A stretch of 64,000 nt of DNA from NCBI RefSeq assembly GCF_006152065.1, contig NZ_VDFW01000034.1:1-64000 (forward strand), in the 5' to 3' direction. Under the pieces are notes generated by a model. The model was not told the origin of the DNA and did not search any database. It saw only the letters and a program-made list of their open reading frames with translations. The position numbers and the translations under genes are program-made. This DNA is from Amycolatopsis alkalitolerans. Its GTDB lineage: Bacteria; Actinomycetota; Actinomycetes; Mycobacteriales; Pseudonocardiaceae. Below, one piece after another: positions 1 to 64,000 of the stretch (within the stretch, counting starts at the first letter, position 1; every line of letters starts with the position of its first letter).

Positions 1-77
1 GAACCCGGAAGCTAAGCCTACCAGCGCCGATGGTACTGCACCCGCCAGGATGTGGGAGAGTAGGACACCGCCGAACT
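1..77 (+). rRNA. rrf: 5S ribosomal RNA, 3' part
   Basis: The first bases match the conserved 3' two thirds of bacterial 5S rRNA: the GAACCCGGAAGCTAAGCC block, the central CCAGCGCCGATGGTACTGC helix and the GGGAGAGTAGGACACCGCC tail. The 5' end lies left of the window, so the rest of a 16S-23S-5S operon is expected there. It is followed directly by a strong hairpin terminator. The exact 3' end is uncertain by a few bases. Confidence 0.95.
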
Positions 78-86
78 TAACATGGT

Positions 87-142
87 CCTTGAGGCCCTGG
101 TTGAGACCCCGAGAGGGGTTTCCCAGGGCCTCAAGGCTTTTC
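87..142 (+). terminator. rRNA operon terminator
   Basis: A perfect 14-bp stem (87-100 with 123-136) encloses a second small stem (106-110 with 115-119) and is followed by CTTTTCT. This is a strong rho-independent terminator for the rRNA operon. It overlaps an ATG at 82 that would otherwise extend the next gene upstream, which argues against that start. Confidence 0.9.
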
Positions 143-177
143 TGGGCTGGAAACCGGCCAGTCCGTATCCTGAATTC

Positions 178-930
178 GTGAGCGTGCCGCGTCTTCTGGT
201 GATCCAGCCCGACGAGTCCGACCCGATCGGCCCACTCGGCGAGTGGCTTACGGCCGCCGGTGCGGATCTGGACATCCGCCTTCCGCCGGCCGATGAGCTG
301 CCCGGCGGTCTCGACGGCTACCAGGGGCTCATCTGCCTCGGCGGCGGGATGAACGCCGAGGACGACTCAGCGCATCCCTGGCTGAGCCGAGTGCGTGACC
401 TCCTCGCCGCGGGCACTCGCAGCGGCTTGCCCACGCTGGGCATCTGCCTGGGTGCCCAGCTTCTCGCGGTCGCGACCGGCGGGCGGGTCGCCGAGGGCGA
501 GAAGGGTCCTGAAGTCGGGGCTCAGCTGATCTCGAAGAAGGACGCGGCCTGGACCGATCCGCTCTTCGCGGACCTGCCGCTCATGCCCGATGTGATGCAC
601 TTCCACGGCGACGAGATCAGTCGGCTCCCGGTCGGCGCCATCCTGCTCGCATCCGCACCCAAGTACCCCCACCAGGCGTTCAGGCTCGGCCGCTGCGCCT
701 ACGGGGTGCAGTTCCACATCGAGACCACCGCCGAGGTCGTCCAGGCCTGGGCGGTGGACGCGCCCGAGATGGCCGCCACCGCCAAACCAGGCGCCTTCGA
801 CACCGCCACCCTCGGCCAGATCCACCAGGACCTCGCCGAGACCTGGCAGCCCTTCGCCGCACGCTTCGTGCGGCTTGCCGGCGGTGCGCTCGAGCCTGCG
901 GCTCCTGCGAATACGCTGCCGCTGGCGTGA
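178..930 (+). CDS. class I glutamine amidotransferase-like protein
   Basis: A 250-residue single-domain class I (triad) glutamine amidotransferase. The nucleophile is Cys90 in GICLGAQ, and the partner His180 and Glu182 lie in VQFHIE, so the triad is complete. Such stand-alone proteins resemble the GMP synthase amidotransferase half and usually act as glutaminases or amidotransferases for unknown acceptors. The frame stays open to an ATG at 82, but that lies in the rRNA terminator; GTG 178 or GTG 184 begins the conserved part. Its stop overlaps a possible GTG start of glnE. The substrate is not known. Confidence 0.85.
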   Translation: MSVPRLLVIQPDESDPIGPLGEWLTAAGADLDIRLPPADELPGGLDGYQGLICLGGGMNAEDDSAHPWLSRVRDLLAAGTRSGLPTLGICLGAQLLAVATGGRVAEGEKGPEVGAQLISKKDAAWTDPLFADLPLMPDVMHFHGDEISRLPVGAILLASAPKYPHQAFRLGRCAYGVQFHIETTAEVVQAWAVDAPEMAATAKPGAFDTATLGQIHQDLAETWQPFAARFVRLAGGALEPAAPANTLPLA

Positions 931-950
931 GCGGGCTACGGTGGACGCTG

Positions 951-3932
951 ATGGTTGAGCAAGCACGCGGCGCCGCGTCCCCCGCACGGTACGGCTTCAC
1001 CGACGACCGCGCCGAGGGGCAGCTACGCGCCGCCGGCTGGTGGACCGACGCCGGACCCGACCAGTCGAGCACCGGTGTGCTGATCGCGCTCTCCCGCGCC
1101 GCCGACCCGGACCTCGCGCTGCGCAGCCTCGACCGCATCCGCGATGTCGACCAGGCAGCTTGGCCTGCGCTGTCGAAGGCGTTGTGCGAGGACGCGGCGC
1201 TGCGCGGACGGCTGATCGCGGTGCTCGGCACGTCAAGCGCGCTCGCGGACTTCCTCGTGAGTTCGCCGGGGGAGTGGCGCCGTCTCGCACCTGAGGAGTG
1301 CACGGACAGCAGCCGTTACGCCGATGAGCTGCTCGCCACCGTTCTGGGGACGGGCGATGCACCCCTTACGGGCACCGCCGCGGAACAGGCACTCAAAGCC
1401 GGGTATCGCGGCTTGTTGCTCGAAATCGCGGCGGCCGACCTCGGGCATGTGGTCGAGCCTTCGCTCGACGAACCCTCCTACGCGGAGGTGACCGGTCGGC
1501 TCACCGCGCTCGCCGAAGCGTCGCTCGCGGCGGGCCTTGCCGTCGCCCACGCCGAGCTCGCCGGAAAGGACCTCGATGGCACCCGGCTCGCGATCATCGC
1601 GATGGGCAAGTGCGGCGGGCGCGAACTGAACTACGTCAGCGACGTCGACGTCATCTTCGTCGGCGAAGGAGATCTCCAGCTCGCGACCAGCCTTGCCAGT
1701 ACGACGATGCGCGTCGTCGGGAAGGCCTGCTTCGAGGTCGACGCGGCCCTGCGGCCCGAGGGCAAGGCCGGGGCGCTCGTGCGGACGCTGGACGGTCACA
1801 CGGCCTACTACCAGAAATGGGCCCGCACCTGGGAGTTCCAGGCCCTGCTCAAGGCGCGCGCGGTGGCCGGGGACGCCGAACTCGGCAGCAACTACGTGGC
1901 GATGGTCGACGAGGTCGTGTGGTCCGCGGCGGAGCGGGAGAACTTCGTCGAGGACGTCCAGCAGATGCGACGGCGGGTCGAGAAGCATGTGCCCTCCGAA
2001 CTGGCCGATCGCGAGCTCAAGCTTGGGCGCGGTGGGCTGCGCGACGTCGAGTTCGCCGTGCAACTGCTACAGCTCGTGCACGGGCGCGCGGACGCGGACC
2101 TTCGCCTGCGGTCCACAATGGATGCTTTGCGGGCGCTCGGCGCGGGCGGCTACGTCGGTCGTGAGGACGCGGCCGAGCTCGAGACGTCGTACGAGTTCCT
2201 GCGCACCGTGGAACATCGGCTGCAGCTGCGCCGCCTGCGCCGCACCCACCTGTTCCCCGAAGCCTCCGAAACCGCCGAGCTCCGGGTCCTCGCGCGCGCC
2301 ATCGGGATCAGGCCCGAGCGCGGCCGCAGCGCGGACGCGGTGCTTCTCGCGGAGTTCCGCCGGTACGCGCAGCGGATCCGCCGCCTGCACGAGAAGCTCT
2401 TCTACCGCCCGCTGCTGCAGTCGGTGGCGAGCGTGCCGACCGAGGCCTTGCGGCTCACCACGAAACAGGCCGCGCAGCGGCTTACCGCGCTGGGCTACGT
2501 GGCATCGGACGGTGCCCTGCAGCACATCAGGGCGCTCACCTCCGGGGTCTCGCGGCGGGCGTCGATCCAGCACACACTCCTGCCCGTGATCCTCGACCTG
2601 CTCGCGGACACCCCGGATCCGGACGGCGGTCTCCTCGCGTACCGCAAAGTGTCCGAGGCGCTCGAAGAAACCCCCTGGTACCTCAGGGTGTTGCGGGACG
2701 AAGGCGCGGTCGTCGAGCGGCTGGCCTACCTGCTCGGCACCTCCAAGCTGGTCCCCGAACTCCTGGTGCGGGCGCCGGAAGTGTTGCAGCTGCTGGGAGA
2801 TCCGGATCAGCTCGCGGGCCGGGACGCCGCCGAATTCGCGAAGTCCCTTCGCGCCACCGTGCGGCGGCAGCCGGGGATCAAGGCGGCGGTTGCTGCCGCC
2901 CGGTCCCTGCGCCGGCACGAACTGCTCCGGGTCGCGGCCGCGGATCTGCTGGGACTGCTGGACGTTCGTGCGGTCTGCGAAGCCCTGTCGAGCGTGTGGG
3001 TCGCGGTCTTGCAGAGCGCGCTCGCGGCGGCGATCCGGCAGCGGCAGGCCGAGGTCGACGGCAGCCCGGCGCGTATCGCCGTCATCGGCATGGGGCGGCT
3101 CGGCGGCGGAGAACTCGGTTACGGCTCGGACGCGGACGTGCTCTTCGTGTGTGAAGCGAACGAAGGCGCCGACGACACCCAGGCCGTCCGGTTCGCGTCC
3201 TCGGTCGCCGAGACCGTCCGGCAGGCTCTCGGGCAGCCCAGCGCCGATCCGCCGCTGGAGGTCGACGCCAATCTTCGTCCGGAAGGCCGCGGCGGTCCGC
3301 TGGTCCGCACGCTCGAGTCGTATCGCGCCTACTACGCCCGGTGGGGCGAGGTGTGGGAGGCGCAGGCCCTGCTGCGCGCTCGGTTCGTGGCGGGGGACGA
3401 CGATCTCGGGACGCGATTCATCGACGTGATCGATGCCATCCGCTATCCCGAAGGCGGGCTCGACGCCGTCCGCGTGCGTGAAGTGCGGCGGATGAAGGCT
3501 CGCGTGCAGACCGAGCGCATCCCACGCGGCACCGATCCGACGCTGAACACGAAGCTGGGCCGTGGTGGTCTCGCCGACGTCGAGTGGACCGCGCAGCTAC
3601 TCCAATTGCGCCACGCCCACGGCGTGCCGGCCCTGCGCACGACGGCGACGCCGGCCGCACTGGCGGCACTGGCCGAAGCGGGGATCGTCGACGCCGAAGA
3701 CGCGAAATCCCTCACCGAGACCTGGCTGCTCGCGACGCGCGTGCGCAACGCGACGATGCTGGTACGCGGGAAGGCGTCCGACCAGGTGCCCGGCAGCGGG
3801 CGCGATCTCGTCGCCGTCGCGCGCGTGCTCGGCTACGGCGACGAGGAGGATCCCGGCGAGTTCCTCGACTACTACCGCCGCACGACCCGCCGCGCCCACG
3901 CGGTGGTCGAACGCGTGTTCTTCGCCGATTGA
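951..3932 (+). CDS. glnE: bifunctional glutamine synthetase adenylyltransferase/deadenylyltransferase
   Basis: GlnE adds and removes AMP on a tyrosine of glutamine synthetase, tuning its activity to nitrogen supply. The protein has about 993 residues, the normal family length. It has two nucleotidyltransferase halves, each with the glycine-rich plus DxD motif: GKCGGRELNYVSDVDVIFV near residue 218 (deadenylylating half) and GMGRLGGGELGYGSDADVLF near residue 713 (adenylylating half). The start is ATG 951; GTG 927, overlapping the upstream stop, is the alternative. Its target GlnA is encoded 1.4 kb downstream on the other strand, as in other actinobacteria. Confidence 0.96.
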   Translation: MVEQARGAASPARYGFTDDRAEGQLRAAGWWTDAGPDQSSTGVLIALSRAADPDLALRSLDRIRDVDQAAWPALSKALCEDAALRGRLIAVLGTSSALADFLVSSPGEWRRLAPEECTDSSRYADELLATVLGTGDAPLTGTAAEQALKAGYRGLLLEIAAADLGHVVEPSLDEPSYAEVTGRLTALAEASLAAGLAVAHAELAGKDLDGTRLAIIAMGKCGGRELNYVSDVDVIFVGEGDLQLATSLASTTMRVVGKACFEVDAALRPEGKAGALVRTLDGHTAYYQKWARTWEFQALLKARAVAGDAELGSNYVAMVDEVVWSAAERENFVEDVQQMRRRVEKHVPSELADRELKLGRGGLRDVEFAVQLLQLVHGRADADLRLRSTMDALRALGAGGYVGREDAAELETSYEFLRTVEHRLQLRRLRRTHLFPEASETAELRVLARAIGIRPERGRSADAVLLAEFRRYAQRIRRLHEKLFYRPLLQSVASVPTEALRLTTKQAAQRLTALGYVASDGALQHIRALTSGVSRRASIQHTLLPVILDLLADTPDPDGGLLAYRKVSEALEETPWYLRVLRDEGAVVERLAYLLGTSKLVPELLVRAPEVLQLLGDPDQLAGRDAAEFAKSLRATVRRQPGIKAAVAAARSLRRHELLRVAAADLLGLLDVRAVCEALSSVWVAVLQSALAAAIRQRQAEVDGSPARIAVIGMGRLGGGELGYGSDADVLFVCEANEGADDTQAVRFASSVAETVRQALGQPSADPPLEVDANLRPEGRGGPLVRTLESYRAYYARWGEVWEAQALLRARFVAGDDDLGTRFIDVIDAIRYPEGGLDAVRVREVRRMKARVQTERIPRGTDPTLNTKLGRGGLADVEWTAQLLQLRHAHGVPALRTTATPAALAALAEAGIVDAEDAKSLTETWLLATRVRNATMLVRGKASDQVPGSGRDLVAVARVLGYGDEEDPGEFLDYYRRTTRRAHAVVERVFFAD

Positions 3933-3946
3933 CTACAGTACGGCTT

Positions 3947-4381
3947 GTGAGCGAGCGCGAACCCTTCCGGATCCAGATCAAGGTGCGGATGTACGAACTG
4001 GACATGCTGGGCCACCTCAACCACGCCGTGTACCACTCGTACGGGGAGGTGGCGCGTATCGAGATGCTGGAGCGCGCCGGTGGGGGCAGCACCTCGTTCG
4101 GAGAGCAGAACATCTCGCCGGTGCTGCTGTCCTCGACCATCAACTACCGCAGCGAGATCCGCATGGGCGAGACCGTGGACGTCACGTGTGACACCCGGTT
4201 CGGCAGCGGGAAGTCCTTCCAGATGGAGCTGTTCATCTACAAGGCCGACGGCACCGTGTCCGCCGACATCACGTGCACGGTGGGCCTGATGGACCTCGAC
4301 CGGCGCAAGCTCGTCGACGATCCGCGTAGCCGGTTCGAGCAGGCTGGGTACGACCTGAAGGTGCTTTCCACCGCCGAGTAG
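3947..4381 (+). CDS. acyl-CoA thioesterase (4HBT hotdog family)
   Basis: A 144-residue single hotdog-fold protein of the 4-hydroxybenzoyl-CoA thioesterase type. The N-terminal YELDMLGHLNHAVYHSY segment carries the usual D-x-x-x-H-x-N-N/H active-site pattern. Family members hydrolyse acyl-CoA thioesters in the cytosol. The GTG start lies 14 bases after the glnE stop, so it is probably co-transcribed with glnE. The acyl substrate cannot be told from sequence. Confidence 0.85.
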   Translation: MSEREPFRIQIKVRMYELDMLGHLNHAVYHSYGEVARIEMLERAGGGSTSFGEQNISPVLLSSTINYRSEIRMGETVDVTCDTRFGSGKSFQMELFIYKADGTVSADITCTVGLMDLDRRKLVDDPRSRFEQAGYDLKVLSTAE

Positions 4382-4465
4382 GTTCGTGGTTTCCACGAGA
4401 TCGGCCGCGGGAGATTCGTCGTTGTTCGCATATGCGTGCGAAGCGCGCTCCGCGAGGCTGGTCGC

Positions 4466-5100
4466 ATGGCGACGATGGTCGAGACCGGGCAGCGGCGGCG
4501 CGCACTGGGGTTCTTCGCGATCTGCCTTGGCAATTTCGTCATCATGCTCGACACCAACATCGTCAACCTCGCGGTGCCGCATATCCGCTCCTCGCTCGGC
4601 GGCTCGCTGGGCACACTCCTGTGGGTCGTCAACGGCTACACGCTGACGGTCGCCGCGCTGATCCTTTCCGGTGGAGCGATCGGTGACCGGCTCGGCAACG
4701 ACCGCGCGTACCGGCTCGGCGTACTCGGGTTCGCGATCACCTCGCTGATCTGCGGGCTCGCGCCGAACCTCGCGCTGCTCATCCTTTTCCGTGTCCTGCA
4801 AGGGGTTTCCGCCGCTCGCGATGGGGCCGCTGGTCGCGGGCGTGCTGATCGACACGCTGGGCTGGCAGGCCATCTTCTGCGTCAACGTGCCGATCTGCGC
4901 CGGGGTCTACATCCTGGTCACGCGGACGATCAGCGGTATCCCGCGCGGCGCGCGCGCGAAGCTCGACGTGCCGGGGCAGATACTCGCGATCGTCGCGATG
5001 GGCGCGGTGGCGTTCGTGTTCGTGGAAGGCTCGACCTTCGGCTGGACTTCCCCCGCCGGTCCTCGGCATGGCCGCGCTCGGGCTGCTCGCGAGATGATGT
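4466..5100 (+). pseudogene. decayed MFS drug-exporter gene (DHA2/QacA-EmrB type)
   Basis: ATG 4466 opens a typical 14-helix MFS N terminus (DTNIVNLAVPHIR, WVVNGYTLTVAAL, GGAIGDRLG, RVLQG). At about 4800 the reading frame changes. It resumes as PLVAGVLIDTLGWQAIFCVN, and the family's usual 30 or so residues between these blocks are missing. A second frame shift near 5055 leads to VLGMAALGLL and a stop. Only about 200 of some 470 residues remain. A sequencing error could explain one shift but not the missing segment and the lost C-terminal half. Confidence 0.85.
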
Positions 5101-5250
5101 CGGGCACGACCTCGGGTACTTCCCTCGTCACGGTCTCGCAGAGTTCGACCACCTGCTGCCAGTCGTCCTGCTGTGTGGTCCGCACGAGTACGCCCCCATC
5201 CTTGACCCCTGATTCGACGGCAATTCGGGTGACGACCGAGGTGGGCCCTG
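5095..5250 (-). pseudogene. short coding remnant of unknown family
   Basis: The minus strand holds about 50 codons with the strong G/C third-position bias of genes here (VKDGGVLVRTT, QQVVELCETVTREVPEVVP). An in-frame stop lies just upstream and the frame then runs into the antisense of the MFS remnant. No start codon or ribosome site is convincing. It may be one end of a gene lost with the neighbouring exporter. I do not recognise the family. Confidence 0.35.
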
Positions 5251-5283
5251 CTGTGGCTCACCGTCACGCCGAGCGGCCTGGAA

Positions 5284-5321
5284 CAGTGCGCTGACCAGCG
5301 TTTTCGCTGGTCAGCGCACTG
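5284..5321. terminator. glnA terminator hairpin
   Basis: A perfect 17-bp inverted repeat (5284-5300 with 5305-5321) with a TTTT loop lies 16 bases beyond the glnA stop. It has no long T tract on the minus strand but is very stable. It would stop glnA transcription and shield the remnants beyond. Confidence 0.85.
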
Positions 5322-5336
5322 GGCTGGGGGGTGGGA

Positions 5337-6761
<1,425 letters not shown>

Positions 6762-6934
6762 CCTCTGTAACTCCTTCAACTGTTTTGCCGGGGGCAGTAC
6801 TCTCTTCGGCTCACGCTAAAAGCGCGGTGTTGCCCGCCAGTCACCCATATGTTTCGTCGATGTTAACGGGCCTTGTGAACCGGGCCAGTGGACCAGGTCA
6901 GACGGGGTTTCCGCCAGCGACCTACCCTGATGGT

Positions 6935-7420
6935 GTGGCGAGATGGACCGGAGAGTGGTTGTCGGGCTCCTACACCGGTCTCAATACCGGTGACGCGGAG
7001 CCTCCGCGCTGGCGCGGAGAGCGACTGGGCCTGCCCCAAGACGGCCCCGGATCAGTGGCCGGGGGCAGCCCGCGGCTACTGGCCTTCGTGCTCGACCTGG
7101 TGCTGGCATCCCTGCTGACCTCGCTGTTCATCCGCCCCGCGCTGCAGGACACGGCGGCGATGCAGAACTACAACCTGGCCTCGATCGCGGTCTGGGCGGT
7201 CATCACGGTGCTGCCGGTGGCGTTCTTCGGCTTCACCCCCGGGATGGCGGCGGTCCGCATACGCGTCGCGCGCCTCGATGGCAAGAGCATGGTCGGCATC
7301 TGGCGAGCGGTGGTTCGCGCGGCGCTGACCTTCCTGCTCATCCCCGCTGCGGTGCGTAACGCCGACGGGCGCAGTTGGCTCGATCGGCTGACGAACACCG
7401 TGGTCGTCCGCCTACGCTGA
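6935..7420 (+). CDS. RDD family membrane protein
   Basis: A 161-residue membrane protein with the RDD signature RLLAFVLDLVLASLL opening its first transmembrane helix near residue 45. A second helix lies around WAVITVLPVAFFGF, and a third hydrophobic stretch near the C terminus (ALTFLLIPAAV). RDD proteins are small membrane proteins of mostly unknown function. The GTG start is chosen because upstream codons lie in the glnA promoter region. It converges with the DUF4191 gene. Confidence 0.85.
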   Translation: MARWTGEWLSGSYTGLNTGDAEPPRWRGERLGLPQDGPGSVAGGSPRLLAFVLDLVLASLLTSLFIRPALQDTAAMQNYNLASIAVWAVITVLPVAFFGFTPGMAAVRIRVARLDGKSMVGIWRAVVRAALTFLLIPAAVRNADGRSWLDRLTNTVVVRLR

Positions 7421-7437
7421 TCGGGCCCGGCAAGGAG

Positions 7438-8166
7438 TCAGCGGCGGCGGATCGTGCGCTGCACGTTGCGCATCTTGGCACCCTGGGGGACCGGCCCCTT
7501 CGGCATCGCGGCACCCCTGTTGCCCAGCGCGGCCAGTTTCGCCTCGAGCGCGTCGACCTGGGCGCCCTTGAGATTGCGGGGCAGCTTCATCAGCGTCGGC
7601 TGCAGGCGGCGCAGCGGCGTCTGGCCCTCCTCGTTTCCGACGATCACCTCGTAGATCGGGGTTTCGCCGATCAGCCGCGCGACGCGCTTCTTCTCCTGCG
7701 CGACCAGGTTCTTCACTCGGTGCGGCGCACCCTCGCCGACGAGGACGACGCCCGGCCCACCGAGCACGCGGTGCACCGCGTCGAGTTGGGTGGTCGCGGC
7801 GACGGTCTGCGTGACGCGCCAGTTGCCACGCATGTTGTCCAGCGCCCAGCCCGCCGCGCCCGGCTGCCCGTCGGCCTTCGAGTACACCGTCTTCTGCACG
7901 CGGCGGCCGAAGATGATCACCGCGGCCAGCACGCCGAGAACGATGCCGAGGGGGAGCAGGATCCACTGGGCGTTGAAGAAGAAGCCGACGCCGAACACGA
8001 CGCCAGCGATCACGATGATCGAGCCGGCCATCCACGGGATGAGCGCCTTGTCTTCCCGGCGCTGCATCTTGAACGCCTCGAAGATCTGACCGCGCCGCGC
8101 CTTGCTCGCCGCGCGCTTCTCCCGCTTCGCCTGCCGTGCAGCTTCCTTGTCCTGCTTTCCCGCCAT
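7438..8166 (-). CDS. DUF4191 family membrane protein
   Basis: 242 residues. A basic N terminus rich in Lys and Arg (about residues 1-35) is followed by two adjacent hydrophobic segments (IIVIAGVVFGVGFFF, then LPLGIVLGVLAAVIIF) and a soluble domain containing RVLGGPGVVLVGEG. This matches the actinobacterial DUF4191 family, of unknown function. ATG 8166 is preceded by GGAGAT. The tail is again strongly basic. It is transcribed divergently from uvrD2, 64 bases away. Confidence 0.82.
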   Translation of the reverse strand: MAGKQDKEAARQAKREKRAASKARRGQIFEAFKMQRREDKALIPWMAGSIIVIAGVVFGVGFFFNAQWILLPLGIVLGVLAAVIIFGRRVQKTVYSKADGQPGAAGWALDNMRGNWRVTQTVAATTQLDAVHRVLGGPGVVLVGEGAPHRVKNLVAQEKKRVARLIGETPIYEVIVGNEEGQTPLRRLQPTLMKLPRNLKGAQVDALEAKLAALGNRGAAMPKGPVPQGAKMRNVQRTIRRR

Positions 8167-8230
8167 ATCTCCAGGATACGGGCGGCCGGGCGGTACGGAT
8201 TCTGTCGGCCCCCTCTGCGAGGATGCCAGC

Positions 8231-10309
8231 GTGGTTGACGCAGCAGTTCGCACGAACCGGCCCGGCCTGCTGGACGGGCTCGATCCCGAGCAACGAGCCG
8301 CCGCGGTGGCGCCGCGGGGGCCGGTGTGCGTGCTCGCCGGCGCGGGCACGGGGAAGACGCGGACGATCACGCACCGTATCGCGCACCTGATCAGGTCGGG
8401 TCACGTGGCGCCCGGACAGGTCCTCGCCGTCACGTTCACCACGCGCGCGGCCGGTGAGATGCGCACGCGGTTGCGCGCGCTGGGGGTGGAGGGCGCGCAG
8501 GCGCTCACCTTCCACGCGGCGGCGAGGCGGCAGCTGCGGTATTTCTGGCCACGTGTGATCGGGGACAGGCCGTGGGATCTGCTCGAGGGCAAGCTGCGGC
8601 TGGTCGGCCAGGCCGCGAACAAGGTGGGTCTGGGCACCGAAGCGGAGATCCTGCGGGATCTGGCGAGCGAGATCGAATGGGCGAAGGCGTCGCTGATCAG
8701 TCCCGACGACTATCCGGCCACGGCCGCGCGCGTCCAGCGGGACAGCCCGGCCGCGCCGGAAAAGGTCGCCGAGGTCTACCGCGCGTACGAGAAGCTGAAG
8801 AACTCCGCCCAGGTCGTCGACTTCGACGATCTGCTGCTGCACACCACGGCGGCCCTCGAGGAGCACGGCGAGGTCGCGCGTGAGTTCCGCGAGCGGTACC
8901 GGTGCTTCATCGTCGACGAGTACCAGGACGTCACCCCGTTGCAGCAGCGCCTGCTCGACGCGTGGCTGGGCGGCCGCGACGATCTGACCGTCGTCGGTGA
9001 CGCGAACCAGACGATCTACTCGTTCGGCGGCGCGTCGCCGCGCCCGCTGCTCGAGTTCACCCGCCGCTTCCCCGAGGCGACCGTGGTGCGGCTGGAGCGT
9101 GACTACCGGTCCACGCCGCAGGTGGTCGAGCTGGCGAACAAGGTGATCGGCGCGGCGCGCAACCGGCCCACCGGGTCCAGGCTGCGGCTCGTCGCGCAGC
9201 GGCCGGCCGGCGCGGAGCCGCGGTTCGCCGAGTTCGAGGACGAGCCGACGGAGGCCGCCGCGGTCGCGGCCCGCATTCGCGCGTTGCTGGACGGCGGGGT
9301 CGCGGCGAGCGAGATCGCGATCCTGTACCGGATCAACGCGCAGTCCGAGGTTTACGAGCAGGCGCTCGCCGAGGCCGGTGTTCCGTACCTCGTGCGCGGC
9401 GGGGAGCGGTTCTTCGACCGCCGCGAGATCCGGCAGGCCATGGTCGCATTGCGTACCGCAGCGGCGGACCCGCCTCCGACGGAGCTGGTGACGGCGGTGC
9501 GTTCAGTGCTGTCCAGGGCCGGCCTGACCGAGCAGCCGCCGTCCGGTGGGGCGGCGAAGGAGCGCTGGGACGCGCTGCTGTCCCTGGTCGAAGTGGCCGA
9601 GGAGCTCGCGGCGACGGTCGAGGGCGCGGATCTGCCGCGGTATGTGGCCGAGCTCGAGCAGCGGGCGGCCGCCCAGCACCCGCCGACGGTCGAAGGCGTC
9701 ACGCTGGCGTCACTGCACGCGGCGAAAGGCCTGGAGTGGGAGGCGGTGTTCCTGGTCGGGCTCGCCGAGGGCACCATGCCGATCCTGCACGCGGACGGCG
9801 ACGGCGACGCGATCGAAGAGGAGCGCCGCCTGTTCTACGTGGGCGTCACCCGGGCACGCGAGCATCTGTGGTTGTCGTGGTCGCTCTCGCGTCACGCGGG
9901 CGGCAAGCGGCATCGGCGGCGCAGCCGGTTCATGTACGGCTTGCTGCCCGAACACCATCCGGCCGCGCGCGTGCCGCGGTCGCAGTCCGGAAGGAGCGGG
10001 CCCAAGCCGCGATGCCGGGTGTGCGGCGGCCCCCTGCTGGAGACGATGGAGATCAAACTGGGGCGCTGCGGCCGCTGCCCGTCCAATGTGGATGAAGAGC
10101 TCCTGGCGCGGTTGAAGGACTGGCGTATCACCCGGGCGAAGGAGCTGAAGGTGCCGCCGTTCGTCGTGTTCACCGACGCCACGCTCATCGCGATCGCCGA
10201 ACAGCAGCCCGCCGATCGCCGCAGCCTGGTGTCGATTTCCGGCATCGGCCCGAACAAGGCCGAGCGCTTCGGCGCCGACGTGCTGGCCGTCGTCAACGGG
10301 GAGCGCTGA
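8231..10309 (+). CDS. uvrD2: ATP-dependent DNA helicase, UvrD2 type with HRDC domain
   Basis: A superfamily I 3'-5' DNA helicase of 692 residues, expected to act in DNA repair and replication. Motif I is AGAGTGKTRT near residue 36, motif II VDEYQD, motif III GDANQTIYSFGGA, motif V VTLASLHAAKGLEWE and motif VI FYVGVTRAREHL. After the helicase core come two Cys pairs (CRVCGG and CGRC, about residues 595-620), a likely zinc site, then an HRDC domain (about 630-690). That architecture and the adjacent whiB7 match mycobacterial UvrD2. GTG 8231 is the start; the frame upstream overlaps the divergent gene. Confidence 0.95.
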   Translation: MVDAAVRTNRPGLLDGLDPEQRAAAVAPRGPVCVLAGAGTGKTRTITHRIAHLIRSGHVAPGQVLAVTFTTRAAGEMRTRLRALGVEGAQALTFHAAARRQLRYFWPRVIGDRPWDLLEGKLRLVGQAANKVGLGTEAEILRDLASEIEWAKASLISPDDYPATAARVQRDSPAAPEKVAEVYRAYEKLKNSAQVVDFDDLLLHTTAALEEHGEVAREFRERYRCFIVDEYQDVTPLQQRLLDAWLGGRDDLTVVGDANQTIYSFGGASPRPLLEFTRRFPEATVVRLERDYRSTPQVVELANKVIGAARNRPTGSRLRLVAQRPAGAEPRFAEFEDEPTEAAAVAARIRALLDGGVAASEIAILYRINAQSEVYEQALAEAGVPYLVRGGERFFDRREIRQAMVALRTAAADPPPTELVTAVRSVLSRAGLTEQPPSGGAAKERWDALLSLVEVAEELAATVEGADLPRYVAELEQRAAAQHPPTVEGVTLASLHAAKGLEWEAVFLVGLAEGTMPILHADGDGDAIEEERRLFYVGVTRAREHLWLSWSLSRHAGGKRHRRRSRFMYGLLPEHHPAARVPRSQSGRSGPKPRCRVCGGPLLETMEIKLGRCGRCPSNVDEELLARLKDWRITRAKELKVPPFVVFTDATLIAIAEQQPADRRSLVSISGIGPNKAERFGADVLAVVNGER

Positions 10310-10422
10310 TCGGGGCGGTTGCTCCAGTCGAGGGCGGGCAAGTGACAGGCCGCGTCGAGGGGTCGATCCGTGCGGCAAAACCGCCGCTCAGGGCCGATCT
10401 TCGTCGATTCGGAGAGTCTTGG

Positions 10423-10461
10423 AAAAATAGGTTGCCGCGACGGAGTCCGGGGCAATAGCCT
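10423..10461 (+). promoter_or_regulatory. putative WhiB7-type whiB7 promoter
   Basis: An A/T-rich AAAAATA (10423-10429) sits two bases upstream of a -35-like TTGCCG (10432-10437). After an 18-base spacer comes a -10-like TAGCCT (10456-10461). An AT-rich patch abutting the -35 is the known feature of WhiB7-activated promoters, where the WhiB7 AT-hook contacts the DNA. The layout fits autoregulation and would give a leader of about 445 bases before whiB7. Confidence 0.6.
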
Positions 10462-10547
10462 GCAGGGGCCGGGTGGAAGGCCACCCGTGGGGGTTTACGC
10501 CCGTCGCGAAGGCGATGCGCGTTGGACAGCGAAGGGAGGCGTCCGGA

Positions 10548-10793
10548 ATGAAGATCACCAATCTGATCGGTATCCCTGGCACCACGCTGTCCTGCGCCGC
10601 TGACGCTGGCGTTTTCGTCGGCCACGGCATCGGTGTGCCGGCCGGGGCGCCGGCGCGCCTTCGCCACCTTGCCGACCGTGACCGTGTCTTCGGTACCGAG
10701 GTCGTGCTGGCCGATGCCGCGCCGACCGGGATGCCGACGAACAAGCAGCCGCAGACGTATGTTCCGCACCCTCCGCTGGAGCGAAGTCCCTGA
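10548..10793 (+). CDS. 81-residue leader ORF upstream of whiB7
   Basis: ATG 10548 follows a good ribosome site (GGGAGG, 8 bases away) and encodes 81 residues starting MKITNLIGIPGTTLSCAADA. No domain is recognised; the product is rich in Ala, Gly and Pro. The gene lies wholly inside the whiB7 leader. Its stop codon (10791-10793) sits in the left arm of a hairpin, and the whiB7 attenuator terminator follows 22 bases later. Its translation therefore probably senses ribosome inhibition and sets whiB7 read-through. It could also have a function of its own. Confidence 0.7.
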   Translation: MKITNLIGIPGTTLSCAADAGVFVGHGIGVPAGAPARLRHLADRDRVFGTEVVLADAAPTGMPTNKQPQTYVPHPPLERSP

Positions 10794-10807
10794 CACCCAT
10801 TCAGGGA
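10787..10807 (+). promoter_or_regulatory. hairpin overlapping the leader-ORF stop
   Basis: TCCCTGA (10787-10793) pairs with TCAGGGA (10801-10807). The TGA of the left arm is the stop codon of the 81-codon leader ORF. A ribosome terminating there would cover or open this stem, while a stalled or absent ribosome would leave it free, a typical geometry for translation-dependent attenuation. Confidence 0.5.
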
Positions 10808-10814
10808 ACAGGCT

Positions 10815-10860
10815 CACGAAGGCCGCGGAACCGTACATCGGATCCGCGGCCTTCGTGTTT
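10815..10860 (+). terminator. attenuator terminator before whiB7
   Basis: A perfect 15-bp stem, CACGAAGGCCGCGGA (10815-10829) with its complement (10843-10857), is followed by TTTG. It lies 53 bases before the whiB7 start and after the leader ORF, so it should end most leader transcripts unless antitermination occurs. Confidence 0.8.
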
Positions 10861-10912
10861 GTGCAGTACCCGTCAAAACCGAAAAACCGTTACTACACAA
10901 AGGAGAACGGGA

Positions 10913-11305
10913 ATGTCATCGGCAATCGCCTTCGCGTCAGAGGGGGCGTTACCCGCCGAGTTCGCCGACCCCGGCACCCTGGGAATCGGCGACCTGCTCG
11001 ACGCGGCTGTCTCGCCCGAGCTGGACCTGCCTTGCCGGTCCGGCGACGCCGACCTGTGGTTCGCGGAGGCTCCCGCGGACCTCGAGCGGGCCAAGCGCCT
11101 GTGTGGTGACTGCCCGATCAGGCAGTCCTGCCTGGCCGGTGCGCTCGCACGGCGGGAGCCGTGGGGCGTCTGGGGCGGCGAGATCTTCGAGCGCGGCGCC
11201 GTGGTCGCGCGAAAGCGGCCCCGGGGACGCCCGCGGAAGCACCCGGTAGCGGAACAAACCCTCGAGCAGCGGGACTCGGGCGAGCAGCGGAGCGCTGCCG
11301 CATGA
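10913..11305 (+). CDS. whiB7: WhiB-family iron-sulfur regulator WhiB7
   Basis: A 130-residue WhiB protein. Four iron-sulfur ligands are Cys41, Cys64, Cys67 and Cys73 (CGDCPIRQSC), followed by the GVWGG turn at 85-89. The C-terminal AT-hook KRPRGRPRK (about 101-109) distinguishes WhiB7 from other WhiB proteins. WhiB7 binds the primary sigma factor and activates intrinsic resistance genes when ribosomes are inhibited. ATG 10913 follows AAGGAG. The neighbour uvrD2 and the attenuated leader match the locus in mycobacteria and streptomycetes. Confidence 0.96.
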   Translation: MSSAIAFASEGALPAEFADPGTLGIGDLLDAAVSPELDLPCRSGDADLWFAEAPADLERAKRLCGDCPIRQSCLAGALARREPWGVWGGEIFERGAVVARKRPRGRPRKHPVAEQTLEQRDSGEQRSAAA

Positions 11306-11544
11306 GTGCCCCGCAGCTGACCAGCGAGAAGCCAGACATGGCGGATGTCCGCCCCAGCGCGGCGCCCGTCACGACCAAGGAGATCACCGAGATGTTGATA
11401 TATGAAGAACTGGCGAGAGCACGAATACAGGACCTGCGCCGGGACATCCACGCCCAGCAGAGGCGCGGGCACGCCCGTGCGGCCCGGCGTTGGGACCGGA
11501 TAGCCGGCTGGGCCGCCCAGCGAGCCCGCCGCCACCGTTCCTGA
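11302..11544 (+). CDS. small basic protein coupled to whiB7
   Basis: 80 residues, starting MSAPQLTSEKPDMADVRP. The ATG overlaps the whiB7 stop as ATGA, so translation is probably coupled. The C-terminal half is a charged, arginine-rich, probably helical stretch (EELARARIQDLRRD, then QRRGHARAARRWDRIA). No domain is recognised. Position suggests co-expression with WhiB7 under antibiotic stress. A terminator follows at 11590. Confidence 0.7.
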   Translation: MSAPQLTSEKPDMADVRPSAAPVTTKEITEMLIYEELARARIQDLRRDIHAQQRRGHARAARRWDRIAGWAAQRARRHRS

Positions 11545-11589
11545 GTTCTGCCTCGCCTCGATGCACCTCCCATAGGTGGTAAGGGACAG

Positions 11590-11624
11590 GGGATGCCCGC
11601 CGTGATCGGCATGGCGGGCATCCC
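11590..11624 (+). terminator. terminator after the whiB7 operon
   Basis: GGGATGCCCGCC (11590-11601) pairs perfectly with GGCGGGCATCCC (11613-11624) across an 11-base loop, and TTG follows. It closes the whiB7 transcript before the methyltransferase gene. Confidence 0.8.
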
Positions 11625-11657
11625 TTGCCACGTCTTCGGATCGTGTTGAATGGGCTC

Positions 11658-12527
11658 ATGGCGGCACATGCGCACACCCACGACCACATCGACTGGGCGT
11701 CACGGATCCCGGACCTTCGCAGAGTCGACGAACTCGACGCCGGCGCCTTCACCGCGATCGCGGCCCGCCTGACGGCCGCGCTACCCCGGGGCGCGACGGT
11801 CGTCGACGTCGGCTCGGGGGCCGGTGGGATGAGCGCCGCCCTGGCCGCCGCGCTCGCCACCTGCGGCGGTGGCACCCTCTTCCTCGTCGACGCCGTTCCG
11901 GAACTGCTCGCCGTCGCCGCCGAGACCGCGTCGACCGATTCCGTCGAGATCCGGACCGTCCACGCCGACGTCGCCACCCAGGCCCTCGACACCCTCGTGC
12001 CCGCCGCGGACCTCGTGTGGGCGGCGTCGATGGTCCACCACCTGCCCGACCAGCAGGCCGGCGTCACCGGCCTCGCCTCGGCATTGTCGCCAGGCGGCGT
12101 GCTGGCGGTGGCCGAAGGCGGGCTCGAGACGCAGACCTTGCCGTGGGACGTCGGCATCGGTGAGCCCGGTCTCGAACGCCGGCTGATGGCGGCCAGGGAC
12201 GAGTGGTTCGGCGAGATGCGGGCATCGATGGAAGGCGCCGTCCGGATGCCCTACGGCTGGACCACCGCACTGGGTAAGGCCGGGCTGGCCGACGTCGGCT
12301 CGTTCACCGCGCTCGTCGATCACCCGGCCCCGCCGTCCGAGCAGGTGCGGCAGTTCGTGCTCGGGCGGCTCGACCGGCTTGCCGAGACGGTCGAGGACAG
12401 GATCGGCGAGGACGACCGCGAAACGGTGCGGCGGCTGCTGGATCCGGCTGGTCCGGACCACCTGGGCCATCGCGACGACCTCTACGTGCTGGGCACCCGG
12501 ACAGTCCACTTCGGACTAAAGCCTTGA
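11658..12527 (+). CDS. class I SAM-dependent methyltransferase
   Basis: 289 residues with a Rossmann methyltransferase core: motif I VVDVGSGAGGMSAAL near residue 50, the acidic strand end LFLVDA, motif II around DLVWAASMVHHLPD and a post-motif GGVLAVAEGG. The N terminus is His-rich (AAHAHTHDH), which is unusual for this family and could bind metal. The acceptor substrate is unknown. A zinc-ribbon mini-protein overlaps its stop codon and is likely co-translated. Confidence 0.82.
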   Translation: MAAHAHTHDHIDWASRIPDLRRVDELDAGAFTAIAARLTAALPRGATVVDVGSGAGGMSAALAAALATCGGGTLFLVDAVPELLAVAAETASTDSVEIRTVHADVATQALDTLVPAADLVWAASMVHHLPDQQAGVTGLASALSPGGVLAVAEGGLETQTLPWDVGIGEPGLERRLMAARDEWFGEMRASMEGAVRMPYGWTTALGKAGLADVGSFTALVDHPAPPSEQVRQFVLGRLDRLAETVEDRIGEDDRETVRRLLDPAGPDHLGHRDDLYVLGTRTVHFGLKP

Positions 12528-12697
12528 CCACGAGGTGCGCCCGCTGCGGTGCGGTCCGCGAGGCGGAGACCGAGCCTTCACTCGTGCTGGCCTGGGTGTC
12601 CGAGCGGGAGGGCGGCGACGTGCGCTGGCTGTGTCCACAATGCGCCCGCGACCACGTCCGGGACATCGAGGGCAAGCTGCCGAGCGAGTACTGGTAG
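12524..12697 (+). CDS. 57-residue zinc-ribbon mini-protein
   Basis: TTG 12524 overlaps the methyltransferase stop (TTGA). The product has two Cys pairs, Cys5/Cys8 (CARC) and Cys37/Cys40 (CPQC), forming a likely zinc ribbon, and a C-terminal tail VRDIEGKLPSEYW. The even spacing and coding bias suggest a real gene. I recall similar short proteins from other actinobacteria, though I could not check. Function is unknown; the zinc ribbon could bind nucleic acid or a protein partner. Confidence 0.75.
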   Translation: MTTRCARCGAVREAETEPSLVLAWVSEREGGDVRWLCPQCARDHVRDIEGKLPSEYW

Positions 12698-12700
12698 AGC

Positions 12701-13651
12701 TCATACCGTCGCCGGAACGGAGCCGAGGGCGCGGACTCTCGGGCGTCTTCGTTTCGCCGCATTGGCGAAGGCGCTCGTCAGTTCCAGCGCGATCCGTCTG
12801 ACCTGCCGGCGCAACTGGTCCGGTGGGGTGCGCACCAGGACCACACCGGCCGCGGCGAGCGCCAGATGGTTCATCTTCGGCCCGCGATTCTCCTTACCGC
12901 CCGCGCCGAACTGCCAGCCGAGCGCGACCTCGTCCCACCAGGCGTCCACCATGCCGATCGGCCTCCCCAGCGCGTCGCAGATCGTGACGTTCCAGACCGG
13001 CGGCGGCAGCGGGACCATTTCGAGTAGTTCACGGGCGAGCCCCTGCAGGTACGTCTCGCCCATGGAGCCCAGGCTCCGCAACATTTCGCGAACGGACGCG
13101 GAACCGCGCTGATTGCCCGCCTCGAGTTCGGCACGGAGATCGTCCGGGGAGCACAAGCCGAAGTAGACGGGCAGCGCCAGCAACCTCCGGAGCCGCTCGG
13201 GCTCCGTTTCACGGCGGGCGATGTCGATCGTCGCGCGAGCCGGCGGCGCGAAGGCGACGCCACCGTCGACGAGCGGCTCCGGTAGCCGCGAGGTTCGCTC
13301 GAGGTGCACGAGTTCCTGCGAGTGGACCCGCCGGTGCGGCGGCACGAGGATGTGCAGCCGGTCCGGTGGCGGGAGATGGATACCGTGCGCGTCCAGCGCG
13401 TCGGCGCCGCTGACGACGGAGCCTTGGCCGGCGTAGAGCGTTGCGGCGCGCTGCATCTGCCGCCGGGTCAGGCGCCCCTCGCCGAGGCCGATGACGCCAG
13501 GCAGCAAGCGTTGCCACGGGCCGCCGGGACGGCACCGTGACGCGATGGCGTGCGAGTTCACACCAGCCTCGCGGAGCCTGGCAGTCGTGGTGATGCCATC
13601 CGGTTCCGGCATGGTCAGGGCGGCCAGTTCCGCGGAAGTCATTCGGGCCAT
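12701..13651 (-). CDS. AbiEi-like / DUF559-type protein
   Basis: 316 residues. The N terminus (about 1-60) looks like the winged-helix AbiEi antitoxin-type domain (TTARLREAGVNSHAIASRC). The middle contains the HILVPPHRRVHS and PARATIDIAR segments usual in these actinobacterial proteins, and the C terminus resembles a Vsr/DUF559 endonuclease fold (GRPIGMVDAWWDEVALGWQF). Only the first Asp of the usual nuclease pattern is clear, and the expected acidic residue after the strand is not obvious, so catalysis is doubtful. No AbiEii toxin gene is adjacent. Role unknown. Confidence 0.65.
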   Translation of the reverse strand: MARMTSAELAALTMPEPDGITTTARLREAGVNSHAIASRCRPGGPWQRLLPGVIGLGEGRLTRRQMQRAATLYAGQGSVVSGADALDAHGIHLPPPDRLHILVPPHRRVHSQELVHLERTSRLPEPLVDGGVAFAPPARATIDIARRETEPERLRRLLALPVYFGLCSPDDLRAELEAGNQRGSASVREMLRSLGSMGETYLQGLARELLEMVPLPPPVWNVTICDALGRPIGMVDAWWDEVALGWQFGAGGKENRGPKMNHLALAAAGVVLVRTPPDQLRRQVRRIALELTSAFANAAKRRRPRVRALGSVPATV

Positions 13652-13701
13652 GCCCCCAGCCTGGCAATGAATCAGGCGTCACGGAACGTGATCGGGCAAA
13701 T

Positions 13702-13763
13702 TGTGGACAACTCCCGCGAGTGAATGGCGACTTCGTGCGAAAATACGGGTTTCCTGTGGACAA
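13702..13763. promoter_or_regulatory. pair of DnaA-box-like sites
   Basis: TGTGGACAA at 13702-13710 and again at 13755-13763 are exact complements of TTGTCCACA, the actinobacterial DnaA-box consensus. The identity extends to the 11-mer TGTGGACAACT in both. They lie in the 129-base gap between the AbiEi-like gene and the end of the ABC1 kinase gene. Function is unproven. Confidence 0.4.
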
Positions 13764-13780
13764 CTACTGGTTCAAATGGC

Positions 13781-15124
13781 TTAATCCGCGAAGCCGGGTT
13801 GCCAGCGCTCCACAATCGCCCGTGCCGGAATCTCCGCGTCCAGCTGGCAAAGGATCCCAGTCGAGCCGGCGGTCACCCGGTGAATCATCAGGTACTCCGG
13901 CGGCAGGTTGAGTGACCTTCCCACCTGGAAGTCCTGGCCCCGGGAATCACCGACCCGCATGGCCTGCCGTTGCATCCATTTACGCGTGAAATGAAACGTC
14001 TCGGTCGCCAGCGGCTCGGTGAACGGGGCCAAATAGGCTAGTACGTCTTCGGCGCGTAAATCACTGTCCGTACGCACGAAACCGTTTGCGCGCAGCAACT
14101 GCATGAGTTCGGCCGAGCGGCCGTCGAGTGCGAGCCTCGTCATTTCGCCGAGATGCCGCGGAATACCGTGCGGCAACCGGGCGACCGCGCCGAAGTCGAT
14201 CACTCCGAGCCTGCCGTCGTCCAGCAGCAGGAAGTTGCCCGGATGCGGATCCGAATGCAGCAGACCCGCTCTCACCGGTGAGGAGTAGTGGAACTCGGCC
14301 AGCATCGCCCCCACGGAGTTGCGGGTCGCCCTGTCCCCACCGGCGATGATCTTGGCCAGTGGAGTCCCGCTCAGCCACTCGGTCACGAGCGTCTTCGGCG
14401 CGCTCGCGACGACTCGCGGGATGTGCACGCGCTCGTCGCCTTCGAAGGCCTTCGCGAACCTTCGCTGGTTCTCCGCCTCGCCCCGGTAGTCCAGCTCTTC
14501 GTCCATCCGCGCGGCGAGTTCGGCGAGCAGTGGCTTGACCTCGGCTCCCGGTATGAGCGCCTGGAAGAGCCTGCTGAACCGCTGGAGCTGTCGCAGATCG
14601 CTGCGCAACGCCACGTCGGCGCCCGGGTACTGGACCTTGACGGCGACCTCGCGGCCGTCGTGCCACACCGCCCGGTGTACCTGCCCGATGCTGGCGGCAG
14701 CGGTGGGCTCGTCGTCGAACTCGTGGAACCGGTTTCGCCAGCCGCGCCCCAGCTGCTCAGCGAGGACCCGGTGAGTCTGCCTCGCCGACATCGGAGGCGC
14801 CGCCGTCTGGAGCCGGGTCAGCGCGTCGCGGTACGGTGCGGCCAGCTCGTCCGGCACGGCCGCTTCGAACACGCTGAGCGCCTGGCCGAACTTCATCGCG
14901 CCGCCCTTGAGCGCGCCCAGCACCTCGAACAGCTGCTCGGCGGCCCTCGCCGACAGCGTCGCGTTGACCTCCTCGGCGCTCTGACCGGCCAGCCGCCGCC
15001 CCCAGCCGCCGACGGCCCGGCCGGCGATGCCGAGCGGCAGGCTGGCCAGTTTCGCCGTTCTGGCTGCGGTACGGCGCGGAATGCCCGAGCTGTCCTCGTC
15101 GTCGCGATCGCGGGAGTCAGTCAC
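13781..15124 (-). CDS. ABC1/AarF atypical protein kinase
   Basis: 447 residues of the ABC1 (UbiB/ADCK) family. Seen are the family KFGQ motif (in [11 protein letters not shown]), the Ala-rich nucleotide loop [11 protein letters not shown], the lysine strand VAVKVQYP, the catalytic-loop equivalent [10 protein letters not shown] and the metal-binding IDFG. Relatives support lipid or quinone metabolism, and mycobacterial members sit next to whiB7. The GTG start lies 56 bases after the ThiF-like gene on the same strand, so the two probably form an operon. Confidence 0.9.
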
Positions 15125-15180
15125 CTAACGATTCTGCCTTGCGGATGATCCGCCGTGTAGCCGCCGGTGGATGTACCCGG

Positions 15181-16230
15181 TCAGCATCGAAGCGGTGGCG
15201 CCCCGCAGGTGCACGCGGGGTTCGGCGGCCACATGCGGTGGTCCACCGTTCCGGCGTGGGTGTCGATCTCGATCGTCGTGTTCCACGAGGCCGGCGCGCC
15301 CTCGCCGCGGTCGAGGACCCGGAGGACCTGACCCACGGCCATCCCGGCTGTAGCCTGCACGCTGCACAGATCGGCCTGCTGGCTGCGCCCGGCGAGCTGG
15401 CCGGCCACCATCGGCCAGCGCGGGTCCATCGATTTGCGGTGCAGGTCGGCGCACCCCAGGCAGGTGCTGCGACCCGGGTAGACGAGCGGCCCGACGATGC
15501 CGATGCCCTCACGGACCCGTACCGGCAGGTGCGGTATCCCTTCCTGCAGGAGTTGCTGCACGAGTTCCGGGGCGGGCACGATCGCGTCGGCCAAGACGAC
15601 GAGCTCCGGCTGGCGGTCGGCGCGCAGCCGCGTCTGCCGGACCGCCGGATTCGCCCGCCGGATCGCGTCGCTTGCGGCCGCCCGCCGCTGCCTGCCGATA
15701 TCGGCGTCGAGGTAGCCGCTGCCCGTGTCGTGGTCGGTCACCACGCCGCTGGCCTCGACCTGCACCTTCCCTACGCCGGAGGCGGCGAGCAACGTGGCGA
15801 TCGCGATGGTCAGCCGCCCCGCACCGTGCAGGACGACGGCGCTGTGCGCGCGCCGGGCGAAGATCTCGGTACCGGGCTGGCGAGCCCGCAGCGACCAGAG
15901 ACCGGCCTCGCCGGCCGTGCGGCGCTGCCCCGCGGGAGCCCATGCCTCTTCGACGAGGCCGAGGCGAGTCAGGTTGAGGAGCAGTTCGCGGAGATGGGCG
16001 GTGTTCTCGTCCTTGGCCATCGCGAGCAGCTCGTCGGTGCGATGGCGCCCGTCGAGCCGGTGCAGGACGCGGACCAGGTCCGGGCTCAGTTCGGTGGCCA
16101 CCATCGCATGGCGCGGATCGAGCCCGAACTGGACCTCGTCCGGACAGCGGTCGTACACCCGGAGGCCGGGTCTGAGCCGGGGGCGTTTGGGCAGGCGGAC
16201 TTCCGTTGCGGTCGTCGACTGATCGGTCAT
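15181..16230 (-). CDS. ThiF-like protein with PqqD/RRE-like N terminus
   Basis: 349 residues. Residues about 45-95 (RVLHRLDGRHRTDELLA and LTRLGLVEEA) look like the PqqD-type winged helix that binds RiPP leader peptides. The rest resembles the ThiF/E1 fold, with HGAGRLTIAIATLLAASGVG where the nucleotide loop should be, and two zinc Cys pairs (CLGC and CTCG). The loop and the D-x-G-x-x-K pattern (here DIGRQRRAA) are degenerate, so it may bind rather than adenylylate. This matches partner proteins of TOMM cyclases and the ThiF-like protein near whiB7 in mycobacteria. Substrate unknown. Confidence 0.8.
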   Translation of the reverse strand: MTDQSTTATEVRLPKRPRLRPGLRVYDRCPDEVQFGLDPRHAMVATELSPDLVRVLHRLDGRHRTDELLAMAKDENTAHLRELLLNLTRLGLVEEAWAPAGQRRTAGEAGLWSLRARQPGTEIFARRAHSAVVLHGAGRLTIAIATLLAASGVGKVQVEASGVVTDHDTGSGYLDADIGRQRRAAASDAIRRANPAVRQTRLRADRQPELVVLADAIVPAPELVQQLLQEGIPHLPVRVREGIGIVGPLVYPGRSTCLGCADLHRKSMDPRWPMVAGQLAGRSQQADLCSVQATAGMAVGQVLRVLDRGEGAPASWNTTIEIDTHAGTVDHRMWPPNPACTCGAPPLRC

Positions 16231-16280
16231 GACACATACGGTGACAACCTGACTACGAAATCGCCAGCTGAACACAGAAG

Positions 16281-16310
16281 TTGTCCACAGGAACAATTCG
16301 ATGTGGATAA
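16281..16310. promoter_or_regulatory. DnaA-box-like sites in a divergent promoter
   Basis: TTGTCCACA (16281-16289) and TGTGGATAA (16302-16310, the complement of TTATCCACA) face each other 12 bases apart. Both match the DnaA-box consensus. They sit between the divergent ThiF-like and metallopeptidase genes. AGTTGTCCACA (16279-16289) is the exact complement of the 11-mer repeated at 13702 and 13755. Confidence 0.45.
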
Positions 16311-16370
16311 CCAGGGCAGTCTGGCGTCGAAGGCTCCCGAGTTGTCGGTGGCTGCGCTTACCTTGGACGG

Positions 16371-16967
16371 GTGGCGAACGCACGGGTGCCCTCGCTGAGG
16401 GGCCGGGACAAAACCGAGCAGGTGGCGAACCCGCAGCAGAAAGTCGAAGTACGGCGGAGCACGCGGCGGCGGAGCACGGTCTCCGCGTACCGCGACGGAG
16501 ACACGCTGGTGGTGCTTATCCCAGCCGGGATGAGCAGGGCGGAGGAGAAGCACTGGGTCGCGGAAATGGAGCGCAAGCTGCAGCGCACCGAGTCGCGGCG
16601 TGCCTCACCGGCACGGCAGTCGGACGCGGCGTTGCTGGCACGCTGCGCTCAGCTGTCGGCGCGTTATCTGGACAGGAACGCGCTGCCGGTGAGTGTGCGC
16701 TGGGTGCCGCCCATGCGCACACGGTGGGCGTCGTGCACGCCGACCGACGCGACGATCCGGGTCAGCGAACGGTTGCGGCAGGTGCCGTCCTGGGTGCTGG
16801 ACTACGTCCTCGTGCACGAACTCGCGCACCTGCGGGTGCCGGGGCATGACGAGGAGTTCTGGGCCCTGGTCCGGCGCTACCCCAAGACGGAACGCGCGAT
16901 GGGGTATCTGGAGGGTCTTTCGGCCGCGGCCGGCTGGGGGATCAGCGAGTTGGACATGGACGGGTGA
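16371..16967 (+). CDS. YgjP/DUF45-type zinc metallopeptidase
   Basis: 198 residues with the zincin motif HELAHL (in YVLVHELAHLRVPGHDEEF), the third ligand probably in the following RVPGHDEEFW segment. A conserved MRTRWASCTPTDATIRVS block precedes it, as in the YgjP (UPF0758-like DUF45, SprT-related) group. It is probably a cytosolic peptidase of unknown target. GTG 16371 gives the longest reading; GTG 16422 is an alternative and neither has a clear ribosome site. It is divergent from the ThiF-like gene. Confidence 0.82.
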   Translation: MANARVPSLRGRDKTEQVANPQQKVEVRRSTRRRSTVSAYRDGDTLVVLIPAGMSRAEEKHWVAEMERKLQRTESRRASPARQSDAALLARCAQLSARYLDRNALPVSVRWVPPMRTRWASCTPTDATIRVSERLRQVPSWVLDYVLVHELAHLRVPGHDEEFWALVRRYPKTERAMGYLEGLSAAAGWGISELDMDG

Positions 16968-17172
16968 TGGCTGAGGCACGCGAGGAGGTGAGCGAGGGGA
17001 GAACGGGGCGCCGCGGGTCGGCGCGCTGTGCGGGCGCATAGCGGAGGGACGTGGGCGCGCCGGGCTGGTCGGCGCAGTGCACGTGGGCCTGGTGGGTGCG
17101 ACCCACGAGGCGCGGCGCGGGTCACGATGCGGCGGAGGCAGGCGGGCTGGTCACGGGAAACCGGCGCACCTT

Positions 17173-17197
17173 CCAGCCACGGCCGAACCGTGGCTGG
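17173..17197. terminator. bidirectional terminator between convergent genes
   Basis: CCAGCCACGG (17173-17182) and CCGTGGCTGG (17188-17197) form a perfect 10-bp stem with a 5-base loop. It lies in the 253-base space between two converging peptidase genes. No other feature is seen in that space. Confidence 0.65.
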
Positions 17198-17220
17198 CGG
17201 GCGGCTCGGGGAGGGCCGGT

Positions 17221-18588
17221 TCAGTGGCCGGACTTCCCGCCCTCGTCGTCGTCCGTACCGGGCTCGGCGTCCTGGGCGGAGCCGGACTCGCTCTCGGCCT
17301 TTTCGGTGCGCTCCAGCTCGGCGATGGGATCGAGGTCTTCGATGCTCGCCTGGTCGGCGAGGCGCTCGCTGAACTCCATCGGGTCGTCGAGGTCCTCGGC
17401 GCTGGGCATCAGGTCCGGATGCGACCACAGACCGTCGCGCTTGTCGATGCCGTGCTGCTCGCCCACGAGCTTCCACAGCGACGACGCGGCACGCATCCGA
17501 CGCGGCCGGAGCTCCAGGCCGACGAGCGTCGCGAAGGTCTGCTCGGCGGGCCCGCCCGTCGCGCGGCGGCGGCGAAGCGTCTCGCGCAGCGCACCGGCTC
17601 CGGGCAGCCGGTCGCCGACCGCATCGGCGACCACGACGTCGACCCAGCCCTCGACCAGGGCGAGCAGCGTCTCCAGACGACCTAGCGCCGCCTGCTGCTC
17701 GGGCGTCGTCTTCGGTTCGAGCAGGCCCGAGGACATCGCCTCTTCGATGCTCGCCGGGTTACTCGGGTCGACCTGCCCCGCCAGCTGCTCCAGCGCCGAC
17801 GTGTCCACCTTGATGCCGTGCGCGAACTCCTCGACGGTCGCCAGCAGCCGCTGCCGCAACCACGGCACATGCGTGAACAGCCGCTGGTGCGCGGCTTCGC
17901 GCGCGGCCAGGAACACGAGAACCTCGCTGTTGGGCACCTCGAGCCCCTCAGTGAACTTCTCGATGTTCGCGGGAAGCAGAGCGGAGGTCGCGTCCGGCCC
18001 CAGCGGCAGACCCACCTCGGTCGAGGTCAGCACCTCCGACGCCAGCTGCGCGAGCGCGTTGCCCAGCTGCGAGCCGAACGCCATGCCGCCCATCTGACCG
18101 ACCATCTGCAGCAGGGGTCCCGCCGCCTGCTTGGCCTCGTCGGGAAGCGCCTCGACCCACGCGCCGGACACCTGCCGCGCCACCGGATCGCACAGCCGCT
18201 GCCAGGTCGGCAAGGTCTTCTGCACCCAGTCACGCGCGGACCAGGCCACCGTCGCCTTCGCGCCGGCGGGCAGGATCGTCGCCGCGTCGAGCCACAGTTC
18301 CGCCAGATGAGCCGCGTCCCGGACCGCGGAGTCGGAGTCACTGGTCGCCGCGAAACCGATCTGGCCGCCGCCGGAGCCACTCAGCTTCTGCAGCGCGATC
18401 TGCTTGGCGATGTCATAGTTGACGGGCCCGGATGAGCTGCCCGCCTGGCTGAGCATCTGGCCCAGCTGGCTGAGCATCTGGCCCAACTGGTTGAAGGCCT
18501 CGGCGCCGGACTGCCCGCCGCCTTCCGGCTCGTTTTCACCACGCTTGTCGGGATCGGGGAGCCCGAAACCGAACGGGAGATTGCTCAT
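17221..18588 (-). CDS. DUF2342 zinc-dependent metalloprotease-like protein
   Basis: 455 residues, matching the actinobacterial DUF2342 zincin-like family. The N terminus is low-complexity and Gln/Gly-rich (to about residue 55). The conserved core includes VPNSEVLVFLAAREAAHQRL, whose Glu and His with the following RLFTHVPWLR block are the family's putative zinc region. The tail (from about 415) is acidic and disordered. ATG 18588 starts the gene; it is divergent from the PDZ-Lon protease, 105 bases away. Activity is inferred from the family. Confidence 0.85.
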   Translation of the reverse strand: MSNLPFGFGLPDPDKRGENEPEGGGQSGAEAFNQLGQMLSQLGQMLSQAGSSSGPVNYDIAKQIALQKLSGSGGGQIGFAATSDSDSAVRDAAHLAELWLDAATILPAGAKATVAWSARDWVQKTLPTWQRLCDPVARQVSGAWVEALPDEAKQAAGPLLQMVGQMGGMAFGSQLGNALAQLASEVLTSTEVGLPLGPDATSALLPANIEKFTEGLEVPNSEVLVFLAAREAAHQRLFTHVPWLRQRLLATVEEFAHGIKVDTSALEQLAGQVDPSNPASIEEAMSSGLLEPKTTPEQQAALGRLETLLALVEGWVDVVVADAVGDRLPGAGALRETLRRRRATGGPAEQTFATLVGLELRPRRMRAASSLWKLVGEQHGIDKRDGLWSHPDLMPSAEDLDDPMEFSERLADQASIEDLDPIAELERTEKAESESGSAQDAEPGTDDDEGGKSGH

Positions 18589-18693
18589 ACCACCACCGTA
18601 CGCGGACGTCCAGGGGGACACCGGGCCAGCCATGCGCCCATGCCCGAGGGCTGGTGACCCGGAGCTTGGACCCGTCACCGTACGCTGTCCCGC

Positions 18694-19839
18694 GTGAGCG
18701 AGTCCCGTGAGGAAACCACAGCTCGAGGAACCACCGTGGACGGCGCCGCCGGCGAGGCGGGCGGCGCGGGCGGCGGGCGGCGAACCCCACCCGCGGACCG
18801 GCGGAAACGGCTCACCAGGCGAGGCTGGACCGTAGTGCTGAGCGCCCTCCTCGCGATCGCGTTCGGGCTCATCGGCGCCTTCGTGCGCGTTCCTTACGTC
18901 GCGATCGGCCCCGGCCCCACCTTCGACACCCTCGGCCAGTCGGGCGGCACGACGGTCGTCCAGATCAGCGGCCATCAGACCTACCCGACCTCGGGCGAGC
19001 TCCGGATGACGACGGTCTCCCTCAACGACCAGGTCACGCTGTTCGGCGCGCTCGGTCTGTGGGCGAGCGGCCGCTACGCGCTCGCGCCCCGCGAGGAGTA
19101 CTTCACGCCGGGGGAGAGCGACCAGCAGGTCCAGCGGGAGAACGTCAAGGAGTTCCAGGACTCCCAGAGCAACGCCGAGGTCGCGGCGCTGCGGCATCTC
19201 GGTTTCCCGATCAAGGTCCTCGTGCAGCAGGTCGTCTCCGGCAGCCCGGCGGACAAGGTGCTCGCGGCCGGTGACCGGCTGCTGAACGTCAACGGCAAGC
19301 CGATCGCGCAGGAGGACGACGTGCGCGCCGCGCTGGTCGGCACCAAGCCGGGGCAGACGATCCAGATCACCTTCCAGCACGGCACGGACGCACCGCGCAC
19401 CAGCCCGCTCACGCTCGCGGCGAACCCCGATCCCAAGGCGGCGCAGGGCTTCATGGGCCTGCAGCCGATCGACCGGGCGGACGTCCCGTTCGACGTCAAG
19501 GTGTCACTCGAGGACGTCGGTGGGCCGTCGGCCGGGCTGATGTTCGCGCTGGCGATGATCGACCGGCTCACCCCGGGCGACCTGGTCGCCGGCGAGCACG
19601 TGGCCGGCACCGGAGAGATCGACGAGAAGGGCAACGTCGGTCCGATCGGCGGTATCTCGTTCAAACTCGTCGGCGCGCGCGAGGCCGGGGCGACGATCTT
19701 CCTGACTCCGGAGAAGAACTGCGCCGAAGCGAAGGCCGCGGATCCGGACGGGCTGAGGCTCGTGAAGGTCACGAACCTCGACTCGGCGCTCACGGCCCTC
19801 GACGACGTCAAGGCAGGGAGGCCCGCGCCGTCCTGCTGA
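18694..19839 (+). CDS. membrane-anchored PDZ and Lon-type serine protease
   Basis: 381 residues: a disordered N terminus, one transmembrane helix (VVLSALLAIAFGLIGAF, about 48-65), an extracytoplasmic PDZ domain (about 175-255, VVSGSPADKVLAAGDRLLNVNG) and a C-terminal Lon-type domain. The Lon dyad is present: Ser in GGPSAGLMFALA and Lys in ISFKLVGA. This is the YlbL/Rv3194c-type S16 protease. The stop codon lies in a short duplicated segment. It is probably a surface quality-control or processing protease. Confidence 0.9.
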   Translation: MSESREETTARGTTVDGAAGEAGGAGGGRRTPPADRRKRLTRRGWTVVLSALLAIAFGLIGAFVRVPYVAIGPGPTFDTLGQSGGTTVVQISGHQTYPTSGELRMTTVSLNDQVTLFGALGLWASGRYALAPREEYFTPGESDQQVQRENVKEFQDSQSNAEVAALRHLGFPIKVLVQQVVSGSPADKVLAAGDRLLNVNGKPIAQEDDVRAALVGTKPGQTIQITFQHGTDAPRTSPLTLAANPDPKAAQGFMGLQPIDRADVPFDVKVSLEDVGGPSAGLMFALAMIDRLTPGDLVAGEHVAGTGEIDEKGNVGPIGGISFKLVGAREAGATIFLTPEKNCAEAKAADPDGLRLVKVTNLDSALTALDDVKAGRPAPSC

Positions 19840-19872
19840 GTGAGGCGGGGAGGCGCGCGCCGTCCTGCTGAG
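19816..19872. repeat. 25-bp direct duplication at a gene end
   Basis: A 25-base unit starting GGGAGGCC at 19816-19840 recurs at 19848-19872 with one mismatch (32-base period). The first copy holds the last codons and stop of the protease gene and the second reaches the end of the convergent PPA1309 gene. This looks like a recent local duplication. Confidence 0.8.
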
Positions 19873-19873
19873 C

Positions 19874-20425
19874 TCAGGGGACGAGCGTCGCGCGGAGGGC
19901 ATTGACCAAGTTGGGAGCCAGGTCGGGGCTTTCGACCACCTCGTCGACCGGCTCGCCCTCCGGCGCGGCCGTGTAGCCCCGCAGGCGCATCACACACGCG
20001 GCGGGGCCGTCACGCAGGACGGCGGCCACCAGGCGCGCCTCCGTCCGGTCCGGGTGGTCCGCGGCGGCCTGCCGCAGCCTGTCCACATCGTCGGTCTCGT
20101 CGTCGTCGGGTAGCGAAGCCTCGGCGCTCGGAGGCAGCACGATGATCTCCTGCGCCACGGCGCACCCCGCCACGGCTTCCGGCCACGCGATGCGCCCGAG
20201 CGCCTCCGCGAGATCGCCCTCAGGCAGTTCGTCCTGCGCCACCGGTGTCAGCGGGTTCGCGACATCCAACTGCCCCGCCAGGTCCGGCTCCTGCCGCAGC
20301 AGCTCCTCGGTCCGTACCAGCGCGAACAGCTGCGTCGGCTGGTCCCAGCCGGCCGAAGCCACGAACTCCTCGACCTCGCGGGCCACCGCCGCCACGCCGG
20401 AGGGCTGGTTCTCAGATGTCGCCAT
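19874..20425 (-). CDS. PPA1309 family protein
   Basis: 183 residues, acidic, with no membrane segment. The pattern PTQLFALVRTEELL near residue 30, the LTPVAQDELP segment and the C-terminal AAVLRDGPAACVMRLRGY match the actinobacterial PPA1309 family, of unknown function. It sits between the PDZ-Lon and UPF0182 genes, as in mycobacteria. ATG 20425 is the start. It is divergent from the UPF0182 gene. Confidence 0.82.
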   Translation of the reverse strand: MATSENQPSGVAAVAREVEEFVASAGWDQPTQLFALVRTEELLRQEPDLAGQLDVANPLTPVAQDELPEGDLAEALGRIAWPEAVAGCAVAQEIIVLPPSAEASLPDDDETDDVDRLRQAAADHPDRTEARLVAAVLRDGPAACVMRLRGYTAAPEGEPVDEVVESPDLAPNLVNALRATLVP

Positions 20426-20570
20426 GCCGCCATCGTGTCAGGGGGCCGATGTCCGATTCGGGGAGGGTGGGGGAACCCGGAGCGCCCTTCGTAGAGTTAG
20501 GTGACCAGGGGTAGCGTGCGGTTTCGTCCGCCGCCCCGGACCGAACTCGCAACAAACAGGAGCGTGTGCA

Positions 20571-23558
20571 GTGGCCAACCGGCCCCCTGTGAGCTTGCCG
20601 AAGCTGTCCCGCCGCAGCCGGATCCTGCTCATCATCGCCGCCGTGATCGTCCTGGCGCTGCTGCTCGGGGCGAGACTCCTCGACACTTATGTCAACTGGT
20701 TGTGGTTCGGCGAGGTACACGCTCGCGAGGTCTTCAACACCGTCGTCCTCACCCGGATCGTGCTGTTCTTCGCGATCGGGCTGCTCGTCGGCGGCAGCCT
20801 CGCGATCAGCCTGTGGATCGCGTACCGCACCCGTCCGGTGTTCGTGCCCGTCTCCGGCGCCGACGACCCGCTCTCGCGTTATCGCTCGGCCGTCGTCGGG
20901 CGCATCCGGCTGTTCGGCATCGGCATCCCGGTCGTCGCCGGCCTCATCGCCGGTGCCACCGGCAACGGCGACTGGCAGCGCGTGCAGCTGTTCCTGAACG
21001 GCACCAGCTTCGGCAAGACCGATCCCGAGTTCGGCAACGACATCGGCTTCTACGCGTTCACCCTGCCCTTCTACCAGTGGCTGATCGGCTGGCTGTTCGT
21101 CGCCATCACGCTTTCCTTCGTGGGCGCGCTGATCGCGCACTACCTGTTCGGCGGCATCCGGCTGGCCGGCCGGGGCGGGCAGCTCGCGTCGTCCGCGCGG
21201 GTTCAGCTCGCCACCACCGCCGGGCTGTTCGTGCTGCTCAAAGCGGTGGAGTACTTCTTCGACCGCTACAACCTGCTCTTCTCCGACCGCAACGCCCCGC
21301 TGTTCTACGGCGCCACGTACACCGATCTGAACGCGGTGCTGCCGGCGAAGCTCATCCTGCTGTGCATCTCGGCGATCTGCGCGGTCGCGTTCTTCGCGGG
21401 TGCCTTCCTGCGCAACATCCAGCTGCCGGCGATCGCGCTCGTCCTGCTCATCCTCTCCGGCGTGCTGGTCGGCGCGGCCTGGCCGGCGATCCTCGAGCAG
21501 TTCTCGGTGAAGCCGAACGCCAACCAGAAGGAAGCGCTTCCCATCAGCCGCAACATGGCGGCCACAAAGGACGCTTTCGGCCTCAACAACGTGCAGTACG
21601 AGGATTACAGCGGCACCGGGCAGGCCACCGCGGCACAGGTCAGCGACGACAAGACGACCGTGCCGAACATCCGCCTGCTCGACCCGAACGTGCTCGCCCC
21701 GACCTTCACGCAGCGCGTCGGCAGGGAGAACTTCTACGGCTTCCCGGCCAAACTGGACATCGACCGCTACACGATCGACGGGACGACCCAGGACTACATC
21801 GTCGCCGCCCGCGAGATCAACACCGCGAACCTGACCGGGAACCAGACCAACTGGATCAACAAGCACATGGTCTATACCCATGGCAACGGGTTCGTCGCGG
21901 CACCGGCCAACACGATCGACCGCGCCGTGTCGGGCGCCAACAGCGACGGTGGTTACCCCATCGCGGCGACCAGCGACACCCAGAACCCGACCGGCAAGGG
22001 CCTCAACCCCGCGAACCCGAACGCCCCCGGCATCGACGTCACCCAGCCGCGGATCTACTACGGCGAGCTGACCAACGACTACGCCATCGTCGGCGGTCAG
22101 GCGGGCAAGGCGCCCGGCGAGTACGACAGCGCGGGCCACAGCGACTACCGCTACGACGGCACCGGTGGCGTCCCGATCGACAACTGGTTCAATCGCCTCG
22201 CCTTCGCGGCCAAGTACGGCGAACGCAACATCTTGTTCTCCAACGCCATCAGCGACGGCTCGAAGATCATGTACAACCGCGACCCGCGCGAACGCGTGCA
22301 GAAGGTCGCCCCGTGGCTGACCGTCGACGGCGACCCGTACCCGGCCGTCGTGGACGGCAGGATCCAGTGGATCGTCGACGGCTACACGACGTTGAACAAC
22401 TACCCGTACTCGCAGGAGACCCAGCTCGGCCAGGCCACCGAGGACTCGCTGTCCGGTGTCGCACGGCTGGCGAACAACAACATCAACTACATCCGGAACT
22501 CGGTGAAGGCGACCGTCGACGCGTTCGACGGCACCGTCACGCTGTACTCGGTCGACGACAAGGACCCGGTGCTCAAGTCCTGGGAGAAGGTCTTCCCTGG
22601 CCTGGTGAAGCCCAGCTCCGACATCAGCCCGGACCTGCGCTCGCACTTCCGCTACCCGGAAGATCTGTTCAAGGTGCAGCGGGAACTGCTCACCAAGTAC
22701 CACGTCGGTGACCCGCAGGAGTTCTACACCACCAACACCTTCTGGAACGTGCCGCAGGATCCGACCCAGGAGGGCGGCACCAACCTCGACGCGTCTGGCC
22801 TGGCCAACCAGCCCGGCTACTACGTGCTCGCCGAGGCGCCAGGGGAAAGCTCGACGACGTTCCAGCTCACCAGCCCCCTGACGGCACTGCAACGGCAGTA
22901 CCTGGCGGCCTGGATGTCCGTCTCCAGTGACCCGAAGGACTACGGCACGATCAGGGTGCTGCGACTACCCACGACCGCGGCCGGCAACAGTCAGGTCGAC
23001 GGTCCGGTCCAAGTGCAGAACAAGTTCCAGAGCGACTCGAGATTCGCGCAGGAACGCACCCTGTTCAGCAACCAGTCCGTCACCGTCATCTTCGGCAACC
23101 TGATCACGCTGCCGCTCGACGGCGGGTTCCTCTATGTGGAACCCGTCTATATCCAGCAGCGCAACCAGAACAGTTATCCGCAGCTGGCACGCGTGCTGGT
23201 GTCGTACGGACCCAAGGTCGGCTTCGCCTCGACACTCGGCGACGCGCTGAAACAGGTCTTCGGCGACGGGGCCAACCAGTCGGCGACCTCACCGACCGAA
23301 CCGACCTCACCCACCTCGACGCCACCGTCGAGCACGTCGCCACCCGCCACGCCTCCGGCGTCGGGCGGCAGCAACCCGGCGCTCGACAAGGCCGTCGCCG
23401 ACATCACGTCCGCGCTCGACCAGCTGCGGACCGCGCAGCAGAACGGCGACTTCGCCGCGCAGGGCCAGGCACTCGCGGCGCTCGAAGCGGCCACCAAGGA
23501 GTACGAGTCGGCAAAGGGAACGACCACGACCACGAGCGCACCGCCGCCAGGAGGCTGA
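20571..23558 (+). CDS. UPF0182 family large membrane protein
   Basis: 995 residues. The first 330 or so carry about seven transmembrane helices (for example ILLIIAAVIVLALLLGARLL and IVLFFAIGLLVGGSLAISL), followed by a large soluble domain of about 550 residues predicted outside. The tail is Thr/Ser/Pro-rich (about 905-930), then a helical stretch (LDKAVADITSALDQLRTAQQ) and a disordered end. This is the UPF0182 family, of unknown function, conserved beside PPA1309 and PDZ-Lon. GTG 20571 follows GGAG at about 10 bases. Confidence 0.9.
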   Translation: MANRPPVSLPKLSRRSRILLIIAAVIVLALLLGARLLDTYVNWLWFGEVHAREVFNTVVLTRIVLFFAIGLLVGGSLAISLWIAYRTRPVFVPVSGADDPLSRYRSAVVGRIRLFGIGIPVVAGLIAGATGNGDWQRVQLFLNGTSFGKTDPEFGNDIGFYAFTLPFYQWLIGWLFVAITLSFVGALIAHYLFGGIRLAGRGGQLASSARVQLATTAGLFVLLKAVEYFFDRYNLLFSDRNAPLFYGATYTDLNAVLPAKLILLCISAICAVAFFAGAFLRNIQLPAIALVLLILSGVLVGAAWPAILEQFSVKPNANQKEALPISRNMAATKDAFGLNNVQYEDYSGTGQATAAQVSDDKTTVPNIRLLDPNVLAPTFTQRVGRENFYGFPAKLDIDRYTIDGTTQDYIVAAREINTANLTGNQTNWINKHMVYTHGNGFVAAPANTIDRAVSGANSDGGYPIAATSDTQNPTGKGLNPANPNAPGIDVTQPRIYYGELTNDYAIVGGQAGKAPGEYDSAGHSDYRYDGTGGVPIDNWFNRLAFAAKYGERNILFSNAISDGSKIMYNRDPRERVQKVAPWLTVDGDPYPAVVDGRIQWIVDGYTTLNNYPYSQETQLGQATEDSLSGVARLANNNINYIRNSVKATVDAFDGTVTLYSVDDKDPVLKSWEKVFPGLVKPSSDISPDLRSHFRYPEDLFKVQRELLTKYHVGDPQEFYTTNTFWNVPQDPTQEGGTNLDASGLANQPGYYVLAEAPGESSTTFQLTSPLTALQRQYLAAWMSVSSDPKDYGTIRVLRLPTTAAGNSQVDGPVQVQNKFQSDSRFAQERTLFSNQSVTVIFGNLITLPLDGGFLYVEPVYIQQRNQNSYPQLARVLVSYGPKVGFASTLGDALKQVFGDGANQSATSPTEPTSPTSTPPSSTSPPATPPASGGSNPALDKAVADITSALDQLRTAQQNGDFAAQGQALAALEAATKEYESAKGTTTTTSAPPPGG

Positions 23559-23621
23559 CCGCGCCCCGAGGTCACCCCGCGCACACCTGCCCGCAAGGAA
23601 GGCGTAGACTGACTGTCACAG

Positions 23622-23695
23622 CGCGGGGTGGAGCAGCTCGGTAGCTCGCTGGGCTCATAACCCAGAGGTCGCAGGTTCAAATCCTGTCCCCGCTA
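23622..23695 (+). tRNA. initiator tRNA-fMet (CAT)
   Basis: A 74-base cloverleaf with anticodon CAT in CTCATAA. The anticodon stem has three G:C pairs next to the loop (GGG/CCC) and position 1 is C with a mismatched partner, both hallmarks of initiator tRNA. The T-loop is TTCAAAT. CCA is not encoded. A terminator follows at once. Confidence 0.97.
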
Positions 23696-23703
23696 CAGAG
23701 GTG

Positions 23704-23745
23704 GGAGGCCTGTCTCCGCGGAAAGCGCGGAGCGGGCCTCCTTCG
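23704..23745 (+). terminator. tRNA-fMet terminator
   Basis: GGAGGCC (23704-23710) pairs with GGCCTCC (23735-23741), enclosing an inner CTCCGCG/CGCGGAG stem with a GAAAG loop, followed by TTCGTT. The same inner stem-loop CCGCGGAAAGCGCGG is used in the tmRNA terminator at 34.56 kb. Confidence 0.85.
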
Positions 23746-23756
23746 TTATTGCTCTG

Positions 23757-24060
23757 GGGGTCGGACCCCCAGGCCCCCGGCAGGGAGGGCTTCGCCCCCC
23801 TGCACCCCCCATGGTGTGGCGCGGGTTGGGCTGTTGGGCTGCGGTGGTCGCGTGGTGAGGGGTCGGACCCCCAGGCCCCCGGCAGGGAGGGCTTCGCCCC
23901 CCTGCACCCCCCCGGTGTGGCGCGGGTTGGGCTGTTGGGTTCCGGTGGTCGCGTGGTGGGGGTCGGACCCCCAGGCCCCCGGCAGGGAGGGCTTCGCCCC
24001 CCTGCACCCCCCATGGTGTGGCGCGGCTTGGGCTGTTGGGCTGCGGTGGTCGCGTGGTGA
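23757..24060. repeat. three tandem 100-102 bp GC-rich repeats
   Basis: Three near-identical units begin at about 23757, 23859 and 23959, with periods of 102 and 100 bases and only a few differences. Each unit contains nested palindromes (GGGGGTCGGACCCCC, and GCAGGGAGGGC with GCCCCCCTGC around TTCG) and then TGGTGTGGCGCGG and a GGTCGCGTGGTG end. A fourth, truncated start lies at 24061. Frames open through all copies on both strands, but repeated frames in GC-rich repeats are expected and no gene is called in 23746-24178. Confidence 0.9.
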
Positions 24061-24115
24061 GGGTCGGTGGGCGGCTGGAGCATGGGTGGTTGGGCCGGAT
24101 GGACGATTTCAGTGA

Positions 24116-24151
24116 CCATTGTGGACGGAGCAGATGGCCACTGTGGACAGA
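24116..24151. promoter_or_regulatory. repeated motif upstream of padR-like gene
   Basis: CCATTGTGGAC (24116-24126) and CCACTGTGGAC (24138-24148) are 11-base direct repeats, one mismatch, two helical turns apart, just upstream of the PadR start. This spacing suits a regulator-binding site, possibly autoregulatory. The evidence is only the repeat itself. Confidence 0.35.
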
Positions 24152-24178
24152 TCGGCCGAAAAGTGGGACCGTGAGGGG

Positions 24179-24679
24179 GTGTCTGAATTGAATGCGACAG
24201 CAGCGGCATTGCTTGGTCTGCTCCAGGACGGTCCGGCGACCGGGGGACAGTTGGTCGCGAGCGCCGAGGATCGCTTCGGCGCCTTCTTCAGTGTCACCCG
24301 CAGCCAGGTCTACCGGGAACTGCCCGCCCTCGCCAAGGAAGGGCTCGTCCGGCTCGGCAAGCAAGGCCCCCGCTCCAGCCAGCAATACGCCATCACCGCC
24401 GCGGGCAAGAAGGCCTTCAAGGCCTGGCTCGGCTCCGACGCCGGGCCCGACCACCTGCGCAGCCCGCTCATCCTCCGGCTCGTGCACGCCGGTTCGCTCA
24501 CCGTGAAACAGCGGGGAGCGCTCATCGAGTCGGCCAGGGCCACCTACAGCCAGGAACTCGACGACGCCAAGGCCGCGGTCAGGGCCGCGGACGACCCGTA
24601 CGTCAAGGCCGTGGCCGAGTTCGGCCAGGCGCACGCGAGGGCCGCGCTCAAACTGGTCGACGCCATCCCACAGTCCTGA
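24179..24679 (+). CDS. PadR family transcriptional regulator
   Basis: 166 residues. The N-terminal winged helix (LNATAAALLGLLQDGPATGG, then VTRSQVYRELPALAKEGLVR) is the PadR domain; the C-terminal half is the usual helical dimerisation region. GTG 24179 is chosen because conserved residues start there and a GAGGGGGT precedes it; ATG 24134 is possible. No transporter is adjacent, so the target is unknown. Repeated motifs lie just upstream. Confidence 0.85.
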   Translation: MSELNATAAALLGLLQDGPATGGQLVASAEDRFGAFFSVTRSQVYRELPALAKEGLVRLGKQGPRSSQQYAITAAGKKAFKAWLGSDAGPDHLRSPLILRLVHAGSLTVKQRGALIESARATYSQELDDAKAAVRAADDPYVKAVAEFGQAHARAALKLVDAIPQS

Positions 24680-24685
24680 GAGGCG

Positions 24686-24738
24686 ACGGCAAGCCACGGC
24701 CGGTTCGCCCGTAACCGGCCGGCCGTGGCCCTTGCCGT
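24686..24738 (+). terminator. terminator between padR-like gene and prfB
   Basis: A long imperfect hairpin, ACGGCAAG and CCACGGCCGGTT on the left (24686-24705) with AACCGG, GGCCGTGG and CTTGCCGT on the right (24713-24738). It starts 7 bases after the padR-like stop and ends 14 bases before prfB, separating the two transcription units. Confidence 0.75.
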
Positions 24739-24751
24739 AACCTTGAGGGTT

Positions 24752-25855
24752 GTGAGTGCCGACTTCGAAACCGACCTGAAAGACCTCGCCGGCAAGTTGG
24801 CGCAGGTCGAGGCCGTCATGGACCTGGACGACCTGCGAGCACAGGTCGCCGACCTGGAGAACCAGGCTGCCCAGCCGAACCTCTGGGACGACCCGGAGGC
24901 GGCGCAGAGGGTCACCAGCCAGCTCTCCTACCGGCAGGCCGAACTCCGCCGCGTCACCGAACTCCGGGGCCGCCTCGACGACCTCGAAGTGCTCTGGGAG
25001 CTCGCCGTGGCCGAGGGCGACGCCGCGAGCCGTACCGAGGCCGAGGCCGAGTTCGCGCAGCTTTCGAAGGACATCGACGCGCTCGAGGTGCGCACGCTCC
25101 TCTCTGGCGAGTACGACGACCGCAACGCCGTCGTCACCATCCGCTCCGAGGCGGGCGGCGTCGACGCGGCCGACTGGGCCGAGATGCTGATGCGGATGTA
25201 CCTGCGCTGGGCTGAGCGCCACGGATACCCGACAGACGTCTATGACATCTCCTACGCCGAAGAAGCCGGCATCAAGTCGGCCACGTTCAAGGTGAGCGCC
25301 CCGTTCGCGTACGGCACGCTCTCGGTCGAGCAGGGCACGCACCGGCTCGTGCGGATCTCGCCGTTCGACAACCAGAGCCGCCGCCAGACCTCCTTCGCGC
25401 ACGTCGAAGTCCTGCCGGAAGTCGAAGAGATCGACCACGTCGACATCCCCGAGAAGGACATCCGCGTCGACGTGTACCGCTCGTCGGGGCCCGGTGGACA
25501 GAGCGTCAACACCACCGACTCGGCCGTGCGCATCACGCACCTGCCCACCGGCGTCGTCGTGTCCTGCCAGAACGAGAAATCGCAGCTGCAGAACAAGGCC
25601 GCCGCGATGAAGGTCCTGCAGGCCAAGCTGCTGCAGCGCAAGCAGGAAGAGGAGCGCGCCGAACTCGACGCGCTCAAGGACGGCGGGTCCAGCTGGGGCA
25701 ACCAGATGCGCTCCTACGTGCTGCACCCGTACCAGATGGTCAAGGACCTGCGTACCGAGCACGAAGTGGGGAACCCGAGCGCGGTGCTGGACGGGGACAT
25801 CGACGGCTTCCTCGAGGCGGGGATCCGCTGGCGGAAGCAGGCCGCGGCGGCATGA
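24752..25855 (+). CDS. prfB: peptide chain release factor 2
   Basis: RF2 ends translation at UGA and UAA codons. The 367-residue protein has the GGQ loop at 248-250 ([10 protein letters not shown]) and the anticodon-like SPF tripeptide at 203-205, which separates RF2 from RF1. The gene reads in one frame from GTG 24752, so the autoregulatory +1 frameshift found in many bacteria is absent. It stands upstream of ftsE, ftsX and smpB, the usual actinobacterial order. Confidence 0.96.
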
Positions 25856-25941
25856 TGATCACGCCTTGTGAGCGGCTCTGCTCCAAATCGGGGAAGATGC
25901 CTACCCAGGTTTAACGGTAGCCATGAGTAGGATGGCCCACC

Positions 25942-26631
25942 GTGATCCGGCTCGACAGTGTCTCCAAGGTTTACAAGACGTCGACGCGTCCCGCTCTCGA
26001 GGGCGTGTCCGTTGAGGTGGACAAAGGCGAGTTCGTCTTCCTGATCGGCCCTTCGGGCTCGGGGAAGTCGACCTTCCTGCGGCTGCTGCTGCGGGAGGAG
26101 GTGCCCTCCAAGGGCCGGGTGTTCGTGTCCAACTTCGACGTCGCGAAGATGGCCCGCCGCAGAATCCCCCGGCTGCGGCAGACCATCGGCTGCGTGTTCC
26201 AGGACTTCCGGCTGCTCGGCAACAAGACGGTCGCCGGCAACGTCGCGTTCGCGCTCGAGGTCATCGGCAAGCCCCGGCACATCATCCGCAAGGTCGTGCC
26301 CGAGGTCCTCGAACTCGTCGGGCTCGACGGCAAGGCCGACCGGATGCCCAACGAGCTCTCCGGCGGTGAGCAGCAGCGTGTCGCCATCGCGCGGGCGTTC
26401 GTCAACCGGCCGCTCGTGCTGCTGGCCGACGAGCCGACCGGGAACCTGGACCCGGACACCAGCCAGGACATCATGCTGCTGCTGGAGCGCATCAACCGCA
26501 CCGGCACGACGGTGCTGATGGCGACCCACGACCACTCCATCGTGGACTCCATGCGGCGCCGCGTCGTCGAACTGCAGCTTGGCAGGGTGATCCGCGACGA
26601 CGCCCGCGGCGTGTACGGCGTCGGCCGGTAG
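25942..26631 (+). CDS. ftsE: cell-division ATP-binding protein FtsE
   Basis: 229-residue ABC ATPase that partners FtsX at the divisome and controls peptidoglycan hydrolases. Walker A is GPSGSGKST (36-44), the signature [14 protein letters not shown], Walker [12 protein letters not shown] and the H-loop histidine in ATHDHS. The GTG start is 86 bases after prfB. ftsX follows after 56 bases. Confidence 0.96.
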
Positions 26632-26687
26632 TTCCCCCGCTCCGGTCCCCGCCCGCCTCTTCCCCCGACCCAAGGACACAATCCCCG

Positions 26688-27584
26688 ATGCGCGCAAGCT
26701 TCGTCTTCAGCGAGGTCTTCACCGGTCTCCGCCGGAACGTCACGATGACCATCGCGATGATCATCACCACCGCGGTCTCGCTCGGCATGCTCGGTGGCGG
26801 CCTGCTCATCGTGCGCACCATCGACAAGATGCAGGTCAACTACATGGCCGACGTCGAGGTCTCGATCTACCTGACCCAGGACGTCAGCGCCAACGACACG
26901 GACTGCTCGAAGGACCCGTGCCGGACCCTGCGCCAGCAGATCCAGGACAACCCCGCCGTCGAGTCCGTGGTCTTCGAGAACCGCGACCAGGCCTACGCGC
27001 GGTTCAAGAAGATCTTCCAAGACAACCCGATCCTCGTGCAGTCCGCGCGCCCCGAGGCACTGCCGGCCTCGCTGCAGATCAAGCTGCACGACCCGAGCCG
27101 CAGCGCGATCATCCAGCAGGAGTACGGCAAGAGCCCGGGCGTCGACCGCGTCGAGGACCAGCAGCAGTTCCTGGACCGGTTCTTCGGCCTGCTCGGTTCC
27201 GTCCGGGACGGCACGTTCGTCATCGCGCTCGTCCAGGCGCTCGCCGCATTGCTGCTGATCTCCAACACCGTCCAGATCTCCGCGTTCACCCGGCGCACGG
27301 AGGTCGGCATCATGCGCCTGGTCGGCGCGACCCGCTGGTACACGCAGCTGCCGTTCCTGCTCGAGGCGGTGATGACCGGCATCGTCGGCTGGGTGCTCTC
27401 GGTCACCGGGCTGATCGCGCTGAAGTACGCCTTCCTCGACCGGATCCTCGGCGTCACCTCGGGCATCATCCCCAAGATCGAGTTGCTCGACATCATCGTG
27501 ACCTCGCCATGGCTGCTGCTCGCCTCGATCGTCATCTCGGCGACCACGGGTTACGTGACGCTGCGGCTATACGTTCGACACTGA
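26688..27584 (+). CDS. ftsX: cell-division permease-like protein FtsX
   Basis: 298 residues with four transmembrane helices: one near the N terminus, then an extracellular domain (about 50-170) and three C-terminal helices with the FtsX-type [17 protein letters not shown] segment. The extracellular domain carries two close cysteines (DCSKDPC), likely disulfide-bonded. It transmits ATP hydrolysis by FtsE to outer peptidoglycan hydrolases. ATG 26688 is the start. Confidence 0.95.
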
Positions 27585-27600
27585 AGATAAACTGGTCGGT

Positions 27601-28077
27601 ATGCCCAAGGAACGTGGTCACAAGGTGATCGTGTCGAACCGGCGTGCACGGCACGACTGGTCGATTCTCGACACCTACGAGGCCGGTCTCGTCCTGGTGG
27701 GCACCGAGGTGAAGAGCCTGCGCGCCGGCCGCGCGTCGCTCGCCGACGCGTTCGCCACGGTCGACGACGGCGAGGTCTGGCTGCGCAACCTGCACATCCC
27801 CGAGTACGAACACGGCACGTGGACCAACCACGAGGCCCGGCGGCACCGCAAGATGCTGCTGCACCGCGGCGAGATCGAGAAGCTGATCGGCAAGACCAAG
27901 GAGAGCGGGCTGAGCCTGGTCCCGCTGTCGCTGTACTTCAAGGACGGCAAGGTCAAGGTCGAACTCGCCCTCGCGAAGGGCAAGAAGGCCTACGACAAGC
28001 GCCAGGACCTGGCGAAGCGCGACGCGCAGCGCGAGATGCAACGCGCCGTGGGGCGGGCGCTGAAAGGGCGCCGTTGA
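27601..28077 (+). CDS. smpB: tmRNA-binding protein SmpB
   Basis: 158 residues with the whole SmpB barrel: [34 protein letters not shown] and [19 protein letters not shown], and the basic tail [18 protein letters not shown] that enters the decoding centre. It works with tmRNA in rescuing stalled ribosomes. The RNA gene lies 6 kb downstream on the same strand. The start ATG is 17 bases after ftsX. Confidence 0.96.
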
Positions 28078-28967
28078 TCGGCCCGGAGCGGGACGAGGAC
28101 ATCGCGGCCTGGGTGCGGGGGCTGGGTCTCGACGGCCTGGTCGACCTGCACCTGCACTTCCTGCCGGACCGGATGATGACCAAGGTCTGGGCCTACTTCG
28201 ACGAGGTCGAAGCGCGGCTCGGCGCGTCGTGGCCGGTGTGGTACCGCCAGCCCGAGATCGATCGAATCGCCTTGCTCGAGTCGTTCGGGGTGCTCAGGTA
28301 CGCGCCGCTGGCGTACCCGCACAAGCCCGGCATGGCCGAATGGCTCAACGCGTGGCTCGCCGGGTTCGCCGAGCGCGTGCCCGCCTCGGTCCGCACGGCC
28401 ACCCTCTACCCCGAGCCCGCTGCGTCGTCCTATGTGGACAGCGAGCTGCGGGCGGGCGCCCGGTGCTTCAAGGCCCATGTGCAGGTCGGTGCGTACGACC
28501 CCCGTGATCCGCTGCTCGACGAGGCGTGGGGCGCGATCGCCGACGCGGGCGTGCCGGTCGTCGTGCACGCCGGGCACGGGCCCGAACGCGGCCCGTTCAC
28601 CGGGCTGGACGTGTTCGAGGAGGTCCTGGCGCGGCATCCACGGCTCGTCGCGGTACTGGCGCACGCCGGCATGCCCGAGTACGAGGCCGCGCTTGACCTG
28701 GTGGCGCGGTACCCGCGGGTGCATATCGACACCACGATGGTCGGCGCGCCGTTCACCGAGAAGCTGATGCCGCTGCCGGGCGACTGGACCGACCGCCTGG
28801 TCGAGATAGCGGACCGGGTCGTGCTGGGCACGGACTTCCCGAACATCCCGTACTCCTACGCGACGCAGTTGCGGGCGATCGCCGGCTGGGCGGCCGACGA
28901 TCGCCTCGGTGAGCCGTTCCTGCGTGCGGTCCTGCACGACACTCCCGCGAAGCTGCTCAACCTCTGA
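28074..28967 (+). CDS. amidohydrolase (TIM-barrel metal-dependent hydrolase)
   Basis: 297 residues of the amidohydrolase-2 type. Metal ligands are seen in LHLHF (His26, His28), [15 protein letters not shown] and the final GTDFPN aspartate. The TTG start overlaps the smpB stop (TTGA) with GAAAGGG upstream; a later GTG at 28111 is possible. The reaction may be hydrolysis or decarboxylation and the substrate is unknown. The 3' end overlaps the convergent acyltransferase gene by 11 bases. Confidence 0.8.
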
Positions 28968-30216
28968 CCGTGGCCGGGCTGCGGTGCGAGGCCAGCAGCG
29001 CGCCCGCGAACACCAGCGTCACCCAGGGCACCGGACCACTCAGGATGGCGCCGCCGGGTGGCGTGGCGAAACCGCGCGCGGCGAGTCCGAGCAGGCCGAG
29101 CGAACCGAACAGTGCGGCCGTGACGAGCCGCGGCATCGGCGCGGTGCCGTGCACCGGGACGGCCTCGAACCGGCCGAACACGCGCAGCAGCCCGAGCAGG
29201 ACCAGACCCGCGGCGGCGATCCACAACGGTGCCGCGGCGAACCAGCGCGCCGAGCCGGGTTCCGGCGTGGCGTACCCGAAACCGAGCACGCTGACCCCCG
29301 CGACCACGACGAGCGCGGGCATATGCCACAGGTAGACGCTCATGAAGCGGGAGGCGATCCACCGCAGCGCGGTACCAGGGCCGGGACGGGCCGCGAGCGC
29401 CCGCAACTGGGGCCGGATCGCGAGGACCAGCCCGATCTGACCGGCGGCGAGGCTCAGCAGCACCGCGGTCGGCGGGCTCATGTTCGACACCGGTGCGCCC
29501 GGCATGCCGATCATGCTCACCGGGTACGGACCGAACGCGACCATCAGCGCGGTGATCCCGAAGCCCGCGGCCGAGAGGGTGAGCGCCGAGCGGCGGCTCA
29601 GTGCGCCGAGCCGGCCGTCCACGTAATGGAAGCCGAGCTGGTGCACCGCGAGCCACACGAAGAGCGCGTTGAGGTATCCGAACAGGCCGAAGGCTTCGAA
29701 GCGGACGACGTCCACCAGCACCGCCATCCCGCCGAGCACCAGCGGCACCCCGAGCGGCAGGCGCCGGTGCGCGGCCGCCATGAGCGGTGTGGCCAGCACG
29801 GTCAGCAGGTACACCGCGAGGAACCACAGCAGTTGCCCGGCGATCGCACCCGCGACCTCGACGGGTTGCTCGGGTGCACCCAAGCCGCGCAGGACGGCCG
29901 GCGCGGCGAGCCAGACGGCGGCCAGCGGGAGCACCGGCAGCAGCAGCCTGCCGATTCGCCCGGCCAGCCAGTCACGAGCCGACGGGGCGCGGCCCAGCGA
30001 GATGAAATTGGCCGCACCGCCGGCGAAGAACACCAGGGGCATCACCTGGGAGAGCCAGGTGATCGGCGCCCAGCCGGGGGTGGCGAGCGCGTTACCGGTC
30101 GCGAGGCGGCCGCCGCCATAGCTCAGCACGGGCATCAGCCAGTGCTGAGCGATCACGGCGAGGATCGCGCCCGCGCGTACGACGTCGAGGAAACTGTCCC
30201 GCTGGCTTGGTCGCAT
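28957..30216 (-). CDS. acyltransferase-3 family membrane protein
   Basis: 419 residues with about ten to twelve hydrophobic helices. The N-terminal RAGAILAVIAQHW and the FFAGGAANFISL segment match acyltransferase family 3, whose members O-acylate sugars or lipids at the membrane. A later SRFMSVYLWHMP segment is also typical. The ATG start is at 30216. No sugar-transfer genes are adjacent, so the acceptor is unknown. Confidence 0.8.
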   Translation of the reverse strand: MRPSQRDSFLDVVRAGAILAVIAQHWLMPVLSYGGGRLATGNALATPGWAPITWLSQVMPLVFFAGGAANFISLGRAPSARDWLAGRIGRLLLPVLPLAAVWLAAPAVLRGLGAPEQPVEVAGAIAGQLLWFLAVYLLTVLATPLMAAAHRRLPLGVPLVLGGMAVLVDVVRFEAFGLFGYLNALFVWLAVHQLGFHYVDGRLGALSRRSALTLSAAGFGITALMVAFGPYPVSMIGMPGAPVSNMSPPTAVLLSLAAGQIGLVLAIRPQLRALAARPGPGTALRWIASRFMSVYLWHMPALVVVAGVSVLGFGYATPEPGSARWFAAAPLWIAAAGLVLLGLLRVFGRFEAVPVHGTAPMPRLVTAALFGSLGLLGLAARGFATPPGGAILSGPVPWVTLVFAGALLASHRSPATVRG

Positions 30217-30313
30217 GGCTTGAAGCCTTGTCGCACAAGGGCTTCCGGGCAGCCAGGCCAGCCGCCGTCTTCGGGTTCCGGTTCAGCGCAACGCCTTGGT
30301 GGGGTCAGCCCTA

Positions 30314-30529
30314 CTAGACCTCGTCCACCTCGGAGGTGGTGACGCCGCACAGGCGGTACTCCCAGCCGGATTCGGGGGAGTAATCGAGGCGGTAGTGGGT
30401 TTCGATCTTCGGCCCGTCGTGCAGGTGCACGTGCCGCATGACGCTGCCCGCGACCGGCTCCTCCGCGCCGAGAGTCTGGACCCGGCCGTCCAGCGGGCCG
30501 CCGAAGAAGCGGACGCTCACCTCGCTCAT
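30314..30529 (-). CDS. small conserved-type protein of unknown function
   Basis: 71 residues, beginning MSEVSVRFFGGPLDGRVQTL, with the Gly-rich FFGGPLDG turn that often opens short actinobacterial and phage proteins of unknown role, and several His and Tyr residues. No domain name can be given. It lies between the acyltransferase and MarR genes on the same strand; it is 71 bases downstream of MarR, so it may share that transcript. Confidence 0.6.
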   Translation of the reverse strand: MSEVSVRFFGGPLDGRVQTLGAEEPVAGSVMRHVHLHDGPKIETHYRLDYSPESGWEYRLCGVTTSEVDEV

Positions 30530-30600
30530 CGTGCTGCCCCCTCCGGACGTTCGCTGACGTCCGACCAGGATAGGGGATTCACGCTCGGTGTCGCTCGGGC

Positions 30601-31059
30601 TCACCAAACCGGCCGTAGCGTGACTTGGCGTTCCCGTGAGGCGTCCCGGACGAACTCGAGCAGCCCGCCGCGCAGCTGGTCGAGTTGACCGGCGCCGATG
30701 AGTGTGGCCCAGCGGGACTCCACGTCGGCGGACCACGTCATGAACCGGTCGATGCACTGCCAGCCACGCGCGGTCAGGGACACCATCCTGCTGCGCCGGT
30801 CGGCTGGATGCGGGTGCCGCTCGACGTATCCGCGTTTCTCCAGGTCGTCGACCAGTTGCGCGGCGGCCTGCTTGGTGACGCCGAGATGGTCGGCGAGTTC
30901 GACCGCCGTCGCTCCGTCGCGGTGTGACAGGAACTGGAACGCGAAACCATGCGCCGGGCGGACGTCGGCGAAGCCGTCTGCGGCAAGGTGATCGTGGATC
31001 TGATCCATGACCGCGCGGCAGGTGAGCGCCAGCAGGGCGGGCAGGTCACCGTGCGGCAT
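30601..31059 (-). CDS. MarR family transcriptional regulator
   Basis: 152 residues. The winged helix is clear: ATAVELADHLGVTKQAAAQL as helix-turn-helix, then YVERHPHPADRRSRMVSLT as the wing with the family DxRS/R signature. ATG 31059 is preceded closely by AGGAGG. Two near-identical palindromes lie between this gene and the divergent cupin gene, which suggests it represses both. The inducer is unknown. Confidence 0.9.
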   Translation of the reverse strand: MPHGDLPALLALTCRAVMDQIHDHLAADGFADVRPAHGFAFQFLSHRDGATAVELADHLGVTKQAAAQLVDDLEKRGYVERHPHPADRRSRMVSLTARGWQCIDRFMTWSADVESRWATLIGAGQLDQLRGGLLEFVRDASRERQVTLRPVW

Positions 31060-31072
31060 GAGGCCTCCTGTG

Positions 31073-31133
31073 GTCAAGTGACTTGACTATATCGGCTGGC
31101 ACTCGTACTGTGAACTTGGTCAAGCTACTTGAC
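31073..31133. promoter_or_regulatory. two MarR operator palindromes
   Basis: GTCAAGTGACTTGAC (31073-31087) is a perfect palindrome around one centre base. GTCAAGCTACTTGAC (31119-31133) has the same six-base arms. Centres are 46 bases apart. One is 13 bases before the MarR start and the other 16 bases before the cupin start, so binding would block both promoters. Confidence 0.8.
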
Positions 31134-31149
31134 TACTTGGAGGATTCTC

Positions 31150-31521
31150 GTGCCTGTGGTGTCTCTCGCCGATGCTCCGACCTTTCAGAATCACGGATTC
31201 ACGTTCCGCCCGCTCGCGGTGCCGAGCCGTGGCTCGACCGAACTGGCGGTGTGGGCTCTCGAGGCCGCGCCTGGCGCGGCCAGTGAAAGACATACGGTGA
31301 GCCGCGAAGAGGTGTTAGTGGTGCAGGAAGGGCGGATCAGCGCGGAGATCGGCGACGGCAAGCACGAACTGGTGCCGGGGGATGCGCTCATCGTGCCGCC
31401 GGACACCCCGGTCCGGCTGGCCAACGACGGCACCGGAACCGCGCGCCTCACGGTGGCGACCTCGAAGGGGATGGTCGGCGTGATCGACGGGCGCACGATC
31501 GAGCCGCCCTGGGCGCGGTGA
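31150..31521 (+). CDS. small cupin-domain protein
   Basis: 123 residues forming one cupin barrel: ERHTVSREEVLVVQEGRISAE (motif 1 region, with His and Glu) and VPGDALIVPPDTPVRLAND (the G-D-x-x-x-x-P turn). The second His of motif 2 is not obvious. GTG 31150 follows GGAGG. It is regulated by the neighbouring MarR protein, judging from operators on both sides of the divergent promoter. It may bind or sense a small molecule; no reaction can be assigned. Confidence 0.8.
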   Translation: MPVVSLADAPTFQNHGFTFRPLAVPSRGSTELAVWALEAAPGAASERHTVSREEVLVVQEGRISAEIGDGKHELVPGDALIVPPDTPVRLANDGTGTARLTVATSKGMVGVIDGRTIEPPWAR

Positions 31522-31522
31522 T

Positions 31523-32167
31523 TCAGGCTCGGCCGAGGTAGGTGAGCACGGCGCGCACCCGGCGGTGTTCCTCCGAACTGGCTTCGAGACCGAGTTTGGC
31601 GAAGATGTTGCCGATGTGCTTTTCGACCGCGCCTTGGGAGACGACGAGCCGTGCGCCGATGGCGGTGTTGGACAGGCCCTGTGCCATCAGGCCGAGCACC
31701 TCTGACTCGCGTGCGGTGAGCGCGTCGAGCGGGTTCTTGCGGCCACGTGCCATCAACTGCGCGATCACCTCCGGGTCGATCGCCGTGCCGCCGCGGGCGA
31801 CCCGGCGCACCGCGTCGAGGAAGTCGGCGATGTCGGCCACCCGTTCTTTGAGTAGGTAGCCGACGCCGCCGGCGCCGCCGGATAGTAGTTGGACGGCGTA
31901 GGTTTCCTCGACGTATTGCGAGAGCACGAGCACTGGCAGGTCTGGGATGGTTTCGCGGGCCTGCAGGGCGGCGCGCAGGCCTTCGTCGGTGTAGGTGGGG
32001 GGCATCCGGACGTCGACGATGGCGAGGTCGGGTTTGTGTGTGGTGACCGCGTGGATGAGGTCGTCGGCGTTGTCGACGGCGGCGACGGTGTGGATGTCTT
32101 CGTCGGCCAGTAGGCGCTGCATTCCCGCGCGCAGCAGGACGGCGTCCTCGGCGAGCACTACGCGCAT
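31523..32167 (-). CDS. NarL/LuxR-type response regulator
   Basis: 214 residues. The receiver domain has the acidic pair (AED near residue 8), the phosphoacceptor Asp in LAIVDVRMPP and the Lys in YLLKERV. The C-terminal LuxR-type helix-turn-helix spans LTARESEVLGLMAQGLSNTAIG to HIGNIFAKLGL. It pairs with the histidine kinase encoded 53 bases upstream. Its stop is one base from the cupin stop on the other strand. Confidence 0.93.
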   Translation of the reverse strand: MRVVLAEDAVLLRAGMQRLLADEDIHTVAAVDNADDLIHAVTTHKPDLAIVDVRMPPTYTDEGLRAALQARETIPDLPVLVLSQYVEETYAVQLLSGGAGGVGYLLKERVADIADFLDAVRRVARGGTAIDPEVIAQLMARGRKNPLDALTARESEVLGLMAQGLSNTAIGARLVVSQGAVEKHIGNIFAKLGLEASSEEHRRVRAVLTYLGRA

Positions 32168-32220
32168 ACGGCCCCCGGGTGAGTTGGTGTGTGTCGGCAG
32201 CTATTGACTCACGAACCAGT

Positions 32221-33363
32221 TCACCATTGGCAGGGGAGGTCGGCTCTGATGACTGTGGGGCCGCCGGTGGGGCTGACCACCGTGATCACCCCGTCGATCG
32301 TCGCCGCGCGGTCGGCCAGGCCGGCGAGCCCGCCACCTGGCCGTAGGTGGGCGCCACCGTGCCCGTTGTCGGTGATTTCGAGGACGACCTTGTCCTCGGC
32401 GCGCGAGGCCTTGACGCTCGCCTCCGTCGCACCCGAATGCTTCGCGATGTTCGTCAGGGTCTCACCGACGATGAAGTACGCGGTGGTTTCGACCGCGGCC
32501 GGCGGGCGTGGGTGCACGTCCACCTCGACGTCGACGTGGATCGGTGATTTCGCCGCTTGTGCCGACACGGCCGCGTCGAGGCCCCGGTCACCGAGGACCG
32601 CCGGGTAGATGCCGCGGGCGAGGTCCCGCAACTCCGAGACGGCGAGTTTCGCGTCCACATGGGCCTCGTCGATCAGTGCCCGCACCGCGTCGGGATCCCG
32701 GCCCAGCTTGTTCTTCGCGCGGCCCAGGCTCATCGCCACCGACACGAGCCGTTGCTGCGCCCCGTCGTGCAGGTCGCGCTCGATCCGGCGCCGTTCCGCC
32801 TCGGCGGCGTCGACGCCCCGGGCCCGCGACGCCTGCAGGTGCTGCGCTGTGACCTCGAGGCGTTTCGCGCGGTTGGGGCCGAGCAGCGCCATCGCGAGCG
32901 AGCCGTGCATCCAGCCGATCCACGGGGCGACCCAGATCGCGATCGGCAGCAGGACGATCGACGCGAGCCCGACCGCCGCCTCGACGATGCTCAGCGGGAA
33001 CACCAGCGCGAGGTAGCCCAGATCGCGCCAGGTCGTCGGATCGACAAGGCGGTATCGCCAGCGGCGCAGGATCCCGCCCTCGACCGGGGTGCGTTCGACC
33101 GGGGGCAGTGGGGTGGCGAGCATGCGGGCGACGAACCGGCGTTCCAGGTTCGCCGACCCGCGGATGACACTCGTGGTCAGCATCAGGATCGGGATGCCGA
33201 CCCAGATCACGACCGTCCCGATCCCGATCGCGATGCCGAGCACGATCAGCAGGAACTGGGCGAAATGCAGCACGAAGCCGGTGATCAGGTAGGTGATCGT
33301 GCGAACCGCTGTCGGGCGCGGCTGGTGCAGTGGCGCCCGGTCTGCGGCCATACCCGCCATCAT
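32221..33363 (-). CDS. sensor histidine kinase (HPK7 type)
   Basis: 380 residues. The N-terminal half is the 'Sensor' membrane domain with four hydrophobic helices in two pairs (to about residue 160). The dimerisation helix carries RRRIERDLHDGAQQRLV with the phosphoacceptor His, and the ATPase domain has ETLTNIAKHSGA and ITDNGHGGA motifs. The start ATG overlaps the stop of the upstream sensor-domain gene as ATGA. It should phosphorylate the response regulator encoded next. Signal unknown. Confidence 0.92.
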   Translation of the reverse strand: MMAGMAADRAPLHQPRPTAVRTITYLITGFVLHFAQFLLIVLGIAIGIGTVVIWVGIPILMLTTSVIRGSANLERRFVARMLATPLPPVERTPVEGGILRRWRYRLVDPTTWRDLGYLALVFPLSIVEAAVGLASIVLLPIAIWVAPWIGWMHGSLAMALLGPNRAKRLEVTAQHLQASRARGVDAAEAERRRIERDLHDGAQQRLVSVAMSLGRAKNKLGRDPDAVRALIDEAHVDAKLAVSELRDLARGIYPAVLGDRGLDAAVSAQAAKSPIHVDVEVDVHPRPPAAVETTAYFIVGETLTNIAKHSGATEASVKASRAEDKVVLEITDNGHGGAHLRPGGGLAGLADRAATIDGVITVVSPTGGPTVIRADLPCQW

Positions 33364-34016
33364 GCCACCGCGCTTCGCAGGTCGGGTTCGGTTTCGGCCA
33401 GCCGCCGGGCCCGCGGGCCGGGGCCGAGCGCCAGCCGCGCGAACCGGGCGTGCACCGCGCCCAGTTCACGGGTCAGCACGACCGACAGGGCGAGCACCAG
33501 CACGCCGGCGACCGCCCACGGCAGCGCCTGGACCGCCGAGGTGATGCGGACGAGGCCCAGGTCGGTGCCCTCGGGCAGGTAGCCGACATAGGTGGGCAGC
33601 GTCGTCAGTCCCAGACCCACCGACCAGCACGTCACGAGGACGACGAACTCCGCCGTGCCGATCGGGAACAGCACGACGAAGTAGCCCAGATCCCGCCACG
33701 TCGCGCCGTCGAGCAGCCGCGCACGCCACCGGGCCCGCCAGCCGATCGCGGGCAACGGCCGGTAGGGCGAGGCCACATACGTGCCGAGCAGGGCATGCGC
33801 CCGGGCGCGCTCGAACCGCGCCGCGGCGCGCGTCCCCAGGATCAGCACGGCCAGCACCGGCACCCCGAGCCAGACGATCGCCGTGCTCAGACCCACCGGC
33901 GCGAGCGTGACCACGGCCACGAACCCGGCGAGCCCCACCGGGAAGTTCAGCAGCAGATACCCCAGCGAACCAGCCACCGAAGGATGGGGCCTCGTCCCGT
34001 CCTCGACCGCGTGCAT
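33360..34016 (-). CDS. stand-alone Sensor-domain membrane protein
   Basis: 218 residues built as the same membrane domain found at the N terminus of the downstream kinase, including the shared TWRDLGYFVVLFP segment between helix pairs, but with no kinase part. ATG 34016 is preceded by GAGGAAGGA. Its stop overlaps the kinase start. It may form mixed complexes with the kinase and tune signalling; this is inferred only from likeness and coupling. Confidence 0.82.
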   Translation of the reverse strand: MHAVEDGTRPHPSVAGSLGYLLLNFPVGLAGFVAVVTLAPVGLSTAIVWLGVPVLAVLILGTRAAARFERARAHALLGTYVASPYRPLPAIGWRARWRARLLDGATWRDLGYFVVLFPIGTAEFVVLVTCWSVGLGLTTLPTYVGYLPEGTDLGLVRITSAVQALPWAVAGVLVLALSVVLTRELGAVHARFARLALGPGPRARRLAETEPDLRSAVA

Positions 34017-34175
34017 GATGATTCCTTCCTCCCGAAACGATCCACTCAGCATCACCCGCCACACGGGCCGGAACCATGGGGAACCCGGGCGTCTACGAGG
34101 TAGGGCAGGCCCTACCGCCGGGGGAACAAACCGGCTTGCCGGGGGCGTTAGACTAGGCGGATCAAGGATCACCAA

Positions 34176-34544
34176 GGGGGTGAACGGTTTCGACTTTGGA
34201 CGTTGAGTCAAGGGAAGCGTGCCGGTGCAGGCGAGAGACCACCGTAAGCGTCATCGCACTCAAATAAGCGCCAAGACGAATAGTCAGCGCGACTACGCCC
34301 TCGCCGCCTGAGCGAGTGCGTGTCTGTCGGCCCGGGAGCGCCTCCGTCCCGGTAGCCGGCATCAGCTAGGAGGCTCACCTTCTGGACCCGGCCGCGGGGT
34401 CCGGAAGGAACACCCACAGCGGCTGGGCCCGTCACACCGGCTTGTTCGCGAGACCGGTGGGGCCGAGTAGAGGCACAGCGAACTGCGCACGGAGAAGCCT
34501 TGGTGAGGCGCCAGAGGACCCGGGTTCAATTCCCGGCACCTCCA
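34176..34544 (+). ncRNA. ssrA: transfer-messenger RNA
   Basis: tmRNA frees stalled ribosomes and tags the nascent chains. The 5' GGGGGTG pairs with CACCTCC near the 3' end to form the tRNA-like acceptor stem, and GGTTCAATTCC is the T-arm. The tag frame, from the resume codon GCC 34270 to the TGA 34309-34311, reads AKTNSQRDYALAA, ending in the Ala-Leu-Ala-Ala signal for proteases. The length is 369 bases. CCA is not encoded. SmpB is encoded at 27.6 kb. Confidence 0.95.
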
Positions 34545-34552
34545 CTCGGCCG

Positions 34553-34584
34553 GCCCGTGTCCGCGGAAAGCGCGGACCGGGTCG
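34553..34584 (+). terminator. tmRNA terminator
   Basis: A two-part hairpin: an outer GGCCCG/CGGGTC pairing encloses GTCCGCG (34559-34565) and CGCGGAC (34571-34577) with loop GAAAG. It begins 9 bases after the mature tmRNA end. Confidence 0.8.
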
Positions 34585-34586
34585 TT

Positions 34587-34819
34587 CCGGATTATGTTGG
34601 GGGACCGAGTCCCCCACGCCCCCTGCGGTGCGAGCTCCTGTCGTACCAGCCTGGTTGCGTTGGTCGTTGACCAGCATCGGAGGGTTCGGGTTGTGCCACG
34701 TCAGGCCCACTCGATCGAAGGCGCCCCTGCTCGTCGCGGGGGCGCCTTCGCTTGTTCTCGATCTTCGTCGTTTTTTTGGGGGTGCGACCCCCAAACCCCG
34801 CCCGGGGGCTTGCCCCCGG
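34587..34819. repeat. cluster of GC-rich palindromes between ssrA and acdS
   Basis: This gap of about 340 bases holds no convincing gene. It contains GGGGGACCGAGTCCCCC near 34600, a 12-bp stem CGAAGGCGCCCC (34716-34727) with its complement at 34739-34750, GGGGGTGCGACCCCC (34778-34792) flanked by TTTTTTT and AAA, and CCGGGGGC/GCCCCCGG (34802-34819). The style matches the tandem repeats at 23.8 kb. The 34739-34750 hairpin followed by TTGTTC, and the T-flanked one, could act as terminators, including for acdS. Confidence 0.75.
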
Positions 34820-34882
34820 ACCCCCGTCCGTGTGGGCGGCTTCTGCTGTCGCCTCGCGGGGGTTGGGCCCGGGTGGGCGGCG

Positions 34883-35893
34883 TTAGTTGATCAGGGTGCT
34901 GTAGGCGTTTAGGGCTGGTTGGCCGCCTAGGTGGGCGTAGAGGACCGTTGAGTCCCTGGGGATTTCGTTGCGTGTCACCTGGTCGATCAGGGCGGCCATC
35001 GACTTTCCTTCGTAGACCGGGTCGGTGATCATGCCTTCGGTGCGGGCGGCGACGCGCATCGCGTCCGTTGTGGCGTCGTCGGGTGTGCCGTAGGTGCCCG
35101 CGTGGTAGCGCTCGTCGAGCAGGATCTCGCCGTCGGTCAGGTCCCGGTCGAGGCCGAGGAGCGAAGCGGTGCCGCGCGCGATCCGCGCCACCTGGTCCCA
35201 CGTCTCCTTCGGCTTGGCCGAAGCGTCGATGCCGAGGATCCGCCGCGGCCGCCCACCGAGCGCGGCGAACCCGGCGATCATGCCGGCCTGCGTGCTGCCG
35301 GTGACCGAGCACACCACGATGGTGTCGAAGAAGACCCCCAGCTGCCGCTCCTGCTCCGCCACCTCGAAGGCCCAGTTGGCGAAACCCAGCCCGCCGAGCC
35401 GGTGATCCGACGCACCGGCCGGGATCGGGTACGGGGTACCGCCGGCCGCCTCGATCTCCGAGATCGCCTGCTCCCAGCTTTCCTTGAACCCGATGCCGAA
35501 CCCGGCCTTCACCAGCCGCACGTCCGCGCCCGCGAGCCGCGACAGCAGGATGTTGCCGACCTTGTCGTACACCGAGTCCGGCCAGTCGACCCAGCTTTCC
35601 TGGATCAGCACGCACTTCAGCCCCACGCGGGCGGCGACGGCCGCGACCTGGCGCGTGTGGTTGGACTGCACGCCCCCGATCGACACGAGCGTGTCGCAGC
35701 CCTGCGCCAGGGCGTCGGCGACGAGGTACTCCAGCTTGCGGGTCTTGTTGCCACCAAAGGCGATTCCGGAGTTGCAGTCCTCCCGCTTCGCCCAGACGCC
35801 GGCGCCACCGAGGTGCGCGCTCAGGCGTTCCAGGCGATGCACCGGGGAGGGCCCGAACAGCAGCGGGTAACGGTCGAAGTCGTTGATTGACAA
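34883..35893 (-). CDS. acdS: 1-aminocyclopropane-1-carboxylate deaminase
   Basis: A PLP enzyme that opens ACC, the plant ethylene precursor, to 2-oxobutanoate and ammonia. The 336-residue protein matches AcdS throughout ([33 protein letters not shown]). PLP lysine is Lys50, the conserved Ser is Ser77 (GGVQSNHTR), and Tyr294-Glu295 in DPVYEGKSM and the Leu in YAHLGG are the residues that separate true ACC deaminase from D-cysteine desulfhydrase. It is the last gene of an operon with a transporter and an M20 peptidase. Confidence 0.93.
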
Positions 35894-35905
35894 GGGATCC
35901 TCCGA

Positions 35906-37180
35906 TCAGCGAACGCCCAGCACGCGACGCGCGACGACCGCGCTCGCGAGGCTCAGCACGGCCAGGAACATCAGGTAGAAGGTAAGCGAGATCTTGCTGC
36001 CCGTCGCACTCACGAGCCATACGATCACCAGCGGCGTCGTGCCGCCGAAGAGCATCACACCGACGTTGTAGCTCACCGACATCCCGGTGGCGCGGCTGGT
36101 GATCGGGAACAGGTCCGCCATCATCGCCGGCAGCGGCGCGAAGTAGGCCGCCTTGAGCACGCCGATCACGAACATCACGGCGAGGATCACCCCGAAGCCC
36201 GGGTACGCCACCAGCAGCGCGAAGCTCGGGTACACCAGCGCGAGGATCAGCACCGCGAACACCACCATGATCCGGGTACGGCCGAACCGGTCCGGCAGGT
36301 GGCCGACCAAGGGTGTCAGGCCGGTCAGCACGATCCCGGTGAGCAAAGTGGACGCGAATCCCGTCGACGCGGGCAGGTGCAGCTCCTTGACCGCGAACGT
36401 GGGCATGAACGTGATGAGGTAGCTGAGCGCCGTCGACACCGCGAGCGCGCCCATCGCCACGAACATGCGGCCCTTCTGGCCGCGGAACGTCTCCTTCACC
36501 GGCGCGCGCTCGACGCCCGCGGTGGCGACGAACTCACCGGCCTCGCCCACGTAACGCCGGATGTAGTAGCCGATCGGGCCGATCAGCAGGCCGAAGAGGA
36601 ACGGGATGCGCCAGCCCCACGACTGCAACTGCGCATCCGAGAGCGTGGCCGTCAGCACCGTGCCGAACAACGACGCGAGCAGCGTCGAGAGTCCCTGGCT
36701 CGCGAACTGCCAGCTGGCCATGAAACCGCGCTTCTCGGGAGCGTGCTCGACGAGGAACGCGGTGGCGCTGCCGAACTCACCGCCCGCCGAGAAGCCCTGC
36801 ACCAGCCGGGCCAGCAGGATCGCGATCGGTGCGACGAGGCCGATTTTCGCGTACGGCGGCATCGCCGCGATGAGCAGCGTCGCGAGCATCATGAGCCGGA
36901 TCGACAGCATCAGCGCGCGTTTGCGTCCTCGGCGGTCGGCGTAGGCGCCGAGGATGAGCCCGCCGAGCGGGCGGACCACATAGGACACCGCGAACGTGCC
37001 GAACGTCAGCAGCAGTGACACGGTCTCGTCGGCGGAGGGAAAGAACAGCTTCGAGATCGTCGCGGCGAAGAAGCCGTAGACGAGGATGTCGAACCACTCC
37101 ATCGCGTTCCCGATCGACGCCGCGATGATGACGCGGCGCACCTTCACCGGCGCTTCGGAGGAGACGGCTTGTGTGGTCAT
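35906..37180 (-). CDS. MFS transporter of the metabolite:H+ symporter (MHS) family
   Basis: 424 residues, twelve helices. The first helix region AASIGNAMEWFDILVYGFFA is the MHS signature, followed by GGLILGAYADRRGRKRALML and GFSAGGEFGSATAFLVEHAP. MHS proteins import carboxylates, proline, betaine or similar compounds with protons. ATG 37180 follows GAGGAG and overlaps the stop of the M20 gene. Lying 12 bases upstream of acdS, it may import ACC or a related compound. Confidence 0.9.
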   Translation of the reverse strand: MTTQAVSSEAPVKVRRVIIAASIGNAMEWFDILVYGFFAATISKLFFPSADETVSLLLTFGTFAVSYVVRPLGGLILGAYADRRGRKRALMLSIRLMMLATLLIAAMPPYAKIGLVAPIAILLARLVQGFSAGGEFGSATAFLVEHAPEKRGFMASWQFASQGLSTLLASLFGTVLTATLSDAQLQSWGWRIPFLFGLLIGPIGYYIRRYVGEAGEFVATAGVERAPVKETFRGQKGRMFVAMGALAVSTALSYLITFMPTFAVKELHLPASTGFASTLLTGIVLTGLTPLVGHLPDRFGRTRIMVVFAVLILALVYPSFALLVAYPGFGVILAVMFVIGVLKAAYFAPLPAMMADLFPITSRATGMSVSYNVGVMLFGGTTPLVIVWLVSATGSKISLTFYLMFLAVLSLASAVVARRVLGVR

Positions 37181-38568
37181 GGATGGCTCCTCGATGGCGG
37201 TCGCTCGCCGAGATCCCAGAAGAGGCCGGTCATGATGAGCAGGCTCTCCCGCGCCACGGACGCGAGCAGATGCTCGTCCGGGGAGTGCTGGGCGCAGGCC
37301 GGATAGGAATGCGGGATCCAGAGCGTGCACAGCCCGAGTTCGTCGGCGAACGCGTCGTTGGGGATGCTGCCGCCGAGGTTCGGCAGCAGCGCGGGTTTCG
37401 CACCGGTCGTGCGGCCGATCGAGCCGAGCGCCCAGCGCACCCAGCCGTCGTCGGGATCCGTCCTGGTGGCCGGCATGGTGGCACCGACCTCGACCTCGAC
37501 CATGCCGAAGCCGTGCTCGTCCAGATGCTCGCGGAGGACCACGCCGAGCTTCTCGGCCTCCGTGCCGACCACGGACCGGAGCTGGCAGTGCGCGTGCGCC
37601 GCGCCGGGGATCGCGTTGATCGGGGTGTCCGGGTTGCCCGCGGCGAGCGAGAGCACCTCGAGGCTGTTCCAGCCGACGACGCGCTCGGCCGGAGTGAGGC
37701 CCGGTTCGCCCCAGCCTTCGTCGACCTGGGGATCCTCCGGGCCGCCACCGAACGTGATGTCGCGCAGCGCTTCGCGGACGTTCGCCGGGATCTCCGGCGG
37801 GCGCAGGCCAGGGACGAGGATGCGGCCGCGCGCGTCGACGATGGTCGCCAGGGCCGCGGCGAGGACGGTCGCCGGGTTGCGCAGCAGGCCACCCCAGTTT
37901 CCGGAGTGGTAGGAACCTTTTCGTTCCGCTACCCGAAGCGTGAACGGGGTCGAGCCGCGCGAACCGAGGAACAGCGTCGGGCGGTCCGCCGCGACGCGCG
38001 GTCCGTCGGAGGCGATGAGGACGTCGGCCGCGAGTTCGTCGCGCAGCCCGGCGCAGACCGCGCGCAACCCCGGCGAGCCGGACTCCTCGCCGGTCTCCAG
38101 CAGCACCTTGAGGTTGAAGCCGAGCCGCCCGCGCTCGTGCAGGACCTGTTCCAGCGCGGCGAAGTTGATCGCGTGCTGGCCCTTGTTGTCGGCCGTGCCG
38201 CGGCCGTACCAGCGATCGCCCTCGACCACGACCCGCCACGGGTCCAGCCCCGCGCGCCACCGCTCGGGCTCACCGAGCACGACGTCCCCGTGACCGTAGA
38301 CCAGCACGGTGGGCAGGCCCTCGCCCTCGTGCCGGGACGCCACGAGCAGCGGAAAGTCGCCCGCCGGGTTGTCCACGACGCGCGCGGTGCCGCACAGGCG
38401 AGCGGTCAGGGCCGGGATCATCTCGCCGGTGAGGTACTCGCGCAGCGCCGGCGCGCGGCCGGGATCCTGGCTTTCCGTGGGATGGGAGATCCGGTGGGCG
38501 AGTTCGGTCAGGAATTCCCCGGAATCGAAGTATCTGGCGGCTCGATCGAGCGCGGCGGCGCGGGACAT
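37177..38568 (-). CDS. M20 family metallopeptidase
   Basis: 463 residues. Zinc ligands of the M20 fold are visible: His in VLVYGHGDVVLGEPERW, Asp in YGRGTADNKGQ, the Glu-Glu pair in LLETGEESGSPG, Asp in IASDGPR and a C-terminal His in WIPHSYPACAQHSPDE. Such enzymes cut dipeptides or N-acyl amino acids. GGGGA precedes ATG 38568 (a second ATG is just upstream). Its stop overlaps the transporter start. In this operon it could release ACC from a conjugate, though that is not shown. Confidence 0.9.
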   Translation of the reverse strand: MSRAAALDRAARYFDSGEFLTELAHRISHPTESQDPGRAPALREYLTGEMIPALTARLCGTARVVDNPAGDFPLLVASRHEGEGLPTVLVYGHGDVVLGEPERWRAGLDPWRVVVEGDRWYGRGTADNKGQHAINFAALEQVLHERGRLGFNLKVLLETGEESGSPGLRAVCAGLRDELAADVLIASDGPRVAADRPTLFLGSRGSTPFTLRVAERKGSYHSGNWGGLLRNPATVLAAALATIVDARGRILVPGLRPPEIPANVREALRDITFGGGPEDPQVDEGWGEPGLTPAERVVGWNSLEVLSLAAGNPDTPINAIPGAAHAHCQLRSVVGTEAEKLGVVLREHLDEHGFGMVEVEVGATMPATRTDPDDGWVRWALGSIGRTTGAKPALLPNLGGSIPNDAFADELGLCTLWIPHSYPACAQHSPDEHLLASVARESLLIMTGLFWDLGERPPSRSHP

Positions 38569-38603
38569 CATTCCCCTTTGGCTTCGGAAACCTGCGAGTA
38601 ACA

Positions 38604-38622
38604 ATTCATTCAGCCGGTGAAT
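38604..38622. promoter_or_regulatory. candidate LysR operator
   Basis: ATTCA (38604-38608) and TGAAT (38618-38622) form an interrupted palindrome with a 9-base centre in the 138-base gap between the M20 gene and the divergent lysR-type gene. It is 33 bases upstream of the M20 start. The form fits a LysR-type recognition site. Confidence 0.45.
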
Positions 38623-38706
38623 CGAGTTTAGGAAACCGGGTTACCGGGGACAATTACGCGTTTTCGAAGGCTGCGTTGCTTTCCCGGCAACGACTACTAT
38701 CCGCGC

Positions 38707-39603
38707 ATGAGCCTGCTGCCCACGCCCCTGCGCTACTTCCTCGAGGTCGCGCGCACGGGTTCCATCAGCGAAGCGTCCGAGCGCCTGCACGTGGCGACGT
38801 CGGCGATCAGCCGGCAGATCGCGAAACTGGAGCAGGACGTCGGGGCGCCGCTGTTCGAACGGCAGCCGCGGGGCATGGTGCTGTCCGAGCCGGGCGAGAT
38901 CCTCGCCGCCTACGCGCGGCGAAACGCGCTGGAGGCAGAGCAGGTGCTCGCGGACGTGCACGGGGTACGCGCGCTGGCGCGCAGCACGGTCAAGCTCGCG
39001 AGTTCGGAGGGATTCGCACGCGATTTCCTGCCGGGGGCGATAACCACATTCCGGGAAAGGCACCCGGGGGTCCGGTTCCGGTTGAATGTGACTGGCCCGG
39101 CGGAGGCGACCCAGCAGGTGAAAGAAGGTGCGGTGGATCTCGCCGTCACCTACAGTCTGGCCCCGGAAACGGGAATCCGGGTCGAGTATTCGCGGCAGCA
39201 GCCGATCTACGCGCTGATGCCGGACGACCACCCGCTCGCCGGCCGCGCCGATGTCGAACTCGCGGAACTGCTGGAGTACCCGCTCGCGCTGATGGACGAG
39301 GGCACCACGATCCGGCAGCTGTTCGACGTATGCGTCGCGGTCGAGGGCCTGGCCTTCGAACCCGCACTGGTGAGCAACTATTCGGGCGCGCTGCAGAGCT
39401 TCGCGCAGCTGCGCGGCGGGGTCACGCTCGTCGGCCCGCTCACCGTACGGCGGCGGCTCGGCCCGGACGGGATGGCGATCGTGCCGATCCGCAATCCGGA
39501 GCTGCGCAGGCGCAGTGTGCAGATCCAGTCGATGGCGCGCCGGGCGCTGCCGGCGGCCGTGCGGGCCTTCCTGGTGCACCTGATCGAGGAGATCGGTGAC
39601 TGA
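38707..39603 (+). CDS. LysR family transcriptional regulator
   Basis: 298 residues. The N-terminal helix-turn-helix is RYFLEVARTGSISEASERLH and VATSAISRQIAKLEQDVGAP; the rest is the two-lobed effector domain. The divergent position, 138 bases from the ACC operon, makes it the likely activator of the M20, transporter and acdS genes, responding to ACC or a related compound. In proteobacteria acdS is often controlled by Lrp; control by LysR here would differ. Confidence 0.92.
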   Translation: MSLLPTPLRYFLEVARTGSISEASERLHVATSAISRQIAKLEQDVGAPLFERQPRGMVLSEPGEILAAYARRNALEAEQVLADVHGVRALARSTVKLASSEGFARDFLPGAITTFRERHPGVRFRLNVTGPAEATQQVKEGAVDLAVTYSLAPETGIRVEYSRQQPIYALMPDDHPLAGRADVELAELLEYPLALMDEGTTIRQLFDVCVAVEGLAFEPALVSNYSGALQSFAQLRGGVTLVGPLTVRRRLGPDGMAIVPIRNPELRRRSVQIQSMARRALPAAVRAFLVHLIEEIGD

Positions 39604-39654
39604 GCGGCCCGAACCCGGGAGCCGCGATCGTGGCCGGTCAGGCAGACTGTCGTC

Positions 39655-40233
39655 GTGTCAAGGGAACAGACCTCCAACGATCCCGACGGCCAGGAGGGCG
39701 GCGAGCCGGGCTGGCTGTTGTTGATCTACCGGATCCCTTCGGAGCCGACTCGCCTGCGCGCGACGGTATGGCGGCGCATCAAGGGCCTCGGGGCGATCTA
39801 CCTGCAGAACTCGGCGGCCGCGTTGCCGGCCAGCCCGGCCGGCGAGCGGGCCCTGCGCAAGCTCCGCCGGGAAATCGTCGACATGTCGGGAACCGCGGTG
39901 CTGATGTCGTGCACGGCGCTGGCGGGCGAGCCCGAGGTGCGGAAGGCGTTCCAGGCCGCGCGTGACGACGAGTACGAGGAGATCGTGGACAAGTGCCAGG
40001 ACTTCCTGGCTCAGCTGGAAAAGGAATACCGGGCCACCCATTTCACCTACGCGGAGCTGGAGGAGAACGAGGAGGACCTGGTGAAGCTGCGCAACTGGTT
40101 CGCCAAGATCACCGACCGGGACGTGTTCGGCGCACCGGGCCGCGCGGCGACCGTGCAGGCACTGGAGAAATGCGAGCAGGCGCTGGAGGAATACGCGGCG
40201 CGCGTGTACGTCGAAGAAGGGGAAAGCCGCTGA
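39655..40233 (+). CDS. ChrB N-terminal-domain-like protein
   Basis: 192 residues. WLLLIYRIPSEPTRLRATVW and RRIKGLGAIYLQNSAAALP match the N-terminal domain of ChrB, the chromate-resistance regulator. The rest is a charged helical region rather than the usual ChrB C-terminal domain. The GTG start is 51 bases after the LysR stop. No chrA is adjacent, so a role in chromate response is uncertain; it may be a sensor or DNA-binding protein of other purpose. Confidence 0.75.
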   Translation: MSREQTSNDPDGQEGGEPGWLLLIYRIPSEPTRLRATVWRRIKGLGAIYLQNSAAALPASPAGERALRKLRREIVDMSGTAVLMSCTALAGEPEVRKAFQAARDDEYEEIVDKCQDFLAQLEKEYRATHFTYAELEENEEDLVKLRNWFAKITDRDVFGAPGRAATVQALEKCEQALEEYAARVYVEEGESR

Positions 40234-40239
40234 CGGCGG

Positions 40240-40473
40240 TCAGCGCTCCCCGGCTTCCTCGCGCGCCGGCACGGGCACACGTCGAGCTCGCCACAGGCTC
40301 CACGGCAGCACCAGCGCGACCAGCACGGGCAGTACCCACCACGGGTTCACCGCGTTGTGGCTCAGGACGATCGTGACCGCCAGCGCGGCCACCACGGCGA
40401 CGGCGATCCGCCAGTCGTCGCCCACGACGAAGTCGTACCAGAACGCGCCGAACGCGCGGATTCGCTTGATCAT
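40240..40473 (-). CDS. small membrane protein
   Basis: 77 residues with two adjacent hydrophobic helices (AVAVVAALAVTIVLS and WWVLPVLVALVLPWSLW) and a basic end. Its ATG overlaps the stop of the COG4280-type gene as ATGA, so the two are coupled and may work as a pair in the membrane. No family is recognised beyond that. Confidence 0.75.
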   Translation of the reverse strand: MIKRIRAFGAFWYDFVVGDDWRIAVAVVAALAVTIVLSHNAVNPWWVLPVLVALVLPWSLWRARRVPVPAREEAGER

Positions 40474-41219
40474 CAGTTCTCCGTGGCGGGGACGAGGGCG
40501 GGCCGGCGCAGGATCGCGACCAGCGCCAGGGCGAACAGGGCGACCGCCGGAACGATGCCCAGCAAGGCGGCGTCCGAGCCGGGCCACCGGGCGCCCGCCC
40601 CCTCGGCGCCCCAGAAGAGGCCGAAACCGGTGAGCATCACGCCGACGACGAACTTCATCGTGTTCTCCGGCACCCTGGCGAGCGGGGCGCGGACCGCGAA
40701 TCCGGTACCGGCGACCGCCAGCACGGCGGCGATCGCGGCGATCGCGGCCAGCGGGATGTTGTGCTGGTTGCTGCCGAAGGTCAGCGCGATGAACGCGACC
40801 TCCAGCCCTTCCAGCGTGACGCCCTTGAAGGACAAGGTGAACGCGTACCAGTCGGTCACCACCCACCGTGCGGTCCGCGGCGCGGATCGCGCCGTGGCCA
40901 GCTCCGTGGCATAGATGGCGTTCTCGTCGTGCAGAGCCTTGTGGCCGCTGGCCCGCAGCACCGCCTTGCGCAGCCATTGCAGGCCGAAGATGAGCAGCAG
41001 CCCGCCGACGACCAGCCGCAGTGCGGACAGCGGGACCGCGGTGAGCGCCGGACCGAGCGCCGCGACGATGGCGGCCAGCAGCATCAGTCCTGCGCCGACG
41101 CCGAGCAGGGCCGATCGCCACTGCCGCGAGGTCCCTGCCGCGAGCACGATGGTCAGCGCTTCGACGGCTTCCACCGCGCAAGCCAGGAACACCGCGATGA
41201 ACAGCGCGCTCGTGGTCAC
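40473..41219 (-). CDS. COG4280-type membrane protein
   Basis: 248 residues with six or seven hydrophobic helices. The N-terminal LFIAVFLACAVEAVEALTIV carries an Glu-x-x-Glu motif in the first helix, and a second FKGVTLEGLEVAFIAL repeats the idea in the middle, as in the two-fold TMEM165/GDT1 and COG4280 cation-transporter-like families. GTG 41219 follows GGGAGG. It may move a metal ion; the substrate is unknown. The adjacent ChrB-like gene hints at metal or oxyanion stress. Confidence 0.72.
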   Translation of the reverse strand: MTTSALFIAVFLACAVEAVEALTIVLAAGTSRQWRSALLGVGAGLMLLAAIVAALGPALTAVPLSALRLVVGGLLLIFGLQWLRKAVLRASGHKALHDENAIYATELATARSAPRTARWVVTDWYAFTLSFKGVTLEGLEVAFIALTFGSNQHNIPLAAIAAIAAVLAVAGTGFAVRAPLARVPENTMKFVVGVMLTGFGLFWGAEGAGARWPGSDAALLGIVPAVALFALALVAILRRPALVPATEN

Positions 41220-41291
41220 TGGCAACCTCCCTCCCGGATGTTCTACCAGCTGACTCTAACAGCAGTCACATCGAGAGGCTAACGGCTGGCT

Positions 41292-42395
41292 TCAGCCGGC
41301 GAAGGCCATGCACCCTTCGATGTCGATCCGAAGCCGGACGCGGCTGCCGCGAGGCCGGGCGTGGGTGGCGAACACCGCGCCGAGAGTGGTGCCGCCGCAC
41401 GCGACGACGTGGTCGTAGCCGTGGCCGCGGTAGGCGACGTCGACGACGCTGCCTTCCACCGTCCCTTCAGGCGCACTATCGACCTCGGCCGCGAAATGGG
41501 CGGCGGGGCGGACGAGGACGCGCACCGTGTCGCCGGGACCGACTGCGCCGCGCCGCTTGGCCCGTATCAGGTCGGCGCCGACCCGCGCGCGTACGACATC
41601 GCCGTCCACGCTGTCGACGGTTCCGCTCAGTTCGCCTGACAGGCCGGTGAACCGTGCGACGAACGGGGTCGCGGGGTCGTGGTAGATCGCCTCGGGTGGC
41701 CCCAGCTGAACCAGCTTTCCCTTGTCCAGCACGCCGATGACGTCGGCAAGCGCGAACGCTTCGGACTGGTCGTGGGTGATGTAGACGGCGGTGGCGCCGG
41801 ACTGCCGGGTCAGCGTGGCGATCTCGACCCGCAGCCGCTCCCGGAGATCGGCGTCCAGATTGGACAGTGGCTCGTCGAACAGGAGCAGCCGGGGGTTGCC
41901 GACCACGGCGCGGGCCAGCGCGACGCGTTGCTGTTCGCCGCCGGACAGTTCGTGCGGGTACCGGCCGGCCAGGTGGGCCAGCCCGACGCGGTCGAGTGCC
42001 TCGGCACGGCGGCGCCCGGCCTCGGCGGCGGTGAGTTTCCGGCGGCGCAACGCGTAGTCGACATTGCCGGCCGCGGTCAGGTGCGGCCACAGGGCGTAGT
42101 CCTGGAAGACCATCGCCAGGTCGCGCCGTTCGGGTGGCAGCCGGCGGCGGCCGTCGTCCATGAGGGTGCCGCCGAGGTGGAGCCGGCCACGATCGAGATG
42201 TTCGACGCCGGCCAGTGTGCGGATCAGCGTCGACTTGCCCGAGCCCGACGGGCCGAGCAACACGAGGAACTGGCCGGGTTCGACGTGCAGGTCGATGTCG
42301 GTCAGTGCGGCGGTGCGGCCGTAGTGCTTGCTGACCTGCCGCAGGTGGACGGTATGGCCGTGGACAATGGCCGGGCTCTTCGTCGCGACGGTCAT
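41292..42395 (-). CDS. ABC importer ATP-binding protein (FbpC/PotA type)
   Basis: 367 residues. Walker A is GPSGSGKST near residue 50, the signature [14 protein letters not shown], Walker B LLLFDEPLSNLD and the H-loop ITHDQSEAFALAD. A C-terminal TOBE-like regulatory region (about 250-367) is present, as in FbpC, PotA and CysA. ATG 42395 overlaps the permease stop. It powers the adjacent importer. Confidence 0.92.
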   Translation of the reverse strand: MTVATKSPAIVHGHTVHLRQVSKHYGRTAALTDIDLHVEPGQFLVLLGPSGSGKSTLIRTLAGVEHLDRGRLHLGGTLMDDGRRRLPPERRDLAMVFQDYALWPHLTAAGNVDYALRRRKLTAAEAGRRRAEALDRVGLAHLAGRYPHELSGGEQQRVALARAVVGNPRLLLFDEPLSNLDADLRERLRVEIATLTRQSGATAVYITHDQSEAFALADVIGVLDKGKLVQLGPPEAIYHDPATPFVARFTGLSGELSGTVDSVDGDVVRARVGADLIRAKRRGAVGPGDTVRVLVRPAAHFAAEVDSAPEGTVEGSVVDVAYRGHGYDHVVACGGTTLGAVFATHARPRGSRVRLRIDIEGCMAFAG

Positions 42396-44185
42396 CGGAT
42401 GGTCCTTCCCAGGCGTCGCCAGCCGACGGGGGCAAGCAGCCAGAACAGGCCCCACACCAGCGCGATCACGCCGAGTGCGAGCACGATGGCGATGACCTCC
42501 ATCGCGGTGCCGCCCCCGAAGTCGTAGTTGGACAGGGCTTTGGTGATGCCGACCGAGACCGGTGGCTGGTCGGGCGGGTACAGCAGTTCGGAGACGGGCA
42601 GTTCCAGCAGCGTGGCGCCGAAGGTCAGGCTCCAGGCGGAGAGCATCGGCCGGGCCAGCAGTGGCGCGACGGTGCGGAGCCACGAGCCCACCGGGCCCCC
42701 GCCGTGCACACGGCCCGCGTCGCGCATCGACGCGTGCACCTGGCCGACGCTGCCCAGCAGCACACGGGACGCCGGTGGCAGCGCGGTGGCGACGTAGCCC
42801 ATCAACAGCAGTGTCGAGGTCTCGTAGAGATGGATACCGAGTTGGTTCGTGACGGGCAGGTTGTAGGTGAAGATGTAGCCGGCGGCGAACACGATGCCCG
42901 GCAGCGCGACCGCGGCCAGCAGCACCAGATCCAGCAGCCGGGCGGAGAACCGCCCGCGCCGGGCGCTCAGCACGCCGGCGACGGTCATGCCCAGCACCAT
43001 CGTGACGGTGGCGGTGATCGCGGCCATCTCGGCCGAGAACAGCAGTGGCCCGCGCAGCCCGGAGTCGCCCAGCACGTGCTGGTAGTTGGCCAGCGTGATC
43101 CCGTGGTCGCCGAGCAGCGAGCCGAGGCCGCTGATCAGCGAGGCGGACACCGCCCCGAAGATCGGCACACCCAGGCTGAGCAGCACGAGCCCGCCCATCG
43201 CCGCGAAGGCCACGACCGTGCTCACGGTGGACAGCCGCCGGCGGCGGGCGACACGGTTGCGACCGGACAGCACGCGGTAGCTCCGGCCGCGCAACGAAGC
43301 CGACTGGGCCAGCAGCGCCAGCACCGCCATGCCCATCAGGATCCAGCCGACCGCGGCGGCGACCGGGAACTGGATCGGGAAGCTGTCGACCGCGTTGTAG
43401 AGCACGAAGGTGGCCACCGGGAAGTGGGCGTCGTTGGCCAGTGTCGCCGCGACACCGAAGTCACTGATCGATTCGGCGAACACGATCGCCAGCGACGACC
43501 AGACGGCAGGGCCGAGCAGCGCGACCACCACACGCAACGCGGCCAGCCTGCCGCCACCGTGCACGCGGACGGCCGCCTCGAACTCCTCGCCGAGGCCGCG
43601 CAGCGCCGCCGACATGGCCAGGTAGGCGAACGGCACCCCCTTCACCGTCAGCACGGTGATCACGCCGACCGGTCCGTAGAGCAGCGATCGCACTCCGGCG
43701 GTGGGCACGCCGAGCAGGTCGAACACACCCTGCGGTTCGAACAGCCGCTCCCATCCCAAGGCGATCAGGTACGACGGCGCCAGCAGGAGGGCGAACATCG
43801 CGGCCGACCACAGCCGCCTGCCGGGCACGGTGGTACGCAGCACCACCCACGCCACCGCGAAGCCCAGCACGGTGGCCACGACCGCGGAGCTGACGCCGAC
43901 CAGCAGCGAGTCCAGCGTGCCGGTCAGCAATGGCCCGGACAGCGCGTCGTGGAAGCCCGACAGCGTGAACCACTGCGGTCCCTGGCCGAACAGCGCCGGA
44001 CTGAAGGCCACGGCGAGGAACAGCAGGATCGGCACCAGCAGGATCGCGACGACGATCGCCCAGAACAGCGTCACCGGCGCGCGGCTCACCCACCTCGGCA
44101 GGCCGCCGGACCGCGGACGTGCTCGCTCCGCCTGCGCGGTGGGAGCGAGCACGTCCAGTGGTTCCACGTCGTTGTGCGACGTCAT
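42392..44185 (-). CDS. ABC importer permease, fused two-domain (FbpB type)
   Basis: 597 residues with about twelve helices in two tandem permease domains. Each half has the EAA-like loop: LRGLGEEFEAAVRVHGGGRL in the first and VHASMRDAGRVHGGGPVGSW in the second. This doubled layout is typical of FbpB ferric iron and phosphonate/thiamine-type importers. It overlaps the ATPase gene and starts 3 bases after the binding-protein stop. Confidence 0.9.
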   Translation of the reverse strand: MTSHNDVEPLDVLAPTAQAERARPRSGGLPRWVSRAPVTLFWAIVVAILLVPILLFLAVAFSPALFGQGPQWFTLSGFHDALSGPLLTGTLDSLLVGVSSAVVATVLGFAVAWVVLRTTVPGRRLWSAAMFALLLAPSYLIALGWERLFEPQGVFDLLGVPTAGVRSLLYGPVGVITVLTVKGVPFAYLAMSAALRGLGEEFEAAVRVHGGGRLAALRVVVALLGPAVWSSLAIVFAESISDFGVAATLANDAHFPVATFVLYNAVDSFPIQFPVAAAVGWILMGMAVLALLAQSASLRGRSYRVLSGRNRVARRRRLSTVSTVVAFAAMGGLVLLSLGVPIFGAVSASLISGLGSLLGDHGITLANYQHVLGDSGLRGPLLFSAEMAAITATVTMVLGMTVAGVLSARRGRFSARLLDLVLLAAVALPGIVFAAGYIFTYNLPVTNQLGIHLYETSTLLLMGYVATALPPASRVLLGSVGQVHASMRDAGRVHGGGPVGSWLRTVAPLLARPMLSAWSLTFGATLLELPVSELLYPPDQPPVSVGITKALSNYDFGGGTAMEVIAIVLALGVIALVWGLFWLLAPVGWRRLGRTIR

Positions 44186-44188
44186 CGG

Positions 44189-45265
44189 CTACTTGATGTT
44201 GGCATCGAAGAAGGTGTTGACCTGGTTCTCCAGCGGACCCCAGTACGCGGGGTCGATCCGCTGGTAGCCGGCGGGCAGCGCGGGCAAGCCCGGCAGCGGC
44301 GACACGCCGGGCACGATCGGCCAGTACAGCGAGTCGCCCGTCGGATCGCCCTTCTGCATGACCTGCTGCCCGGCGGGCGAGAGCACGTACTCGACGAATT
44401 TCTTGGCCTCGGCCTGTTCAGCGGCCGGCGCGCCCTTGTCGATGCCGATCGCGCTGGGCAGCAGCGTCGACTTGGGCAGATAGATGATCTTCGGGTCGAA
44501 GTTCGCGTTCTTGTGCGCCTTGGCCACCTCGCCGAGCGCGGCGGAACTCTGGATCAGGCCGTAGCTGATCTGACCGGTCTCGAGCGCGTGCAGGGTGTCG
44601 CCGTTGGTCGGGTAGACGTGCAGGCCGTTGGCCTTGAGCTGGCGCAGGTAGTTCTCGCCGGCCGACACGCCGTTGGCCTGGCCGCCGAGCTGGTTCATCA
44701 GGCCGGCCACCAACGGGAACGTCGGCCCCGACTGCGCCGGGTCGTTCATCCCGACCAGGCCCTTGTAGACGGGGCCGAGCAGATCCTGGTAGGTGGCCGG
44801 GGCCGCGGGCGCCTTGGCCGCGTTGTAGATCAGCGCCGGTACCACGGTCGTGCTCACCGGCATGTAGGAGTGGTCCGCGGGTACCAGAGCCTGGCCGGCC
44901 GAGGTCAGGGTGGTCGGCGACGCGTAGTCCAGCAGCTGCCCTTGCTTGTCGAGAGCGGCGAACGCCGTGTCGCCGTCCACCCACAGCAGGCCCCACTGCG
45001 GATTGTTGCGCTCGGCGGCGATCTTGGTCAGCAGCGGGCCGGTGCTGTCGTCGTCCAGCTTGACCGGGATACCGGTGGCCGCCTGGAAAGCCTTGGTCAC
45101 GGCCGAGTCGTAGCCCTGTGCCGAGTAGACGACCAGTGGCACGGTGCCGGCCTTCGTGGCCGCGGTCTGGGTGGTGGCCGATCCGCCGCCGCACGCGGCG
45201 ACCGAGGCCGTGGCCGCGACGGCGACCACGGCGGCCGCGGTCCGCCAGGCATTCCAGGTGGTCAT
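44189..45265 (-). CDS. extracellular solute-binding lipoprotein (FbpA-like)
   Basis: 358 residues. A lipoprotein signal with lipobox VAAC places the acylated Cys at residue 25. The mature part follows the iron/thiamine/phosphonate-binding type (VVYSAQGYDSAVTKAFQAATG; WVDGDTAFAALDKQG). The tyrosine pair expected for ferric iron binding is not certain, so 2-aminoethylphosphonate, thiamine or iron are all possible. ATG 45265 follows GAGGAGAA. It opens the three-gene importer operon. Confidence 0.88.
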   Translation of the reverse strand: MTTWNAWRTAAAVVAVAATASVAACGGGSATTQTAATKAGTVPLVVYSAQGYDSAVTKAFQAATGIPVKLDDDSTGPLLTKIAAERNNPQWGLLWVDGDTAFAALDKQGQLLDYASPTTLTSAGQALVPADHSYMPVSTTVVPALIYNAAKAPAAPATYQDLLGPVYKGLVGMNDPAQSGPTFPLVAGLMNQLGGQANGVSAGENYLRQLKANGLHVYPTNGDTLHALETGQISYGLIQSSAALGEVAKAHKNANFDPKIIYLPKSTLLPSAIGIDKGAPAAEQAEAKKFVEYVLSPAGQQVMQKGDPTGDSLYWPIVPGVSPLPGLPALPAGYQRIDPAYWGPLENQVNTFFDANIK

Positions 45266-45305
45266 GGAGTTCTCCTCATCGCCGTTAGCGCCGAGCCAAA
45301 AACCG

Positions 45306-45318
45306 TCGTTACGAACGA
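45306..45318. promoter_or_regulatory. palindrome upstream of the ABC importer
   Basis: TCGTTACGAACGA is an inverted repeat with 5-base arms around a 3-base centre, 41 bases upstream of the binding-protein start. It could be an operator for the importer. It does not resemble the actinobacterial iron-box consensus. Confidence 0.35.
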
Positions 45319-45442
45319 TGTGTGACAGCCAAGGCGGTGAGGTGGTGCTTCAGTGGCGACTCGGTGAACATCAGGCCACCGCGGAGTGGACCTGTAACGG
45401 TCCGCGCACGGTCGGTGAGATCGCGCCGGAAGTTTGCGCTGA

Positions 45443-46246
45443 TCAGGCAGTTCGCCCGGTGCCGGCGATCAGCGCCAGTGTGGTGTGGGGAAGGGTGAAC
45501 TCGCCGCCGTGGGCGTCGATCGCGTTGCCTACCGCGCTCAGGATTTCGTCGAGTTTGTCCTTCGGGAGCCGGGTCAGGCCGCCTGTGGTGGGGAGGAAGT
45601 CCAGCCAGGCGTCACGGGTGTAGGTGCGGGTCCATTCGAAGCGCCACCGGTCCGGTGTGCCGAAGCCGCCTGCCTCTTCGATTCCCCCGGCGAACTTGGC
45701 GAACATCGCCTCGTAGATGTCGGGCGCGGTCGCCGCGCGCTGTCTGGTGAACGGCGCGTCGGGCAGTACGCGCCGGTAGACCTCGGCGAAAGCGTTTGCG
45801 ATCTCCGGCGGCGGGATGTACGCGTGCGCGAAGATCGCCAGCACACCACCGGGGCGAAGGACCGCCGCCGCCTTGGTGGCGCCGGCGACCGGGTCCACCC
45901 AGTGCCAGGATTGGGCGGCGACCACCGCGTCGAACGTGCGGCCCGCCGGGTCCCACTCCTCGAAGGTCGCGACTTCGACGTCGATGCCGATTCGGCGGGC
46001 GAAGCCGGCCATCCGGGAGTCGGGATCGACGCCGAGGACCGTGCAGCCTGCCGCCTGGAACTGACGGGACACGATGCCGGTGCCGCAGCCGACGTCGAGG
46101 AAGCCTCGTCCGGGGGCGGCGGCGACGATCCGGTTCACCAGCTCGTCGGGGTAGCCGGGGCGGGCGCGGTCGTAGCGTTCGGCGTCCACGCCGAACGATT
46201 CGGCCATCTGCCTGGCTTGATGGGGCTCGGAAGGTACAGTGGGCAC
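45443..46246 (-). CDS. class I SAM-dependent methyltransferase
   Basis: 267 residues. Motif I is GFLDVGCGTGIVSRQF near residue 50, the acidic end VLGVDPDSRM and the UbiE-like AAQSWHWVDPVAGATKAAAV. It resembles small-molecule methyltransferases of unclear substrate. GTG 46246 is the start in the longest reading; ATG 46207 is an alternative. A strong palindrome covers its start region, so it is probably repressed by the divergent TetR protein. Confidence 0.82.
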   Translation of the reverse strand: MPTVPSEPHQARQMAESFGVDAERYDRARPGYPDELVNRIVAAAPGRGFLDVGCGTGIVSRQFQAAGCTVLGVDPDSRMAGFARRIGIDVEVATFEEWDPAGRTFDAVVAAQSWHWVDPVAGATKAAAVLRPGGVLAIFAHAYIPPPEIANAFAEVYRRVLPDAPFTRQRAATAPDIYEAMFAKFAGGIEEAGGFGTPDRWRFEWTRTYTRDAWLDFLPTTGGLTRLPKDKLDEILSAVGNAIDAHGGEFTLPHTTLALIAGTGRTA

Positions 46247-46277
46247 TCGCCTACTTTAGTGGGCGAGTGCCCACTAA
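46238..46277. promoter_or_regulatory. palindromic operator for the divergent TetR pair
   Basis: AGTGGGCACTCGCC (46238-46251) is the exact inverse of GGCGAGTGCCCACT (46262-46275). Inside the right half, TTAGTGGGC (46256-46264) and GCCCACTAA (46269-46277) form a second palindrome around GAGT. Three AGTGGGC half-sites result. The left arm covers the methyltransferase start, as expected for repression. Confidence 0.75.
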
Positions 46278-46401
46278 GCAGTCGGGTGCTGGTTCGCGGT
46301 CAGCGATCGCGCGACTCGCACCGAGCTTCAGGCGACCAGTGGCACGGAGCGCGGTTCGAGCCCGCCGGCGTGTGAGGCAAAGATGCGGAGAGAATGCCGG
46401 T

Positions 46402-46995
46402 ATGCCGACCGGGGTGCATATCCGCGATGTGCGCAAGCAGTTGTTCGACGCCGCCGAGCGTGTCCTGTTCCGTGACGGGCCGAGCGCGCTGACGAGCCGT
46501 GCCGTCACGACGGAGGCGGGTGTCGCCAAGGGTGTCCTGCACAGGCATTTCGAGGACTTCGACGCGTTTCTCGCCGAACTGGTGCAAGATCGCGTCGCCA
46601 GGGTCGAGGATCGGGCGGCCGTCCTCCGCCAGGCCGCCGGGCGGGGAACCGTCGGCGGGAACCTGGTCACCGCGCTGACCGACCTGTTCGATCCGATCGC
46701 GGTGGGGATCCTCGGTCTCGTCGTCTTCCGGGACGGCCTGCGCGCCCGGCTGCGCCAGGCCGGGCTTCCCGGTGTCCCGGTCATGAGCCAGGCCAGCGCC
46801 ATGATCTCCGCCTATCTCACGGACGAACGCGCGCTCGGCCGTATCGCGGCCGACGCGGACGTCGATTCGCTGGCGCTCGCGCTGGTCGGCACCGGGCACC
46901 TGCTGTTCGCCGGCCGGGAGCCGGTCGAGCCGGGCGCGATCGAACGCGTGGTGGACACGGTCATGGCGGACGTCGTGCAACGGCGGCTGCCGTGA
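46402..46995 (+). CDS. TetR family transcriptional regulator
   Basis: 197 residues. The TetR helix-turn-helix is ALTSRAVTTEAGVAKGVLHR and HFEDFDAFLAELV in the first 65 residues; the remainder is the ligand domain. ATG 46402 follows GGAGAG. It is divergent from the methyltransferase gene, and the palindrome at 46238-46277 is its probable operator. The ligand is unknown. Confidence 0.9.
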   Translation: MPTGVHIRDVRKQLFDAAERVLFRDGPSALTSRAVTTEAGVAKGVLHRHFEDFDAFLAELVQDRVARVEDRAAVLRQAAGRGTVGGNLVTALTDLFDPIAVGILGLVVFRDGLRARLRQAGLPGVPVMSQASAMISAYLTDERALGRIAADADVDSLALALVGTGHLLFAGREPVEPGAIERVVDTVMADVVQRRLP

Positions 46996-46996
46996 G

Positions 46997-47566
46997 TCAG
47001 CTGGGCCGGAGCCCGTTCTGCAGCGTCCGCAGATAGGTCTTGACCACCCGGGGCGGGTGCGGACCGCAGCGCAGCGCGTGGGTGATACCGGCCAGCAGGC
47101 GGCGCAGGTCCGCGGGGCGGAGGTCCTCGTGCACCTGGCCTTGCTGCTTCGCGCGGCGCAGCAGCCGGCCCGCCGCCTTGTCGAAGCGGGATTTCAGGGC
47201 CGCGGTCGCGGGATCGGCCGCGGTGGGCGAACCCAGTACGCCCGCGAAACCCGGTTCCGCCAGTGTGCGGGTGAGTGCGAAGCGTAATAACTCATGCAAT
47301 CCGGCTAATGGGTCACCGTTCGCCGCCGCGCTTTCGGCGCGTTCGGTCAATTCCGCGAGCGAACCGTGGGAAATGGCCTCCAGTAACGCATTGCGACCGG
47401 GGAAATGCCGGTAGACGGTGCCGACGCCGACGCCCGCGAGCCGTGCGATAGTGTTCAGCTGGAGCGATTCGTCACCGGCGGTAAGCTGCTCCCGCGCGAT
47501 CCGCAGCACGCGCTCGCGGTTACGCGCCGCATCTGCCCGCCGTGGCGTTTCACCCCGCGATTTCAC
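46997..47566 (-). CDS. TetR family transcriptional regulator
   Basis: 189 residues. The helix-turn-helix is LQLNTIARLAGVGVGTVYRH followed by FPGRNALLEAI, the classical TetR pattern. GTG 47566 is the start, since in-frame upstream codons lie in non-coding sequence. Its stop is one base from the stop of the convergent TetR gene. No adjacent target gene is evident. Confidence 0.88.
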   Translation of the reverse strand: MKSRGETPRRADAARNRERVLRIAREQLTAGDESLQLNTIARLAGVGVGTVYRHFPGRNALLEAISHGSLAELTERAESAAANGDPLAGLHELLRFALTRTLAEPGFAGVLGSPTAADPATAALKSRFDKAAGRLLRRAKQQGQVHEDLRPADLRRLLAGITHALRCGPHPPRVVKTYLRTLQNGLRPS

Positions 47567-47750
47567 GCGCTCATCGTACGGTATCCGGATCGTCCATCCG
47601 AATGGATAATGGATCCGGTTGCCTATTTCCGGCGTGTTGCGCGTACGTGACGGAGTGAAGTGAAACTGGACGCTCCGCACAGCGCCTGCGATGCTTAGCG
47701 CGGTTAGGCGAATTCCGCCACCCAGACGCGAAGCCGGAAGAAGGTGCCAG

Positions 47751-47960
47751 ATGGCCCGGGTAAGCCGTGCGACCAGCCCCGATGAAGCAGCGCAGGGAGG
47801 CTGGCTCGCAGGTGTTCGCGCGGAGGAGAAGGTCCTCCGGGATGCCCAGGAGTGCAAAGCCGCGCGTACGGTGGCCGGCCACTCGGCCGACGCCGAGGAG
47901 TGCGCGGAACTGCTCGAGATGCTCGGCCTGCACGCCGAGCAGGGCAAGCAGCTCATCTAG
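47751..47960 (+). CDS. small hydrophilic protein of unknown function
   Basis: 69 residues from ATG 47751, preceded by GAAGAAGG. The sequence is acidic and helical (GWLAGVRAEEKVLRDAQECK, then AEECAELLEMLGLHAEQ), with two Cys residues. Coding bias and the ribosome site support a real gene. No family is recognised. It is convergent with the IclR gene. Confidence 0.55.
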   Translation: MARVSRATSPDEAAQGGWLAGVRAEEKVLRDAQECKAARTVAGHSADAEECAELLEMLGLHAEQGKQLI

Positions 47961-47979
47961 GGGCGCGAAGGGACTGGCG

Positions 47980-48765
47980 CTAGACAACCGGAAACTGGCC
48001 GCCGATCCGGGTGGTCAGGTCCCGGGCCACGACACGTACGCACCGCGCGAGTTCGGGCCAGTCCTGCCCGCATACCGCGGCTTCGTCGGGGCAGTGGTGT
48101 CGCAGGGTCACGCTGACCGCGGCCATCGGCCGGCAACCGTGGTCGAACACCGGGTACGCGACGGAAGCGAACCCTGCGGTCACGAAGCCGTCCTCCACCG
48201 CCCAGCCGCGCCGGCGACCGGTCGCGAGCACACGCCGTAGCTCGGCAAGGTTCCGCGGCCCGCGGTCCGTGCGGCGCACGAACGCGGCGGCGTCCGGGAA
48301 CAGCGCCCGCACATGCGCGGCCGGCAGGTACGCGAGCATCGCGCGCCCCGAGGCGGGCAGGTGCGCCGGAATCCGCACGCCCACGTCCGTCACCAGCGTT
48401 TCGGGCAGCGCCGGACGCTCTTTCAGCAGGTACACCAGCTCGTTCCCGTGCAGCACGCCGAGTTGCGCGGTGTGCCCGACCTCGTCGACGAGTTCGCGCA
48501 GCAACGGTCCCGCGAGCCGTTCGAGCGGATCGTGCCGCAGGTACGCCGAACCCAGCTCGAACGCCGCGATGCCGAGCCCGTACCGGCGCTCCGCGGGCAG
48601 ATGCGCGACGAAACCGGCGGCCTCGAGCTCGGCCAGCAGGTGATAGGTCGTCGACCGCGGCAGGTCCAGCTCGCGTGCGAGCGCGGCGGCCGAAGCCGGT
48701 CCGGCACGCCTCGCCAGTGCGTCCAGCACGGCCAGGCCACGCCGCAGCGCCGGCACGTCGGTCAT
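47980..48765 (-). CDS. IclR family transcriptional regulator
   Basis: 261 residues. An N-terminal winged helix (ALARELDLPRSTTYHLLAEL, then GFVAHLPAERRYGLG) is followed by the IclR effector domain (GHTAQLGVLHGNELVYLLK). It is divergent from hutH with a palindrome between the two starts, so it probably regulates the histidine operon, with urocanate or another intermediate as candidate effector. Many hut operons elsewhere use HutC or LysR regulators instead. Confidence 0.92.
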   Translation of the reverse strand: MTDVPALRRGLAVLDALARRAGPASAAALARELDLPRSTTYHLLAELEAAGFVAHLPAERRYGLGIAAFELGSAYLRHDPLERLAGPLLRELVDEVGHTAQLGVLHGNELVYLLKERPALPETLVTDVGVRIPAHLPASGRAMLAYLPAAHVRALFPDAAAFVRRTDRGPRNLAELRRVLATGRRRGWAVEDGFVTAGFASVAYPVFDHGCRPMAAVSVTLRHHCPDEAAVCGQDWPELARCVRVVARDLTTRIGGQFPVV

Positions 48766-48767
48766 GT

Positions 48768-48783
48768 GTCTGGAATACCAGAC
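48768..48783. promoter_or_regulatory. candidate IclR operator upstream of hut operon
   Basis: GTCTGGAATACCAGAC is a palindrome with 6-base arms and a 4-base centre, only 3 bases upstream of the IclR start and 55 before hutH. The TGGAATACCA core resembles known IclR-type sites. Confidence 0.65.
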
Positions 48784-48837
48784 CGAAGCACACCCTCGCC
48801 AACTGTGCGAGACACTCGGCAGAGGTGGAATGGGCTG

Positions 48838-50357
48838 ATGGTGAGTGCAGTTCGGCTGGACGCGGGGCCCGTGAGCCGCGAGCAGGTGACCGCGGTCGCG
48901 CGCGGCGGGGCCCGGGTGGAGTTGAGTGAAGCGGTCCTCAAGAACCTGAGCGAGACCCGGCAGCATATCGACGCGCTGGCGGGCGCGACCGAACCGACCT
49001 ACGGCGTCTCGACGGGGTTCGGCGCGCTGGCCATCCGGCACATCCCGGCCGACCGCCGGACCGCGCTGCAGCGTTCGCTGATCCGCTCACACGCGGCCGG
49101 TGCCGGGGCGGCGGTGGAGCCGGAAGTCGTGCGCGCGCTGATGTTCCTGCGCCTGCGTACGCTCGCCACCGGATACACCGGGGTGCGCCCGGAGACCGCG
49201 ACCGCGCTCGCCGGACTGCTCAACGCGGGCATCGTGCCGGTCGTGCACGAGTACGGTTCGCTGGGGTGTTCCGGGGATCTCGCGCCGCTCGCCGCCGTCG
49301 CGCTCGCGCTGATGGGCGAAGGGGAAACCGTCCAGGACGGCGTTCGCCTTCCGGCCGCGGATGCCTTGCGGCAGGCCGGTCTGGCGCCCGTGACGCTCGC
49401 GGAGAAGGAAGGGCTCGCCCTCACCAACGGCACCGACGGCATGCTCGGCATGCTGGTGCTCGCGCTCGCGGACCTCCACCGCCTGCTCGACACCGCGGAC
49501 CTCACCGGTGCGATGAGCGTGGAAGCCCTGCTGGGCACCGATCGCGCGTTCGCCGCCGATCTGCAGGCGTTGCGACCGCATCCGGGGCAGGCGCTTTCCG
49601 CCCGGCGGATGTTCGCCGCACTGCGGGATTCCGAGATCGTCGCGAGCCACCGCGGGCCGGACTGCACACGCGTCCAGGACGCGTATTCGCTGCGCTGCGC
49701 CCCGCAGGTGCACGGCGCGGCACGGGACACCGTGACCCACGGCGAACTGGTCGCCGACCGGGAACTGGCCGCCGCGATCGACAATCCGGTCGTGCTGCCG
49801 GATGGCCGCGTCGAGTCCAACGGCAACTTCCACGGCGCCCCGATCGCTCATGTGCTGGACTTTCTCGCGATTGGCGTCGCCGACGTCGCGAGCATCGCCG
49901 AACGCCGCACCGACCGGATGCTCGACGTCGCGCGCTCACAAGGACTCCCGGCGTTCCTCGCGCACGATCCCGGGGTGGACTCCGGCTACATGATCGCGCA
50001 GTACACGCAGGCCGCCGTGGTCAGCGAGCTGAAACGGCTCGCCGTACCGGCCTCGGTCGACTCGATTCCCAGCAGCGCCATGCAGGAGGACCACGTTTCG
50101 ATGGGCTGGTCCGCCGCGCGGAAGCTGCGGCGCGCCATCGACGGGCTGACCACGGTGCTCGCCGTCGAACTGCTGACCTCGGCGCGGGCGCTGGACCTGC
50201 GCGCGCCGTTGCGGCCGGCGCCCGTCACCGGGGCGGTGCGGGACATCGTGCGTGAACGCGCCGGCGGTCCGGGGCCGGACCGGCACCTCGCGCCGGACAT
50301 CGCCGCGGCGGAGGAACTCGTCAGGTCGGGAGCCGTTCTCGAGGCATTGGAGGAAGC

Positions 50358-50361
<4 letters not shown>
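48838..50361 (+). CDS. hutH: histidine ammonia-lyase
   Basis: Removes ammonia from histidine to give trans-urocanate, the first step of the pathway. The protein has 507 residues. The MIO cofactor is made from the tripeptide at 144-146, here Cys-Ser-Gly ([13 protein letters not shown]), a form also known in streptomycete enzymes. Other landmarks are [10 protein letters not shown], the FHGAPIAH segment and [19 protein letters not shown] 48838 is the start. Four more genes follow, each overlapping the previous one. Confidence 0.97.
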
Positions 50362-52000
<1,639 letters not shown>

Positions 52001-52004
<4 letters not shown>

Positions 52005-53194
52005 GCGCCGTCGGCCTGCTCGGGGAGATCGCCGGCGTCGGACGCGGTCGCGGCGGCTATTCGCGGCACGTGTTCGACCGCGCGGAGGGCGAGTTGCGGG
52101 CGTGGTTCGCCGAGCGCGCGGAGCGCATCGGGCTCGACGTGGAGACCGATCGCAACGGCAACCTGTGGGCCTGGTGGGGAACGCCGGGGCCGGACGCCCT
52201 GGTCACGGGCAGCCACCTCGACTCGGTGCCGGGCGGCGGCGCCTTCGACGGACCGCTCGGGGTGGTCAGCGCGCTCGACGCCGTCGCGGCTCTTCAGGCC
52301 GAGGGGTTCCGGCCGGGGAAACCGTTGGCGGTCCTGGTGTTCGCCGAAGAGGAGGGCGGCCGTTTCGGTGTGCCGTGCCTGGGTTCGCGGCTGCTCACGG
52401 GATCGATCGACGCCGGCAAGGCCCGCGCCTTGCGTGACCAGGACGGCGTGACGTTCGCGGAAGCGGCCGCGCGGGCGGGGTTCGATCCCGAGCGGTTCGG
52501 GCGGGACGAGGTCGCGCTGTCGCGTATCGGCACGTTCCTCGAACTGCACGTCGAGCAGGGTCGCGGCCTGGTCGATCTGGGTTCGCCGGTGGCCGTGGGC
52601 AGCACGGTCATCGCCCACGGGCGGTGGCGGTTTTCGTTCTCCGGTCAGGGAAACCACGCCGGGGCGACGCTGATGGGCGACCGGCACGATCCGATGGTTC
52701 CGGCCGCGGCGGTGGTCGCGGCGGCGCGGCGGATCGCGTCGAAGGTCGAGGGTGCGCGGGCGACGGTCGGCAGGCTGATCCCGCGACCTGGCGGGACGAA
52801 CGTCATCGCGTCCACTGTGGACCTTTGGCTCGACGCGCGGGTGACGGGTGAGGACCGGGTGCGCCCACTGGTCGACGAGATCGCGGACGCGGCGGGCAAG
52901 GCCGCGGCCGAGGAAGGCTGCGAGATCAGGCTCTCGGAGGAGTCCTACGGCGGGACCGTGGCTTTCGACGCGGGCCTTCGAGAGGAGCTTCGCGCCCTGC
53001 TCGGCGGGGCACCCGAACTGCCGACCGGCGCCGGGCACGACGCCGCGATCCTGTCCGGCCACACTCGCGCGGGAATGCTCTACGTGCGGAACCCGACGGG
53101 CATCAGCCACGCGCCGGAGGAGTTCGCCGAGGACGAGGATGTCGAACACGGCGCGCGGGCGCTCGCCGAAGCACTGCGGCATTTGTCGACATGA
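52001..53194 (+). CDS. M20 amidohydrolase of the allantoate/N-carbamoyl amidase group
   Basis: 397 residues. Metal ligands appear in [15 protein letters not shown] (His, Asp), [10 protein letters not shown] (Glu-Glu) and FLELHVEQG (His), with GAGHDAAIL and ISHAPEEF near the end, typical for allantoate amidohydrolase, N-carbamoylase and related enzymes. GTG 52001 overlaps the hutU stop. It sits where hutG would be expected. With hutF in the operon, the missing step is N-formylglutamate hydrolysis, so it probably does that. This is inferred from context. Confidence 0.85.
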
Positions 53195-54444
53195 CGACCT
53201 ACTGGTGTGCGCGGGCGTGGCTGCCGGACGGTGTCGCGCGCGACGTCCGGATCGAGGTCGAGGCCGGTGTGCTGAAAGCGCTTACGCCGGGCGCGCCCCG
53301 GACCGGCATCGTCCTGAATGGACTTGTCCTGCCCGGTTTCGCCAACCGGCATTCGCACGCCTTCCACCGCGCCCTGCGCGGCCGGACGCACCACGACCGA
53401 GGCACATTCTGGACCTGGCGTGAGCGGATGTACGCGCTCGCCGGGCGTCTCGATCCCGAGTCCTATCACCGCCTCGCGCGCGGGGTCTTCGCCGAGATGA
53501 CGCTCGCCGGGTACACGAGCGTGGACGAGTTCCACTACCTGCATCACGGGCCGGGCGGGCGCCCGTACGACGATCCCAACGCGATGGGGTACGCGCTGGT
53601 GGAGGCCGCGGCGGAGGCGGGGATCAGGGTGACGGTGCTCGACACCTGTTACCTGACCGGTGGTTTCGATCGCGAACTCGACGAGCCGCAGAGGCGCTTC
53701 GGCGACGGCGACGCCGAAGCGTGGGCGCGGCGGGTCGAGGCGTTCGAACCGGGAGTGCCCGTCGGCGCCGCCGTGCACTCGGTCCGCGCCGTTCCCGTCG
53801 ATCAGCTTGCCTCGGTCAAGGGGCGCCCGCTGCACGTCCACCTGTCCGAGCAGCGGGCGGAGAACGAAGAGTGCCTCGCCCACCTTGGCCGGACGCCGGC
53901 CCAGGTGCTCGCGGACGCGGGCGTGCTCGGGCCGGACACGGTCGCGGTGCACGGCACGCATCTGACCGAGGCCGACATCCGCACCCTCGCCGAGACGCGT
54001 ACGCGGGTCTGTTTCTGCCCCACCACGGAACGGGATCTTGGGGACGGAATCGGCCCCGCGCGCGCACTTGCGGATGCGGGCGTCCCGCTGTGCCTCGGCA
54101 GCGACAGCCACGCCGTCATCGACCCGTTCGAGGAGGCCAGGGCCCTGGAGATGAACGAGCGGCTGGCCGCCGGGTCCCGCGGCCGGTTCACGATGACCGA
54201 GCTGATGGCGGCGTCCGGCGGCGGCTTGCGGGTGGGCGCGCCGGCGGACCTCGTCGTGGTCGATCCCGAATCGGTGCGGACCGCCGGGAGCGAGGCCGAA
54301 GCCGTCGTGCTCGCCGCGACCGCCGCCGACGTGACAGACGTGCTCGTGGGTGGGCGCTGGGTGGTGCGAGACCGCGTGCACCAACTCGTCGAACGGCCCG
54401 AAACGGTGCTGGCGAAGGAGATCGAGGCGCTGTGGCGATCCTGA
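53191..54444 (+). CDS. hutF: formimidoylglutamate deiminase
   Basis: Converts N-formimidoyl-L-glutamate to N-formyl-L-glutamate and ammonia. The protein has 417 residues and an amidohydrolase fold: [14 protein letters not shown] (metal His pair near residue 55), [22 protein letters not shown] and CLGSDSH. The HSHAFHR and WRERMY blocks are specific for HutF among these enzymes. ATG 53191 overlaps the upstream stop as ATGA. Confidence 0.93.
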
Positions 54445-55598
54445 TCGACCGAATCGGTGAGCTGACCACGAACGATCCGGAGGCCGGCCGGCTGCGGGAC
54501 GCGGCGATCGTGCTCGACGGTACCCGTGTCGCCTGGGTCGGCCCGTCACGCGACGCCCCAGCCGCCGATGAACGCCTTGACGTCGAGGGTCGTGCCGTCC
54601 TGCCCGGCTGGGTGGACAGCCACACGCACCTGGTGTTCGCCGGGGACCGGACGGCCGAGTTCGAAGCGAGGATGTCCGGAAATCCTTATACGGCAGGTGG
54701 AATCGCGGTGACGGTGGCGGCCACGCGCGCCGCCTCCGACGAGCACCTCGCCGCGAACCTGCGCAAGCACGTCGAGGAGGCCCGGCGCCAGGGCACGACC
54801 TGCCTGGAGACGAAGACCGGCTACGGACTGTCCGTTGTGGACGAGGTGCGATCCGCCCGTATCGCCGCGGAGGTGGTGGACGAGGTGACGTTCCTCGGTG
54901 CCCATCTCGTCCCGCCGGGAACCGATGCGGAGTCGTATGTGGACCTGGTCTGCGGCGAGATGCTCGACGCGGTCAAGGGACTCGTGCGCTGGGTGGACGT
55001 CTTCTGCGAGGAGGGCGCGTTCGACGAGGCCCAGTCCGAGCGAGTGCTGCTGGCGGCCGCCGAGCGCGGGCTCAGCGTGCGGGTCCACGGCAACCAGTTG
55101 GGCCCCGGTCCCGGCGTCCAGCTCGCGGTCCGCCACGATGCGGCCAGTGTCGACCACTGCACGTACCTCACCGACGCCGACGTGGACGCCCTCGCGTCGT
55201 CGGACACGGTCGCGACGCTGCTGCCCGCATGTGACCTGTCCACCCGCCAGCCACTCGCCCCGGCCCGGCGTCTGCTCGACGCGGGTGCGACGGTGGCGCT
55301 GGCCACCAACGCCAACCCCGGCAGTTCGTACACGACGTCGATGGCCTTCTGCGTCGCGACAGCCGTGCTGCAGATGCGGATGTCGGTCGAGGAGGCGGTC
55401 TGGGCCGCGACAGCGGGTGGCGCACGAGCGCTGCGGCGAACGGACGTCGGCTTCATCCGGCCCGGCGCGCGGGCCTGTCTGCAGGTGCTGGACGCACCCT
55501 CAGTCACACACCTCGCATATCGCCCAGGGGTGCCGCTTACCCGGGCGATCGTCCTGAACGGCGTTCACCGGATGTTCAACCACAAACCGCCCAGGTGA
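54432..55598 (+). CDS. hutI: imidazolonepropionase
   Basis: Opens the imidazolone ring to N-formimidoyl-L-glutamate. The 388-residue protein has the metal motif [12 protein letters not shown] (His64, His66), [30 protein letters not shown], and [10 protein letters not shown]. The GTG start lies 13 bases before the hutF stop. It is the last gene of the operon; remnants of an unrelated transporter follow, with no clear terminator. Confidence 0.95.
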
Positions 55599-55601
55599 AT
55601 C

Positions 55602-55955
55602 ATCGTCGACGACCCGAAAGTGACCCCGGCGGTGGTGTTCGCCGGGCTCATCGGGGCGACCTGGATCGGCGCGGGCGCGGTGCATTTCGGCTCGATCGTC
55701 CAAGATCCTCATCCCGGCGGTCGCGTCGCCGGTCGTCGCCGTGCTCGGCACCAGTGACCGGCAGAAGTCCATGGGCGTGATCACGCTGACGGTGATCGCG
55801 TCCGGTTCGCTCGCCGCCGGGACCGCGCCGCCGCTGTGGGAGACGAGTTCGGCGGTAACGATCCTGGCGTCGGCGCACCTCGGGTTCGCGCTGTCCACCA
55901 CGCGAACAACGTCAACGAGACCGCACCGGCCGAGCCGGTCGCCGCGTCCGTCTGA
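55602..55955 (+). pseudogene. decayed PiT-type phosphate transporter
   Basis: Fragments of a PiT low-affinity phosphate permease occur in order but in different frames, with large parts missing. They are VTPAVVFAGLIGATWIGAG, then KILIPAVASPVVAVL, QKSMGVITLTVIASGSL with PPLW, AVTILASAHLGFALSTT and a real-looking C terminus ending APAEPVAASV. Only about 115 of roughly 400 residues remain. At least three internal deletions relative to the family are needed. Confidence 0.8.
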
Positions 55956-55963
55956 GGAGTGCG

Positions 55964-56062
55964 ATGAAGATCGACTGGGCTGCCCTCGGCAACGTGTTCC
56001 TGATCGCGCTCGTCGCCATCGTCGCCTACGGGATCTACCTGATCGTCGCCGCTCAGAGTGCG
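55964..56062 (+). pseudogene. truncated small membrane protein gene behind the PiT remnant
   Basis: ATG 55964 with a GAGGAG ribosome site encodes MKIDWAALGNVFLIALVAIV and a hydrophobic helix, then after about 33 codons the frame becomes the antisense of the convergent VOC gene and ends at 56197. Short one-helix proteins of this kind commonly follow PiT genes in actinobacteria. The true C terminus appears lost. Confidence 0.6.
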
Positions 56063-56433
56063 GCGATGCGGGTCTTGAGCAGGCAGAACTCGTTGCCTTC
56101 GGGATCGGCCAGTACATGCCATGGCTCCTGCCCCGTCTGGCCGACGTCGGCCGGGCGCGCGCCGAGCTTCAGCAGGCGTTCGAGCTCGGCGTCCTGATCG
56201 CGGTCGGTGGCGTTGACGTCGATGTGCAGCCGGGACTTCCCCCGCTTCGGCTCATCCGAACGACCGAGGATGATCGTCGGCTGGGGTCCACCGAACCCTT
56301 CGCGCGGCCCGATTTCCACCGAGCCGTCGTCCTCGCGATCGAGTACCACGAAGTCCAGCACCTCGCACCAGAACCGCGCCAGCGCCTCCGGGTCGCGGCA
56401 ATCGAGCACGAGTTCGCTGATACGACAGGCCAT
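56053..56433 (-). CDS. VOC (glyoxalase/bleomycin-resistance fold) protein
   Basis: 126 residues in the vicinal oxygen chelate fold: ISELVLDCRDPEALARFWCE at the N terminus and WHVLADPEGNEFCLLKT at the C terminus, both typical. Metal-binding positions are plausible (His in LHIDVNATD, Glu in NEFC). Such proteins may be dioxygenases, isomerases or resistance binders. The substrate is unknown. Confidence 0.85.
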   Translation of the reverse strand: MACRISELVLDCRDPEALARFWCEVLDFVVLDREDDGSVEIGPREGFGGPQPTIILGRSDEPKRGKSRLHIDVNATDRDQDAELERLLKLGARPADVGQTGQEPWHVLADPEGNEFCLLKTRIAAL

Positions 56434-56457
56434 CGCCGAAACCTACCCTCCGCACTC

Positions 56458-57063
56458 CTAGCCCGCCAGGTCGTCGGCGATGGCGTCGAGGCGGTGCTGC
56501 GGCAGGAGGTCGGTGACGTAGTGCACGCGCGCCGGATCGTCGACCATGCGGGCGACGAGGGGGAGCGCCTTGTCGGGGATCACCTCGAGGCAAGCCGTGA
56601 TCGTGCGTTCCGGCAGGATGTCGACGAACCTTGCGATGGTGATCCAGTCTCGGCGGCGCGAGAGCTCCGCCGCGACGTCGACCGCGACCGGCACGGGAAG
56701 GCCCGCGATGATCCCCGCCGCGCGGCGCGGGTCCAGCTCGGCCGCGACATCGGAGAGGAACGCGGGTGAGAGCCGGCTCGCGATGTCTACCCCGCGACCG
56801 ACCTCGACCAGGCCCGCGATCCGCGCCGAGAGCACCGGCCCGAACACCCGCTCGGCCATCCTGGCCAGCAGTGGGACCGGCAGCAGCCGGCTCGCGCCCG
56901 CCATGCGCTCCAGCACGTCCAGATGCGCGTCATAGAGCACGCTCGTCACGCTCGCGCGCAGCAGCCGCAGGTCCTCGGGCGGCACGTCGTGCAGGTAATC
57001 GAAGCGTTCCGGGGAAACCCCCAGCACCCGTGCGAGCTTGCGGACTTCCGCGTCGGAGCTCAT
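56458..57063 (-). CDS. helical-repeat protein of unknown function
   Basis: 201 residues, mostly alpha-helical by sequence, with repeated short units such as LARMAERVFGPVLSARIAGL, FLSDVAAELDPRRAAGIIAG and RFVDILPERTITACLEVIPD. The pattern recalls the MgtE N-terminal or FliG-like helical superhelix but a firm match cannot be claimed. Its ATG begins right after the stop of the upstream small gene, so the two are one operon. Confidence 0.6.
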   Translation of the reverse strand: MSSDAEVRKLARVLGVSPERFDYLHDVPPEDLRLLRASVTSVLYDAHLDVLERMAGASRLLPVPLLARMAERVFGPVLSARIAGLVEVGRGVDIASRLSPAFLSDVAAELDPRRAAGIIAGLPVPVAVDVAAELSRRRDWITIARFVDILPERTITACLEVIPDKALPLVARMVDDPARVHYVTDLLPQHRLDAIADDLAG

Positions 57064-57273
57064 CTACAGCCCCACAGCCCTGCGGACCGCCGGGCGCAGC
57101 AGCGCCGGGATGAACCGCAGCGCCTCGTTCCCTGCCTTCGACAGGGCCCTCGCCTGCCGGCGTCTCGCGGCGTGCAGCGCGTCCGCGAGATCCTGCTGGT
57201 CTGAGTCCGGAAGTGCCGCGACGCTCTCGGGCAGGTTGCCGAGCTGCGCGGTGAGGCTGCGGTCGTTCATCAT
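57064..57273 (-). CDS. small basic protein of unknown function
   Basis: 69 residues, MMNDRSLTAQLGNLPESVAA, then a basic helix (ALHAARRRQARALSKAGNEA) and a hydrophobic RFIPALLRPAVRRAV end. It directly abuts the helical-repeat gene with no space. No family is recognised. A second ATG follows the first. Confidence 0.55.
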   Translation of the reverse strand: MMNDRSLTAQLGNLPESVAALPDSDQQDLADALHAARRRQARALSKAGNEALRFIPALLRPAVRRAVGL

Positions 57274-57305
57274 CAGATCATCGCATTTCACTACGGTTTC
57301 CAGCA

Positions 57306-57458
57306 TGACGATTGCGACAGACAGCTCGACGAGGTCGTGGCCTATCACCCCACCGTGCCCGGGACACCGCAGCCGGCACGGGAACCCGGTCAACGCCGAG
57401 GCGTACACGCTGTTCTGGCCTTGGGCACTGTCGGTGATCGACGTCACGACCGCTTAGC
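57306..57458 (+). other. possible remnant ORF before hrpB
   Basis: A 50-codon frame ends NAEAYTLFWPWALSVIDVTTA, which looks like the last membrane helix of an ABC-2-type permease. There is no other match upstream and no good ribosome site. It runs 15 bases into the convergent hrpB end. It may be a fragment of a lost transporter or simply chance. Confidence 0.25.
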
Positions 57459-59807
57459 GCGGCGGGTCGCAGTGGCGGTGAGCGGATCCTCGGGCCACGG
57501 ATGCTTCGGGTAGCGACCGCGAAGTTCCGCGCGCACCGACGGATAACCGTTGCTCCAGAAGGACTTCAGGTCGCTCGTCACCGCGGCCGGCCGCCCGGCG
57601 GGGGAGAGCAGGTGCAGCACGACCGGCACTCCGGATACGCGCGGAGTGTCGAGCCAGCCGAACGTCTCCTGCAGTTTCACGGCCAGGACCGGTTCCCCGG
57701 TGGCGTAATCGACGCGGATGCGCGAACCGGACGGCACCTCGATCCGGTCGGGGGCGAGTTCGTCGAGCCGCGCGGCCTCGGGCCAGGGCAGCAGACCCCG
57801 CAGCACCCCTGCGGCCTCGATCTTCGCGAGATCTGCCCGGCGGCGGGCACCGGCGAGCCAGTTCCCAGCGGTGGCGAGCAAGGCGTCGTCGGACACGTCC
57901 GGCCATGGCGCACCGTGCACGCGATGCAGGAAAGCCAATCGCTGCCTGAGGTTTCCGGCTTCGCTCGACCATCGCAACAGGCCGAGGCCCTCCCTGCGCA
58001 GACCGTCGAGAAGCGCCTGCCGCACCAGCTCCGGGTCGGGGTCGCGCAACGGGCGTTCGGACAGCACGATCGCGCCCAGCCGCCGCACCGAACGTGCCAC
58101 CACGTCGCCCGCCCACCTGACTTCGTCCACTTCGGACAGAAGATTCGGCGCCGCGCGCAGCGCGAGTTCTGCGTCCGCACGAGCGGCAAGCCGGATGATG
58201 CCGTGTGCGCGCCCGGGATCGCGGGTGGCTTCGGCCACCGCGAGCCATTCGACGTCGCCGAGTCCGCTGCCGGGTGGCAGTTCGGCGGCCGTGCCGCCGG
58301 CCATCAGGTACACCGGTGAGTCCCGCTCCCGGCGCCGTGCCAGGCGTTCGGGATGCGCGAGCGCGACGACCAGCGCCGGATCGGGTTGCTCCGGCGCGCC
58401 GGAGACGAGTCGCGAGAGCCGCCGTACCTCGGCGCGCCAGCGGTCGTCCGTGGCGAGCCGGCGCAGTTCGGCCTCGACGTCGGTGAGTGTGCCGCCCGTG
58501 TCCAGCAGCGCCACGACCTCGGCCGCGGAACGCGCGCCGACCTCGGCCGCGCCGTCGAGCAGGGCCCGGGCCAGTCGCGGATGCAGGCCAAGGGTGGCCA
58601 TCTTCCGGCCGCGCTCGGTGACGTGTTCGCCCTCGAGCGCGCCCAGCGCCCGCAGCAGTTCCTGGCCCGCGGTGAGCGGGCCGTCCGGTGGCGGATCCCA
58701 CCAGGAGAGCCCGGCGCCGTCGGGAGTCGACCAGCAGGCGAGTTCGAGCGCGAGCCGGGTGAGGTCAGCGGTCTTGATCTCCGGCTCGGGGTAGGCGGGC
58801 AGGCTCGACTGCTCGTACTGGGCCCAGCAGCGGTACGCGCGGCCGGGCGCCTCACGCCCGGCGCGCCCGGCTCGCTGTTCGGCGACGGCGGCGGAGACCC
58901 GCACCGTCGCGAGGCCGGGCAGGCCGCGGCGGTGATCCACACGCGGCACGCGGGCGAGTCCGGAGTCGACCACGGCCCGCACGCCCGGCACGGTGAGACT
59001 CGATTCGGCGACCGCGGTGGCCAGCACGACCCGCCGCCGCGGCCCGGGCTTGAGCGCGGCGTCCTGATGCGCGGTGCTCAGCCTGCCGTGTAGCGGCAGG
59101 AGGTCGGCTTCCACGTCCGAAAGCAGGGCTCTCGTCCGTGCGATCTCCCCGGCTCCGGGCAGGAACGCGAGCACGTCGCCGGAGACCTCGGACAGCGCGG
59201 CGCGGATCGCGCGGGCGACCGATGCCTCTGCATGTTCGTTCCGCGCGGGCGGGAGGTAGGTGAGTTCGACGGGAAAGGTGCGGGCGTGCGCGGTGATCAC
59301 CGGCGCGTCGCCGAGCAGCGTCGCGAGCCTGCCCGAGGCGACGGTGGCCGAAGTCGCCAGCAGCTTCAGGTCCTCGCGCAGCCCGCCACGCACGTCGAGC
59401 AGCAGCGCCAGCAGGAGGTCGGCGTCGAGATGGCGTTCATGGCATTCGTCCAGCAGCACCGTGTCCACGCCGGGCAGTTCGGGTTCGCCCTGCACACGCC
59501 GGACAAGCAGGCCGGACGTCACCACCTCGATCCTGGTTCGCGCGGACACCTTGCGGTCGCCGCGGACCGAATAGCCGACCGTCTCACCGACCCGTTCGCC
59601 GAGCAGCGACGCCATCCGGCTCGCCGCCGCGCGGGCCGCGAGCCGGCGCGGTTCGGCGACCACGATGCGCCCCTCGGTATGCCCGGCGAGGGCGAGCGGG
59701 ACCAGCGTCGTCTTGCCGGTACCGGGCGGCGCGACGAGCACTGCGGTGCCGTGCGCGTCGAGCGCCGCGGTCAGCTCAGGCAGAACCGCCGTGACGGGCA
59801 GGGTCAT
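57444..59807 (-). CDS. hrpB: ATP-dependent helicase HrpB
   Basis: 787-residue DEAH-box helicase of the HrpB group, whose cellular role is unclear. Motif I is APPGTGKTTLVPL near residue 28, the DEAH variant is DECHERH, motif III LATSAT, and motif VI EQRAGRAGREAPGRAYR. The HrpB-specific C-terminal domain ends with SFWSNGYPSVRAELRGRYPK and HPWPEDP. ATG 59807 overlaps the stop of the upstream solute-binding lipoprotein as ATGA. Confidence 0.94.
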   Translation of the reverse strand: MTLPVTAVLPELTAALDAHGTAVLVAPPGTGKTTLVPLALAGHTEGRIVVAEPRRLAARAAASRMASLLGERVGETVGYSVRGDRKVSARTRIEVVTSGLLVRRVQGEPELPGVDTVLLDECHERHLDADLLLALLLDVRGGLREDLKLLATSATVASGRLATLLGDAPVITAHARTFPVELTYLPPARNEHAEASVARAIRAALSEVSGDVLAFLPGAGEIARTRALLSDVEADLLPLHGRLSTAHQDAALKPGPRRRVVLATAVAESSLTVPGVRAVVDSGLARVPRVDHRRGLPGLATVRVSAAVAEQRAGRAGREAPGRAYRCWAQYEQSSLPAYPEPEIKTADLTRLALELACWSTPDGAGLSWWDPPPDGPLTAGQELLRALGALEGEHVTERGRKMATLGLHPRLARALLDGAAEVGARSAAEVVALLDTGGTLTDVEAELRRLATDDRWRAEVRRLSRLVSGAPEQPDPALVVALAHPERLARRRERDSPVYLMAGGTAAELPPGSGLGDVEWLAVAEATRDPGRAHGIIRLAARADAELALRAAPNLLSEVDEVRWAGDVVARSVRRLGAIVLSERPLRDPDPELVRQALLDGLRREGLGLLRWSSEAGNLRQRLAFLHRVHGAPWPDVSDDALLATAGNWLAGARRRADLAKIEAAGVLRGLLPWPEAARLDELAPDRIEVPSGSRIRVDYATGEPVLAVKLQETFGWLDTPRVSGVPVVLHLLSPAGRPAAVTSDLKSFWSNGYPSVRAELRGRYPKHPWPEDPLTATATRRAKRS

Positions 59808-60622
59808 CGTTCGGTCACCGCGGGCGGCGCGGGCAGCGGATAGCCGGAGGGGCCGATGTTCGCGTGCAGGGAGTCCAGCCACTTACCGCTTTTGATCATC
59901 TGCTGGATGGCGTCGTCGAGGGCATGCTGGCCCTGTGCGTCGCCCTTGCGCAGGCCGATGCCGTACCGCTCGGTGGAGAACGGTTTCCCGACCACCTTGA
60001 GCAGTTCGGGGTTCTGCGTCACGTACCCGGCGAGGATGACGCCGTCGGTGGTCACCGCGTCGACCTGGCCGGCGAGCAGCGCGGTCACGCAGTCCGGGTA
60101 GCGGGGGTACTCGACGAGCTGCACGGCCTGCGCGAAGCGGGTCTTGACTTCGTGCGCCGGCGTCGATCCCGTCACCGAGCACAGGCGCCGGCCGTTGAGC
60201 GTCTCCGGACCGGTGATCTCGTCGTCCGACCGGCGTACGAGCAGGTCCTGGCCGGTCTCGAAGTAGGGCCCGGCGAACGAGACGAGCCGCTTGCGCTTGT
60301 CGGTGATGGAGTAGGTCGCGACCACGAGGTCGACCGCGCCGGACGTGAGATCGGTCTCGCGGGTCGCCGACGTCGTCTCGCGCCAGGTGATGCCCGACGG
60401 GTTCACGCCGAGCTGCCCCACGACGTACTCGGCGACGTCCACATCGAAGCCGACGAACCGGCCGTCGAGGGTGTGTTCGGCCAATCCGGGCTGGTCGAAG
60501 CGGATGCCGATGATGAGGTGCCCGCTGTCGGCCTTGCCGAGGAGGGTGTTCGGGTCGTGAGAGGTGCAGGAGGTCAGCCCGAGTAGCAGGACGAGTACCG
60601 TCATCACTCGGACGAGCCGCAC
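59804..60622 (-). CDS. amino-acid-type solute-binding lipoprotein (SBP family 3)
   Basis: 272 residues. A short signal with lipobox LTSC gives acylated Cys19. The SBP-3 pattern follows: LIIGIRFDQPGLAEH, FVGFDVDVAEYVVGQLG, VDLVVATYSITDKRKRLVSF and SVTGSTPAHEV. It resembles glutamate-type binding proteins. GTG 60622 follows AAGGAG at 6 bases. No permease or ATPase gene is adjacent; the next gene is a helicase. It is an orphan binding protein, possibly a signalling or shared component. Confidence 0.85.
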   Translation of the reverse strand: MRLVRVMTVLVLLLGLTSCTSHDPNTLLGKADSGHLIIGIRFDQPGLAEHTLDGRFVGFDVDVAEYVVGQLGVNPSGITWRETTSATRETDLTSGAVDLVVATYSITDKRKRLVSFAGPYFETGQDLLVRRSDDEITGPETLNGRRLCSVTGSTPAHEVKTRFAQAVQLVEYPRYPDCVTALLAGQVDAVTTDGVILAGYVTQNPELLKVVGKPFSTERYGIGLRKGDAQGQHALDDAIQQMIKSGKWLDSLHANIGPSGYPLPAPPAVTER

Positions 60623-60691
60623 GAACTGCTCCTTCCCGGTCAAACGGCATGACCTCACAGGTTTCTCAGGAGGCGCCGATAGCCTAAGCGT

Positions 60692-61207
60692 GTGTTCCGA
60701 CGTTCCCAAGCCGTGCTCGACGTCATCGGGACGCTCGTGCGGCTGGGCCTGGCCGCGGTGTGGCTCACCTCGGGATCGATCAAGTTGGCCGATCCCGGGC
60801 AGACCTACCTCGCGGTGAAGGCCTACCAGGTGTTGCCGGATGCCGTGCTGCACCCGGTGGCCACCGCGTTGCCGCTGCTGGAGCTGGCGCTGGGAGTGCT
60901 CCTGCTGGCCGGGCTGCTGACGAGGGTGGCGGCCGTCGCGTCGGCGGTGCTCCTGGTGCTGTTCATCGCCGGGGTCGCTCAGTCGTGGGCGCGGGGGCTG
61001 ACGATCGACTGCGGCTGCTTCGGCGGTGGTGGGCAGGTCGCGGCCGGGCAGACCCAGTACCCGCAGGAAATCGTCCGTGACGTGGGCTTCCTGGTGCTGG
61101 CGGGCTGGCTGACGGTGCGCGCTCGGACGCGGCTGGCGGTCGACGGATGGCTGCGCCCGCAGCCGCGGCCGGAGGAGCCACCTGTGCGTGAAGTGGAAAG
61201 GACCTGA
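60692..61207 (+). CDS. MauE/DoxX-like membrane redox protein
   Basis: 171 residues with four hydrophobic helices. LVRLGLAAVWLTSGSIKLAD opens it as in MauE and DoxX proteins, and an external DCGCFGGGG supplies a CxC pair. MauE-type proteins are thought to support disulfide formation in partner proteins. The GTG start is divergent from the lipoprotein gene, 69 bases away. A DsbA-like gene follows after 5 bases, so the two likely act together. Confidence 0.83.
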   Translation: MFRRSQAVLDVIGTLVRLGLAAVWLTSGSIKLADPGQTYLAVKAYQVLPDAVLHPVATALPLLELALGVLLLAGLLTRVAAVASAVLLVLFIAGVAQSWARGLTIDCGCFGGGGQVAAGQTQYPQEIVRDVGFLVLAGWLTVRARTRLAVDGWLRPQPRPEEPPVREVERT

Positions 61208-61212
61208 GTCAA

Positions 61213-61998
61213 GTGGGCGGAGCGGAGCGGACCGCGCGCAAGCGGCGGCAACAGCAGCAGCGGCGGAACGCCGGTGCGCGGGCGGTGGCGCAGGCACGAG
61301 GGTCGTCGGGTGGCAACCGCAAGATGATCGTCGCGGTCGTCGCCGTCGTGGTGCTGGCGGCACTGGTGATCGGCGGGGTGATCTGGACCAACTCGTCGAA
61401 GAACCAGACGGCCGGCCACGCGATCCCCGCGGTGCAGACGAACGCGTCGCTGGATGTGCCGACCGAGCGGCAGGGCGATGTGGTGGTTTCGGGGAAGGAC
61501 AGCGCCAACGCGAAGATCGATATCTACGCCGACTTCCTGTGCCCGTACTGCGGCCAGTTCCAGAAGATCTACGGAAGCCAGGTGGAGCAGCAGATCCAGG
61601 CCGGGAACCTGCAGGTCAGCTACCATATGATCCCGTTGTTGAACAGCCAGTCCGACCCGCCGGGCTATTCGCTGGCCTCGGAGAACGCCGCATTGTGCGC
61701 CGCGGACCAGGGCAAGTTCACCCCGTTCCACGACAGCCTATTCGCCGCGCAGCCGGAGGAAGGGCAGCGGGGGTACGACAATGCGCAGCTGATCCAGCTG
61801 GGCAAGGACGTGGGCATCACCGCGCCGGCGTTCGAGTCGTGCGTCAACGCCGGGACGTACAACCAGCAGCTCAACGATGCCCTGCAGAAGATCCTCGCCG
61901 ACCCGAACTTCAAGGGCACGCCCACTGTCCGGCACAACGGCGTCAACGTCGACACAAGCCAGGCGGACTGGCTGACCAAGCTGGTCGGCCAGCCCTGA
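61213..61998 (+). CDS. membrane-anchored DsbA-like thiol oxidoreductase
   Basis: 261 residues. A basic N terminus and one helix (MIVAVVAVVVLAALVIGGVI, about 37-57) anchor an external thioredoxin fold with active-site CPYC in IDIYADFLCPYCGQF. A second, non-active Cys pair (CAAD, ESC) lies later, and the cis-Pro loop is GTPTV. It should catalyse disulfide exchange in exported proteins, with the MauE-like protein as its probable partner. GTG 61213 is the start. Confidence 0.9.
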   Translation: MGGAERTARKRRQQQQRRNAGARAVAQARGSSGGNRKMIVAVVAVVVLAALVIGGVIWTNSSKNQTAGHAIPAVQTNASLDVPTERQGDVVVSGKDSANAKIDIYADFLCPYCGQFQKIYGSQVEQQIQAGNLQVSYHMIPLLNSQSDPPGYSLASENAALCAADQGKFTPFHDSLFAAQPEEGQRGYDNAQLIQLGKDVGITAPAFESCVNAGTYNQQLNDALQKILADPNFKGTPTVRHNGVNVDTSQADWLTKLVGQP

Positions 61999-62006
61999 CC
62001 CGCCGC

Positions 62007-62032
62007 GCGGGGGTCCTCCGGCGGGCCCCCGC
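62007..62032 (+). terminator. terminator after the DsbA-like gene
   Basis: GCGGGGG (62007-62013) pairs with CCCCCGC (62026-62032) around a 12-base loop, 9 bases after the stop. It separates this unit from the tRNA gene. Confidence 0.7.
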
Positions 62033-62097
62033 CTACGGGCGGTCCGAAGGTGGATGTAAAGTAGATCCAGACACGGTGCGGAGTCCATTCCGCCCGC

Positions 62098-62170
62098 GGG
62101 GCTATGGCGCAGCTGGTAGCGCACCTCACTGGCAGTGAGGGGGTCAGGGGTTCGAGTCCCCTTAGCTCCA
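62098..62170 (+). tRNA. tRNA-Ala (GGC)
   Basis: A 73-base cloverleaf: acceptor GGGGCTA with TAGCTCC (one G:U pair), anticodon stem CCTCA/TGAGG with loop CTGGCAG giving anticodon GGC, and T-loop TTCGAGT. CCA is not encoded. The 3' half is the likely attachment site of the element that carries the downstream integrase. Confidence 0.95.
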
Positions 62171-62185
62171 CAGGTTGATCAAATT

Positions 62186-62222
62186 CCTCTGATCGCGCGT
62201 TTGCGCAGGTCAGAGGGTTTCT
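62186..62222 (+). terminator. terminator of tRNA-Ala
   Basis: CCTCTGA (62186-62192) pairs with TCAGAGG (62210-62216), with an inner GCGC/GCGC pairing, followed by GTTTCT. It lies 15 bases after the tRNA. Confidence 0.65.
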
Positions 62223-62577
62223 GATCTTCCAGTGTTGAGCGAGCGTGATCGTTTCCGGGCGTGGGATGCGTGTCCCTGCTGGAGCAGAGCTGGAGCGCAC
62301 CGTTCCGGATATGCGCGGCGTTGATGCGGTGACGTGGGGTTTCGGGGTTGTCCCTGTCTGTGAACCCCATGGGGGTTACAGCGCCCGATCATTGCTGATG
62401 GTTACCGCATGAATGCGTCTCGTGTCCGTGAATGGGTGCGCGTTATCGTGGGGCGGCCGGCCTTGATTTGCGGTGGTATCGAGCCGTCCCTCGCGGTGCT
62501 CGCCAGTATCGGCGTTTCCGATCAATTGTCGATGTTGTTTTCCTTTTGTCGTGCTATATTGTGGTGAGTTCGGTATG
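62223..62577. other. AT-richer gap between tRNA-Ala and integrase
   Basis: No supported gene in about 350 bases. A frame at 62409-62567 (+) would encode 52 residues from ATG (VREWVRVIVGRPALIC) but lacks a ribosome site and has weak codon bias. GAACCCCATGGGGGTT near 62360 is an inverted repeat. The stretch is the probable attachment flank of the integrated element. Confidence 0.5.
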
Positions 62578-64000
62578 CTAACTGGCCGCTGGCAGAGCGT
62601 TTATGCTTCGATGATCGAGCCTTTTCCCGTGAGTGTTAGGCGATCCGATCGGGGCCAGTGTGCAATCGCGCCAATCGGCCTCGGTTAGCGCTATTTTTGT
62701 GTTGATAATGCTGTGTTTCGATGCGAGGTCTCGTTTTCCGATCAACGGTGTCCTCGTCCGGCGTGACGGGTGCCGGTCTGTCCCGCGCCGCGCCGGAATA
62801 CGACCGGGTGTGACGGCGGGGACAAGGGCGGCGGCGCGATCGTGATCACCGTCGTCGCCGACACAGACGGTGTGCGCGGGTTCCTGAGTTGTGTCCATTG
62901 TGGAGGTATTGCCACCGGCTGGGCTGACGCCGTCACAGTGAGCGGGCGGTGCCGGCCGCTCGCTGCGTTCGGGCGTGAACGGGTCTGTCTGCTGTTCCGT
63001 GCTGGTACTGGTGTTGGCGGTGTGCCAGCGGTGTTCAAGGCTGGCGAGGAGCCGCTGGTGGATCTCGCCGGAGACGTGGCTGTAGGTTTCGGCGATGCGG
63101 TTGTCGGTGTGGTGTCCCAGTCGGCGGGCGCGGGCGATCTCGGGAATGTCGTCGCTGATCAACCACGTGTTGTGGCTGTGCCGCAGCCCGTGGAAGGTCA
63201 GCCCGGGGCAGGTCGGGTGGGTGCGCACGGCAGGGTGAGCGGTGTTGGGGTTGCCGTCGGCGGCGGGGCGCAGGATGCGGCGGGTGAAGGTGGAGCGCCA
63301 CAGCCAGGTGCCGGACTCGGTGGTGAACACGTACTCGTAGGGGTGGGTGTTCAGGTGCTGCCGTAGCAGTTCGGTGAGGAATGGGGGCAGGTGGATGCGG
63401 CGGGCGGAGGAGGCGGTCTTGGGTGGCCCGATCCATCGCTTGCCGTTGGACTCGTGCAGCGCGCCTTGCCAGGTGTCGATGGTGATCACGCCGCGGTCGA
63501 GGTCGATGTTGTCGCGGTGGAGTCCGGTGAGTTCGCCCCAGCGGCAGCCGGTCCAGGCGGCCGTGATGATGAGTAAGCGCGCGGTGGGGCCGCCGAGCAT
63601 GCCCGCCTGGTCCGCGACGGCGAGGACTTGTTCGGGGGTGGCCCAGATCCGCTCCGGCCGCAGGTGCCGGGAGCGGCGGCCGCGGCGGCGGTGTTTGCGG
63701 ACGGGGTTGGTGGCCACGAGGCCTTCATCGACGGCGTCGGTGAAGATCATGGACAGCAGGTTCTTCCACCCACCGACGGTCGCCGGGGCGTAACCGGCCT
63801 CGAGGGCTTCGGTGCTCCACAGGCGGATGTCCAGCGGTGTGATGGCCTCGATCGGGAGAGTGCCGAACCGGGGCAGGATATGGCAGCGCAGGTAACTGCG
63901 GTAGTTCTCGAGAGTACGGGTGTCCAGATCCAGCGTCGGCCACCAGCAGCCCACCCAGTCGGCCAGGGTGATCGCCGCGGCGCGGTCGCGCGAGAGGGGC
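62578..64000 (-). CDS. tyrosine recombinase (integrase), N terminus beyond window
   Basis: The frame is open to the right edge, so the N terminus is missing. The visible part starts within the SAM-like core-binding domain (YRSYLRCHILPRFGTLPIEA). The catalytic domain shows Arg in AAWTGCRWGELTGL, the His-x-x-Arg in TFHGLRHSHNTW, and the His and Tyr in RRLGHHTDNRIAETYSHVSG. After the Tyr there is an unusual tail of about 150 residues, less biased in codon use. It would integrate the element at the nearby tRNA-Ala. Confidence 0.9.
   Translation of the reverse strand, partial: PLSRDRAAAITLADWVGCWWPTLDLDTRTLENYRSYLRCHILPRFGTLPIEAITPLDIRLWSTEALEAGYAPATVGGWKNLLSMIFTDAVDEGLVATNPVRKHRRRGRRSRHLRPERIWATPEQVLAVADQAGMLGGPTARLLIITAAWTGCRWGELTGLHRDNIDLDRGVITIDTWQGALHESNGKRWIGPPKTASSARRIHLPPFLTELLRQHLNTHPYEYVFTTESGTWLWRSTFTRRILRPAADGNPNTAHPAVRTHPTCPGLTFHGLRHSHNTWLISDDIPEIARARRLGHHTDNRIAETYSHVSGEIHQRLLASLEHRWHTANTSTSTEQQTDPFTPERSERPAPPAHCDGVSPAGGNTSTMDTTQEPAHTVCVGDDGDHDRAAALVPAVTPGRIPARRGTDRHPSRRTRTPLIGKRDLASKHSIINTKIALTEADWRDCTLAPIGSPNTHGKRLDHRSINALPAAS

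Follow-up and report, generated by a model that had tools for sequence, protein, structure and literature searches.

A putative ribosome-sensing attenuator with an antiterminator strand inside the leader reading frame of whiB7 in Amycolatopsis alkalitolerans

The stretch of DNA analysed here (the window) comprises 64,000 nucleotides of an Amycolatopsis alkalitolerans contig and carries whiB7 behind a leader with its own upstream open reading frame (uORF). The whiB7 product matches the Pfam family Whib (E 4.2e-15), whereas the Pfam AT_hook model scores 15.2 bits on it, under the cut-off of 17.4; both the EPWGVWGG turn and the PRGRPRK stretch are invariant in a 17-sequence family alignment. Seven WhiB-type matches occur in the genome, of which only the one at 10913-11305 is strong (4e-84; next 3.6e-9). 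In the portions of the literature available, whiB7 is presented as a main hub of the intrinsic resistance of actinomycetes to ribosome-targeting drugs (PMC11550727, PMC10727445), and promoter autoactivation together with uORF attenuation of whiB7 is described in mycobacteria and Streptomyces (PMC10727445, PMC11550727, PMC7157823). Directly upstream of whiB7 and on the same strand lies a gene for a UvrD-type helicase with an HRDC domain (8237-10309, forward strand); by eye, a similar helicase end precedes whiB7 in L131, L135 and L144, which are loci of Mycobacterium and Rhodococcus. A tmRNA gene is found at 34176-34547 (Rfam RF00023, 134 bits). The features of the whiB7 region are as follows.

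10423-10428, forward strand: AT patch AAAAAT resembling a WhiB7/WblC box, exactly 3 nt before the -35 element (read from the sequence)
10432-10437, forward strand: -35 element TTGCCG (sequence; promoter scan of relatives)
10456-10461, forward strand: -10 element TAGCCT after an 18-nt spacer (sequence; promoter scan of relatives)
10524-10531, forward strand: GGACAGCG, 5' strand of a likely helix enclosing the uORF Shine-Dalgarno sequence and start codon (predicted fold; 15 early-motif loci)
10532-10539, forward strand: uORF Shine-Dalgarno sequence AAGGGAGG (read from the sequence)
10548-10793, forward strand: leader uORF of 81 codons, ATG at 10548, stop TGA at 10791-10793 (conserved in relatives)
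10576-10593, forward strand: conserved nucleic-acid motif CTGGCACCACGCTGTCCT, consensus AGGSNACCRGTSTGTCC; 10585-10592 predicted to pair with 10524-10531
10757-10767, forward strand: antiterminator 5' strand GUAUGUUCCGC, inside the uORF (predicted fold; swap tests)
10787-10807, forward strand: stop-codon hairpin TCCCTGA-CACCCAT-TCAGGGA, 7 bp, at the antiterminator tip (predicted fold)
10815-10857, forward strand: Rho-independent terminator hairpin, 15 bp, with tail TTTGTGCAG from 10858
10825-10836, forward strand: antiterminator 3' strand GCGGAACCGUAC, overlapping the terminator 5' arm and loop (predicted fold)
10899-10906, forward strand: whiB7 Shine-Dalgarno sequence AAAGGAGA (read from the sequence)
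10913-11305, forward strand: whiB7, with WhiB domain, EPWGVWGG turn and AT-hook-like RGRPRK

Of the 249 family genomes, 247 had a whiB7 match at E<=1e-15, as did 247 of the 296 class genomes. The comparison used 218 whiB7 loci (70 from the genus and family, 80 from named genomes, these being the best 80 of 588, and 68 from the class), drawn from the best whiB7 matches listed, a sample in which weaker-matching families are missing and some genomes occur twice. By our own annotation rule, a uORF ends just 5' of the terminator in 208 of the 218; the ten loci outside the rule are L117, L136, L139, L145, L157, L158, L160, L180, L182 and L196, and in L117 a leader is nevertheless visible by eye. Four uORFs are shorter than 40 codons, three of them (L087, L134, L142) having no convincing start and one (L144, 37 codons) having one; all four were dropped from the promoter, recoding, stop-hairpin, swap and fold counts. 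Duplicates were dropped from the same counts except that of promoters, where they were kept, and uORFs below 45 codons were left out of the start-region, motif discovery and motif scan sets. A MAFFT alignment of 22 class-level sequences contained register shifts and was excluded from the counts.

The original prediction had described an AT-rich patch, a -35, an 18-base spacing, a -10, an 81-codon frame, a hairpin holding its TGA, a 15-bp stem and whiB7, and read this anatomy accurately. AAAAAT agrees at five of six positions with the published box GAAAWY, which sits 3 nt 5' of the -35 element in published promoters, as far as the accessible part of that source goes (PMC7157823), and transcription is predicted to start near 10468. 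Of 204 loci, 180 have a WhiB7-box-like sequence with TANNNT 16-20 nt beyond it, compared with 0.1% of shuffles. An E. coli-type sigma-70 scan reported no promoter here. The leader (10468-10870) has a folding z of -5.18 relative to its shuffles, and its longest perfect stem measures 15 bp, compared with a maximum of 10 in 200 base shuffles. In Rfam the leader had no match at the gathering score, the best permissive matches having E values of at least 0.49. The terminator (-37.1 kcal/mol, z -7.9) is formed by the arms CACGAAGGCCGCGGA (10815-10829) and TCCGCGGCCTTCGTG (10843-10857) in 15 perfect pairs, and is followed by a short, T-poor tail; a generic terminator scan, which requires loops of 3-8 and no fewer than 5 T within 8 bases, did not return this hairpin. 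Its core is CCGCGG in 178 annotated loci and CCACGG in 30, mostly from Mycobacterium and family f2. Tails (10858-10866 in the window) range within the genus and family from TTTTTGTG to the T-poor TTTGTGCAG, and CTGTTTCGG is seen in other genera; the stem is nearly constant despite this variation. In the stop-codon hairpin the arms TCCCTGA (10787-10793) and TCAGGGA (10801-10807) form 7 bp, with the TGA at 10791-10793 in the 5' arm, and a stop codon in an arm of a stem of at least 6 bp occurs in 61% of 193 loci versus 19% of shuffles.

The Shine-Dalgarno sequence and open frame of the uORF are conserved among the annotated whiB7 loci, as is the start region among relatives. A Shine-Dalgarno match of at least 6 nt was seen at 191 of 208 uORF starts, a count biased by the starts having been picked partly by this feature. 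When the uORF peptide was searched against 19 genomes of the genus, the matching locus also carried whiB7 in 17, with E values of 4.7e-22 for the best relative and 0.006-0.04 for weaker ones; in the other two genomes, G006 and G007, the uORF was located starting from whiB7 (L056, L063). Median uORF length is 78 codons for the genus (15 loci, the window's own excluded), 81.5 for the other loci of the family (54), 84 for the annotated named loci (71), 65 for family f2 (14 of 15 loci), 90 for f18 (11 loci), 108 for f20 (11 loci; range 90-119), which is probably Streptomyces, and 73 for the 31 remaining loci. Named Mycobacterium uORFs span 47-71 codons (10 of 11 loci annotated). The claim that the frame is much longer than the mycobacterial one is thus borne out against those loci, yet 81 codons is an ordinary length and the norm of the family, not an exceptional one.

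The one element absent from the original prediction is an antiterminator that, as modelled, begins within the uORF. In the predicted fold, a helix between 10757-10767 and 10825-10836 is capped by the stop hairpin; folded before the terminator 3' arm is made, this structure reaches -37.9 kcal/mol (z -3.70), compared with -37.1 for the terminator. GTTCCGC lies exactly 30 nt 5' of the stop in all 16 genus loci. In a swap test, the last 45 nt of each uORF were paired with the cognate terminator 5' arm and with arms from other lineages, the main set containing one locus for each of 25 arm types. The cognate arm had an advantage of -3.92 kcal/mol (permutation sd 0.55; 0 of 10,000 permutations), which was similarly seen outside the family (-4.04, n=24, 0 of 10,000) and was weaker inside it (-1.81, n=17, P 0.0005); the control uORF segments at -90 to -45 and -135 to -90 gave only -0.29 and -0.28 (P about 0.25). 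The cognate arm was better than the median of the swapped arms in 150 of 180 loci and not in the other 30, and for three of the 25 representatives (L068, L097, L131) own-arm pairing was worse than their average. Before the 3' arm is made, the probability that the 5' arm core pairs with the uORF exceeds 0.5 in 189 of 193 loci, while 63% of 325 codon-shuffled controls, derived from every third locus, pair likewise. A null model of synonymous recoding was exceeded on average by 151 of 194 loci and at p<=0.05 by only 56, a modest effect. In the outer helix, 97.6% pairing is kept across 18 near relatives with zero two-sided changes, because both strands are nearly invariant there. An antiterminator made of overlapping uORF and terminator sequence is thereby found by prediction and by comparison.

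The C-terminal motifs ERSP*, WSPPV* and PWSDPA* recur within lineages and coincide with the antiterminator strand, and the f20 loci have a second antiterminator helix, in which CCCTGGA pairs with TCCAGGG in L217. Within its final 45 nt, the uORF carries the exact complement CCGTGG in 9 of the 30 loci with a CCACGG core and in 12 of the 178 others; with 9 of 30 only, the idea that mycobacterial uORFs generally track the change in terminator core was rejected. Micromonosporaceae uORFs (L162, L168, L185 and others) finish on GVPPRG(R/K)PV, an ending that hardly varies and whose DNA includes the antiterminator strand CCTCGAGG in the loci displayed. This end, reminiscent as it is of proline-type arrest sequences, is probably RNA-driven. 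Once the 3' arm is present, the terminator is favoured at equilibrium, with a mean antiterminator probability of 0.04. With a ribosome parked on the stop (+/-15 nt blocked), the antiterminator falls from 0.79 to 0.66, and from 0.78 to 0.76 in the window, so that a simple fold model with a single ribosome at the stop does not reproduce the toggle. Because the terminator wins at equilibrium and blocking of the stop barely lowers the antiterminator, the switch must, on this model, operate kinetically or through more than one ribosome.

A second conserved segment emerged from motif discovery restricted to the uORF minus its start and end. The motif AGGSNACCRGTSTGTCC had a log-likelihood of 436, compared with 228 for the best motif of codon-shuffled uORFs, and at a score of at least 11 bits it was present in 74 of 149 nonredundant uORFs (carriers include L222, L125 and L238) versus 0.8 after codon shuffling; the matrix had been built on the very uORFs it later scored, the control being codon shuffling and not independent data. 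At the same threshold it was found at 1 whiB7 coding start. Of the uORF hits, 63 lie in one frame and 11 in the others. Selecting the motif by its peptide pattern instead picked 60 of the 149 uORFs, and in these its codons are nearly fixed: Leu is encoded by CTG at all 39 of its occurrences (background 46%), Ser by TCC in 42 of 45 (37%) and the third-position Gly by GGT in 16 of 18 (24%). In these sequences, from related lineages that are not fully independent, the constraint on AGGSNACCRGTSTGTCC acts at the nucleic-acid level. An internal start codon was judged unlikely because the NTG of the motif is CTG in 39 of the 60 peptide-pattern instances. In Amycolatopsis and near genera the motif likely pairs, as folded, with GGACAGCG upstream of the Shine-Dalgarno sequence and encloses the uORF start: a swap of motif and 5' UTR over all 74 motif loci gave P 0.0024, and the early-motif set (n=15) gave P 0.036, with a pairing of 0.96 versus 0.72 for a shuffled 5' UTR. 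In the 59 late-motif loci, swap tests identified no partner in the 5' UTR (P 0.30), the upstream uORF (0.96), the downstream 70 nt (0.81) or the antiterminator/terminator region (0.71), and pairing of the late-lying motif with these leader parts was rejected. It is conceivable, if on balance doubtful, that AGGSNACCRGTSTGTCC is a second RNA element of whiB7 leaders that tunes the timing of transcription or translation, in Amycolatopsis and near genera through the start-enclosing hairpin (10524-10531/10585-10592).

Three clades close to the window, of 7, 9 and 8 loci, gave median uORF dN/dS values of 0.73, 0.71 and 1.08, compared with 0.23, 0.15 and 0.21 for whiB7 at the same loci, and substitutions in the uORF are far more even across the three codon positions. 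The peptide belongs to no NCBIfam family and to no Pfam family above cut-off. Those uORF segments that were examined at the nucleotide level, the inner motif and the antiterminator strand, are conserved as nucleotides across the loci compared, and the conserved content of the uORF looks like RNA rather than peptide; short peptide stretches could still be under constraint. As to whether relatives keep codons or only the stop position, a comparison that had been proposed for Pseudonocardiaceae, the stop position is constrained, together with segments constrained as RNA. The suggestion that the peptide may have its own role finds no support in these substitution ratios.

Among other explanations, the uORF could be a specific sensor, in which the ribosome stalls at one site owing to an arrest sequence in the nascent peptide or to a run of sensing codons, as in trp- or erm-type leaders. 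Alanine makes up 33% of the uORF minus its last 15 codons in 24 loci of f2 and Mycobacterium (among them L131, L132 and L198-L201), where base composition predicts 13%, an excess above that of the four other groups compared and one that fits the induction by alanine starvation cited in the accessible parts of PMC10727445 and PMC13236596; the recurrence of the C-terminal motifs within lineages would fit as well. Yet alanine reaches only 16.5% versus 12.5% expected in the genus (16 loci), and no run of residues or codons was seen by eye in the window peptide. Neither does dN/dS, with medians near 1, reveal in the three clades the purifying selection on the peptide expected of an arrest sequence, and the C-terminal motifs overlap the antiterminator strand. 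Moreover, the known system responds to several drug classes and to starvation, according to the part of PMC12121999 at hand. Since alanine enrichment is marked in f2 and Mycobacterium and slight in the window genus, lineages may differ in what they sense; as a general feature, alanine sensing was rejected, the excess being weaker in f20 (18.7% versus 11.2% expected), Micromonosporaceae (16.8% versus 11.8%) and the window genus. We therefore regard a specific sensor as unlikely, albeit the most plausible of the alternatives.

A less probable account places the main control in Rho or coupling (polarity), loss of uORF translation altering the access of Rho while the hairpin serves as a secondary terminator. 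The T-poor tail would be in keeping with this, as intrinsic termination alone may be weak. On the other hand, untranslated RNA would favour Rho and lower whiB7, opposite to the direction published in the excerpts of PMC11550727 and PMC10727445, and conservation extends to both the perfect stem and the antiterminator that matches it; we hold this account to be improbable. That the peptide of 81 residues functions as a small protein, as its length, its strong Shine-Dalgarno sequence and an identity of up to 67% inside the genus might suggest, is the least credible reading of all and was rejected on the dN/dS of the uORF; two of the conserved segments, moreover, have nearly fixed synonymous codons or pair as RNA.

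The leader instead belongs to the known whiB7/wblC kind of uORF attenuator. The wblC uORF attenuator of Streptomyces coelicolor was reportedly described by Lee, Lee and Roe in 2022 (Mol Microbiol 117:179), and the mycobacterial whiB7 leader is said to be the subject of Burian and Thompson 2018. As represented in excerpts of citing papers (PMC11550727, PMC10727445, PMC12121999, PMC7157823), the S. coelicolor attenuator likewise has a WblC box promoter, a uORF, a Rho-independent terminator and an antiterminator from overlapping uORF and terminator sequence; translation inhibitors and starvation induce that system, as they would be expected to induce the present one. The window is distinguished from it by a uORF of 81 codons ending in ERSP* and by GUUCCGC as antiterminator strand, whereas uORFs of f20, which is probably Streptomyces, have 90-119 codons and the second antiterminator helix. 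In mycobacteria, the accessible text of Dinan 2014 (PMC4128351) likewise gives a primary start about 350 nt upstream, a uORF about 10 nt after a Shine-Dalgarno sequence and a stem-loop, there with a T-rich tail. That leader differs in its 47-71 codons (10 annotated of 11 named loci), in the 33% alanine it shares with f2, and in a terminator core of CCACGG, not CCGCGG, with the complement CCGTGG in 9 of 30 such loci. Attenuators of the trp/ilv type would be alike in that competing antiterminator and terminator structures are governed by ribosome position, whereas the window has a long uORF with no visible run of sensing codons and controls a transcription factor instead of a biosynthesis operon. 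Attenuation of whiB7/wblC that depends on a uORF, with an antiterminator overlapping uORF and terminator, is already in print in the parts of PMC10727445, PMC11550727 and PMC7157823 that were available. We found no mention of the class-wide antiterminator coupling or of the inner motif in the parts of the literature surveyed, in which Lee 2022, Burian 2018 and Poulton 2024 are represented by papers citing them. The original prediction that this leader works as in mycobacteria and Streptomyces stands, by anatomy and comparison, for autoactivation and uORF attenuation, though not for an exceptional length or a role of the peptide.

It is therefore very probable, in our judgement, that the region 10423-11305 constitutes a ribosome-sensing transcription attenuator of whiB7. 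Its anatomy, the conservation of its parts, the cognate pairing of the antiterminator and the near-neutrality of the peptide are each apparent from the sequence comparison. From a WhiB7-responsive promoter, a leader of about 445 nt would be transcribed and its uORF, we infer, translated. Ribosomes reaching the TGA would disrupt the stop-codon hairpin and the surrounding antiterminator; the 15-bp terminator would then form, and RNA polymerase would halt about 50 nt before whiB7. A stall anywhere 5' of roughly the last 10-15 codons would leave the 3' end of the uORF free, so that GUAUGUUCCGC (10757-10767) could pair with 10825-10836, the stop hairpin stacked at the tip. Antitermination must, if the fold model holds, be kinetic: the antiterminator would form ahead of synthesis of the terminator 3' arm, letting the polymerase proceed into whiB7, and induction would be reinforced as WhiB7 raised the activity of its own promoter. 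The start-enclosing hairpin could, as a guess, hold RNA polymerase in a pause that lasts until a first ribosome has loaded; if that is true, ribosome position would truly decide the switch.

The uORF would accordingly be a long detector of elongation trouble, largely neutral as to sequence, and not the source of a useful peptide. The leader conserves the promoter box, the Shine-Dalgarno sequence, the antiterminator strand, the stop hairpin and the terminator, and does not conserve most of the peptide, a pattern that favours a general detector of elongation and predicts why many unrelated drugs can induce it. According to the available part of a 2025 paper (PMC12121999), ribosome stalling within the whiB7 uORF is as yet untested. 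The coordinates given here, together with the conserved inner motif, would make such stalling directly testable in a soil organism.
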